From contig JAPPHT010000071.1 in NCBI GenBank assembly GCA_028874795.1, positions 1 to 41,065 of the forward strand: DNA of 41,065 bases. The letters run 5' to 3'. The notes beneath the pieces were generated by a model. It did not search any database, was not told the DNA's origin, and saw only the letters and a list, made by a program, of their open reading frames with translations. Shown piece by piece: positions 1-41,065 of this stretch. The stretch comes from Chloroflexota bacterium (lineage in GTDB: Bacteria > Chloroflexota > Dehalococcoidia > Lucifugimonadales > Australimonadaceae). Within the stretch, counting starts at the first letter, position 1, and every line of letters begins with the position of its first letter. The translations under genes and the position numbers were made by a program.

Positions 1-1100
1 GTCGGCTTGTACTCGTAGCTGGTGTAGTACTCGGTGCTGACGCCGATGATGACGCCCGCGCCGAGTCCGACGGCGACCGCGCCCCAGAACTGCCAGACCT
101 TGTCCATGCCGAACCCGCCGTCGACCTCGAACAGCCAGTAGATGGCGCCGAAGGAGCCGATCAGCGCGAGGAAGCCCGCAGCGAAGATGCCGCGCCGCAG
201 CGACCAGAGCAGGCTTCCGATGCTGGTCGTCTCGCCCGTGCGGACGATGAACGTGCCGATGATGGATGCGGCGATGCCGACGGCGGCGATGATGAAGGGA
301 AGAACCGCAAGGCTGGAGTCGACATCGATATCGACACGGGACTCGTCAACGCCGATGAGGACCGCCGTGCCCGTCGCAGCGAGGGCGAGGCTCGCGATGA
401 TGGAGCCGACGTAGGACTCGAAGAGGTCCGCGCCCATGCCGGCGACGTCGCCAACGTTGTCACCAACGTTGTCTGCGATGACCGCGGCGTTGCGGGGGTC
501 GTCCTCCGGGATACCGGCCTCGACCTTGCCCGCGAGGTCGCCGCCGACATCGGCGGCCTTGGTGTAGATGCCGCCGCCAACACGCGCGAAGAGGGCGATG
601 CTGGACGCGCCGAAGCTGAACCCGGCGACGATGTCCTTGTCCCCGAAGACGATCCAGAGGATGACCGCGCCGAGCAGTCCGATGCCGACGACGGTGATGC
701 CCATGACACCGCCGCTCGAGAACGCGACGCGGAGCGCCCGGTTCAGGCCGGTGCGCGCGGCTGAGGCCGTGCGCATGTTGGACTTGACCGCGATGCGCAT
801 GCCGATGAAGCCCGCGAGCGCCGAAGAGATGGCGCCCACGATGTAGGCGATCGCAGTCGCGGGGTCCTGCTCCTCACGGGCGAAGCCGAGCGCGAGCAGC
901 ACGATGAACACGATGACGACGAACCCCGCGAGCACGGTGTATTCGCGCTTGAGGAAGGCGTTCGCGCCCTCTTGGATAGCCGCGCCGATCTCCTGCATGC
1001 GCTCGGTGCCTTCGTCGGCTTTGAGCACGCGCACAGCGAGATGCGCAGCAAAAGCGAGCGCCACGGCGCCCGCAACGATGGCCAGTATGAGGCCTTCCAT
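1..1100 (-). CDS. hppA: Membrane-bound proton-translocating pyrophosphatase (partial, C-terminus beyond window)
   Basis: Hydrolyses pyrophosphate and pumps H+ (or Na+) across the cytoplasmic membrane. Reading the minus strand gives an open frame of about 366 residues that runs off the window start. Seen: N-terminal membrane helix, the family motif EGANAFLKREY near residue 45, the catalytic loop GGIYTKAADVG near residue 176, and the acidic DNVGDNVGD motif near residue 210. These bind Mg-PPi in this family. The frame stops short of the GNTT(A/K)A region that separates K+-dependent from K+-independent enzymes, so that class cannot be read. Start: GGGAGG lies 9 nt before the ATG at 1100; another in-frame ATG at 1106 is only 3 nt from it. 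The gene follows the translin gene and the inserted cassette on the same strand and has its own likely promoter. Confidence 0.95.
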   Translation of the reverse strand, partial: MEGLILAIVAGAVALAFAAHLAVRVLKADEGTERMQEIGAAIQEGANAFLKREYTVLAGFVVIVFIVLLALGFAREEQDPATAIAYIVGAISSALAGFIGMRIAVKSNMRTASAARTGLNRALRVAFSSGGVMGITVVGIGLLGAVILWIVFGDKDIVAGFSFGASSIALFARVGGGIYTKAADVGGDLAGKVEAGIPEDDPRNAAVIADNVGDNVGDVAGMGADLFESYVGSIIASLALAATGTAVLIGVDESRVDIDVDSSLAVLPFIIAAVGIAASIIGTFIVRTGETTSIGSLLWSLRRGIFAAGFLALIGSFGAIYWLFEVDGGFGMDKVWQFWGAVAVGLGAGVIIGVSTEYYTSYEYKP

Positions 1101-1181
1101 CAGCATCTACCTCCCGGGGGCATGGGCACGGCCCACCACTGCCCCGCACGTGTGATTCTCGCCGGATACCGGCAGTGGGCT

Positions 1182-1211
1182 ATTGTCTCCGTCAGGGCGC
1201 CTTCAGGTCAA
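1182..1211 (-). promoter_or_regulatory. Probable sigma-70 promoter of hppA
   Basis: On the minus strand TTGACC (1211-1206) and GACAAT (1187-1182) are 18 nt apart. This leaves an untranslated leader of about 75 nt before hppA. The -35 box matches consensus at 5 of 6 positions and the -10 at 4 of 6. The leader includes a short GCCGG...CCGGC palindrome. Confidence 0.45.
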
Positions 1212-1235
1212 ACCGGCGACACTGAACACACGGCG

Positions 1236-1296
1236 CCGTCACGTGTCGGAGCGGTCGTTGAGCAACCGTTCCAGGCGGCGCTGGCGCATGGTCATG
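1236..1296. repeat. Left copy of a 61-bp direct repeat: displaced translin 3' end
   Basis: This copy matches 3017-3077 with 5 mismatches, and 1259-1296 is identical to 3040-3077 (38 bp). Read on the minus strand, 1295-1239 encodes MTMRQRRLERLLNDRSDT and a stop. The intact translin gene ends MTMRQRRLERLLSERPGT. It is therefore a second, diverged but still open copy of the gene's last 18 codons plus stop, left behind downstream of the inserted cassette. Homology stops sharply at both edges. Confidence 0.9.
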
Positions 1297-1315
1297 CGGC
1301 AATGCGAGACAAGGA

Positions 1316-1834
1316 TTAGAAGAGGTGTGGCTGCTCAGGCGGAGGCGGTATCTGCCGAATCACAAGCGCGAGGTGTTCCCAGCGGTGGCACCCAAGAGAC
1401 TCCTTCAGGCAGGCTCCATGAACAGAGTGATCGTTGGAGATGACCACCCACCCATGGGCTTTCGCGAACGCCACCACCTCTGCATCAGCGGCATCGCGTC
1501 CCGCTCGGCTCCTCCAGAACCCACCGTAACTGACTCCCTCCACACTGAACTGAGGCCCGTACCGCGTGTCGATGTCGGGCAAGAGAGACCGAGCCGCACT
1601 GTCATCATCCACGACAACAACGACCTGCCCACGTGCGTGCCAGTCCTCCAACATCCGCTTGGACTGTCGTGAGATCGAACGAAAGCGTACGGTTTCCGCA
1701 AACGCTCCTGACGCTATGCGAAGCCTGCCCTGTTCGACGAGTTTGGACAACTCAGCGAACCTGCCGGCACTGTCGAGGTCAATGAGTGCGTCGGCGTCAC
1801 AGCAGTAGATGATGGTTGCAGGCTCAGACGCCAT
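1316..1834 (-). CDS. PIN-like (DUF4411-type) protein, probable toxin of a TA pair
   Basis: This 172-residue protein has the layout of a PIN-fold ribonuclease of the DUF4411 type. The N-terminal strand and acidic motif are CDADALIDL (D13), the middle acidic position is in FAETVR (E47), and the C-terminal block is DAADAEVVAFAKAHGWVVISND (acidic residues D114, D117 and D135). PIN proteins cleave RNA using a cluster of carboxylates, and those carboxylates are visible here. The gene starts 11 nt after the stop of the XRE/ImmA-like gene and is surely co-transcribed with it. DUF4411 proteins are known partners of XRE-COG2856 proteins, so a toxin role is inferred from family and pairing. The alternative is a non-toxic PIN-fold protein. 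Confidence 0.75.
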   Translation of the reverse strand: MASEPATIIYCCDADALIDLDSAGRFAELSKLVEQGRLRIASGAFAETVRFRSISRQSKRMLEDWHARGQVVVVVDDDSAARSLLPDIDTRYGPQFSVEGVSYGGFWRSRAGRDAADAEVVAFAKAHGWVVISNDHSVHGACLKESLGCHRWEHLALVIRQIPPPPEQPHLF

Positions 1835-1845
1835 GGAACGCTCTG

Positions 1846-2997
1846 CTAAGTGCTTCCAGCCCTGATGAAGTCACGGAATTTCTTGACTGGTGTACCCAGC
1901 ACATCGTCGACATCGAGCGGGGACACTATTCCGCTCTCGGATGCCGCGAGTACGAGGTCCGACATCCGAGAGCCAAGTTCACGGTACTTGAGGACTACCC
2001 TCTTCTGGCCACCCCCTCTTCCACGTCCGAAGGGTCTACGCTTCTCCCAAGCGGTTCGCTGTTTGCGATAGTAGCCGTCCGGAGCAAGCTTCATGTCTTC
2101 GAGGCTGATGGCAACCACATCGCGGCTGGCGTGGAACGGTTCCCGAATGAGGTTCAACTCCGACTCTGTCCAATATTCCTTGAATAGTCTTAGGCCTAAG
2201 TCGGACAACCGACTGTGCAACGCGTCGAACGGCACTATAGCCCGAGCGGCCAAGCGGTTCGCGAATGTCTCCACATTCGGCTGCCCCCGGAAGTCACAGA
2301 CTAGACCAGCACGGTGCGCAAGTATGTGCGCAAACTCATGGAGCAGCGTGAAGACCCGCCCTGTTGCGCTCTCTGTATCCCAGTGGTTGACTAGAATCCC
2401 AGGTACGCCATCCTCAGGCCAAGTTGATGCCCCGCGGACGCCTCCAAAGGGAAGCGTCATCGAAAAGACGAAGACACCACATTGCTCAACCGCCTGCCGC
2501 CAGCCAGCGAACGCTTCATCGGGCGAATCCCAGGACTCACGCACTTCTTGTGTCACTCCCAACAGCTGTACTGCCTGCTGCGCTGCTTCGGCGGGGTCAT
2601 GCAGTGGGAACTCAGGAATGCGCGCAACCTTCGAAAGCCCCAACATCTCCATCCAGTCCCCCGCTACCTCCACATAGCGCAGGAACCGCCGAAGCGTCTT
2701 GTGCGATTCGTAGGTGAGCTTCTTATCGGGGTCAAGGCCCCGAAAGTCCAACTGCCGGGGTTCCGGAGGCGGGGCGTCGAGGAAGAAATGCCCTACAGGA
2801 CAGAGATACAGCTCGGCAAGTAGCCGTAGGTCAGCGAGCAACGGTAGCGCGTCCCCATCTTCCCATGCATGGACCAGTGAGACATTGACCTTGAGGTGGT
2901 CAGCAACATATGGAACAGTCAGGCCCACCTGCTCGCGTTCCCATCTGAGCATGAAGGGCGTTACCCAATCGGTAGAAGATGGCGTTTCTGTTACCAC
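1846..2997 (-). CDS. XRE-family HTH plus ImmA/IrrE-type metallopeptidase, probable antitoxin/regulator
   Basis: The protein has 383 residues. An N-terminal XRE-type helix-turn-helix (about residues 17-60, centred on VADHLKVNVSLVHAWEDG) is followed by a COG2856/ImmA-like zinc peptidase domain with LLHEFAHILAH. The HExxH is at 220-224 and a downstream conserved stretch VETFANRLAARAIVP sits at about 242-256. The C-terminal 90 residues are basic. Proteins of this build act as antitoxins or as repressor-cleaving regulators. The GTG start at 2997 has no clear Shine-Dalgarno and lies only 22 nt after the translin stop, so transcription probably reads in from translin. An internal start near residue 16 is possible. 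It pairs with the PIN-like gene downstream. Confidence 0.85.
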   Translation of the reverse strand: MVTETPSSTDWVTPFMLRWEREQVGLTVPYVADHLKVNVSLVHAWEDGDALPLLADLRLLAELYLCPVGHFFLDAPPPEPRQLDFRGLDPDKKLTYESHKTLRRFLRYVEVAGDWMEMLGLSKVARIPEFPLHDPAEAAQQAVQLLGVTQEVRESWDSPDEAFAGWRQAVEQCGVFVFSMTLPFGGVRGASTWPEDGVPGILVNHWDTESATGRVFTLLHEFAHILAHRAGLVCDFRGQPNVETFANRLAARAIVPFDALHSRLSDLGLRLFKEYWTESELNLIREPFHASRDVVAISLEDMKLAPDGYYRKQRTAWEKRRPFGRGRGGGQKRVVLKYRELGSRMSDLVLAASESGIVSPLDVDDVLGTPVKKFRDFIRAGST

Positions 2998-3016
2998 GGG
3001 AGCAATCCTACCCGCT

Positions 3017-3077
3017 CCGTCACGTGCCGGGACGCTCGCTGAGCAACCGTTCCAGGCGGCGCTGGCGCATGGTCATG
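3017..3077. repeat. Right copy of the 61-bp direct repeat, inside the 3' end of the translin gene
   Basis: This copy covers the last 18 codons and stop of the intact translin-family gene. It is 56/61 identical to 1236-1296, with a perfect 38-bp core at 3040-3077. See the left copy and the cassette entry. Confidence 0.9.
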
Positions 3078-3667
3078 GTGAGGTCGCCGCGCGTGCGTTC
3101 GAGGACGCCGCGGAGCTGGTCGGTCGTGCGGCGGAGGCCGGAGGTGAGGGCGTCCGGAAAGTCCATGACGACGAGGATGTTGTAGACGTCGTCCATGTAG
3201 CGCATGAGCTCCTCGGCGCGGGAGTCGTCATCGCGGCGGAGGGAGTCGAGGATGTAGCGCCGCAGTTCGCTCGCGGCCTCGGCCAGGCCGTTCAGGTAGG
3301 ACGGCGTTTCAACGCCGATGTCCGCAGGGAGCGGGAGTTCCGTGCGCGCGATGAAGGCGAGCACTGCGCACGCCTCCGCATACTCCTTCTGAGCGTCCTG
3401 GGTGTAGCCGGTGAAGTAGAGGTCCGGGTGACCCTCGAGGGTCTGCTGGGTCTCGCGCACGAGGGCGTCCGCCGCCGCGATGAGCTGGCGCGCCTCCTCA
3501 AGCTCGTTCCGGTGGATGGCGCGTATGGCGTTGGCCGAGGTCCGCACGACCTCCCGGGAAACGCGGATCGCCTGCTCACGCCGTTCGTGCTTGGCGCGGA
3601 ACTCGTCGAGTGAACGGGCGGCTATCTCGTCTATGCGGGCCTGGGTGCTGCCGGTTGCGTCGTCCAT
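3020..3667 (-). CDS. Translin-family protein
   Basis: The protein has 215 residues and is all-helical by composition. It carries translin/TRAX signatures in order: AIRVSREVVRTSANAIRAIH (33-52), the block YTQDAQKEYAEACAVLAF, a YLNGLAEAASELRRYILDSL stretch, a DFPDAL motif, and GLRRTTDQLRGVLERTRGDL near the end. Translins form ring-shaped oligomers that bind single-stranded nucleic acid, and TRAX subunits are RNases using carboxylates. The KEYAEA acidic pair is present here, but nuclease activity cannot be judged from sequence alone. Bacterial members are less studied than eukaryotic ones. Its 3' end is duplicated at 1239-1295 and a two-gene cassette now separates it from hppA, which was probably its direct neighbour before. 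Confidence 0.8.
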   Translation of the reverse strand: MDDATGSTQARIDEIAARSLDEFRAKHERREQAIRVSREVVRTSANAIRAIHRNELEEARQLIAAADALVRETQQTLEGHPDLYFTGYTQDAQKEYAEACAVLAFIARTELPLPADIGVETPSYLNGLAEAASELRRYILDSLRRDDDSRAEELMRYMDDVYNILVVMDFPDALTSGLRRTTDQLRGVLERTRGDLTMTMRQRRLERLLSERPGT

Positions 3668-3757
3668 GCGGCATAGCCTAGCAGACAGGAGAACGGGGGC
3701 GAGGTTGCGCGCTGAAGCGCGGGCCTCCGCAGGACGGCCGGGCTGATTGTGCGGCGT

Positions 3758-3785
3758 TTCACTTACGCTCCTGCTGTGCTATGCT
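3758..3785 (+). promoter_or_regulatory. Probable promoter of the nuo operon (extended -10)
   Basis: TTCACT (3758-3763) and TATGCT (3780-3785) are 16 nt apart, with TGC directly before the -10, giving an extended -10. It lies about 70 nt upstream of nuoB in the divergent gap between translin and nuoB (3668-3852), which is too short for another gene such as nuoA. Confidence 0.45.
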
Positions 3786-3852
3786 CGCGCTCGTGGTGAC
3801 TCTCAGTTCCGGCGGGGTTTGACCCTGTCGCGGAGGAGTCTTCGAGCAGGCC

Positions 3853-4527
3853 ATGGTCAACCCAAACGAGCATGCGCCGTTATCCGTGCCTTCTCTCCTG
3901 ACAGGAGCAGAGGAGCGCGGCGCGGTCTACGGACAGACGATGCCCGGTTGGGACGTCGACCGCATCGAAGGCGAGGCCGTCGAGCAGTTGAAGTGGAGCG
4001 CGCAGGAAGCGTTCCCCGACCCCGCGATCCAGGTGCCGGAAGATATCGCGAGCAACGTGGCGGTGACGTCCGTGGACGCGTTGCTCAACTGGGGCCGCCG
4101 TTCGGCGGTCTGGCCGGTGGCGTTCGGGCTCGCGTGCTGCGTGTTCGAGATGATCGCCTCGGCGATGTCGCGGTTCGACCTCGCTCGGTTCGGCATGGAG
4201 GCGATGCGAGCGACGCCCCGCCAGGCGGACCTGCTCATCGTGTCGGGCACGCTCACGTGGAAGATGGCGCCCGCGGTGCGGCGCATCTACGACCAGATGG
4301 CGGAGCCGAAGTGGGTCATCGCGATGGGTGTCTGCGCGACCAGCGGCGGCCCGTACTACCAGGGCTACAGCGTCGTGCCCGGTGTGAACCACATCGTGCC
4401 GGTGGACGTCTACGTGCCGGGATGCCCTCCCCGCCCTGACGCCCTGCTCTACGGCATCATGCAACTGCACGAGAAGATCAAGCGGTACAGCGTGGGGAGC
4501 GACGCCGCAGGAGTGGACCGCGCATGA
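3853..4527 (+). CDS. nuoB: NADH-quinone oxidoreductase subunit B
   Basis: This peripheral-arm subunit carries the terminal [4Fe-4S] cluster N2 next to the quinone site. All four ligands are visible: the tandem Cys pair C95-C96 in [11 protein letters not shown]161 in MGVCATSGG, and C191 in VPGCPPRPD. At 224 residues it has about 50 extra N-terminal residues compared with common NuoB proteins. An internal ATG at 3940 (MPGWDVDR) would shorten it. GGAGGAG at 3832-3838 is 14 nt from the chosen ATG, somewhat far. It is the first gene of the operon here: no nuoA precedes it. Its 3' end overlaps nuoC by 4 nt. Confidence 0.96.
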
Positions 4528-5000
4528 CGACCGCGACGGCAGGCAGCGCGCTCGCCGAGTCGCTGCGCTTTCCGTTCCCGGACGCCGTGGTCGAGTCGGA
4601 CGAGAGCGCGGTATGGGTGGAGCCGAGCGCGATAGCAGATGTGTGCGCGTTCCTCCGCGATGACCCCGCGCACGACTACAAGATGCTGGGGTCGCTCACG
4701 GCGGTGGACTACGTCGAATACTTCGAGGTGGTCTACCACCTCACGTCCCTCAGCAGGAACGCGACCGCCATCCTGAAGGCCCGGGTGTACGGGCGCGACG
4801 ACGTCTCGCTGCCGAGCGTCACCGGCGTGTGGCGCGGCGCGACGCTCCAGGAGCGAGAGGCCTGGGACCTGATGGGCGTGGGCTTCGACGGCCACCCCAA
4901 CCTCAAGCGCATCCTCACGTGGGAGGGGTTCCAGGGGCACCCGCTGCGGCGCGACTATCTGGAGCCGCCACTCCCGTACTCGTGGCCGCAGGGGGGCTGA
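4524..5000 (+). CDS. nuoC: NADH-quinone oxidoreductase subunit C
   Basis: This 158-residue peripheral-arm subunit (30-kDa family) docks against NuoD near the quinone chamber. The family signature is clear in the C-terminal third: [20 protein letters not shown] followed by a GHPLRRDY block. The ATG overlaps the nuoB stop (ATGA), so translation is likely coupled. It is separate from nuoD, unlike the fused nuoCD of enterobacteria. Confidence 0.95.
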
Positions 5001-5002
5001 CG

Positions 5003-6109
5003 ATGACGATGCGCACCGAGCCGGTCGTCGTCAACATGGGGCCGCACCACCCCAGCACCCACGGCGTGTTCCGCATGAAGCTTACGTTCGACGGCGAGAA
5101 CATCCTCGAAGCGGAGCCGGTCATCGGTTACCTGCACCGGGGCACGGAGAAGCTGGCGGAGGAGCGGCAGTACACCCAGGTCATCACGCTCACGGACCGG
5201 CTGGACTACGTCGCGTCGATGACGAACAACCAGGCGTACGTGCTGTCGTGCGAGCGGCTGGTGGGCATCGAACCGCCGGACCGGGGGAAGTACCTGCGCG
5301 TCATCGCGGCGGAGTTGCAGCGCATCGCGAGCCATCTCATCGGAGTGGGCTTCTTCCTGCAGGAGTTGGGCGTGTTCGGCGGAACGGCGCTGATGTACGC
5401 ATTCCGCGAACGCGAGCGCATCCTGGACATGTTCGAGATGCTCTGCGGCGCACGCATCACGCTCACGTACATGCGCATCGGAGGCGTCCTGCAGGACGCA
5501 CCGGAGGAGTTCTGGCCCGCGCTGCGCTCCTTTCTGAACGACATGCCGGGGTATGCCGACGAGTTGCAGGCGCTGGTGTTCGACAGCGAGATCGTGCGGA
5601 GCCGGACCGTCGGCGTCGCGCCGGTCTCGGCGGAGGACGCCGTCGCGGCGTCGTTCACGGGCCCCATCCTGCGCGCGTCCGGTGTCGCGTGGGACTGGCG
5701 CAAGGCAGCGCCCTACGACGCGTACGACCGCGTGGAGTTCGACGTGCCGACGTGCGAGGGCGGGGACAACTACGACCGGTTCTGGGTGCGGATGCTCGAG
5801 GTACGGCAGTCGCTCCGCATCATCGAGCAGTGCTGCGAGCAGATCGAGCCGGGGCCGGTGCGGGCGACCATGGCCATGCTGTTCCGCCCCCCGCCGGGCG
5901 AGGCCTACGTGCCCATCGAGGCGCCCAAGGGAGAGCTGGGGTTCTACCTGGTGAGCGACGGCACGATAGCCCCGTACCGCTGCCACGTCCGCTCCCCTTC
6001 CTTCATGAGCCTGACGCTGTTCAGGGAGATGCTGGTGGGATGGAAACTGGCGGACGCGATCGTCACACTCGGCAGCCTCGACTTCAACATGGGTGAGGTT
6101 GACCGCTGA
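5003..6109 (+). CDS. nuoD: NADH-quinone oxidoreductase subunit D
   Basis: This 368-residue 49-kDa subunit forms the quinone-binding cavity with NuoB. Signatures: NMGPHHPSTHGVFRMKL at the N-terminus, EKLAEERQYTQ, the ERERILDMFE region, the late quinone-site block VRSPSFMSL, and the C-terminal end MGEVDR. The frame stays open upstream to 4829 but overlaps nuoC, and the canonical N-terminus begins at the ATG 2 nt after the nuoC stop. It ends with a 1-nt overlap onto nuoH. Confidence 0.96.
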   Translation: MTMRTEPVVVNMGPHHPSTHGVFRMKLTFDGENILEAEPVIGYLHRGTEKLAEERQYTQVITLTDRLDYVASMTNNQAYVLSCERLVGIEPPDRGKYLRVIAAELQRIASHLIGVGFFLQELGVFGGTALMYAFRERERILDMFEMLCGARITLTYMRIGGVLQDAPEEFWPALRSFLNDMPGYADELQALVFDSEIVRSRTVGVAPVSAEDAVAASFTGPILRASGVAWDWRKAAPYDAYDRVEFDVPTCEGGDNYDRFWVRMLEVRQSLRIIEQCCEQIEPGPVRATMAMLFRPPPGEAYVPIEAPKGELGFYLVSDGTIAPYRCHVRSPSFMSLTLFREMLVGWKLADAIVTLGSLDFNMGEVDR

Positions 6110-7281
6110 TGGGCGAAACGCTCGCAGGGAACGTCATCTACCGGAACGTCTACCAGTTCGTGCAGGACCTGCTGGGCGAGGAGTGGTCGTGGGTCGCATA
6201 CGCGGCGGCTGGGATGGCGATCATCCTGCTGGTCACCAACGCCGTCATGGCCATCGGGACGGTGTACACCTGGTTCGAGCGCAGGCTGCTCGGCCGCTTC
6301 CAGGGGCGATTGGGGCCGAACCGCGCCGGGCCGTTCGGCGTGCTCCAACCGATAGCCGACGCCATCAAACTGATCACGAAAGAAGACATCATCGCGGTCG
6401 GCGCCGACCGCATCGTGTTCACGCTCGCGCCCGTCGTCATGCTCGCGCCAACGCTGCTCGTGCTGGCGGTCATCCCGTTCGGCGCGGGGTCATGGGTCGC
6501 GGACCTGAACGTGGCGGTGCTGTACATCGCGGCGGTGAGCGGCATCTCGACGATCGCGGTCATGATGGCGGGGTACGCCTCGCCCAACAGCTTCTCGCTG
6601 TTCGGGAGCATGCGGGCTGTAGCGATGCTGGTGAGCTACGAGGTCCCGCTGGTGATGGCGCTGCTGGGCGTCACGGTGCTGGCGCAGTCCATGTCCCTCG
6701 TCGACGTGGTGGAGGCGCAGGCGCTGCCGTTTCTGCTCGTGACGCCGCTGGGAGCGCTCATCTTCCTCGCGGCTGTGTCGGCGGAGCTGAACCGCGCGCC
6801 GTTCGACGTGACGGAGGCGGAGTCCGAGCTGGTCTCCGGGTACATGACTGAGTACAGCGGCATGAAGTACGGCGTGTTCATGCTGGCGGAGTTCACGAAC
6901 ACCGTCGTGGCAGGCGCCATCTTCGCCGCGCTCTTCCTGCAGGGCTGGAAGTGGCCGGTCCTGCCGTCGCACGTGTGGTTCCTGCTCAAGGTGGCGGGGT
7001 TCGTGTTCGTCGCGGTCTGGGTGCGCGCCACGCTGCCGCGATACCGGCTCGACCAGATACTCGCGGTTGCGTGGAAGTACCTCTTCCCCCTGAGCCTGCT
7101 CAACGTGCTGCTGCTCGCGGCGGAGGTCATCGTCTGGCCGGAGCCCGGTGCGGCGGAGCTGGGCATCATGTCGGCGATCAACTGGGCCGTCACGATACCG
7201 GCGGCCGTGCTCTGGTCAAAGGTCGTATCGTTGCGCACTGCGCCGCCCATGGCAGCGGCGTTGTCGACGGAGGGTCGCTGA
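6109..7281 (+). CDS. nuoH: NADH-quinone oxidoreductase subunit H
   Basis: This membrane subunit of 390 residues links the peripheral arm to the proton-pumping arm and forms part of the quinone channel. Signatures: TWFERRLLGRFQGRLGPNRA near residue 48, the acidic quinone-channel loop AELNRAPFDVTEAESELVSG, and GMKYGVFMLAEF. About eight hydrophobic helices are seen. The ATG overlaps the nuoD stop by 1 nt and the gene ends with a 1-nt overlap onto nuoI. The N-terminus is about 30 residues longer than typical. Confidence 0.95.
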   Translation: MGETLAGNVIYRNVYQFVQDLLGEEWSWVAYAAAGMAIILLVTNAVMAIGTVYTWFERRLLGRFQGRLGPNRAGPFGVLQPIADAIKLITKEDIIAVGADRIVFTLAPVVMLAPTLLVLAVIPFGAGSWVADLNVAVLYIAAVSGISTIAVMMAGYASPNSFSLFGSMRAVAMLVSYEVPLVMALLGVTVLAQSMSLVDVVEAQALPFLLVTPLGALIFLAAVSAELNRAPFDVTEAESELVSGYMTEYSGMKYGVFMLAEFTNTVVAGAIFAALFLQGWKWPVLPSHVWFLLKVAGFVFVAVWVRATLPRYRLDQILAVAWKYLFPLSLLNVLLLAAEVIVWPEPGAAELGIMSAINWAVTIPAAVLWSKVVSLRTAPPMAAALSTEGR

Positions 7282-7874
7282 TGTACGGCGAAGGCATCCT
7301 GCGCGGGCTGGGCGTGACGCTCCGCAACCTCGTGCGGCGCCCGTTCACCATCCAGTACCCCGAGGCGCGGATCCCGCAGCATCCCCGCTTCCGGGGGCAG
7401 GAGTTCACGTGGTACGAGCAGAGGTGCACCGGCTGCGCGAGCTGCGCGAAGTACTGTCCGCTCGGCATCATCCGCATCGTCACCGATCCTGACGGCGGTA
7501 ACGAGCAGGACGGCGGCAGCTACAAGGTGGACGTATTCGACATCGACCAGGCCCGCTGCATGTACTGCGGGTTGTGTGTGGAGGCGTGCCCCTACGACGC
7601 ACTGCACATGGGCTCCGGCTTCGAGGCGGCCCGCTACCGCAGAGCGGACCTCGTGATCGACATCGACACGCTCAAGGAACGGGAGAAGCACCCGAGCACC
7701 TGGTTCCGGCCGCAGTTGGAACGTGAGAAGTCAGACCCGCACCACGACGCGCCCCAGGAGTGGGAGAGCGTCGGACGCGAGCCCTTCCTGTGGCATCCCA
7801 AGCGTCCCGGCCAGATGCCGGAGGAGATGGACCACCGCTCCAGCGCCTCGGGTGAGTACGGAGGCGAGCGTTAG
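7281..7874 (+). CDS. nuoI: NADH-quinone oxidoreductase subunit I (2x[4Fe-4S])
   Basis: This 197-residue protein carries two ferredoxin-type [4Fe-4S] clusters that pass electrons to NuoB. Both ligand sets are complete: CTGCASCAKYCP (C49, C52, C55, C59) and CMYCGLCVEACP (C93, C96, C99, C103). The C-terminal 60 residues are polar and acidic/basic, ending HRSSASGEYGGER. The frame is open upstream inside nuoH, but the ATG at 7281 gives the canonical N-terminus. In complexes without NuoEFG this is a plausible entry point for ferredoxin electrons (inference). Confidence 0.95.
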   Translation: MYGEGILRGLGVTLRNLVRRPFTIQYPEARIPQHPRFRGQEFTWYEQRCTGCASCAKYCPLGIIRIVTDPDGGNEQDGGSYKVDVFDIDQARCMYCGLCVEACPYDALHMGSGFEAARYRRADLVIDIDTLKEREKHPSTWFRPQLEREKSDPHHDAPQEWESVGREPFLWHPKRPGQMPEEMDHRSSASGEYGGER

Positions 7875-7876
7875 CC

Positions 7877-8404
7877 GTGGCGTTCGACAACCTCTTCTCC
7901 GAGATCGTGTTCTGGGCGCTGGCGGTGGTCACCATCGGGTCGGCTGCGCTGGTGGTGCACCTCCGCAGCATCTTCCGCGCTGCGCTGATGCTCGTGGTGA
8001 GCTTCCTGGGCATCGCGGGGATCTTCGCGATGGTGAACGCGGAGTTCCTCGCCGTCGTACAGGTGCTGGTCTACGGCGGCGGCATCGCGGTCCTGGTGAT
8101 ATTCGCAGTGATGATGACGCGCGACGTGGACACGGGGAACCGCTCGACGGCCGTGCAACCCGTGGCGCTCGTGATGGGCGTTGCGCTTCTGGCCGCGCTC
8201 GCGTACAGCATCGTGCAGGCGGAGTGGGCGCTGCTGCCCGACTCGCTACCGGCGCCCATCGCGACCGTGTTCGTAGAGACCCCGACGCAACTGGGACGGC
8301 TGCTCCTGAGCGACTACGTGCTGGCGTTCGAGGTGGCGGGTGTGCTGCTGCTGGCAGCGGTTATCGGGGCACTCTCGCTCGTGCGGGAGCGGCGCGATGC
8401 TTGA
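7877..8404 (+). CDS. nuoJ: NADH-quinone oxidoreductase subunit J
   Basis: This 175-residue membrane subunit has five hydrophobic helices. The third contains VLVYGGGIAVLVIFAVMM, the pi-bulge helix typical of NuoJ. The GTG start lies 2 nt after the nuoI stop. The last 8 nt overlap nuoK. Confidence 0.93.
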   Translation: MAFDNLFSEIVFWALAVVTIGSAALVVHLRSIFRAALMLVVSFLGIAGIFAMVNAEFLAVVQVLVYGGGIAVLVIFAVMMTRDVDTGNRSTAVQPVALVMGVALLAALAYSIVQAEWALLPDSLPAPIATVFVETPTQLGRLLLSDYVLAFEVAGVLLLAAVIGALSLVRERRDA

Positions 8405-8741
8405 GCGGCTGCTCATCATCTCGGCGATCCTGTTCTGCATCGGGCTCTACGGGGTGCTGTCGCGCAGGCACATGATCGCGGTGCTCATGTCCGTAGAGCT
8501 CATGTTCAACGCGGTGAACGTGGCGCTGGTCGCGTTCTCGCGCTACACCGTTCCGGCGGTGAATCGGCTGTCCGGCTCGCACGTGGGCATGGAGCGTTTC
8601 GTGCTGGAGGGCCAGACGCTGGCGGTGTTCGTCATCGTGGTCGCGGCGGCGGAGGTGGCGCTGGGCCTGGCGCTCATCATCGCGCTGGCCCGCAGACGCG
8701 ACACGGTCCATATCTCAGACCTCAATACGCTGCGGCGTTAG
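8397..8741 (+). CDS. nuoK: NADH-quinone oxidoreductase subunit K
   Basis: This 114-residue, three-helix membrane subunit carries the conserved proton-path glutamates: VLMSVELMFNAVN in helix 2 and VVAAAEVALGLALIIAL in helix 3. It is slightly longer than the usual 100 residues because of a loop (RLSGSHVGMERFVLEG) between helices 2 and 3. The ATG lies inside the end of nuoJ (8-nt overlap), so the two are translationally coupled. Confidence 0.93.
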   Translation: MLERLLIISAILFCIGLYGVLSRRHMIAVLMSVELMFNAVNVALVAFSRYTVPAVNRLSGSHVGMERFVLEGQTLAVFVIVVAAAEVALGLALIIALARRRDTVHISDLNTLRR

Positions 8742-8751
8742 CGGGACCTGC

Positions 8752-8946
8752 ATGTGGGTTGACTACAAGAGAGCACCGAACCTGATGCTCGCCGAGATGT
8801 GGAAGGAGATCCTCGAGGGCGAGGGTCTGCCCGTCCGCCTGCTGCCGGAAGGCGGCCTGCTGGAGTACAGCGAGACGTCGGCGTTCCGCATCATGGTGCC
8901 ACGGGGCCGCGAGCACGTTGCGGACGAGATCCTGAGGAAGCTGTAG
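8752..8946 (+). CDS. Small DUF2007-like protein inside the nuo operon
   Basis: This 64-residue soluble protein lies 10 nt after nuoK and 3 nt before nuoL. The sequence (LMLAEMWKEILEGEGLPVRL, then SAFRIMVPRGREHVADEIL) follows the beta-alpha-beta pattern of DUF2007, a PII-like 'putative signal transducing protein' family. In that family a residue string near an N-terminal Asn/Glu and the LP.R...G hallmark recur. It is not a standard complex I subunit. Tight spacing on both sides means it is made with the complex, so an assembly or regulatory role is possible, but this is inference. Family assignment is moderate. Confidence 0.7.
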   Translation: MWVDYKRAPNLMLAEMWKEILEGEGLPVRLLPEGGLLEYSETSAFRIMVPRGREHVADEILRKL

Positions 8947-8949
8947 GCG

Positions 8950-10959
8950 ATGCTCCCGGAAGCAGCAGCGTGGCTCATCATCGGCCTGCCGCTCCTGGCG
9001 GGGGTGTTCAGCATCGCCGTGCTCAGGCCGTGGCGCCGCTCGCTCTGGCGGTACGCCGGCCATGTGGGGATCGCCGGCACGGGCGCTGCGTTCGTGCTGA
9101 GCCTCATCGCCGTCAACGGCGCGATGGGCAACGGCGACGCGGGCTACGAACCGCATGCCTGGTTCGCTGTCGGTGCGCTCGGAGCGCAGGACGGCTTCGA
9201 GATGACGGTGGGCATCTTCCTCGACCCGCTGTCCGCCATCATGGCGGCGGTCGTTTCGGGCGTCAGCATGGTCGTGCAGGTGTTCTCACTGGGCTACATG
9301 CGCAAGGAATCCGACGACGCGAACGGCGAGTGGAGCGACTACCCGCGCTACTTCACGTACATGTCGCTGTTCACCGCCTCGATGCTGGGGCTGGTGCTGG
9401 CGTACAACCTCATCCAACTGTTCGTGTTCTGGGAGCTGGTGGGGCTCTTCTCCTACCTGCTCATCGGTTTCTGGTACCACCGCCCGGCGGCGGCGGCGGC
9501 GGCGAAGAAGGCGTTCATCGTTACGAGGATCGGCGATTTCGGGTTCATGCTCGGCATCCTCTACCTGTTCCTGAACCGGGGCGAGTTCACGGCCCTGGGG
9601 CTGAACCCGTTCGAGATTCCGGCCATCCTCGACGCCGCACCGATGCTCTCCGCAGGCGTGGCGACGTGGGTTGCCCTGGGGCTGTTCGCGGGCGCGGCAG
9701 GCAAGTCGGCGCAGTTCCCGCTGCATACGTGGCTGCCGGACGCGATGGAGGGTCCGACGCCGGTCAGTTCGCTGATCCACGCGGCCACCATGGTCGCCGC
9801 GGGCGTATTCCTCGTGGCGCGGCTGTTCGGGCTGTTCGAGGAGAGCGCGGCGGCGATGAACACGGTCGCTATCATCGGAGGCTTCACTGCAGTGTTCGCC
9901 GCGGCGATGGGCCTCGCAGCGAACGACATCAAGCGCGTGCTGGCATTCTCGACGGTCAGCCAGCTCGGCTACATGTTCCTCGCGCTGGGGGTGGGCGCGC
10001 CGGGCGTAGCGATGTTCCACCTGTTCAACCACGCGTTCTTCAAGTGCCTGCTCTTCCTGGGAGCGGGGTCGGTACACCACTCGGTACATACGTTCGACAT
10101 GCGGTACATGGGCGGCATCCGGCGGTGGATGCCCATCACCTACCTGACGACGCTCGTCGGCGGGTTGAGCCTCGCGGGGATATTCCCGCTCGCAGGCTTC
10201 TGGAGCAAGGACGAGATCCTGACCACGGCGTGGAGCGGGTCGCACGCGGCGAACAGCGGAGTGTCGCAGCTCGTGTTCTGGCTGGCGCTCGCCGCGGCGT
10301 TCATGACCGCGTTCTACGTCTTCCGGCTCATCATCATGGCGTTCCACGACGACTTCCGTGGCGGCATCGACTCGGTGCCGCACGAGGAGCGCATCCCGGA
10401 CGAAGCGCACCACCACGTGCACCGGCATGAGTCGCCGCTCGTGATGAAGCTGCCGCTCCTCGTGCTGGCCGTGTTCGCTGTGGGCTCGGGGTTCGTGGCG
10501 AATTCGCTCGTCGATCTCGGACCTGTCCCCGCGCACTGGTTCTCGCACCTGCTGCACGAGGACGCGCCGAAGTTCAACATCGCCATCGCGCTCACGTCGA
10601 CGCTGGTTGCGGTCGCCGGGATCGGTCTCGCGGTGCTGGTCTACGGAACGCGGACCGTGTCGTTCGACGGCCTCGGACGCCTCTGGCGGTTCGTGCACCG
10701 GCTGCTGGTGCAGCGGTTCTACATGGACGCGCTCTACGAAGACCTCATCGTCCGCCGTGCGCTCTACCGCGGGCTGTTCCTCGTCTCCGACTGGTTCGAC
10801 CGCCGGATCGTGGATGGGGTGGCCGACCTCGCGGGCTGGCTGGGGCGCAACAGCGGACGCGCCATCGCCCAGCTCCAGACGGGCCACATCCAGGTGTACG
10901 GCGTGGGCGTCTCCATGGGCGCCGCGGTGATCCTCATCTTCTACCTGATGCAACGCTGA
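8950..10959 (+). CDS. nuoL: NADH-quinone oxidoreductase subunit L
   Basis: This distal antiporter-like proton-pumping subunit has 669 residues. Signatures: YFTYMSLFTASMLGLVLAYN and FWELVGLFSYLLIGFWYHRP (conserved Glu of helix 5), GKSAQFPLHTWLPDAMEGPT (Lys of helix 7 and the broken helix), FSTVSQLGYMFLALG, and FWSKDEILT. A His-rich loop (EAHHHVHRHES) follows about residue 478, then the long C-terminal segment expected for the lateral helix. It starts 3 nt after the DUF2007-like gene and ends 4 nt before nuoM. Confidence 0.96.
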   Translation: MLPEAAAWLIIGLPLLAGVFSIAVLRPWRRSLWRYAGHVGIAGTGAAFVLSLIAVNGAMGNGDAGYEPHAWFAVGALGAQDGFEMTVGIFLDPLSAIMAAVVSGVSMVVQVFSLGYMRKESDDANGEWSDYPRYFTYMSLFTASMLGLVLAYNLIQLFVFWELVGLFSYLLIGFWYHRPAAAAAAKKAFIVTRIGDFGFMLGILYLFLNRGEFTALGLNPFEIPAILDAAPMLSAGVATWVALGLFAGAAGKSAQFPLHTWLPDAMEGPTPVSSLIHAATMVAAGVFLVARLFGLFEESAAAMNTVAIIGGFTAVFAAAMGLAANDIKRVLAFSTVSQLGYMFLALGVGAPGVAMFHLFNHAFFKCLLFLGAGSVHHSVHTFDMRYMGGIRRWMPITYLTTLVGGLSLAGIFPLAGFWSKDEILTTAWSGSHAANSGVSQLVFWLALAAAFMTAFYVFRLIIMAFHDDFRGGIDSVPHEERIPDEAHHHVHRHESPLVMKLPLLVLAVFAVGSGFVANSLVDLGPVPAHWFSHLLHEDAPKFNIAIALTSTLVAVAGIGLAVLVYGTRTVSFDGLGRLWRFVHRLLVQRFYMDALYEDLIVRRALYRGLFLVSDWFDRRIVDGVADLAGWLGRNSGRAIAQLQTGHIQVYGVGVSMGAAVILIFYLMQR

Positions 10960-10963
10960 GCAG

Positions 10964-12475
10964 ATGCTGACCGCAATCACATTCGTACCGATGATCGGCG
11001 CCGCGCTGGCTCTGGCAGTGCGCGGCTCCGCGCGGACGACGCGCCTCATCGCGCTCACAACCGTGCTCGCGGAGCTTGGGCTGACCATCTCCATGTACGT
11101 GATCTTCAACGCGCAGGGGGACACCTATCAGTTCGTGCAGCGCGCGCCGTGGGTCTCCGCGTTCGGCATCGAGTTCCTGATGGGCGTGGACGGCCTGAGC
11201 GCGCCGCTGGTCCTGCTGAACGGCATCCTCGGTGTGGCCGCCGTGCTGGTGTCGTGGCGGGTGGAAACGCGCGTCCGCGAGTACTTCATGTGGCTGCTGT
11301 TGCTGCAGGGCGCGGTCATGGGCGTCTTCGCGTCGCTGGACATGATCCTGTTCTTCATCTTCTGGGAACTGGAACTCGTGCCGATGTTCTTCCTCATCTC
11401 CATCTGGGGCACGGGGCGCAAAGACTACTCGGCGATGAAGTTCCTGCTGTTCACCTTCCTCGGTTCCGCGTTCATGTTCGCGGCCATCCTCGCGCTCTAC
11501 TTCTCGTTCCCGGCCGGCGAGCGCACGTTCGACATGACGGCGCTCATCCACAAGGACCTGACCAACCTCATCGTGCCGTCGTCGCTGGTGTTCAGCGGCT
11601 TCCTCGTGGCGTTCGCGGTGAAGCTCCCCATCGTGCCCCTCCACACGTGGCTGCCCGACGCCCATACGGACGCGCCCACGGCGGTCAGCGTGATGCTGGC
11701 GGGCGTGCTGCTGAAGATGGGCGGCTACGGCCTGTTGCGCATCAATGCCGGGATGTTCCCGGACGAGCTCGCGGCGGCAGCGCCGCTGCTGGCGGTACTC
11801 GCGGTGGTCAACGTGCTGTACGGGGCATTCATCGTGATGCGCCAGACCGACCTGAAGCGCCTCGTCGCATACAGCAGCGTGAGCCACATGGGCTTCGTCG
11901 TGCTGGGCCTCGCATCGGTCGGCGCGGGGACGGCGCAGCTGGACGGCACGGGGCTGAACGGGGCGGCGATGCAGCTGTTCACCCACGGCACGATTACGGG
12001 ACTGTTGTTCGTGGTCGTCGGTCTGGTGTACGACCGTGCGCACACGCGGCACATAGCGGACATGGGCGGGCTCTCAGGGCGCATGCCGCTCATCGCCGTC
12101 GGCTTCATGATCGCGGGGCTGGCGTCGCTCGGCCTGCCGACGACGAGCGGGTTCGTCGCCGAGATCATGGTGTTCCTCGGTACGTTCCCGGCGTACGGCC
12201 TGGCGACGGCGCTGTCCGCGTTCGGTGTCGTGCTTGCCGCGGGCTACATCCTGTGGACCGCACAGCGCACGATGTTCGGCCCGCCTCTGGAGCGATGGGC
12301 GCACCTCGAGGATGCAACGCGCGTGGACGTCGCCGCGATGGGCGTGCTCATCGTGCCCATCTTCGTGTTCGGGGTCTACCCCGCGCTGCTGACGGACGTG
12401 TTCGACGCCGGCATCGCGCCCATCATCGCGTCCTTCGCCGAGGGCGCGTCCCTTGTCGCGGGACAGGGAGGGTAG
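10964..12475 (+). CDS. nuoM: NADH-quinone oxidoreductase subunit M
   Basis: This 503-residue antiporter-like pump subunit has FFIFWELELVPMFFLISIWG (helix 5 Glu), KLPIVPLHTWLPDAHTDAPT with following KMGGYGLLR, and YSSVSHMGFVVLGLAS. About 14 hydrophobic helices are seen. It lies between nuoL (4-nt gap) and nuoN (3-nt gap). Confidence 0.96.
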   Translation: MLTAITFVPMIGAALALAVRGSARTTRLIALTTVLAELGLTISMYVIFNAQGDTYQFVQRAPWVSAFGIEFLMGVDGLSAPLVLLNGILGVAAVLVSWRVETRVREYFMWLLLLQGAVMGVFASLDMILFFIFWELELVPMFFLISIWGTGRKDYSAMKFLLFTFLGSAFMFAAILALYFSFPAGERTFDMTALIHKDLTNLIVPSSLVFSGFLVAFAVKLPIVPLHTWLPDAHTDAPTAVSVMLAGVLLKMGGYGLLRINAGMFPDELAAAAPLLAVLAVVNVLYGAFIVMRQTDLKRLVAYSSVSHMGFVVLGLASVGAGTAQLDGTGLNGAAMQLFTHGTITGLLFVVVGLVYDRAHTRHIADMGGLSGRMPLIAVGFMIAGLASLGLPTTSGFVAEIMVFLGTFPAYGLATALSAFGVVLAAGYILWTAQRTMFGPPLERWAHLEDATRVDVAAMGVLIVPIFVFGVYPALLTDVFDAGIAPIIASFAEGASLVAGQGG

Positions 12476-12478
12476 CGC

Positions 12479-13990
12479 GTGGGCATCACAGCCAGAGACC
12501 TCTTCCTCATCGCGCCGGAGCTTGCGCTCACGGTGGGGGCGACCGTCGTGGTGCTCTCAGGCCTCGTCTCCCGGCAACGGCAGTTGACGCTCGTGCTCGC
12601 GCTGCTCGGCCTCGCTGTTACGTTCGCGTTCGCCATCGCCCTCTGGGACAACGTACACGCGAACGGGGCGCAGTCCGCTTTCAACGACTCGCTCATCGTC
12701 GACAAGTTCGCGCTCTACATCAAGTTCCTCGTCGCCGGGACCGCGGCTCTGGTGCTCATCGCGAGTTCGGAGTACGCGGAACGCTTCCGCCCGTACGGAT
12801 CGGAGTTCACGGGCCTGGTGCTCTTCTCGGCGGCCGGGCTGATGCTGCTGGCGGCGGCAGCCGACCTCATCACCATCTACGTCTCGCTGGAGCTCGCGAC
12901 GCTGCCGGTGGTGGCGCTGGCGGCGTTCGTCAGGACGCGGATAGCGCCCATCGAGGCGGGCGTGAAGTATCTGCTCCTCTCCGCCGTGTCGTCGGCGTTC
13001 CTCCTGTACGGGTTCGCGTTCCTGTACGGCGCATCGGGAACGATGCAGGTCGTGGGCGGCAGCAGCGGGGCGCCAACCATCGCGCAGGCGTTGGGCGAAG
13101 GCAGCCCGGACGTGCCGTTCGGAGGCCTCGCGATCATGGCCGGGGCCATCCTCGCGACTGCCGGTTTCGGTTTCAAGCTGTCCATGGTGCCATTCCAGAT
13201 GTGGACACCGGACGTGTACGAGGGCGCACCCACGCCGGTGGGCGCGTTCCTGGCCACAGCCAGCAAGGCCGCGGCGTTCGCAGTGGTGCTGCGGCTGTTC
13301 TACGAGGCGCTGGGCGGCTCGTCGGCCGATTGGTCGACGCTCTTTGCGGCGCTCGCGGCCATCACGATGACGATAGGGAACCTGGTCGCGATAGTGCAGA
13401 GCAACGTGAAGCGCCTGCTTGGCTACAGCGCCATCGCACACGCGGGGTACCTGCTCATCGGCGTGGCGGCCGTGACGGCGCACGGACAGGAGACGCAGGA
13501 CGCGGCCGGCATCTCGAGCGTTCTCTTCTACCTGGCCGGCTACGCGGCGATGACGCTCGCTGCATTCTTCGCCGTCATCGTTCTGACGCAGCGCAGCGGC
13601 GACGAGCGCATCGAGGCGATGGCGGGCATGGGGAAACGTGCCCCGCTCGCGGCGCTCGCGCTGGCGGTCGCGCTGCTGGGTCTCACGGGCATCCCGCCGA
13701 CGGTAGGGTTCATGGGCAAACTCTTCCTGTTCAACGCCGCCGTGAACTCGGGGCTGGTCTGGCTCGCGGTCGTCGGCGCCGTCAACTCGGTCGTGTCCGC
13801 GTATTACTACGTGGGCATCATCCGCACGATGTACCTTCGCGAGCCTGCAGGAGACGCCTCTCCCGTCGCCGCTGCATTCTCCGGGAGGCTCACGCTGTGG
13901 ATAACGGTGGCGGCGATACTCGTGCTCGGGTTCTGGCCGGGCGGGCTGCTCGAGGTCGCACGCACCGCCGCGAGCGGGCTGGTCTCCTGA
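12479..13990 (+). CDS. nuoN: NADH-quinone oxidoreductase subunit N
   Basis: This third antiporter-like subunit has 503 residues and a GTG start 3 nt after the nuoM stop. Signatures: TIYVSLELATLPVVALAAF (helix 5 Glu), GFKLSMVPFQMWTPDVYEGA, FLATASKAAAF, and YSAIAHAGYLLIG. It is the last gene of the operon. The next 45 nt to the methyltransferase hold no obvious terminator hairpin. Confidence 0.95.
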   Translation: MGITARDLFLIAPELALTVGATVVVLSGLVSRQRQLTLVLALLGLAVTFAFAIALWDNVHANGAQSAFNDSLIVDKFALYIKFLVAGTAALVLIASSEYAERFRPYGSEFTGLVLFSAAGLMLLAAAADLITIYVSLELATLPVVALAAFVRTRIAPIEAGVKYLLLSAVSSAFLLYGFAFLYGASGTMQVVGGSSGAPTIAQALGEGSPDVPFGGLAIMAGAILATAGFGFKLSMVPFQMWTPDVYEGAPTPVGAFLATASKAAAFAVVLRLFYEALGGSSADWSTLFAALAAITMTIGNLVAIVQSNVKRLLGYSAIAHAGYLLIGVAAVTAHGQETQDAAGISSVLFYLAGYAAMTLAAFFAVIVLTQRSGDERIEAMAGMGKRAPLAALALAVALLGLTGIPPTVGFMGKLFLFNAAVNSGLVWLAVVGAVNSVVSAYYYVGIIRTMYLREPAGDASPVAAAFSGRLTLWITVAAILVLGFWPGGLLEVARTAASGLVS

Positions 13991-14035
13991 CGCTGCGCGC
14001 CTCCACCTGCGCTGGCCACGTATGATGAGTCAGTG

Positions 14036-14797
14036 ATGACGTCCGAATCCAACCGCCTCTACGCGGACCTCGCCCACCTGTGGCCGCTGATGAGCCCGCC
14101 GGAGGACTACGCGGACGAGGGCGACTGCTGGCGAGGCGAGCTCCGCAAGCGGCTGGGCGCGGGCAGATGGCGCATCCTCGAACTCGGCACAGGCGGCGGA
14201 CACCTTCTGCACCACGTCGCCGACGGCTTCGACGCCACCGCGGTGGACCTCTCCGAAGGGATGCTCGCGCACTCGCGCCGCCTGAACCCGGACGTGACGC
14301 ACCACGTGGGGGACATGCGGACCGTACGCCTCGGGGAGACCTTCGACGCCGTGCTCATCCACGACGCCATCGACTACATGACGACCGAAGATGACCTGCG
14401 CGCAGCGTTCGGGACGGCGAGAGCGCACCTGCGCCCCGGCGGCCTGTTGCTCATGGCGCCGGACGACTACGTGGAGACGTTCGTTCCGCCTCGCATTTGG
14501 CACGAGACGCGACGCAAGGACGGGGCCGAGCTCACGTTCGTCGAGTATTCGTGGGACCCCGACCCGAACGACGCGCAGATAGAGACGGTCTACGTGTTCT
14601 TCTTCCAGGAGAACGACGCGTTGCGGGTGGAGGTGGACCGCCACGTGACGGGCCTGTTCTCCATCGGCACGTGGGAGCGGCTGCTCATCGAGTCAGGCTT
14701 CGAAGCGGAGCGCATCGACTATCCCCACAGCGAGAACGGCAGCGAGGCGTACCTGTGGATATGCACTGCGGCCAACGCAACCGCTCGCGTAGAATGA
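14036..14797 (+). CDS. Class I SAM-dependent methyltransferase
   Basis: The protein has about 253 residues. The SAM-binding motif I is RILELGTGGGHLLHHV (about residues 45-60), followed by ATAVDLSEGMLAHSRR (motif II acidic residue), a GDM motif, FDAVLIHDAIDYM (post-motif), and LRPGGLLLMAPD (motif III). This is the layout of a small-molecule-type methyltransferase (Methyltransf_25/11). The substrate cannot be told. Translation may begin at GTG 14033 or ATG 14036; no good Shine-Dalgarno is seen. It lies 45 nt after nuoN and 36 nt before an SDR gene on the same strand. Confidence 0.85.
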   Translation: MTSESNRLYADLAHLWPLMSPPEDYADEGDCWRGELRKRLGAGRWRILELGTGGGHLLHHVADGFDATAVDLSEGMLAHSRRLNPDVTHHVGDMRTVRLGETFDAVLIHDAIDYMTTEDDLRAAFGTARAHLRPGGLLLMAPDDYVETFVPPRIWHETRRKDGAELTFVEYSWDPDPNDAQIETVYVFFFQENDALRVEVDRHVTGLFSIGTWERLLIESGFEAERIDYPHSENGSEAYLWICTAANATARVE

Positions 14798-14833
14798 CGC
14801 GCACGACAGACGCATCGAACGGGAGAACAGCGC

Positions 14834-15655
14834 ATGGTGGAAGGCATAGCAGGCCGAGTGGCGATCGTCACCGGAGCGGGGCGCGGCATCGGGCAGGGCG
14901 TCGCATTGCGGCTGGCGCAGGAGGGCGCACACGTGGTTGCCAACGACCTCGATCAGGGGCCGCTGGACGAGACGCTGCGGCTGATAGCAGGATCCGGCGG
15001 AAGCGCCGTGGGGCTCGCGGCATCGGTGACGGACGCGGACATCGGGGAGCGGCTGGCGTCGCTGGCGGTGGAGCGTTTCCGGGGGCTGCACATCGTCGTG
15101 ACGGCGGCCGGCTTCCTCTGGGACGGGATGTTCCACCGGATGACCGATGAGCAGTTCAACGCCATCGTTGACGTGCACCTGGGCGGGACGTTCCGGGTGG
15201 TGCGCGACGCGTTCAAGGTGATGCGGGAGCACGCGCGGCAGGAGAAGGAACGTGGCGAGGCCGTGCCCGCGCGTCACATCGTCACCATCTCCTCGCTATC
15301 GGGGTTCGGGAACCTGGGACAAGCGAACTACTCCGCTGCGAAGGCCGGGATCGCGGGGCTTACGCGGACGGTGGCGATAGAGGGCGCGATGTTCAACGTG
15401 CTGGCGAACTCGATGGCGTTCGGGTTCATCGACACGCGGATGACGCGTGCGATGGAATCGCAGAGCGAGTTCGTGCAGGGAGCGCCCCAGGGCATACCGG
15501 AGGCCGCGCGCAACAGGGCGCTGGAAGCGATACCGCTCAAGCGCGCGGCGGCGGTCGAGGAGGCCGTTGGCCCGATCATCTTCCTCTGTTCCGACCTTTC
15601 GACTTACGTAACGGGGGCGCTGCTGGAAGTGAACGGCGGCGTGCATATCTCGTAG
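14834..15655 (+). CDS. Short-chain dehydrogenase/reductase, hydroxyacyl-dehydrogenase-like
   Basis: The protein has 273 residues and a Rossmann fold. The NAD(P)-binding motif is TGAGRGIGQG (13-22) and the acidic VANDLD at the end of beta 2 favours NAD. The catalytic residues are Ser in TISSLSG (about 153-154), Tyr166 and Lys170 in NYSAAKAG. The usual catalytic Asn is replaced by His115 in DVHLGGTF. That variant occurs in SDRs resembling the dehydrogenase domain of peroxisomal multifunctional enzyme type 2, so an acyl-CoA or related substrate is possible. An insertion (HARQEKERGEAVPARH) precedes the Ser strand. It is followed by an ABM-like gene. Confidence 0.88.
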   Translation: MVEGIAGRVAIVTGAGRGIGQGVALRLAQEGAHVVANDLDQGPLDETLRLIAGSGGSAVGLAASVTDADIGERLASLAVERFRGLHIVVTAAGFLWDGMFHRMTDEQFNAIVDVHLGGTFRVVRDAFKVMREHARQEKERGEAVPARHIVTISSLSGFGNLGQANYSAAKAGIAGLTRTVAIEGAMFNVLANSMAFGFIDTRMTRAMESQSEFVQGAPQGIPEAARNRALEAIPLKRAAAVEEAVGPIIFLCSDLSTYVTGALLEVNGGVHIS

Positions 15656-15712
15656 CGGAGCCGCGCACTGGTCCAGTCGTTCGAAGAGTACGAGGTCAAG
15701 CCACGCATCCAC

Positions 15713-16078
15713 GTGGTGGAGTACGTGCGGATCAGACGCTGCAGCCAGACGCTAGCGTTCATGCGGATGTCCATGCACGTCTATCACGTAGCGTGCGAGG
15801 CGGCGGGTTACTACGCCGGCGGCATACGGGCGAGGTGGTGGCGAGGGGAGTTCTACACCTACACGATATGGGAAGACCGCGAGGCGATGACCGCCTTCGT
15901 CCGCTCCGCCCCGCATGCGGACGCAGTGGCGCGTGTCCAGGAATTCGCGGGCCCTGGTTCCTGCTACGTCGAGTTCGTCAGCGAGGACCCCCCGGACTGG
16001 GATGACGCGCGGCGTCGCCTCTCTTCGCCGACCGGCTACTTCTCGCCGCCGCTCTGGGGGGACATCAGGGGACGTTGA
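15713..16078 (+). CDS. Small dimeric alpha/beta-barrel-like protein (ABM/DUF3291-like)
   Basis: This 121-residue protein has a pattern like that of antibiotic-biosynthesis-monooxygenase-type barrels and DUF3291: a first strand VEYVRIRR, then GYYAGGIRARWWRGEFYTYTI with WEDREAMTAFVRSAPH. The hallmark 'W-x-D/E-...-F.RS.PH' is present. Its chemistry is unknown. GTG at 15713 is the first usable start; the frame is open back to the SDR stop at 15655 but has no ATG, so the N-terminus may be longer. It is probably co-transcribed with the SDR. Its last 14 nt overlap the convergent HPP-family gene. Confidence 0.6.
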   Translation: MVEYVRIRRCSQTLAFMRMSMHVYHVACEAAGYYAGGIRARWWRGEFYTYTIWEDREAMTAFVRSAPHADAVARVQEFAGPGSCYVEFVSEDPPDWDDARRRLSSPTGYFSPPLWGDIRGR

Positions 16079-16724
16079 AAAAGTCGTAGAGGCGGTCTTT
16101 GAGCACGGCGTGGACGGCCGCCAGCAGCAGCACCATCGTTCCCAGAAACACCACGAGCGCCCAGTCCACTCCGTGCGCGACGACGGCAAGGGCGGTGCCC
16201 GCGGCAGGCGCATGCTCGGTATCCGTCAGCGCCATCAGCAGCATCGCCAGGCCGACGGTGAGCGCGGCGTAGAACCCGAACAGCAGGGAGAACTCCCCCG
16301 AGAACTGTGCGCCGCTGAGATACTCGACGACGAAGTAGACCAGTGAGGCGGCTGCAACAGCCACCGCGTGCCCACCGATGCTGTGCCGCGGCTGTGCAGT
16401 CACGTTGTGCGGACCGATGAACAGGATGAACGCGGTTGAGGCAATAGCGGCGACGAGAACGGCACGGGCGACGCTATCCCCGGTGAGGAGGTCGGCAGCC
16501 CAGAGGGCCAGCATGAGCGATACCGCAGCCAGCCCCACCTGGAAGAAATAGACGCGGAGCAGGATGCGGCCACGCGTCCCATACGTGAGCCTGGGGTTGA
16601 TGAGCAGCGCGCGCCTGCGCAGGGGAGGAGAACGGTGCTCCGGCCGTTGTGCAGTGCCGGAGCGGACCCTCCGGCGAGCCGGGAGACGGAGCCTCGAGAC
16701 GGGGTTAGTGAAGCGCTGCCTCAT
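16065..16724 (-). CDS. HPP-family integral membrane protein
   Basis: The protein has about 219 residues. A basic N-terminal tail of about 50 residues is followed by at least five hydrophobic helices. The HPP-family core is recognisable: AFILFIGPHNVTAQPRHSIG, then a helix and GLAMLLMALTDTEHAPAAGT. Plant and cyanobacterial HPP proteins are linked to nitrite transport, but the function here is not known. The H-A-P at the name-giving motif replaces H-P-P. The ATG at 16724 lies just after the stop of the upstream gene, so the two are likely one transcript. The Arg-rich N-terminus may be over-predicted. Confidence 0.75.
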   Translation of the reverse strand: MRQRFTNPVSRLRLPARRRVRSGTAQRPEHRSPPLRRRALLINPRLTYGTRGRILLRVYFFQVGLAAVSLMLALWAADLLTGDSVARAVLVAAIASTAFILFIGPHNVTAQPRHSIGGHAVAVAAASLVYFVVEYLSGAQFSGEFSLLFGFYAALTVGLAMLLMALTDTEHAPAAGTALAVVAHGVDWALVVFLGTMVLLLAAVHAVLKDRLYDFFNVP

Positions 16725-16727
16725 CAA

Positions 16728-17429
16728 TCACCGGAACAGTGTGAAGAAACGATCCTGGTACTCGTCGAACAGGTTCCAGCGCTCGATCTCCCGGTGGACC
16801 TCGCGGGGGTCTCTCTGTCCACGCCGTGCTTCCTCTATGTGCCGCTCGATCCGGAGGCGGGCGTCCATCGGCACCCCGTCCTCCGTGCGAAGCAGTCCCT
16901 GGGCCCGCATCTCGGAGACGTTAGTCTGGGCGGACTGGGTCGTGAACTCGTAGATGAACTTCATCAACGAGAGGTCCCACAGGTCGTCGGAACCGGTGAT
17001 CACGGCTTCCAGGGGCTTGCCCTCCCTGTCCAGCCGGTCGACGATCCTGCGTGTGACCTCGTCGACGGTCCCCGAGACGACGGCCGTCTCGGCGCCCTCG
17101 TTCTTGTAGTGGTACATCAAACCCGGATGGTCGGGCCCGACCTCCTCGGCCAGGCGCTGCAGGTAGCGGTCCGCGTTGTCGCCGAAGCCTTCGTGGCGAA
17201 GCAGGTAGTACGGCGTGACAACCCGTGGACGCTCCGCGCGCACCACGCCTTCCCTCACTACGGACTCCTCATGACCGTCCCCCGGCAGGTCCAGGCCTCG
17301 ATACGAGGGCTCGGTCACGAGGTAGTAGCGAACGGACGTCGAGCCGAACGTTGCCAGCCCCTGTTTGGGAGGCCTTACCACTCGGGTGCCAGCCATGGCC
17401 TCCATGAGACGTACGTCCTGCTCGTCCAT
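16728..17429 (-). CDS. Conserved-looking protein of unknown function, 233 aa
   Basis: No family is recognised. The protein is soluble. It begins with MDEQDVRLMEAMAGTRVVRP, has a beta-rich N-terminal part (FGSTSVRYYLVTEPSY, RVVTPYYLLRHEGF) and a mixed C-terminal part. That part includes NADRYLQRLAEEVGPDHPGL, MYHYKNEGAE and a charged ARRGQRDPREVHREIERWN helix. The sequence is full-length and free of low-complexity bias, so it is very likely a real gene. The frame runs open upstream to 17960 but that part overlaps a GYD-domain gene on the other strand. The start chosen sits 7 nt after a perfect TATAAT. A later ATG at 17405 is the main alternative. It is followed directly by the HPP-family gene. 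Confidence 0.75.
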   Translation of the reverse strand: MDEQDVRLMEAMAGTRVVRPPKQGLATFGSTSVRYYLVTEPSYRGLDLPGDGHEESVVREGVVRAERPRVVTPYYLLRHEGFGDNADRYLQRLAEEVGPDHPGLMYHYKNEGAETAVVSGTVDEVTRRIVDRLDREGKPLEAVITGSDDLWDLSLMKFIYEFTTQSAQTNVSEMRAQGLLRTEDGVPMDARLRIERHIEEARRGQRDPREVHREIERWNLFDEYQDRFFTLFR

Positions 17430-17436
17430 GCCTCCC

Positions 17437-17442
17437 ATTATA
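17437..17442 (-). promoter_or_regulatory. Perfect -10 box (TATAAT), likely leaderless start
   Basis: TATAAT on the minus strand (17442-17437) is followed by GGGAGGC and then the ATG at 17429. The 7-nt spacing would put the transcription start at or next to the A of the ATG. No good -35 box is seen. Confidence 0.5.
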
Positions 17443-17573
17443 GCGGCGCAGGGCATCGTGACGGGCCGCATCAGGCACCCCATTTCTCGCGTCTCCTCAG
17501 CCTTGACGGTCGCCGCCTTGACCATCTCCACCGCGGCTGGTAACCATGCAGCATCACCTATGGAGGAAGACGT

Positions 17574-17894
17574 ATGGGCAAGTACCTGTTCGAGGCGGAT
17601 TACACCCAGGGAGGCACCACCGGCCTGCTGAAGGAGGGGGGCACGCAACGGCGGGCAGCTCTCGCGGAGGCCATCGAAAGCGTCGGCGGCACTCTGGAGT
17701 CGTTCTACTATGCGTTCGGGAAGAACGATCTGTACATCGTCGCTGACCTTCCAAATGACGCGGCGGCGGCAGCTGTCTCGTTGCACGTCGGCGCCGCCGG
17801 CGCACTCACCGTCAGCACCACCGTGCTGGTGACGCCGGAAACGATAGACGAAGCGGTCGGCAAGGACGTGGCCTACCGGGCGCCGGGAGCCTGA
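17574..17894 (+). CDS. GYD-domain protein
   Basis: This 106-residue protein matches the GYD family (a small ferredoxin-like fold, function unknown). It opens with KYLFEADYTQGGTTGLLKEG, then RRAALAEAIESVGGTLESFY, YAFGKNDLYIVADLP and a C-terminal TVLVTPETIDEA. The family's name-giving tripeptide region reads ADYTQ/GKNDLY here. GGAGGA lies 6 nt before the ATG, supporting the start. Its 5' side is divergent from the 233-aa gene. Confidence 0.85.
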   Translation: MGKYLFEADYTQGGTTGLLKEGGTQRRAALAEAIESVGGTLESFYYAFGKNDLYIVADLPNDAAAAAVSLHVGAAGALTVSTTVLVTPETIDEAVGKDVAYRAPGA

Positions 17895-17942
17895 TGCACG
17901 CGCCGTCCAAATGACGCGGGGTCGGTTAGAATCTCCCGCGTT

Positions 17943-18320
17943 ATGCGGACGCGAGCACAACCAGCCGCTGAGCGATTCTGGGCTGCGATAGGGGAAGGAC
18001 GGTTCGAGTTGCCGCGCTGTGGAGTCTGCAGCGCGTGGCAGGAGCCGGACGCCGCGTTATGCGAGCGTTGTGGAGCGTCCGTGCCTGGCTGGGAACTCGC
18101 GCCTTCAGGCGGTGTCGTGTTCAGCACCATGGAACCGCTGACCGGCGACGGGCGCCGTATCCGCACGATTGTCGTTGTGGAGCTGGATGCCGGTTTCCGG
18201 ATGATGGGAGTGGTGGAAGGGAGTTCCGGAGACGTGCCTGTCGGGATGCGCGTCGCAGCGGTCGTTCCTGCATCGCATGGTGCAGAGCGGCTCCCATTGT
18301 TTGCGGAATCCGCCAACTAA
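17943..18320 (+). CDS. Zn-ribbon / OB-fold protein (DUF35-like)
   Basis: This 125-residue protein has the build of the rubredoxin-like Zn-ribbon plus OB-fold family (formerly DUF35). An N-terminal helix RFWAAIGEGRFELPRC leads into four Zn-ligand cysteines C26, C29, C40 and C43, followed by a beta-rich OB domain (GGVVFSTMEPLTGDGRR, IVVVELDAGFRMMG). Members often partner thiolases or acetoacetyl-CoA synthases, but no thiolase is next to it here. TAGAAT at 17927-17932 is a possible -10 only 10 nt before the ATG. Confidence 0.75.
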   Translation: MRTRAQPAAERFWAAIGEGRFELPRCGVCSAWQEPDAALCERCGASVPGWELAPSGGVVFSTMEPLTGDGRRIRTIVVVELDAGFRMMGVVEGSSGDVPVGMRVAAVVPASHGAERLPLFAESAN

Positions 18321-18330
18321 AGACCGAGCG

Positions 18331-18353
18331 TATAGCTGAAGCCGCAAGCTATA
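18331..18353. repeat. AT-rich inverted repeat, possible weak terminator
   Basis: TATAGCT (18331-18337) and AGCTATA (18347-18353) form a 7-bp stem with a 9-nt loop, followed by GAAAATTTC. It lies just after the Zn-ribbon gene. It may be a terminator or an operator; the stem is weak. Confidence 0.3.
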
Positions 18354-18417
18354 GAAAATTTCAATATCTGGGCCATCTTGTGGACCTGCCCCGGCCCTCC
18401 CGGAGCCACCCGTCCAT

Positions 18418-18447
18418 TTGCCCACGATGCGCCAGAACCGGTATACT
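18418..18447 (+). promoter_or_regulatory. Probable promoter of the lpdA-korAB unit
   Basis: TTGCCC (18418-18423) and TATACT (18442-18447) are 18 nt apart. This predicts a leader of about 85 nt before lpdA. The leader contains a short CGCGA-CGGG-TCGCG hairpin (about 18507-18520) but no recognised riboswitch. Confidence 0.5.
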
Positions 18448-18538
18448 GCAGGGCAACTTCCGGCCCGCTTTCCCCTTTGATTCCTCTTGGCGCTTTCCGG
18501 AAGGGGACGCGACGGGTCGCGAGCAAAAGATTTCTTCT

Positions 18539-19897
18539 ATGGCAGACTACGACGTTGCGGTCATCGGCTCCGGTCCTGGAGGATATCCAGCCGCTATTCG
18601 AGCCGCCCAGATGGGTTTGAACACGGTCTGCATCGAACGAGAGGCCATCGGCGGGGTATGCCTCAATCTGGGCTGCATCCCCTCCAAGGCCCTCCTCAGA
18701 AACGCCGAAGTGTTGAGTACCGTTCGCAACGCCTCTGAGTACGGCATTCACGTGAGCGGCGTCCAGGCGGACTACGCCGCAGGCGTGGTGCGCAGCCGGA
18801 AGGTCGTTGAACGTCTGGCCAAGGGCGTCGCTGCACTCTTTCGCCGCGATGGCGTCGCTTACATCGAAGGCAACGCAACGATCACAGGCCGCCACGAGAT
18901 CTCCGTCGAGGGTGAGCGGATCCCATGCCGGAACATAATCATCGCTACGGGAGCACGGCCTGCGCTCCCGCCCCCCCTCACCGCGGACGGCGAGGTGGTG
19001 GTGACGTACCGCGAGGTCATCGTTGACGAACGCGTGCCTGAGCGCGTCGTCATCGTCGGCGGCGGGGCCACCGGCGTCGAGTTCGCCTACCTCTACAACG
19101 TGTACGGCGCCCAGGTGACGCTGGTCGAGTTCCTGTCACGCATACTCCCCAAGGAAGACGAGGAGATATCGCAGGCGCTGGCCCGCGCGCTGGGGAGCCA
19201 GGGGATACGCCTTCTCACCGGCGCTTCCGTCACAGCCGTTTCCGTCGAGAACGGCGCCGCGCAGGTAACCATAGCTGCGTCGGACGAGACGCTCGAACTG
19301 GAAGCGGACCGCGTTCTCGTTGCAGCAGGCATAACCCCGAACACGGATGGACTCGGAATTGAGAATGCCGGAGGGACCCTGGAGCGCGGGTTCGTCCGGG
19401 TGGACGAATGCCTGCGCGTGAACGGCGAGAATGTCTACGCGGTGGGCGACGTGAACGGCCGCCTGCCTCTCGCGCACGTGGCGCACGCTGAAGGCGTCTA
19501 CGCGGCTGAGCACATCGGCGGACTGAACCCTCCTGCGTTAGACTACCCGGGCATGCCGCGCGCCACGTACTGCAACCCGCAGGTGGCGAGCATAGGGCTG
19601 ACAGAGTCGGAGGCGCGTGAACAGGGTTATCCGATAAAGGTGGGCAGGTTCCCTTTCCTCGCGAACGGGAAGGCGCTCGCAGTCGGACACAGGGAGGGAT
19701 TCGCTAAGATCGTGGCCGACTCATCCTCCGGTGAGTTGCTCGGCGCTCACCTCATCGGACACGAGGTAACGGAACTGCTGGGCGAGCTGAGCATGACCCG
19801 GCTGCTCGACGGAACGGACGTCGAGATCGGAAGGCTGGTGAACGTCCATCCCAGCATGTCCGAGGCAGTGAAGGAAGCAGCGCTGGCCGCCGTCTAG
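18539..19897 (+). CDS. lpdA: Dihydrolipoamide dehydrogenase-like flavoprotein
   Basis: This 452-residue FAD/NAD pyridine nucleotide-disulfide oxidoreductase has the FAD motif VIGSGPGGYPAAI at 8-20, the redox-active disulfide in GGVCLNLGCIPSK (C41, C46), NAD-binding VVIVGGGATGVEFA, FAD motif VYAVGDVNG, and the C-terminal His-Glu pair in NVHPSMSE (H437, E442). All catalytic parts of a lipoamide dehydrogenase are present. The frame is open back to 18035 but overlaps the Zn-ribbon gene; the ATG at 18539 gives the standard N-terminus although no Shine-Dalgarno is seen. It stands 59 nt before korA, with no lipoyl acyltransferase nearby. Confidence 0.9.
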   Translation: MADYDVAVIGSGPGGYPAAIRAAQMGLNTVCIEREAIGGVCLNLGCIPSKALLRNAEVLSTVRNASEYGIHVSGVQADYAAGVVRSRKVVERLAKGVAALFRRDGVAYIEGNATITGRHEISVEGERIPCRNIIIATGARPALPPPLTADGEVVVTYREVIVDERVPERVVIVGGGATGVEFAYLYNVYGAQVTLVEFLSRILPKEDEEISQALARALGSQGIRLLTGASVTAVSVENGAAQVTIAASDETLELEADRVLVAAGITPNTDGLGIENAGGTLERGFVRVDECLRVNGENVYAVGDVNGRLPLAHVAHAEGVYAAEHIGGLNPPALDYPGMPRATYCNPQVASIGLTESEAREQGYPIKVGRFPFLANGKALAVGHREGFAKIVADSSSGELLGAHLIGHEVTELLGELSMTRLLDGTDVEIGRLVNVHPSMSEAVKEAALAAV

Positions 19898-19956
19898 CGG
19901 AGCGGCGGACAGCAGATCGACAAAGCAGAACGGCCGCAGGCCGAGTGGAGGGATCT

Positions 19957-21741
19957 ATGAGCGATGGGAACTTCGACTTCGCCCTGGCGATCGGAGGCGA
20001 GGCCGGTCAGGGTATCGCCACACCGGGTGATACGCTCGCCCGCATCGTCGTGCGGCGCGGGTTGCACCTGTCCACCTACAACGCGTACCAGTCCATCATC
20101 CGAGGCGGGCACATCTTCCTGACCGTCCGCATCGCGGAGAGGGAGGTGCGCAGCCACGGCGACAAGCTGGACATGCTGTTGGCCCTGAACCAGGACACCA
20201 TGAACCGGCACCTGCGACTGCTCGGTTCAGGCGCAGCCGCCCTCTACAACAGCGATGCCATCTCCCCCGGGGACCATGCCGATGGCGTACAGCTGTGCCC
20301 CCTGCCCGTCAACGACCTCACCGGCTCGCAGCGCGCCGGGCTGAACCAGAACACGGTAGCGCTGGGCGCGATGATGCACCTGCTCGGCCTGGACTTCGAA
20401 CTGCTGGAGACCAGCATCAATCAGCAGTTCGCCCGCAAGGGCGAGGACGTGGTGAACGAGAACGTGCGGGTGGCCCTGGCGGGATACACGCACGCGCAGG
20501 AGAACTTCACCCCGTTCCCGATGCCGATGCCGGAGGGAGGCGAGCCACTGGGCGTCTGGTCCGGCAACGAGGCGCTCGCAATGGGCGGCGCCGCGGCCGG
20601 CGTCAAGTTCTACGCGGCCTATCCGATGAGCCCGTCCACGGGCGTGTTGCACTGGATGGCGCAGAACGCCCGCAACCTCGGCATCATGGTGCGCCAGGTG
20701 GAGGACGAGATCGGCGTCGCGAACATGGTCGTAGGCGCTGCCCATACGGGAGCGCGCGCGATGTGCGCAACGTCCGGCGGCGGTTTCGCCCTCATGACGG
20801 AAGCCATCGGCGCGGCAGCGATGATGGAGATCCCGTGCGTGTTCATCAACGTGCAGCGCGCGGGCCCGTCCACGGGGGTGCCCACCAAGACCGAGCAGGG
20901 CGACCTTTGGCAAGCGCTGGGCGCCAGCCAGGGCGACTTCGAACGGTTCATCGTGAGCCCCAAGAACGCCCTCGACGCTTACAACACCGTGCCCGAACTG
21001 TTCAACCTGGCTGACAAGCTGCAGTGCCCGGGCATCATCCTGTCCGACCTGCTCATCTCCGAAGGCAGGTACAGTGTCCAGCCGTCGGACATCGACTTCT
21101 ATCCCGTCATCGACCGGGGCGAGCTCATCACGGAAGGAACGTCCAACGGTGACGCGTACCTGCGCTACAAGGACACGCCGAGCGGCGTATCCCCCCGCGC
21201 GGTGCCCGGGACCGAAGGCCACGTACACACCGTGGCAACCGACGAGCACGACGAAGACTCTATGCTGCTCTCGGACGAGTTCACGAACCCGCACCGGCGC
21301 CGTGCGTCCGTGGAGAAGCGCGCGCGCAAGTTCGATGGGGCTGCCAGCCTCATCGCACCGCCAGAGATCGAGGGCCCCGCCAATGCGGAGGTGACTCTCG
21401 TGGGCTGGGGCTCGACCGCCGGTGTCATCGACGAAGCGATCGAGCAACTGGCGGAGCGTGGCGTCACGGCGAACCAGTTGGCGATCAAGTGGCTGCTCCC
21501 CTTCCACTCGGAAGAAGTCACAGCGGCTCTCACGAGCGCCAACAGGTTCATCATCGTGGAGAACAACTACTCCGGCCAGTTCGCCCGCTACCTTCGGGGT
21601 GAGACGGGCCTCAGCGCCTACGGCCACATCCGCAAGTACGACGGTGAGCCGTTCGCGCCCCACCACATCGCAGACGGCGTCCAGGACCTGCTCGGCAGGG
21701 ATGGCGGCGTCTTCGTCCCCTACCAGGAAGTCATCGTCTAA
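19957..21741 (+). CDS. korA: 2-oxoacid:ferredoxin oxidoreductase, fused gamma-alpha subunit
   Basis: With KorB this enzyme oxidises a 2-oxoacid (most likely 2-oxoglutarate) to acyl-CoA with ferredoxin as acceptor. At 594 residues it joins an N-terminal gamma domain (GGEAGQGIATPGD, then IIRGGHIFLTVRI; about 1-190) to an alpha domain (AYPMSPSTGVLHWMAQN; VRQVEDEIGVANMVVGAAHT; CATSGGGFALMTEAIG; RAGPSTGVPTKTEQGDL). GGAGGG lies 4 nt before the ATG at 19957; a GTG at 19945 is less likely. korB follows after 16 nt. Which 2-oxoacid is used cannot be fixed from sequence. Confidence 0.92.
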   Translation: MSDGNFDFALAIGGEAGQGIATPGDTLARIVVRRGLHLSTYNAYQSIIRGGHIFLTVRIAEREVRSHGDKLDMLLALNQDTMNRHLRLLGSGAAALYNSDAISPGDHADGVQLCPLPVNDLTGSQRAGLNQNTVALGAMMHLLGLDFELLETSINQQFARKGEDVVNENVRVALAGYTHAQENFTPFPMPMPEGGEPLGVWSGNEALAMGGAAAGVKFYAAYPMSPSTGVLHWMAQNARNLGIMVRQVEDEIGVANMVVGAAHTGARAMCATSGGGFALMTEAIGAAAMMEIPCVFINVQRAGPSTGVPTKTEQGDLWQALGASQGDFERFIVSPKNALDAYNTVPELFNLADKLQCPGIILSDLLISEGRYSVQPSDIDFYPVIDRGELITEGTSNGDAYLRYKDTPSGVSPRAVPGTEGHVHTVATDEHDEDSMLLSDEFTNPHRRRASVEKRARKFDGAASLIAPPEIEGPANAEVTLVGWGSTAGVIDEAIEQLAERGVTANQLAIKWLLPFHSEEVTAALTSANRFIIVENNYSGQFARYLRGETGLSAYGHIRKYDGEPFAPHHIADGVQDLLGRDGGVFVPYQEVIV

Positions 21742-21757
21742 CCAAGGAGAAGACACC

Positions 21758-22639
21758 ATGACCACGATTCAACTGACAGCACGTGACTTCAAGGGCAAGG
21801 TGGACCCTGACTGGTGCCCGGGGTGCGGCGACTTCGGCGTCCTGAATAGCCTCCAACGCGCAGCCGCCGAGCTCGGCCTGCGGCCGCATGAGATCATCAC
21901 GGTCAGCGGCATCGGCTGCTCGTCCAACCTCCCTGGCTACATCAACACCTACGGCGCGCATACGCTCCACGGCCGCTCGCTCGCGTTCGCCACGGGTGTG
22001 AAGATGGCGAACCATGAACTCACCGTCATCGCCACCGGCGGCGACGGCGACGGTTACGGCATCGGGGGCAATCACTTCACCCACACCGCCCGCCGCAACG
22101 TGGACGTCACCTACGTGGTGATGAACAACCAGATATACGGCCTCACCACCGGCCAGGTATCCCCCACGAGCAGGATAGGTCAGAAGACCAAGAGCACCCC
22201 GTTCGGCAGCGTGGAGTACCCGATCAACCCCATCACCTCCGCTATCATGAACGGCGCAACCTATGTTGCGCGGGGCTACTCCGGGGACGTCAGGCATCTG
22301 ACCGAGCTCATCAAGGGGGGCATCGAGCACCAGGGGTTCGCCCTCATTGACGTGTTCAGCCCGTGCGTTACCTTCAACCTGGACAACACCCACAACTTCT
22401 TCAAGGACCGCATCAAGAAGCTCGAGGACGAGGGCCACGACTACGGTGACTGGGCCGCCGCCTGCGAGAAGGCCATGCTCTGGGGCGATGAGATCTACAT
22501 CGGCAAGTTCTTCCACATGGAGAGCGACAAGGAATCGCTCACTGCCCTGGAACCCGTCCTGCGCGACGGGCCCGTCGCCAAGCGCACCGGGGGCCTCACA
22601 GAGGAGCAGGCCCAACGCATCGTCCAGCGCATGATGTAG
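21758..22639 (+). CDS. korB: 2-oxoacid:ferredoxin oxidoreductase beta subunit (TPP-binding)
   Basis: This 293-residue TPP-binding subunit carries the [4Fe-4S] cluster. The cluster ligands are visible in WCPGCGDFG (C20, C23), GIGCSS (C54) and FSPCVTFN. The TPP/Mg motif is GDGDGYGIGGNHFTHTARRN with following NNQIYGLTTGQ. AAGGAGA lies 7-8 nt before the ATG. The frame is open upstream inside korA, but the ATG at 21758 gives the standard KorB start. It is the last gene of the unit, followed by a strong hairpin. Confidence 0.94.
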   Translation: MTTIQLTARDFKGKVDPDWCPGCGDFGVLNSLQRAAAELGLRPHEIITVSGIGCSSNLPGYINTYGAHTLHGRSLAFATGVKMANHELTVIATGGDGDGYGIGGNHFTHTARRNVDVTYVVMNNQIYGLTTGQVSPTSRIGQKTKSTPFGSVEYPINPITSAIMNGATYVARGYSGDVRHLTELIKGGIEHQGFALIDVFSPCVTFNLDNTHNFFKDRIKKLEDEGHDYGDWAAACEKAMLWGDEIYIGKFFHMESDKESLTALEPVLRDGPVAKRTGGLTEEQAQRIVQRMM

Positions 22640-22669
22640 GCGCACGGGAACGCAACGCACGTCGTCGAG

Positions 22670-22700
22670 ACGGCCCGCGAGTCAGCGATTCGCGGGCCGT
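22670..22700 (+). terminator. Hairpin after korB
   Basis: ACGGCCCGCGA (22670-22680) and TCGCGGGCCGT (22690-22700) form a perfect 11-bp stem with a 9-nt loop. There is no T-run after it, so it may be a less typical terminator or a stabilising 3' hairpin. Confidence 0.6.
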
Positions 22701-22765
22701 TCGCCTACCCGGCGCGAAGGCGTGTAACATGCCACCGGCACGCGATGCCGTGCGTCAGGCCCCAG

Positions 22766-23779
22766 ATGTCCATCACCCCTGAGCAGCAGGCCGAGATAGA
22801 CGCGCTCCGCAGCGAACAGCAGGAGACGCGTCGTGCCACCGTGCCCGCCCTCGAGGACATCCTCTACCAGGCGCTGTCCGTGCTGGACCACGGGTTCGTG
22901 CGCGTGGTCGACTACATGGGCGACGACGCAGCTATCGTCCAGGCGGCTCGCGTCTCGTATGGGCGCGGGACGAAGCGGACCCGGGACGACCAGGGCCTTA
23001 TCAACTATCTGATGCGCAACGCCCACACGTCGCCGTTCGAGATGTGCGAGATCAAGCTGCACGTGAAGCTGCCCATCTTCGTGGCGCGGCAGTGGATACG
23101 GCACCGCATGGCGAACGTGAACGAGTACTCGGCGCGCTACTCAGTGCTCGACAGGGAGTTCTACATCCCTGAAGGTGAGCAGTTGGCCATCCAGTCCGCC
23201 ACGAACAACCAGGGGCGCGGCCAGGTAGGTGCAGGGGAACAACTCACCCTCGGACCGGCCTCGGCGCCGCAGGCTGCGTCCCAACCCAGCCGTCGCAGGA
23301 GGACAGCGAGGGAGCGGACTGTCGAGGCGCAGCGCGTCCGGGCCACTCAGGTCGAGACGCAGCGCGTACAGGAAGCCATGGCCAACGACGCCCAGCGCTC
23401 GTTCGACCAGTACGACAGCCTGCTCTCAGGGGGGTTCGCCCGGGAGCTGGCGCGCATCGGCTTGCCCTTGAGCACCTATACGCAGTGGTACTGGAAGACA
23501 GACCTGCACAACCTGTTGCACTTCCTTGCTCTCCGCGGAGATGCCCATGCGCAGTGGGAGATACAGGAGTACGCCCGCGTGATCATGGACATCGTGGAGC
23601 GCTGGGTGCCCCTGACGGCGAACGCATTCCACCGTTACCGCATCGGCGGGGCTCGCCTGAGCGCGGAGGGGCTGGAAACCGTGAAGCGTCTGCTCGCCGG
23701 CGAGGAGATCGACCCTGCCGCCCTGGAGATGTCGCCTCGCGAGTGGCGTGAGCTCAAAGAGACCCTCGGCCTGCCCTAG
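22766..23779 (+). CDS. thyX: FAD-dependent thymidylate synthase with internal insertion
   Basis: ThyX makes dTMP from dUMP using methylene-tetrahydrofolate, FAD and NADPH. The ThyX signature reads RHRMANVNEYSARYS, and the fold continues with YTQWYWKTDLHNLLHFLALR and AHAQWEIQEYARVI. The protein is about 337 residues, well above the usual 220-250. The extra length comes from a Gln/Arg/Ala-rich insertion after NNQGRGQVGAG (about 45 residues, containing PSRRRRTARERT) and a C-terminal extension past the last core helix. Starts at ATG 22745 or 22766 are both possible; a weak AGG precedes the second. Confidence 0.92.
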   Translation: MSITPEQQAEIDALRSEQQETRRATVPALEDILYQALSVLDHGFVRVVDYMGDDAAIVQAARVSYGRGTKRTRDDQGLINYLMRNAHTSPFEMCEIKLHVKLPIFVARQWIRHRMANVNEYSARYSVLDREFYIPEGEQLAIQSATNNQGRGQVGAGEQLTLGPASAPQAASQPSRRRRTARERTVEAQRVRATQVETQRVQEAMANDAQRSFDQYDSLLSGGFARELARIGLPLSTYTQWYWKTDLHNLLHFLALRGDAHAQWEIQEYARVIMDIVERWVPLTANAFHRYRIGGARLSAEGLETVKRLLAGEEIDPAALEMSPREWRELKETLGLP

Positions 23780-23839
23780 CACATCAGCCGTCCAGTGCCT
23801 CCCCGTCGTCCCCATGAAAACAGCGCTACGCAGCGTGAG

Positions 23840-24012
23840 GAGCCCCGTCATTCCTGCACAGGCGGGAATCAAGGGTGCGCGAGCAGCGCACGCGGTGGGG
23901 TATGGGAGGTGGGGGAGCCTTCCATGTCACCCTTGGATACTCCTCTACATACCCCTGGCAGCCCTTGAGGGGAGAGGGCTGAGGTGAGGGTGAACCGGGG
24001 CATGGGCGGCGC
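23840..24012. repeat. Composite intergenic repeat, copy A
   Basis: Modules in order: a palindrome ATTCC-N10-GGAAT type (23850-23869), a GCAGCGCACGCGGTGGGG block, a CCTTCCATGTCACCC / TACTCCTCTACATACCCC block, a CAGCCCTTGAGGGG block, and GAGAGGGCTGAGGTGAGGG. The same modules recur at 29190-29325 and inverted at 40885-41030. No gene is seen between thyX (23779) and 24405. Confidence 0.8.
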
Positions 24013-24017
24013 CTGTC

Positions 24018-24093
24018 CCCCTCGCCCCCTGGGAGAGAGCCTGCCCTGAGCTTGCCGAACGGGGAAACGCGCGCAGCGCGGCGGGTGAGGGTG
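24018..24093. repeat. 76-bp perfect direct repeat, copy 1
   Basis: Identical to 24253-24328 at a distance of 235 bp. It contains CCTGAGCTTGCCGAACGGGG, a relative of widespread 'CCTGAGCTTGTCGAAGG' bacterial repeats, and GCGCGCAGCGCGGCGGGTG. Confidence 0.85.
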
Positions 24094-24115
24094 AACCCAA
24101 CGCGGTGCAACCAGC

Positions 24116-24180
24116 ACCCGTCATTCCCGCACAGGCGGGAATCCAGGGTGACCGGGCAGGTCACGCGGCGGGGCTGGTGG
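24116..24180. repeat. Composite repeat, copy B (short)
   Basis: The palindrome ATTCCC-N8-GGGAAT at 24123-24142 is followed by the shared TGACCGGGCAGGTCACGCGG block seen also after copy C. The downstream modules are missing. Confidence 0.75.
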
Positions 24181-24190
24181 GAGTGGGATT

Positions 24191-24250
24191 GTCATGCTGA
24201 ACGCAGCCGCAGGCGGAGTCCCGCGCTTCAGCGCGCAGCATCCTCTCAGG
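24191..24250. repeat. 'TCATGCTGA-GC...CATCTCTC' type intergenic repeat
   Basis: It begins GTCATGCTGAACGCAGCC and ends CAGCATCCTCTCAGG. Related copies are at 27499-27557 and about 32000-32040, which share GAGCGGAG...GTCGAA(A/G)CATCTCTCGGGAG. Confidence 0.6.
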
Positions 24251-24252
24251 CT

Positions 24253-24328
24253 CCCCTCGCCCCCTGGGAGAGAGCCTGCCCTGAGCTTGCCGAACGGGGA
24301 AACGCGCGCAGCGCGGCGGGTGAGGGTG
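24253..24328. repeat. 76-bp perfect direct repeat, copy 2
   Basis: Identical to 24018-24093. Confidence 0.85.
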
Positions 24329-24343
24329 CTCCGGGTACGAAGA

Positions 24344-24375
24344 AAGGCCCCGCTCTCATGAGCGGGGCCTTCTTC
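24344..24375 (-). terminator. Strong Rho-independent terminator of the secreted-protein gene
   Basis: AAGGCCCCGCTC (24344-24355) and GAGCGGGGCCTT (24360-24371) give a perfect 12-bp stem with a 4-nt loop. T-rich tails lie on both sides, so it could act on both strands. It lies 30 nt after the stop of the minus-strand gene at 24405. Confidence 0.85.
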
Positions 24376-24404
24376 TGTTCGTATCGCTGTACGGGCTTGG
24401 CAGC

Positions 24405-25439
24405 CTAGGCGAACGCGCGGCGGCGGGAGCGGAAGACCATCAGCCCGCCACTGAGGACGAACGCGGCGCCCAGCACCAGGGCCAGCAGCGCAACCATCGG
24501 CACCAGCGAGTCGCCGGTGGCGGGCGGAGCGCCGACGCCCGGTCGGAACGCGCCGAGGTCCTGCGCCGCCTCATAGACGGCTATCGCGCCGCCGCTGCTG
24601 GGGTCGCCTTGCGCTTCGCTGTCCTCGACGGTGCCGTTCAGCAGGCGGTTCGCCCAGAGGTACAGGTTCTCAGTCTCAACCTTGGTGGCGACGTCGCTGC
24701 CGGCGGCAGCTGCCACGCGCGCGGCCGCATCGCGCATCTCACCCGCGAGCCGTATCACGTTGTTCGTAGCGTCGATAAGATCGTTTGCGGTGCCGTCGAC
24801 GTTCTCGTCATCGCCGCTCGCGGCGGAGAAGAGCAGGTCGCCGGCCACGTCTGCCGATGCCCTCGCCTGGGCCACTATGCCGCTCACCATCCCCGCTGCC
24901 ATCGCGGCACTCGCCTGCGTGTCGGCGAGCGAGTCGGCCTCGTACGCGGCCTCTGCGTAGGCCAGAGCGGATGCAGCCTGATCGCGCAAGGCTGTAGCTG
25001 CTCCATCCTCACCCACGAGTTCGACTATGTGGGAGAGGACGGCCCCACGGGTCGCCGCGCCATAGGCGATGACGCCGGAGGGTCCGGGGTCAGGGTCATC
25101 GAGCGGCTCAACGGTAATCACAAACGTGCCGTAGCGCGCAAGGAGGTCGTCGCCGGTGGGGGAGACGTACTCACCCTGGAGGTACGGCCCTCGGCCAAGT
25201 GTGCCGGTGCTGAGCTTGTTGTCATCCGCGTCTATCAGCCAGCCCTCATACGTAGACCCATGAGAGAGCGTGGTCGCGTCGGTAAAGTCGACAACCAGGC
25301 TGTCGCTGGACGCGTTGGCGTCGCGGAAGCTGGCGGCGCCGCCAAGGGCTGGTTCCCTCGCGCTCGCGCTGAGAGACATGAGCAGGCTCAGCGTCAGCAC
25401 CAGGGCTACGCTGATGGAGAGCTTTCGGCGTATGAACAT
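24405..25439 (-). CDS. Secreted, membrane/wall-anchored protein with LPxTG-like tail
   Basis: This 344-residue protein has a signal peptide MFIRRKLSISVALVLTLSLL ending near SASA (cleavage about residue 27). A beta-rich N-terminal domain follows (STYEGWLIDADDNKLSTGTL, GTFVITVEPLDDPDPGPSG), resembling the C-terminal domain of RskA-like anti-sigma factors. A long Ala-rich helical domain comes next (DQAASALAYAEAAYEA, AARVAAAAGSDVATKVE). The C-terminus has PPATGDS, a hydrophobic helix and the basic tail RSRRR, the order of a sortase sorting signal with Pro in place of Leu. GGAGG lies 4-5 nt before the ATG at 25439. The function is unknown; extracellular location is well supported. Confidence 0.8.
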   Translation of the reverse strand: MFIRRKLSISVALVLTLSLLMSLSASAREPALGGAASFRDANASSDSLVVDFTDATTLSHGSTYEGWLIDADDNKLSTGTLGRGPYLQGEYVSPTGDDLLARYGTFVITVEPLDDPDPGPSGVIAYGAATRGAVLSHIVELVGEDGAATALRDQAASALAYAEAAYEADSLADTQASAAMAAGMVSGIVAQARASADVAGDLLFSAASGDDENVDGTANDLIDATNNVIRLAGEMRDAAARVAAAAGSDVATKVETENLYLWANRLLNGTVEDSEAQGDPSSGGAIAVYEAAQDLGAFRPGVGAPPATGDSLVPMVALLALVLGAAFVLSGGLMVFRSRRRAFA

Positions 25440-25646
25440 CCCGCCTCCTGTTAGTCCGGTGACTCTTCGCATCAAGGCATGGCCGGACGCAACCTTCCGG
25501 ACGAACCTAATGCATATCATATCCTAAGCCAAGCCGGAAGCCGGTCAGGCCTTGCACGGCATTATAGTACATCATCGCCGCTCCGCCATAGTTTTTGTAG
25601 CGTCCTCTCGTCCAACTTTCTGCAGATACGCGTGCATCCCGGCAGT

Positions 25647-25675
25647 TTGACCCGCCAGCCCGACGGTTATACCAT
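25647..25675 (+). promoter_or_regulatory. Probable promoter of the TPP-riboswitch transcript
   Basis: TTGACC (25647-25652) and TACCAT (25670-25675) are 17 nt apart. Transcription would begin about 20 nt before the riboswitch. Confidence 0.5.
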
Positions 25676-25700
25676 GCCGCGCAATCGAATACAGCGAACG

Positions 25701-25788
25701 TTCAGGGGAGCCGGACCCACGTCCGGCTGAGAGGCCCGCAGCGGGCGACCCTCAGAACCTGACCTGGGTCATGCCAGCGTAGGAAGAG
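25701..25788 (+). promoter_or_regulatory. TPP riboswitch (THI element)
   Basis: The conserved THI-box parts are in order: TCAGGGGAGCC (25702-25712), a variable GGACC...GTCC stem, CTGAGAGG (25727-25734), a GCCCGC/GCGGGC stem, then GAACCTGA (25755-25762) and GGGTCATGCCAGCGTAGGAA (25766-25785). These match the thiamin-pyrophosphate aptamer. It stands upstream of the transporter gene at 25862, which it should shut down when TPP is plentiful. Confidence 0.95.
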
Positions 25789-25808
25789 CGATGCAGCCGC
25801 GGGTGCCG

Positions 25809-25841
25809 CGAAGGGCCGCTCCTCCACCGAGCGGCCCTTCG
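25809..25841 (+). terminator. Expression-platform hairpin between riboswitch and transporter
   Basis: CGAAGGGCCGCT (25809-25820) and AGCGGCCCTTCG (25830-25841) form a 12-bp stem. The loop CCTCCACCG holds CCTCC, which is complementary to the GGAGG of the transporter's ribosome site (25849-25857). No T-run follows. It may be a terminator or may act on translation. Confidence 0.6.
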
Positions 25842-25861
25842 CTATAACGGAGGAGGACGCT

Positions 25862-27364
25862 ATGTCCACCGAGGCCTGGGCTCTCATCGCTGCGATCGTC
25901 ACCATGGCCGTCATGTCCGCGGCCGGCATCACCTACTCGAGGATGAGGCGGCAGACCATCGAAGACTTCGTCTCCGCGCGCGGCTCCATCGGCGGAATGA
26001 CCGCCATGGCCACCATGGCAGCGTCGCTGCTGGGAGCGTGGATCCTGTTCAGTCCCGCTGAAGCAGCCACCTGGGCGGGGGTGGCCGCGCTCATCGGCTA
26101 CGGGATCGGGCAGGCAGCCCCCATCGTGGCGTTCACGGTGGTCGGTCCGCGGATGCGGAAGCTCGCACCGAACGGCCACTCCCTCAGCGAGTTCGTCTGG
26201 CAGCGCTACGGCCGCGCGATGTATCTCATCACGCTGCTCATCATCGTCCTCTACATGTTCACCTTCCTCGCCGCCGAGATGGGAGCGATCGCGCGGGCCG
26301 TGGCCCAGGTTGCCGACGCGCCACTGCTGCTGACGCTCGTCCTCGTCGGCGCCGCGACGCTGGCCTACACCGTTTACGGAGGTCTCCGGGCGTCCATCTT
26401 CACGGACAACATCCAGTTCGCCATCATCATCCCCCTGCTCATAGCTGTTCTCGTCGCCACACTCGCTCACTTCGGGGGCTGGACCGCGGCGTTCGACACC
26501 GTGAGGGAGGAGAACGCGGCGCTGCTGGACGTCACCCAATTGCACGGCATCGAGTTCGGCCTCACGCTCGTGATCGCCATCCTCGCGGCGAACCTCTTCC
26601 ACCAGGGACTCTGGCAGCGCGTGTACGCCGCAAGGACGGACGCCGATATCTGGCGTGGGTTCCTCTCGGCCGGCGCGCTCGTTGTCCCACTGATCATCGC
26701 CGCCGGGCTGTTCGGACTCTGGGCCGTCAGCAGTGGACTGGTCAACGACGACCAGCCTGCTTCCATCGCACTCTTCACGCTGGCCCTGGAAGTGCTGCCC
26801 GGTTGGGCGCTTGTGGTTCTGGTCTCGCTCGCGCTCGTGCTCGTGATGAGCAGCATGGATACGCTTCTCAATGGCATGGCGAGCGTCTTCACGGCGGACC
26901 TCTCCCGCATCCGCGGCGGACGCGGACTGTTGGGGTCAACGCGACTCATCACCGCTGTCCTCATCGTCCCTGCCGCCGTGGTCGGCTTTGCATTTGACAG
27001 CGTCCTCTACTTGTTCCTGATCGCCGACCTCGTATGCGCGGGAGCCATGGTGCCCGTATTCGCGGGCATGTGGAGCCGTCATCTGAGTGGAACAGGGGCT
27101 GTGGCCGGAGCGGTGGCGGGCATCGCGGTTGGAGCCGTGTTCTTCCCAACGAGGAGCCTTGCGGGCTGGTGGACCTGGGACGGCCTCTCGAACGTGTGGC
27201 ACATCCTGGCGTCCGGAAACCTGCTGGCCAGCTTCCTCCTGGCAGTCCTTGTGTCATCGGCGGTTACGGCGCTGTTCGTGCTGGTCGCTCAGCGACGCGG
27301 GGCGCGGGAGTTCGATCTCGAGTCCCTGGCGGAAGAGATACGCCCCCTGGAGAGTGAAGCGTGA
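25862..27364 (+). CDS. Sodium/solute symporter (SSS) family, probable thiamin-related transporter
   Basis: This 500-residue, 13-14 helix protein of the LeuT-fold SSS family has the family region AYTVYGGLRASIFTDNIQFA, and an N-terminal helix leads to EDFVSARGSIGGMTAMATMA. Further helices include FHQGLWQRVYAARTDADIWR and VLVMSSMDTLLNGMASVFTA, where the SSS sodium-site Ser residues lie. The substrate cannot be read from sequence. The TPP riboswitch upstream and tenA-thiD downstream make thiamin or a pyrimidine precursor the likely cargo (inference). GGAGGAGGA lies 4-5 nt before the ATG. Confidence 0.88.
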   Translation: MSTEAWALIAAIVTMAVMSAAGITYSRMRRQTIEDFVSARGSIGGMTAMATMAASLLGAWILFSPAEAATWAGVAALIGYGIGQAAPIVAFTVVGPRMRKLAPNGHSLSEFVWQRYGRAMYLITLLIIVLYMFTFLAAEMGAIARAVAQVADAPLLLTLVLVGAATLAYTVYGGLRASIFTDNIQFAIIIPLLIAVLVATLAHFGGWTAAFDTVREENAALLDVTQLHGIEFGLTLVIAILAANLFHQGLWQRVYAARTDADIWRGFLSAGALVVPLIIAAGLFGLWAVSSGLVNDDQPASIALFTLALEVLPGWALVVLVSLALVLVMSSMDTLLNGMASVFTADLSRIRGGRGLLGSTRLITAVLIVPAAVVGFAFDSVLYLFLIADLVCAGAMVPVFAGMWSRHLSGTGAVAGAVAGIAVGAVFFPTRSLAGWWTWDGLSNVWHILASGNLLASFLLAVLVSSAVTALFVLVAQRRGAREFDLESLAEEIRPLESEA

Positions 27365-27640
27365 GCGGGGCCTCTCCGTCGTTCCTGCGCAGGCAGGAAC
27401 CTCGTCTCCGGGGGCGAGGCATGAGCGGGGCGTCCGGTCCCCTCTCCCTACAAGGGGAGAGGGTTAGGGAGAGGGTACTCTGGGGTGGTGTGGGCATTGT
27501 CATATTGAGCGGAGCTGAAGGCGTAGCCTGAAGCGCAGTCGAAACATCTCTCGGGAGGCGTACCGGGTGCCCATCCGTTTCATTCCCTTACCCGGCCCGA
27601 CAGGGCCACGGGCCATTCCTGCGCAGGCAGGAACCTCGCC
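27362..27640. repeat. Repeat cluster between transporter and tenA
   Basis: It contains two 20-bp palindromes of the GTTCCTGC-GCAG-GCAGGAAC type (27381-27400 and 27615-27634), a CCCTCTCCCTACAAGGGGAG palindrome (about 27438-27465), and one copy of the CTGA-GCGGAG...CATCTCTCGGGAG repeat (27499-27557). No gene is seen in this 311-nt gap. Confidence 0.75.
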
Positions 27641-27675
27641 TCCGGACGTGGTCGTGGCGGCGCGCGGGAGGCCTC

Positions 27676-28347
27676 ATGGCTGAACCATTCAGCACCCGCC
27701 TGAGGGCGGCCGCGGCAGAAGTCTGGGAGGCCCAACATGGACATCCGTTCATCCGGGGCATCGGAGACGGCAGCCTGGACATCGCGCGCTTCAGGTACTG
27801 GGTGCGCCAGGACTACCGGTTCCTGATCGAATACGCGCGGATGCTCGCGACGGCATCCGCCCGCGCTCCCAACCTCGAGGCGATGGCCAGGCTGGCGCAA
27901 CTTACGAATGAGACGCTGGGTGTGGAGATGTCCATGCACCGCGCCTACGCAGCGCAGTTCGGCATCAGCGAGGAGGACCTGGAACGCGAGACAATGTCCC
28001 CCACGTGCCGGGCGTACACGGATTTCCTCGTCCGCACGGCAGCGACGGGCAGTTTCCCCGAGGTCGTCGGCGCACTGCTGCCTTGCATGTGGGGCTTCTC
28101 CGAGGTCGGTCAGCGGCTCGCCGCACAGGGGCGTCTGGAAGACCCGCGCTACGCCGCATGGATCGACATGTACGCGTCCGCCGAGTTCGCCGAACTGGCC
28201 GAGTGGTGCCGCGGCCTGATCGACCGCGTCACTGACGGGCTGCCGGAGGCGGAACTCTCCCGGGTTGAGGAAGCATTCGTCACCAGCTCTCGCTACGAGT
28301 ACCTGTTCTGGGAGATGGCATGGAACCAGGAGGAGTGGCCGGTATGA
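27676..28347 (+). CDS. tenA: TenA-family thiaminase II / aminopyrimidine salvage protein
   Basis: This 223-residue all-helical protein of the TenA_C (cysteine) group salvages thiamin breakdown products such as aminomethyl-pyrimidine. Matched active-site positions: Asp46 in [10 protein letters not shown], Cys137 in [14 protein letters not shown], and Glu208 in [12 protein letters not shown]. The tyrosines near the catalytic Cys in Bacillus TenA (PCYWLY) read PCMWGF here, so one hydrogen-bonding Tyr is replaced by Phe. GGGAGG lies 4 nt before the ATG. The 3' end overlaps thiD by 4 nt, fitting a shared salvage route. Confidence 0.92.
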
Positions 28348-29144
28348 GCGAGAAACAGACGCCCATCGCGCTGACCATAGCGGGTTCGGATTCCGGAGGC
28401 GGGGCCGGCATACAGGCCGACCTCAAGACATTCGCCGCGTTCGAGGTCTATGGCGCGAGCGCCCTGACCGCCGTCACTGCACAGAACACGCTTGGAGTCA
28501 CCGCCGTGCACGAATTGCCGGTCGATGTCGTCCACGCTCAGATAGACGCCGTGGCAACGGACCTCGGCATGGATGCAGTGAAGACGGGCATGCTCTCCAG
28601 CGCAGCAATCATCGACGCCGTCGCAGAGCGGCTCGAGTCCCACGGCGTGCAGCAACTCGTTGTGGACCCGGTGATGGTGGCGAAGGGAGGCGACCGCCTC
28701 CTGCGGGAGGACGCAGTTGCAGCGCTGGCTTCCCGGCTGCTGCCCCTGGCGCTTGTCTCTACACCGAACGCCGAGGAAGCCGCCGCCCTGTGCGGCCACC
28801 CCGTACAGACGATGGAGCAGGCACGAGGCGCCGCACAAGCCATCCACGGCATGGGCTGCCGCTATGTGGTTGTGAAGGGAGGCCACTTCGGAGAAGACGC
28901 CGTCGACGTGCTGTACGACGGTTCCAGTTTCACGGAGTTTCCGGCGAAACGCATCGCCACGACCAGCACCCACGGCACCGGCTGCACGTTCGCCTCAGCG
29001 GTTGCGGCTGGGCTCGCCAGGGGAGGCTCGGTGGAGAGCGCTGTGTCCGACGCGAAGGCTTACGTAACGGCCGCCATCGCTGCGGCGCCCTCGATTGGAG
29101 CCGGACACGGCCCCCTGCACCACTTCCACGCATGGTGGGCCTGA
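28344..29144 (+). CDS. thiD: Hydroxymethylpyrimidine/phosphomethylpyrimidine kinase
   Basis: ThiD phosphorylates HMP and HMP-P in thiamin biosynthesis and salvage. The 266-residue protein has the substrate loop [16 protein letters not shown] (13-28), [26 protein letters not shown] and the anion-hole motif [12 protein letters not shown] near residue 212, all features of the ribokinase-fold ThiD. The ATG overlaps the tenA stop (ATGA), so the pair is translationally coupled. Confidence 0.95.
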
Positions 29145-29189
29145 CCCCTTCCCCCTTGACGGCAGAGGGTGAGGGTGAACCGACGCGGG

Positions 29190-29325
29190 GCGCAGCCCCC
29201 GTCATTCCCGCACAGGCGGGAATCCAGAGTGACCGGGCAGCTCACGCGGTGGGGTATGGGGGGTGGGGGCGCCTTCCATGTCACCCACGGGATACTCCTC
29301 TACATACCCCTTCCTCCTCGACGGT
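29190..29325. repeat. Composite intergenic repeat, copy C
   Basis: The palindrome ATTCCC-N8-GGGAAT (29204-29223) is followed by GACCGGGCAGCTCACGCGGT, GGGGTATGGGGGGTGGGGG, CCTTCCATGTCACCC and TACTCCTCTACATACCCC. The order matches copy A. It fills the gap between thiD and the HU promoter. Confidence 0.8.
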
Positions 29326-29360
29326 GGAACGTTGGGATGGGGATGGTTCAGCTGCGCCCG

Positions 29361-29369
29361 TGCTATACT
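29361..29369 (+). promoter_or_regulatory. Extended -10 promoter of the HU gene
   Basis: TGCTATACT (TATACT at 29364-29369 with TGC before it) is an extended -10 without a good -35. The leader would be about 55 nt. Confidence 0.5.
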
Positions 29370-29429
29370 CCCCGCACCACAGGAGCATTTGGGGTCTTGC
29401 CCCAGCCTCAAATGCGAGGAGGTGACAGG

Positions 29430-29723
29430 GTGGCAACGATTCGGAAGGGAGACCTGGCGCTGAGAGTCTCACTGGAGCTTGGCGCAACCCGTGCCCAAGG
29501 GGATGCAGCCCTCAATGCTGTGCTCAAGAGCATTACTGATGCTGTGGCCGCCGGAGATCGTGTTGTCCTCACCGGGTTCGGCTCGTTCGAGTCCCGTCAG
29601 GTGAAGGAGCGGCAGGTGACGGCCATCCGCGGGCCACAGGCAGGGCAGCGCATCACCGTTCCTTCTCACAAACGGGTCGGCTTTACCGCGGGCGCCGATC
29701 TTGCGGGAGCTGTCCGGAAGTAG
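29430..29723 (+). CDS. HU-family DNA-binding protein
   Basis: This 97-residue nucleoid protein has the HU/IHF fold: N-terminal helices (IRKGDLALRVSLELGATRAQ), then GDRVVLTGFGSFESRQVKER and the DNA-contacting arm with GPQAGQRITVPSHKRVGF, where the RNP-type arm of HU reads GPQAGQ. AGGAGG (29417-29422) lies 7 nt before the GTG at 29430; an ATG at 29412 overlaps that site and is less likely. A strong terminator follows, so it is a single-gene transcript. Confidence 0.93.
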   Translation: MATIRKGDLALRVSLELGATRAQGDAALNAVLKSITDAVAAGDRVVLTGFGSFESRQVKERQVTAIRGPQAGQRITVPSHKRVGFTAGADLAGAVRK

Positions 29724-29759
29724 CCTGGCAGCGCACAGTTCCAGTCCTGTTACCGTTTC

Positions 29760-29795
29760 AAGGCCACCTCCGCCCGCTACAGCGGAGGTGGCCTT
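29760..29795 (+). terminator. Terminator after HU gene
   Basis: AAGGCCACCTCCGC (29760-29773) and GCGGAGGTGGCCTT (29782-29795) form a perfect 14-bp stem with an 8-nt loop, followed by CGCTTTG. Confidence 0.8.
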
Positions 29796-29867
29796 CGCTT
29801 TGCGGCGTGATTGCCCCGAAAGCACATGACGGTCCACCGTTTCCCCAGCGCAAGCGCCGGGACTACC

Positions 29868-30968
29868 ATGGACGCCGTGACGACCCAGCGCTACATAGCT
29901 CTACTGGACCTGGACGCCTTCTATGCCTCGGTCGAGGTACTGGAGGAGCCGTCCCTCGATGGCAAGCCCCTGCTCATAGGCGGAAGCCCGCAATCACGAG
30001 GCGTCGTCGCAGCGGCCTCGTACGAGGCGCGCAAGTTCGGGTGTCACTCAGCGATGCCGATGTCCCGCGCTGTGCGCCTCTGTCCGGAGGCCATCGTCCT
30101 CCCGCCACGCTTCCACCTCTATCGAGAGTATTCCGGGCGCGTCATGGATATCCTCCAGCGTGAGTCCGGAGTCGTCCAACAGATGTCCATAGACGAGGCC
30201 TATGTTGACCTCACTCCCGTTTCGAGTGATATGCAGGATGCGGTGAACCGCGCCCACCGCATGCAGGGACGCATCCGGGTAGACCTTGGCCTCCCGTGCT
30301 CCGTGGGTGTCGCGAGCAACAAGATGGTAGCCAAAGTCGCGTGTGAGACCGGCAAGCCTGGAGGATTCGTCGTCGTGGAGCCGGGGACGGAATCGGCCTT
30401 TCTGGCAGACCTGGACGTGCGCTCCCTGCCTGGCATCGGGCCGCGTTCCACTGAGCGTTTGAAGTCACACGGCTACCTGGTGCTCGGCCAGATCGCATCC
30501 GCTCCTTCGGAGGCGCTCGTGACGATCCTGGGGCCGTGGGGGGCCGCGCTCAAACAGCGCGCGCGGGGAGAAGACCCCTCTCCCGTGCACCCGGAGCGCG
30601 AAACGAAGTCCGTCAGCGCCGAGGAGACGTTCGCGGCGGATGTCAGCGTCCGCGAGACACTCGTCGAGGAGCTGCGGAGGATGGGAGACCGCGTTGCACG
30701 GTCGTTGGAGAAGCATGGACTCGTCGGGCGGACCGTCACTCTCAAACTCCGTCTCGCTGATTTCACCACGATCACCCGTTCCACCAGCAGAGAGAACGCA
30801 ACAGCCCACGCTGACGCGATATTGGCCGACGCGCTGCATCTGCTGGATACCAACTGGGACCCTGGCACCAGCGTTCGCCTCATAGGCGTCGGTGTCAGCA
30901 ATCTACGGCCCATTCAGGTTCCGGGGCAGCTGGCCCTGGAGTTGAGCGACGGCCAGAGGGAGAACTGA
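29868..30968 (+). CDS. dinB: DNA polymerase IV (Y-family)
   Basis: Error-prone translesion polymerase of about 366 residues. The catalytic carboxylates are in ALLDLDAFYASVE (D14) and MSIDEAYVDLT (D109, E110). The palm/finger block GVVAAASYEARKFGCHSAMP and the helix-hairpin-helix region VRSLPGIGPRSTERLKSHG are present. The C-terminus holds GQLALELS, a plausible sliding-clamp-binding motif. Starts at TTG 29811, ATG 29826 and ATG 29868 are all in frame; the last gives the usual short N-terminus. It lies 3 nt before the next gene, so they share a transcript. Confidence 0.93.
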   Translation: MDAVTTQRYIALLDLDAFYASVEVLEEPSLDGKPLLIGGSPQSRGVVAAASYEARKFGCHSAMPMSRAVRLCPEAIVLPPRFHLYREYSGRVMDILQRESGVVQQMSIDEAYVDLTPVSSDMQDAVNRAHRMQGRIRVDLGLPCSVGVASNKMVAKVACETGKPGGFVVVEPGTESAFLADLDVRSLPGIGPRSTERLKSHGYLVLGQIASAPSEALVTILGPWGAALKQRARGEDPSPVHPERETKSVSAEETFAADVSVRETLVEELRRMGDRVARSLEKHGLVGRTVTLKLRLADFTTITRSTSRENATAHADAILADALHLLDTNWDPGTSVRLIGVGVSNLRPIQVPGQLALELSDGQREN

Positions 30969-30971
30969 CAC

Positions 30972-31925
30972 TTGCTGCTCATCAACGAACAAGAAGTGCA
31001 TGACCTGCTTCCCATGGACGAGTGCATAGAGGTGCTGGATGCTGCATTCGCCGAATGGGCTGCGGGATCGGTGTCCAACATGCCTCGCTATCGGTTGCCC
31101 CTCATGCGAGGAGCGCAACAACTGATGGCGGGGATGTCGAGGGACGCCGGAGCAACCGGACTCAAGACCTACGTCAGTGGTACGCAGGGGTCGGGCCGTA
31201 TGGTGGTGCTCCTCTTCAGCACAGAAGACGGCTCCCTTCTTGCCATGCTCTCCGCCAATGCCCTCGGCCAGATACGAACAGGGGCCGCGAGTGGCGTTGC
31301 CACTCGCCACATGGCGCGTGCGGACGCCAGCGCTGTTGCCATAATCGGCACTGGCTCTCAGGCAGGAACGCAACTCGAGGCGGTCGCTGCAGTGCGCCCC
31401 CTCGAGCGGGCCTTCGTATACAGCCGCACCCCGGACCGGCGGGAGGCCTTTGCGCAACGGATGTCGTCTCAACTTGGCATAGACGTGCGTCCTGCCGAGT
31501 CTGCGCACGAGGCCGTTTCCCAGGCTGCCGTTGTTTGCGCCATCACCAACTCGCGGGAACCGGTCTTCGACGGGGACTCACTCTCCCCGGGAACGCACGT
31601 CAACGCGGCAGGGAGCAATCATTGGATGCGCCGCGAGATCGACGAGACGACCATACGCCGCAGCGACATCGTCGTCGTAGACGACCTCGAGGACGCGAAG
31701 AACGAGTGCGGTGAGCTGATATGGGCGGTCGAACGTCGCGCGTTCCGCTGGGAGAACGCGGTGGAACTACGTGACGTCGTCGCTGGCCGGACAACGGGTC
31801 GGCCGTCGCCGGAGTCGATCACGCTCTTCGAGTCCCAGGGCCTCGCCATGGAGGACGTCACGGTGGGAATGCACGTCTACCGCAAGGCGATGGATGGCGG
31901 CATCGGCACGCAAGTGGAACTCTAG
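30972..31925 (+). CDS. Ornithine cyclodeaminase / mu-crystallin family protein
   Basis: This 317-residue NAD(P)-binding protein has an N-terminal half with YRLPLMRGAQQLMAGMSRDA and GLKTYVSG. The family's QIRTGAASGVATRHMAR block precedes the Rossmann motif VAIIGTGSQAGTQLEAV, and VNAAGSNHWMRREID and VVVDDLEDAKNECGEL follow. Family members are ornithine cyclodeaminases, alanine dehydrogenases or ketimine reductases; the substrate here is not clear. The start is a TTG 3 nt after dinB, an unusual pairing, with no metabolic partner next to it. Confidence 0.88.
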   Translation: MLLINEQEVHDLLPMDECIEVLDAAFAEWAAGSVSNMPRYRLPLMRGAQQLMAGMSRDAGATGLKTYVSGTQGSGRMVVLLFSTEDGSLLAMLSANALGQIRTGAASGVATRHMARADASAVAIIGTGSQAGTQLEAVAAVRPLERAFVYSRTPDRREAFAQRMSSQLGIDVRPAESAHEAVSQAAVVCAITNSREPVFDGDSLSPGTHVNAAGSNHWMRREIDETTIRRSDIVVVDDLEDAKNECGELIWAVERRAFRWENAVELRDVVAGRTTGRPSPESITLFESQGLAMEDVTVGMHVYRKAMDGGIGTQVEL

Positions 31926-31931
31926 TGGCAA

Positions 31932-32128
31932 CCCCCGTCATTCCAGCGAAAGCTGGAATCCACCCTACCCTGTCCGTCCATGCAAGTTGTTCCCTCGCGT
32001 GCTGAGCGGAGCGCAGCGGAGTCGAAGCATCTCTCGGGAGAACGCTGGGGACCCCTCATCGAGTCTGAACACCTATCTGAGCGAGCGTCCGCTGGCATCC
32101 ACCCCTTATCCTGTCTATCCTGTCCATC
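31932..32128. repeat. Repeat cluster before the DUF971 gene
   Basis: It holds a palindrome ATTCCAGC-GAAA-GCTGGAAT (31940-31959), a copy of the GAGCGGAG...GTCGAAGCATCTCTCGGGAG repeat (about 32000-32040), and two versions of a CCACCC..TATCCTGTC..TCCATG motif (about 31960-31985 and 32098-32132). No gene is seen in this gap. Confidence 0.7.
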
Positions 32129-32140
32129 CATGTGAATGTT

Positions 32141-32455
32141 ATGGCAGACCTGCAGTACGAGCCGCAGCAGATAGATATCGCACCGGACGGACTCCACATC
32201 GTCTGGAAGGATGGGGTGGAAACACTCCTCCCTCACCGGTACCTGCGAGGGCACTGCGGTTGCGCCCAGTGCGTGGACGAGATGACCCACACGCGCCGCG
32301 TTGGCGTCGACGACGTGCCGTCGGACGTACGGATAGAGGATTACATGGAGATAGGCCGCTACGCGATCGGCCTGCTCTTCAGCGACCTGCACGACACCGG
32401 GATCTTTCCCTACAAACTGATCCGCGACCTCGCGAACCAATCCGCCGGCTCCTGA
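32141..32455 (+). CDS. DUF971 (gamma-butyrobetaine hydroxylase-like N-terminal domain) protein
   Basis: This 104-residue single-domain protein carries the metal-binding-type Cys motif of the family: LPHRYLRGHCGCAQCVDEMT, preceded by IVWKDGVETLL. Bacterial stand-alone DUF971 proteins are often linked to iron-sulfur cluster or folate genes; no such link is seen here. The ATG at 32141 is preferred over an in-frame GTG at 32132. Confidence 0.8.
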   Translation: MADLQYEPQQIDIAPDGLHIVWKDGVETLLPHRYLRGHCGCAQCVDEMTHTRRVGVDDVPSDVRIEDYMEIGRYAIGLLFSDLHDTGIFPYKLIRDLANQSAGS

Positions 32456-32495
32456 CACCCCCCATGGACCGGAGCGATGCCGCTCCGTTAACGCC

Positions 32496-32798
32496 CTACG
32501 CCGTCATCCCCATGCGCTCCTTGAGCGCGTCCACCGCCTCGTGAGCGCCGTAGACCGTTGTCAATCGCCCATCCACACGGATCCGTAGTTTGCCGATGTG
32601 CCCCGTCTTCGCCAGCAGCCAGAGAGACCAGTTCAGTGCGGACCGCTTCATCCGGGGGAAAGTCCTTATCAGCTCGTCGCCCTGATACTCGAACACCTCG
32701 TCCGGACGGCGCATCAGTTCTTCGTACACCATCGCCTGCAAGGGGGGAAGGCCACCTTCGGCAAGCAGACTGTAGTTGGCGATCTGGGATATCTTCAT
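32496..32798 (-). CDS. Small protein of unknown function, winged-helix-like
   Basis: This 100-residue protein has no recognised family. Its sequence (KISQIANYSLLAEGGLPPLQ, RPDEVFEYQGDELIRTFPRM, KRSALNWSLWLLAKTGHIGK, IRVDGRLTTVYGAHEAVDAL) suggests helices followed by a beta wing, as in small winged-helix DNA-binding proteins; this is only a reading of the pattern. It stands alone on the minus strand between the DUF971 gene and gatC. The 190 nt on its 5' side (32799-32990) hold no other gene. Confidence 0.55.
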   Translation of the reverse strand: MKISQIANYSLLAEGGLPPLQAMVYEELMRRPDEVFEYQGDELIRTFPRMKRSALNWSLWLLAKTGHIGKLRIRVDGRLTTVYGAHEAVDALKERMGMTA

Positions 32799-32990
32799 CG
32801 GCGCGTGCCTCTCGACAAACGTACCCTCTTCTGAGCGACAACCAGTTTAGTCACCCCACTCGAAGCTCTGGAACCAGATTCGCTTGCGGGTAAGCGCCTG
32901 TTCGATGCCTCGGTAGCCGAACACTCAGGCGTGTCTGATACACTGGCGAGCGCCCCTCCATCCACCGCACGCTTGTGTGCGCCCCCAGCC

Positions 32991-33305
32991 ATGACCAGTC
33001 AATCGGAACCGGAACTCTCCATCGCGCAGGTGCGGCAGGTCGCCGCGCTGTGCCACATCGCTCTCACCGACGAAGAGGCCGAGCAGTTGCGCGGTGAGAT
33101 GGCCAAGCTCCTGAACGAGGTGAGCATCCTCCAGCGCATCGACACCTCAGGCGTCGAGCCAACAGGCCACGCCGTCGAGGAGGTCCACACGGTGATGCGG
33201 GATGACGTTCCACGTCCACCTCTTGAGCAGGAAGACGTGCTCGTCAACGCCCCACGCCGCGAGGGTCCCTACTTCCGGGTGCAAGCCGTCATGGAAGAGT
33301 CCTGA
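32991..33305 (+). CDS. gatC: Asp-tRNA(Asn)/Glu-tRNA(Gln) amidotransferase subunit C
   Basis: This 104-residue subunit clamps GatA and GatB. Signatures: IAQVRQVAALCHIALTDEEA, LLNEVSILQRIDTSGVEPTG and VMRDDVPRPPLEQEDVLVNA, with a GPYFRV end. The frame is open to 32931, but the ATG at 32991 gives the usual length. It lies 3 nt before gatA. gatB is not in the window. Confidence 0.92.
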   Translation: MTSQSEPELSIAQVRQVAALCHIALTDEEAEQLRGEMAKLLNEVSILQRIDTSGVEPTGHAVEEVHTVMRDDVPRPPLEQEDVLVNAPRREGPYFRVQAVMEES

Positions 33306-33308
33306 CCC

Positions 33309-34763
33309 ATGAGCGACCTGCACTACCAGACCGTCTCGCAACTCTCCGGCGCCCTGGCTGAGAAGGAAATCTCCTCCGTGGAACTCACGGATTCCCACCT
33401 GGAGCGTATCGCGGAGCTGGACCCGCGCATCGGCTCTTACCTTGCCGTAACACCTGAGACCGCACTCGCGCAGGCCCACGAGGCGGACCGCCGGATCGCG
33501 CGGGGCGAGGCCGGGCCGCTCACCGGCGTTCCGGTGCAGCTCAAGGACAACCTCTCCACCAGCGGTATCCCCACAACCTGTGCGTCGCTCATGCTGGACG
33601 GCTACACGCCGCCTTACGACGCCACAGTGACGTCCCGCCTCGCCCGGGCGGGAAGCACGCTCCTCGGCAAGGGCAACATGGACGAGTTCGCGATGGGCTC
33701 CTCCAACGAGACCTCCGCCTTCAAGCCCGTACACAATCCGTGGGACCTCGCTCGTGTGCCCGGCGGCTCAAGCGGAGGGCCAGCGGCGGCGGTGGCTGCG
33801 GGACTGGCGCCCTACGCCCTCGGATCGGACACCGGCGGCTCCATCCGACAGCCTGCCGCGCTCTGCGGCATCGTCGGTCTCAAGCCGACGTACGGGCTCG
33901 TGTCTCGTTATGGCCTGGTCGCGTTCGCCTCGTCGCTCGACCAGATCGGGCCGCTGACCCGCTCCGTCGAGGACGCCGCCGTCGTGCTCAACGCTATCGC
34001 CGGCTACGATCCGCTCGACTCCACCAGCATCCCCGCTGAGCCGCCGGACTTCACGGAGAGGCTGGCAGATGGCGTGCGGGGGATGCGCATCGGCGTCGTG
34101 CCTGAGTACCTCGGCGACGGGATCGACAAGGCCGTGGCCGGATCGGTGAAGGAAGCGATCGCCGTGCTGGAATCGCAGGGAGCAGTGGTCGAAGAGGTCG
34201 CCATGCCGACGTCCCAGGCAGCTCTCGCCGTTTACTACATCCTCGCCCCCTCCGAGTGCTCCGCGAACCTCGCCCGCTATGACGGGGTGAAGTACGGCTA
34301 CTCGGACCAGGAGGCGGACGGCATGTGGGCCGCGTTGGACGCGACCCGCCGCAACGGGTTCGGCGACGAGGTGCGCCGGCGCATCCTCATGGGAGCGTAC
34401 GGGCTTTCAGCAGGCTACTACGACGCCTACTACAAGAAGGCGCAGCAGGTGCGGACGCTCATCCGGCGGGAGTTCCACGACGCTTTCCAACGCGTCGATA
34501 TCCTTGCACTACCCACCTCCCCCACAACCGCCTTTGAGATCGGCGGCATCGTAGACCCGGTCGTCATGCACGCGAACGACATCTGCACCATACCCGCGAA
34601 CATCGCGGGCATCCCGGGCATCTCCGTCCCGTGCGGCTTCGCGGACGGCCTTCCCATCGGGCTGCAACTGCTTGGACCTCACCTCAGCGAGCCAACGCTC
34701 CTCCGCGCCGCCTATGCGTACGAACAGGCGTCGGAGTGGCACACCCGCCACCCCGACCTCTAG
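33309..34763 (+). CDS. gatA: Asp-tRNA(Asn)/Glu-tRNA(Gln) amidotransferase subunit A
   Basis: This 484-residue amidase subunit releases ammonia from glutamine for Gln-tRNA or Asn-tRNA formation. The Ser-cisSer-Lys triad is present: K79 in PVQLKDN, S154 in VPGGSSGGPAAAVAAG, S178 in GSDTGGSIRQPA. The long GLKPTYGLVSRYGLVAFASS block and the C-terminal GLPIGLQLLG are typical of GatA. It forms an operon with gatC. Confidence 0.96.
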   Translation: MSDLHYQTVSQLSGALAEKEISSVELTDSHLERIAELDPRIGSYLAVTPETALAQAHEADRRIARGEAGPLTGVPVQLKDNLSTSGIPTTCASLMLDGYTPPYDATVTSRLARAGSTLLGKGNMDEFAMGSSNETSAFKPVHNPWDLARVPGGSSGGPAAAVAAGLAPYALGSDTGGSIRQPAALCGIVGLKPTYGLVSRYGLVAFASSLDQIGPLTRSVEDAAVVLNAIAGYDPLDSTSIPAEPPDFTERLADGVRGMRIGVVPEYLGDGIDKAVAGSVKEAIAVLESQGAVVEEVAMPTSQAALAVYYILAPSECSANLARYDGVKYGYSDQEADGMWAALDATRRNGFGDEVRRRILMGAYGLSAGYYDAYYKKAQQVRTLIRREFHDAFQRVDILALPTSPTTAFEIGGIVDPVVMHANDICTIPANIAGIPGISVPCGFADGLPIGLQLLGPHLSEPTLLRAAYAYEQASEWHTRHPDL

Positions 34764-34808
34764 GCGGTGGGGACGGGGCAGGTCAGAGCGGGCGTGGCCA
34801 AGGCGTGG

Positions 34809-34837
34809 TTGACAGGGGCGGCCAGCGCGCAGATACT
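34809..34837 (+). promoter_or_regulatory. Strong promoter between gatA and the NYN gene
   Basis: A perfect TTGACA (34809-34814) and GATACT (34832-34837) are 17 nt apart. Transcription would begin near 34844, just before two consecutive hairpins. Confidence 0.6.
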
Positions 34838-34843
34838 GTCCAC

Positions 34844-34902
34844 ACCCCCCCTATCGATTCGACGGTAGGGTCGAGACCGCCCTCGCGGCGGTCTCTGTCT
34901 TT
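34844..34902 (+). ncRNA. Candidate small RNA or attenuated leader (about 60 nt)
   Basis: From the predicted start the RNA has an unpaired C-rich 5' end (CACACCCCCC), a first stem CCCTATCG / CGGTAGGG (34849-34856 with 34863-34870, one G-U pair), and then the terminator hairpin at 34873-34895 with a T-rich tail. It could be a free small RNA or a leader that controls the NYN gene at 34921. Not experimentally known. Confidence 0.4.
34873..34902 (+). terminator. Rho-independent terminator before the NYN gene
   Basis: GAGACCGCC (34873-34881) and GGCGGTCTC (34887-34895) form a 9-bp stem with a 5-nt loop, followed by TGTCTTTG. It would end gatCA transcripts and the short transcript from 34844. Confidence 0.75.
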
Positions 34903-34920
34903 GTGAGGGAGTACGCAGGT

Positions 34921-35550
34921 TTGATTACCAACCTCTACGTGGACGGTTTCAACCTGTACTACCGCGCACTCAAGGATACGCCGTTCCGGTGGCTGGACCT
35001 GCGGAGGCTGGCCGAAGCGCTCTTTCCCAACGACACCATCCGCAAGGTCAGCTACTTCACCGCACGGCTCGACGCTCGCCCCGGCAATGCGGGGCAACCC
35101 CAACGGCAGCTGATGTACCTGCGGGCGCTGGCGACGCTGCCGGACGTGGAGGTCTACTACGGGGCGTTCCGCTCCGGGGTGAAGCGCCGCCCGCTGGCCG
35201 CGCCCGTGCCGGGCCTGCCGAGCCACGTGCTGGTGCGGGACTCGGAGGAGAAGGGTTCGGACGTGAACCTCGCCACGCGCCTGCTTGTGGACGGCTTCAG
35301 CCGGGAATACGAGCAGGCGGTTGTCGTATCGAACGACGCGGACTTCGCGGGCGCGATGCGTTACGTGCGGGACGGCCTCGGCCTTCGCGTGGCGCTCGTC
35401 AACCCGGACGCAGGGAACGCGAGCCCGAGGGAGTTGTCCAACGCGGCAACCTACGTGAAGCGCTTGTGGAAGAGCCACCTGCGCCGGAGCCGGTTCCCCG
35501 ATACGCTCACAGACAGCGTCGGCACGATCAGGAAGCCGGCCGGTTGGTGA
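34921..35550 (+). CDS. NYN-domain (PIN-like) putative ribonuclease
   Basis: This 209-residue protein of the NYN/LabA-like group has the first acidic motif NLYVDGFNLYYRAL (D8), a middle block EKGSDVNLATRLLVDGF (D114), and VVVSNDADFAGAMRYVRDG (D139, D141), with GLRVALVNPD after it. These are the carboxylates expected of a PIN-type metal-dependent nuclease. The TTG at 34921 is preferred because GGGAG lies 10 nt upstream; a GTG at 34903 would add six residues. The target RNA is unknown. Confidence 0.85.
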   Translation: MITNLYVDGFNLYYRALKDTPFRWLDLRRLAEALFPNDTIRKVSYFTARLDARPGNAGQPQRQLMYLRALATLPDVEVYYGAFRSGVKRRPLAAPVPGLPSHVLVRDSEEKGSDVNLATRLLVDGFSREYEQAVVVSNDADFAGAMRYVRDGLGLRVALVNPDAGNASPRELSNAATYVKRLWKSHLRRSRFPDTLTDSVGTIRKPAGW

Positions 35551-35592
35551 GCCAACGCACCTTTTCCCCGCCTGCGCTTGGGATGACATCCC

Positions 35593-36399
35593 CTACCGCG
35601 TGATGTCCCTCCGCTGGAACACCACGAGCGCGGCCACGAATCCCACGAGTCCGACCCCGAACAGCACCGCCACGTCGCGCAGGAACGCCGAGCCGTCCGT
35701 TGCCACCGCCAGGGGATCGAAATAGTAGAAGAGTGACAGGGGCGCCAACGGCTCCGCCGGACCCCATATCGCACCCACGAAGTCGAGGAAGTACATCACG
35801 GTCAGTATGCCGGCAGCTATGGACACTGTTCGGCCGCCGTCAGAGTTCATTGCGGAGAGCAGCACCGCTATGCCGCCCGACGCCACGAGAACACCCAGCT
35901 CGTTCACCTGAGCGAGCAACAGCGTCCCGGCTTCCACTTCGCCGGAGAGGCCCGTGAGCAACGCTCCCGTCAACGAGCCCAGCCAGGACATCGTTACGAT
36001 GACCACAGCCCCCACCACCAGCGCGCCTATCTTCGCCGCCAGATAGCGCCACCGGGCGATGGGCGATGCGAGCAGCATCAGCGCCGTGCCGCGCTCGATC
36101 TCCCGCGCCGCCGCGCCGCTCGACACCGACAGCACGAACGCGAGCCCGGCGATGATGTAGACCGGATGGCGGTAGTCGAGCGCGATGTAGCTTGTGAGGG
36201 AAGTCCCGAACCCTCCCTGCGCGCGGAACATGGCGGTCATCGGCGCGGGCAACGACTCGAACAGATCGGCGAACGCTTCCAGTCCGCCGAAGGCGTCGAA
36301 CGTGTAAACGATGATCAGGCTCATCAGGAACAGCCCCACCGACACGGCGAACAGCCCGGTCCGGTGCGAGCGGAGCGTGTGCGCGAAGACGCTAACCAC
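35593..36399 (-). CDS. ABC-2 type exporter permease
   Basis: This 268-residue membrane protein has six hydrophobic helices. A short cytoplasmic N-terminus (VFAHTLRSHRTGLFAVSVG) is followed by a large first extracytoplasmic loop, then SSGAAAREIERGTALMLLAS, a coupling-helix-like segment typical of ABC-2 permeases, and PIARWRYLAAKI. Its start overlaps the ATPase stop by 8 nt, so they form one exporter. The cargo is unknown (lipid, drug or ion). Confidence 0.88.
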   Translation of the reverse strand: MVSVFAHTLRSHRTGLFAVSVGLFLMSLIIVYTFDAFGGLEAFADLFESLPAPMTAMFRAQGGFGTSLTSYIALDYRHPVYIIAGLAFVLSVSSGAAAREIERGTALMLLASPIARWRYLAAKIGALVVGAVVIVTMSWLGSLTGALLTGLSGEVEAGTLLLAQVNELGVLVASGGIAVLLSAMNSDGGRTVSIAAGILTVMYFLDFVGAIWGPAEPLAPLSLFYYFDPLAVATDGSAFLRDVAVLFGVGLVGFVAALVVFQRRDITR

Positions 36400-37321
36400 C
36401 GGCCAACTCCCTGCCCCCGCCCTCGCCGTAGAAGCCCATGAACAGGTCCTCCAGGCTCAGGCGCTCATAGGTCATGTCCGCCACGTCGTGCTTCGCCAGC
36501 TCCCGCAGCACCTCATTGGTGTCGCCGGAGACGGCCAACTCCCACTTCGTGCCTTCCTGTGACAACACCTCTACGCCTGGAATGGAGAGCCCGCCGGTGG
36601 GCGGCTGGCGGAACTCCACCTCCATCGTCCGCGCCTTGCCCTCGCGGAGCGCCTCCACCGACCCCGTCCCCACGATGCGGCCTTCGCGGATGAGCGCCAC
36701 CCGCTCGCAGACCTCCTCCACGTCGGACAGGACGTGGGACGACATGAACACCGTGCCTCCCCTGTCCCGCGCCTCCCGTATGATCGCGAACAACTCCTGC
36801 CGCATGAGCGGATCGAGCGCCTCGGTCGGCTCGTCCATGATCAGCACGTCCGGGTCGTGCTGCATCGCCTGAACGAGCGCCAGCTTCTTCGCCATGCCGG
36901 ATGAGTAGCCCTTCACCTTCCGCCTGAGTGCAGCCTCCGACAGCTCCAGGCGCTCCAGCAGCTCCGCCTGGCGGCCGAGCCTGCCTCTGAGGCCCCTCAG
37001 GCTTGCCACGTAGTTCAGGAAGTCCTGTCCCGTGAAGCCGCTGGCGAACGCCACGACGTCGGGGAGGAAGCCGAGCCTCGCCTTGATCGCGACCGTTTCG
37101 CTCCAGGCGTCCATCCCCATCACCCGGGCGCCCCCCAGGTCGGCGCGGATGAACCCCGTCAGGACGCGTATCGTGGTGGTCTTCCCGGCGCCGTTCGGGC
37201 CAAGGAACCCGAATATCTCCCCCTGCCCCACGGAGAGGTCCACGCCCCGGAGGGCTTCGACGTTGCCGAAGCGCTTGTGCACGCCTGAGACACCGATCGC
37301 CTGCCTTCCCGCCTCGCTCAT
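36392..37321 (-). CDS. ABC transporter ATP-binding protein
   Basis: This 309-residue ATPase has Walker A GPNGAGKT (41-48), the signature VKGYSSGMAKKLALVQAMQH, Walker B VLIMDEPTEALDP and switch VFMSSHVLSDVEEV. The C-terminal 90 residues are the accessory domain common in ABC-2 exporters. Its ATG overlaps the recF stop (4 nt), so it belongs to the recF transcript. Confidence 0.94.
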   Translation of the reverse strand: MSEAGRQAIGVSGVHKRFGNVEALRGVDLSVGQGEIFGFLGPNGAGKTTTIRVLTGFIRADLGGARVMGMDAWSETVAIKARLGFLPDVVAFASGFTGQDFLNYVASLRGLRGRLGRQAELLERLELSEAALRRKVKGYSSGMAKKLALVQAMQHDPDVLIMDEPTEALDPLMRQELFAIIREARDRGGTVFMSSHVLSDVEEVCERVALIREGRIVGTGSVEALREGKARTMEVEFRQPPTGGLSIPGVEVLSQEGTKWELAVSGDTNEVLRELAKHDVADMTYERLSLEDLFMGFYGEGGGRELAGG

Positions 37322-38451
37322 GCGGCTTCCTCTTTGAGCACTTCTCCTCCATGGGTCCGCATCCGGTGGGCTCGATGCAGGAAGGCTTCAGGCAGAACGT
37401 TCGGGTCGGCAGTCGTCACGATGGCCTGAGGATAGCAACACGCCTCTTCCAGAACGAGTATCCGCCGGCGCTCGTCCAACTCCGACAACGCGTCGTCCAG
37501 GAGCAGCACCGGGGGATCGCCCCGGCGCTCGGCAAGCAGACGCGCCTCCCCGAGCCGCAGCGCCAACGCCGCGAGCCGTGCCTGGCCACGAGACGCATGC
37601 CGCGGCGCCTCCACTCCGTTCAGCAACAACCGAAGATCGTCGCGATGCGGCCCAACCAACGTCATGCCGCGCGCACGCTCCTGGTCCCGAGACGCGCGCA
37701 GCGCCTCACGCAGCGCGCCCGCTGCATCTCCGTCCTCCGGCCCTTCAGCCGTCCCCACGTACGCAACCGACAGGGTGTCCTGCGATGACAGCCGCTCGAA
37801 CGCGGCAGCCGCATGCTGTCCGAGGCTGCCCATGGACGACCAGCGCTCTTCCAGCAGGGCTGCGCCCTCCTTCACCAGCGCGTCGTCCCAGAACGCCATC
37901 TCCTGTTCATGCGCCCGCCGCTCCCGCAGAGCGCGCAGCAGCGTGTTTCGCTGCGCCAGCACCCGCTGGTACCGCGACAGCGTCCGGACGTAGCTGCGCG
38001 ACACCTGTGCGAGCAGCACGTCTAGGTAGCGCCTGCGTCCCCGGGGAGCCCCGAACACGAGGTCGATATCCTCTGCCGCGAAGAGCGCTGCGCCCATCAT
38101 GCCCACAAGGTCGGATGCGCGTTTCGGCGCGCCGTTCACGCGCACATGCTTGACGATGCCAGTTCCGTCCCTGCAGTCCAGGCCCACGCGCAGCTCGAGC
38201 GGACCGTGGGGCCCTTCGAATGTCGCGGCAACGATCGCGTACGCGCCAGCCTCCGCCGCCGGCCACGACACGACGTCCCGCTCTGCGACCGCACGGTAAG
38301 ACTTACCGATGGCGAGCAGGTATACCGCCTCCAACAGGTTGCTCTTGCCCTGCCCATTCTCCCCGCTGATGACGGTCAGCCCAGGCTCCAGCGCGAGGTC
38401 CAACTGCCGATAGGAGCGGAAATTGGTGAGTGTCAGGTTTGTGAGCTGCAC
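37318..38451 (-). CDS. recF: DNA replication and repair protein RecF
   Basis: RecF loads RecA at gaps with RecO and RecR. The 377-residue protein has LTNLTLTNFRSY, Walker A GENGQGKSNLLEAVYLLAIG (30-49), the RecF block DIDLVFGAPRGRRRYLDVLL, GPHRDDLRLLLNG, and the late motif VLLLDDALSELDERRR (Walker B plus D-loop). GTG at 38451 gives the standard N-terminus; the frame is open to 38499. It is not beside dnaA, dnaN or gyrB, and instead heads an operon with an ABC exporter. Confidence 0.93.
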   Translation of the reverse strand: MQLTNLTLTNFRSYRQLDLALEPGLTVISGENGQGKSNLLEAVYLLAIGKSYRAVAERDVVSWPAAEAGAYAIVAATFEGPHGPLELRVGLDCRDGTGIVKHVRVNGAPKRASDLVGMMGAALFAAEDIDLVFGAPRGRRRYLDVLLAQVSRSYVRTLSRYQRVLAQRNTLLRALRERRAHEQEMAFWDDALVKEGAALLEERWSSMGSLGQHAAAAFERLSSQDTLSVAYVGTAEGPEDGDAAGALREALRASRDQERARGMTLVGPHRDDLRLLLNGVEAPRHASRGQARLAALALRLGEARLLAERRGDPPVLLLDDALSELDERRRILVLEEACCYPQAIVTTADPNVLPEAFLHRAHRMRTHGGEVLKEEAA

Positions 38452-38577
38452 GACGCATACCCCGGTGGGGACGCCGCAATGATAGTCCACGCCGGGCAAT
38501 GCGTTCTCAGAGCCTCGTACCCCGTCGCCATTGCCCCTTTTCGTCAGGCATCAATGGAAAAACGCAGAGCGTTTCCG

Positions 38578-38608
38578 TTGTAGGGGCAGCTTTCCCGCCC
38601 TGTACAAT
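38578..38608 (+). promoter_or_regulatory. Possible promoter of the lipoprotein gene
   Basis: TTGTAG (38578-38583) and TACAAT (38603-38608) are 19 nt apart, slightly long. The leader would be about 50 nt. Confidence 0.4.
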
Positions 38609-38662
38609 AGAGATACGACCAAGAGGCGTGCCCTCGATAGTCGAAGACAGGGGAGTATCCTT

Positions 38663-39487
38663 ATGCTTACAACCGTCCGCATGTCCCTCCGCGCCAGCGT
38701 GCGCAGCGCAATCTCCATCACGATGGTGCTCCTCTTGTTCGCAGCGTTCGCCGCCGCCTGCGGCGACCCTGAACCGACAGCCACCCCGACACCCCGGCCA
38801 ACACCAACACCGACGCCCACGGCCACGCCGACCCCGCTCCCTCCCACCCCAACACCGGTACCCCCGACGGCAACGCCGGAGTCAGCCCCGGACACCACGA
38901 TGCCCGAGCCTGAGGCAGGTTCCGTCCAAGACCTCGTCATCACGGAAAGCACCACCGTGGGCGACCTCATGGCCGTGCTTTCCGAGAGTGAAGTCTCCTG
39001 TATACGCGATATCTTCGGCGAAGGCGCCTCCGATGCCGTTCAGGGCATGCCCCTGGCGGGCCTTCCCACAGACAGCGCAGACTTCCCGATCGACTGTCTC
39101 GCAACTGAGAACGTCATCGGCATCAGCGTCGCGATGATGTCTGGGGAAGCCGGTGGACTGAGCGCCGAAACGCGCAGTTGTATCACCGCTCTCGCGATGG
39201 AGAACCCTGCCATACTCGGGATCGGTGGGGAGCCGGAGAACCCTGCTGCTCTCTTCGGCGGAGCCATCCAGATGCAACTGTGCCTGACGGAGGAAGAGGC
39301 CGCCGCGTTCGCGGAGAGCAGCGGTGCGATGATCGATCCGGCGGCCGCGCAGTGCCTCCTAGAGCAACTCGGCGGTGAGGAAGGCCTCACGGAGCTCTTC
39401 TCCGGAGAAGCCGACGAGACCGCCATCTTCAGCATATTCGCGGCGGCCCAGGCGTGCGAGATTGAGCTTGGGGGACCGTCGGGTTGA
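38663..39487 (+). CDS. Lipoprotein with Pro/Thr-rich linker, function unknown
   Basis: This 274-residue protein has a signal peptide ending in a lipobox FAAFAAACGD (C33), then a low-complexity Thr/Pro linker (about residues 36-75) and a soluble domain rich in evenly spaced Cys residues (VSCIRDIF, IDCLATEN, RSCITALA, QLCLTEEE, QCLLEQLG, QACEIELG). The repeated pattern of short helices around each Cys suggests internal duplication and possible disulfides in the outer location. GGGGAG lies 7 nt before the ATG. The type of linker is common in Chloroflexota surface proteins. Confidence 0.8.
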   Translation: MLTTVRMSLRASVRSAISITMVLLLFAAFAAACGDPEPTATPTPRPTPTPTPTATPTPLPPTPTPVPPTATPESAPDTTMPEPEAGSVQDLVITESTTVGDLMAVLSESEVSCIRDIFGEGASDAVQGMPLAGLPTDSADFPIDCLATENVIGISVAMMSGEAGGLSAETRSCITALAMENPAILGIGGEPENPAALFGGAIQMQLCLTEEEAAAFAESSGAMIDPAAAQCLLEQLGGEEGLTELFSGEADETAIFSIFAAAQACEIELGGPSG

Positions 39488-39538
39488 TGGAGGCGCTCGG
39501 CTGACAGAGTGCTCCGCGACACAGGTATCGAGGATGAG

Positions 39539-39564
39539 AGGGAGCCGTTCCAGGACGGCTCCCT
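39539..39564 (+). terminator. Terminator after the lipoprotein gene
   Basis: AGGGAGCCGT (39539-39548) and ACGGCTCCCT (39555-39564) form a 10-bp stem with a 6-nt loop, followed by TTCACATG. Confidence 0.75.
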
Positions 39565-39673
39565 TTCACATGTACGTTCATCTCGGGCGGGGACACTGGT
39601 GGATGCGCGCCAGGGCTTTGACACCCCGTCGCCACACCCATAGCATTGTTCAGCACGCCCGTGGACAGCAACT

Positions 39674-40759
39674 GTGAGCCACCTACCCACTATCGCTGAG
39701 GAACTCCAACCCATCGTCTGGCAGGACGGACATCTGCTCCTGCTTGACCAGACGCAACTGCCTGCGCGCGAGGAGTGGGTGACTGTGCGCGACGTGGCCG
39801 GCGCCATCGAAGCGGTCCGCGCCATGCGCGTGCGAGGCGCGCCCGCCATCGGCATCGCCGCTGCCTACGCGATGGCGCTTGCTGCGCACAGCATCGAAGT
39901 TCCCACCATGCCTGCGTTTCTCGGTGAGCTGGATGCTCAGGCGGAGCGGATAGCCGCGGCACGCCCCACAGCGGTCAACCTCGCGTGGGCGGTGGAGCGG
40001 AGCATGGGCGTTGCGCGTACCTGCAGCACGCCCGCCGAGGCAGCCGAACGCATCCTCGCACTCGCACACACCATGCGCGAAGAGGACGTCGAGTCCAACA
40101 GGGCAATCGGACGGAACGGGGCCGCGCTCATGCCTGACTCCGGGGCCATCCTTACGCACTGCAACACCGGGGCGCTCGCCACGGCGGGTTACGGCACGGC
40201 GCTCGGCGTCATCCGCGCCGCGTGGGACTCCGGCAAGCGGGTACAGGTCTTCTGCACGGAGACCCGCCCCTGGCTGCAGGGCGCGCGCCTCACCGCATGG
40301 GAGCTCGCCCGGCTCGGCATACACGCCACTCTGATCGTTGACTCAGCGGCGGGCGCGCTCATGGCATCCGGCGGCGTCGCCGCGGTCGTGACCGGCGCAG
40401 ACCGCATCGCCGCGAACGGAGACACAGCGAACAAGATCGGGACGTACAGCCTGGCCGAACTGGCGGCGGCCAATGGCATCCCGTTCTATATCGCCGCTCC
40501 GCTCTCCACCGTCGACCTGGACGTGAAGAGCGGAGCAGACATCCCGGTGGAGGAGCGCCCTGCCGTGGAGGTCACATCGCTGGCGGGGCAGCGCATCGCG
40601 GCAGAGGGCGTGGACGTCTGGAACCCGGTGTTCGACATGACCCCCGCGCGGCTCATCACCGCGATCATCACGGAGCGCGGCGTGTTGCGTCCGCCGTACG
40701 AGGCGCAACTGCGGGCCCCGCACCCCAGCCCTCTTCCCCAGGAGAAGACCGTTGCGTAG
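39674..40759 (+). CDS. mtnA: S-methyl-5-thioribose-1-phosphate isomerase
   Basis: MtnA converts methylthioribose-1-phosphate to methylthioribulose-1-phosphate in methionine salvage. The 361-residue protein has MRVRGAPAIGIAAAYAMAL, LTHCNTGALATAGYGTALGV (catalytic Cys163), CTETRPWLQGARLTAWELA and VTGADRIAANGDTANKIGTY (Asp243). The start is GTG. The last 13 residues (PHPSPLPQEKTVA) come from a repeat sequence that has entered the 3' end of the gene, so the native C-terminus was probably shorter. No other methionine-salvage gene is in the window. Confidence 0.95.
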   Translation: MSHLPTIAEELQPIVWQDGHLLLLDQTQLPAREEWVTVRDVAGAIEAVRAMRVRGAPAIGIAAAYAMALAAHSIEVPTMPAFLGELDAQAERIAAARPTAVNLAWAVERSMGVARTCSTPAEAAERILALAHTMREEDVESNRAIGRNGAALMPDSGAILTHCNTGALATAGYGTALGVIRAAWDSGKRVQVFCTETRPWLQGARLTAWELARLGIHATLIVDSAAGALMASGGVAAVVTGADRIAANGDTANKIGTYSLAELAAANGIPFYIAAPLSTVDLDVKSGADIPVEERPAVEVTSLAGQRIAAEGVDVWNPVFDMTPARLITAIITERGVLRPPYEAQLRAPHPSPLPQEKTVA

Positions 40760-40815
40760 CCCGTCCACACCGCCCCCGCAGGGCCCTCACCCCAGCCCTC
40801 TCCCCCAGGAGAGGG
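40722..40815. repeat. Tandem 'CACCCCAGCCCTCT-CCCCAGGAGA' repeat, first copy inside mtnA
   Basis: Copy 1 (about 40725-40748) forms the mtnA tail; copy 2 (about 40788-40812) follows the stop. Related modules close composite repeats A and D. Confidence 0.75.
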
Positions 40816-40867
40816 AGCCAAACAGCGCCGGAGCACCCTCATTCTCACCCCTCCGGTCCACCCCCAT

Positions 40868-40886
40868 CCCCGCATCAAGTGCGGGG
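40868..40886. repeat. Palindrome CCCCGCA-TCAAG-TGCGGGG
   Basis: A 7-bp stem with a 5-nt loop, part of the repeat block after mtnA; similar palindromes are common intergenic repeats. Confidence 0.65.
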
Positions 40887-41030
40887 CAAGCTCTGACCTT
40901 CCCCCATCAAGGGCTGGCAGGGGTATGCAAAGAGCACCAAGGCCGTGGCAGGCAGGTGGCCCCCTCCTCCCACAACCCCACCGCGTGCGCTGCCCGCGCA
41001 CTCTGGATTCCCGCCTGTGCGGGAATGACG
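40885..41030. repeat. Composite intergenic repeat, copy D (inverted)
   Basis: Read on the minus strand it gives ATTCCC-N8-GGGAAT (41026-41007), GCAGCGCACGCGGTGGGG, a GCATACCCCTGCCAGCCCTT block and GATGGGGGAAGG, the same order as copy A. No gene is seen from 40760 to the window end. Confidence 0.75.
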
Positions 41031-41065
41031 AACGCGGTCGCCACCCGACTCAGACGCCCCTCGCT

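Follow-up and report, generated by a model that had tools for sequence, protein, structure and literature searches.

A conserved DUF2007-like protein encoded between nuoK and nuoL is a candidate accessory component of one complex I isoform in Dehalococcoidia

Bacterial and photosynthetic complex I can carry accessory subunits, among them Nqo15 and Nqo16 of Thermus and NdhS of cyanobacteria. The class Dehalococcoidia, which includes the marine SAR202 group, is abundant and largely uncultured. A missing N module has been reported in Dehalococcoidia in the accessible part of PMC5736913. The accessible part of PMC11238625 gives the operon of the 11-subunit enzyme in Desulfitobacterium as nuoABCDHIJKLMN and leaves open what donates electrons to it. 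A soluble protein acting on the enzyme is also on record: in the excerpt of PMC9274095, the orphan response regulator Rv3143 modulates Nuo in Mycobacterium tuberculosis. We found no DUF2007-like protein linked to complex I in the accessible portions of the open-access literature, a body that leaves most subscription journals outside the search. DUF2007 is mentioned there in 4 papers, none of which concerns complex I as judged by title and opening of the abstract.

Here we analyzed a stretch of 41,065 nucleotides (hereafter the window) from contig JAPPHT010000071.1 of a Chloroflexota bacterium of the class Dehalococcoidia. It is SAR202-like, its nearest named records being MAGs labelled SAR202 cluster, Dehalococcoidia or Chloroflexi. 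A first-pass annotation had described a small DUF2007-like protein of 64 residues, separated from its neighbors by gaps of 10 and 3 nt, and the reading frame is indeed there, with a similarity to DUF2007 that is real but weak. We refer to this 64-amino-acid open reading frame, found between nuoK and nuoL, as X. The features of the locus are as follows.

3853..4527, + strand: nuoB; Pfam Oxidored_q6 match at residues 95-205
4524..5000, + strand: nuoC; TIGR01961 over cut-off
4829..6109, + strand: nuoD; PRK06075 over cut-off; true start probably downstream of 4829
6109..7281, + strand: nuoH; NCBIfam PRK06076.1-2 over cut-off
7284..7874 (start approximate, within ORF 6951-7874), + strand: nuoI; TIGR01971 match at ORF residues 119-240, just below cut-off
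7877..8404, + strand: nuoJ; 175 aa, overlapping nuoK; Pfam Oxidored_q3, E = 1.8e-34
8397..8741, + strand: nuoK; 114 aa; Pfam Oxidored_q2, E = 4.2e-29, and NCBIfam NuoK
8752..8946, + strand: X; 64 aa, ATG to TAG, soluble, DUF2007-like
8950..10959, + strand: nuoL; 669 aa; TIGR01974 and PRK06590 over cut-off
10964..12475, + strand: nuoM; TIGR01972 over cut-off
12479..13990, + strand: nuoN; TIGR01770 over cut-off

The gene order is therefore nuoB-C-D-H-I-J-K-X-L-M-N, with 10 nt between the end of nuoK and X, and 3 nt between X and the start of nuoL. The subunit order had been called otherwise canonical; X does interrupt the series between nuoK and nuoL, but nuoA was not found by tblastn across the window, and there is no nuoE, nuoF or nuoG in the window either. 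The segment ahead of nuoB (3300-3853) is likewise without nuoA. NuoA-like genes of the same genome lie on contig C84, within a second nuo operon, and on contig C90, where the 3.3 kb locus has no other Nuo match. The only Complex1_51K match in this genome is on contig C43. We also noted that ORF 3853-4527 (nuoB) has approximately 94 N-terminal residues ahead of the Pfam match, either an extension or a sign that the start is further downstream.

A match to X is present in 57 of 59 relatives, and comparison with the four closest ones gave dN values of 0.007-0.014 against dS values of 0.23-0.44; X is thus under strong purifying selection and, on these two counts together, far beyond chance. It is also better conserved than its Nuo neighbors: over 130 loci, the mean identity to the window was 72.2% for X, 57.4% for NuoL, 55.2% for NuoK and 48.9% for NuoJ, and X exceeded NuoK in 128 of these 130, with X compared over its full length, the Nuo proteins over their blast match, and some genomes counted twice as members of two overlapping collections. 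No relatives of X were found in the viral contigs searched, and no fusion of X to NuoK or NuoL was recognised among 235 X loci. At one of these loci (L219) the X frame continues to 120 aa, but no partner was recognised in it.

The position of X is fixed within Dehalococcoidia. The first-pass annotation had named absence from the nuo operons of close relatives as the observation that would count against it, and the outcome favored X: in an order-level sample of 30 loci, one of them that of the window, nuoK precedes X in all 30 and nuoL follows in 29, the thirtieth running into a contig end after nuoK. Among genomes with names (the best 80 of 226 relatives), X is flanked by both nuoK and nuoL in 78, and by one of the two at a contig end in the other 2. 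X is also present in a cultured SAR202 isolate, Lucifugimonas marina JH1073 (L062). The class sample comprised 132 X- or DUF2007-like loci, a part of the matches in the class, of which 123 scored above 41 bits and 9 at or below. Both neighbors were present at 115 of the 123, one neighbor at a contig end at 6, and neither at 2, such that nuoK and/or nuoL lie on the expected side of X at 121 of 123; none of the 9 low-scoring loci is near nuoK or nuoL. The two loci with neither neighbor are L225 and L227. L225 stops where its contig does, and over the final 226 bases it shares 97% identity with the end of L221, a locus of the same genome; it is therefore probably an assembly duplicate. L227 (genome G185) is a true exception that counts against an accessory role: its X-like gene scores 76 bits and has no Nuo neighbor, but lies with S-adenosylmethionine synthetase-like and metal-hydrolase-like genes (named by eye). 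Across the 235 loci, which are partly redundant, nuoK and X are separated by a median of 10 nt (n = 225; 6 overlaps, 31 gaps above 100 nt), and the X-nuoL gap a median of 3 nt (n = 220; 40 overlaps, 15 gaps above 100 nt). Gaps as short as these are typical of co-translated genes. Because its position is fixed across the class, X probably assists complex I, or forms part of it, in a way that has so far escaped notice.

The association concerns one complex I isoform. A number of genomes in the class have, in addition, a second nuo operon for 11 subunits, and an HMM search found no X in 10 operons of this second type (L304-L311, L283 and L315, the last from the window's own genome). In 9 of the 10, nuoK and nuoL are adjacent. 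The exception, L304, has HEPN-like and nucleotidyltransferase-like ORFs between them (7970-8788), which by eye resemble a toxin-antitoxin pair. Since these second operons, the own genome's included, are without X, X is specific to one isoform, and not all complex I enzymes require it. A gene locked to its enzyme's operon, as expected of an accessory subunit, is what we observed, both in the 121 of 123 class loci and in the 0 of 10 second-type operons. Twenty further regions of the class that are without X were fetched, and in 19 of them NuoK is directly beside NuoL; the twentieth, L179, where matches are distant only (NuoK 25%), probably represents an antiporter-type operon of another kind. 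A NuoL tree was built from 129 rows, of which 111 carry X (54 families) and 18 do not; by a quick method, the presence or absence of X changes on it at least 3 times, against a mean of 17.2 when shuffled. The X-less rows form a group of families f58 and f84, a group of f53, f99 and f107, and a single long branch, L177. This distribution suggests that X has been kept across 54 families and lost about three times. Complex I of the X-bearing type can therefore work without X, which counts against an accessory role.

We next consider the family and the fold. The PF09413 (DUF2007) profile matches X with E = 1.5e-4 and 22.3 bits, residues 7-63 aligning to positions 6-64 of 66; because this is below the gathering cut-off of 25.7, X is filed as DUF2007-like and not as a member. 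Three relatives scored 17.5, 20.4 and 12.5 bits and two had no match, an ordinary paralog from the same class (L270) passed the cut-off with 28.5 bits, and 42 of 104 subfamily members matched at E <= 0.01. In the last helix we recognised a motif, [RK]xHVxxExxRK, whose residues are H55 (96%), V56 (95%), E59 (97%), R62 (92%) and K63 (94%) among 196 nuo-linked X proteins. The 21 unlinked DUF2007 hits are without these helix residues, the aligned part stopping before the helix in many of them. Judged by sequence, the X proteins thus form a DUF2007-like subfamily of their own, marked by the motif in the C-terminal helix. Helix geometry places H55, E59 and R62 on one face, away from V56, I60 and L61, and this face is for that reason a putative outward binding face.

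AlphaFold2 predicted the structure of X with a pLDDT of 96.9 and a pTM of 0.82, from an alignment of 104 sequences (the window protein and 103 of 136 non-redundant ones, the rest, including relatives outside the class, being left out). The elements are E2-8, H11-23, E29-32, E45-50 and H54-63, i.e. a beta-alpha-beta-beta-alpha fold like that of 2HFV (RPA1041), which we take to be a DUF2007 protein. VIA-align gave Z 6.5 over 63 residues (rmsd 3.0) for this pair, and Foldseek a TM of 0.67 with E = 0.49; no Foldseek match to the model reached E <= 0.001. Since this fold is common, the resemblance lends weak support to DUF2007 kinship. The best shape match by VIA-align was the ring domain of EscJ/PrgK (Z 8.7), whose kinship we do not accept, as only a simple arrangement is shared. 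PII-like and ACT-like proteins scored Z 4.5-5.4 (approximately 4.5 and 5, respectively). Taken at the level of the model, these values are what a widespread small fold would give, and they say nothing about function. A PDB profile search with the X alignment returned no match, hence no solved complex I shows X, which also counts against an accessory role. The same search with L277 read on the plus strand returned no match; as the DUF2007 gene of that locus may be on the other strand, this second result carries little weight.

X was also compared with the means of electron input. Of 197 class genomes, only G219 and G065 have a canonical NuoG that scores over the NCBIfam cut-off, thus X-bearing and X-less enzymes alike are mostly without NuoG, and a simple rule tying X to the NADH module was rejected. 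PF01512 was matched in 183 of 197 class genomes and is too broad a marker of the NADH module, because it also marks hydrogenases and formate dehydrogenases. COX1 was matched in 123 of 197; most aerobic-looking members of the class seem to run complex I without the standard NADH module. A link between X and aerobic life is not a rule either, with exceptions both ways: no COX1 match came from f53, f58 or f84, the X-less genomes G168 and G080 do match, and the X-bearing G070, G089, G092, G093, G109 and G120 are listed without a COX1 match. At 9 of the 20 X-less loci fetched, the NuoI frame contains an in-frame insert of approximately 470 aa, a GltD-like FAD/NAD(P)H oxidoreductase domain (named by eye).

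L166 (452-2500), L167-L170, L172, L174 and L180, family f58: NuoI with GltD-like insert
L176, family f99: NuoI with GltD-like insert

All nine are X-less. Among X-bearing loci with any NuoI match, NuoI is uninterrupted in 146 of 162, the other 16 not having been resolved one by one, and the GltD insert was seen in none. The insert is possibly a built-in electron-input module of 11-subunit complex I. Its coincidence with the absence of X covers two lineages at most, and is thus only a hint of a role for X in electron input.

The first-pass annotation had proposed a check for the same position across Chloroflexota. The position is kept class-wide in Dehalococcoidia but not phylum-wide. A sample of 201 genomes from the phylum gave matches in 31, some of them members of the class, and a position between nuoK and nuoL across all Chloroflexota was rejected, because it was seen at 0 of the 22 loci fetched and grouped as outside the class, 3 of which (L150-L152) are weak hits from f53, a class family. 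The best seven relatives grouped outside the class (L285-L291) are in cassettes with NuoE, NuoF or FdhA/NuoG genes. In L286-L291 the X-like gene is followed by a gene for an AAA_26-DRTGG-like protein, then by NuoE-like and/or NuoF-like genes, with FdhA/NuoG after these in some; in L285, where the nuo operon is full, it has FdhA/NuoG on one side and NuoA on the other. These neighbors were confirmed by Pfam in L285 and L286, and in L291 for NuoF and FdhA/NuoG, and were otherwise named by eye. The cassette relatives are without part of the C-terminal helix motif, which counts against an accessory role. As far as gene neighborhoods go, the cassettes constitute a second, independent link to complex I-type modules, and they point to the electron-input side. 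The earlier proposal that X is made with the membrane arm is therefore retained in part: a soluble protein tied to complex I stands, but the emphasis on the membrane arm does not, with the closest outside relatives beside NuoE, NuoF and FdhA/NuoG.

From the genomic context and the model, we think it rather likely that X is a soluble, cytoplasmic-side accessory protein that binds this complex I isoform, as a stable subunit or as a docking or assembly factor. In Dehalococcoidia, X would serve a single isoform of the complex I that has 11 subunits and no NuoEFG, and would be translated together with nuoK and nuoL. It would bind the complex, most likely via the conserved outer face of the C-terminal helix (H55, E59, R62 and K63), and might remain there as a permanent twelfth subunit or, on the hydrophilic side that receives the electrons, help in assembly or docking. 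Three other explanations were weighed. That X is a spurious ORF might be argued from its length of only 64 aa and the DUF2007 match under the cut-off; this is refuted by a dN far below dS, the presence in 57 of 59 relatives and the confident fold, and we give it virtually no credence. A regulatory role, in which X is a small PII/ACT-like protein that senses a metabolite by binding it and adjusts the activity of complex I or the expression of nuo, with no structural part in the enzyme, is the least implausible of the three but unlikely. It draws on weak fold matches to SbtB (Foldseek), PstA, CutA and CASTOR1 (Z 4.5-5.4), on the Pfam description of DUF2007 as a putative prokaryotic signal transducing protein, and on the AAA_26-DRTGG protein beside the X-like gene in other Chloroflexota, which could also be regulatory. 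Such Z values are, however, common among small folds of this kind; the conserved surface residues, as inferred from sequence and model, are on a helix face with no evident ligand pocket, and a constant partner is suggested by three features of X: its place among genes for structural subunits, its very high conservation and its restriction to one isoform.

It is also conceivable that X is a passenger, acting elsewhere in the cell and staying in the operon for expression. Ordinary DUF2007 relatives do occur elsewhere in these genomes (the 9 class loci that score no more than 41 bits, all away from nuoK and nuoL), and L227 is X-like without Nuo neighbors, but the constancy of its position in the 54 families of the NuoL tree, the absence from second nuo operons and the separate association with NuoE/NuoF cassettes in relatives outside Dehalococcoidia make this distinctly improbable. 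Returning to the accessory protein, a bolder version, which we hold to be speculative and rather unlikely, is that X founds a family of complex I adaptors that join an electron-input module to the enzyme. In Dehalococcoidia, X would then be the twelfth component of the NuoEFG-less enzyme and help an unknown donor to dock, relatives elsewhere in Chloroflexota would serve NuoE-NuoF(-FdhA/NuoG) modules, and X would have been lost where input turned covalent, i.e. where NuoI became fused to the GltD-like flavoprotein.

Kept next to nuoK and nuoL in most of Dehalococcoidia and missing from the second isoform in the same genomes, X provides a concrete handle on the electron-donor question, and it offers a biochemical context, open to testing, for a DUF2007-like protein. 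Compared with DUF2007 proper (PF09413), X has the same length, similarity over most of the protein and a fold comparable with 2HFV, but differs in its sub-cut-off score, its own helix motif and its fixed nuo context. Like Nqo15, Nqo16 and NdhS, X is small, soluble and lineage-specific; those proteins attach to a conserved core, as X may do, and differ from X in fold and family. Rv3143 resembles X, in the role proposed here, as a soluble protein acting on complex I but is, in the excerpt of PMC9274095, a response regulator. The X-bearing operon is of the same type as that of the 11-subunit complex I, in keeping with the near absence of NuoG from the class; compared with the Desulfitobacterium order nuoABCDHIJKLMN, as given in the accessible part of PMC11238625, it has X as an extra gene between K and L.
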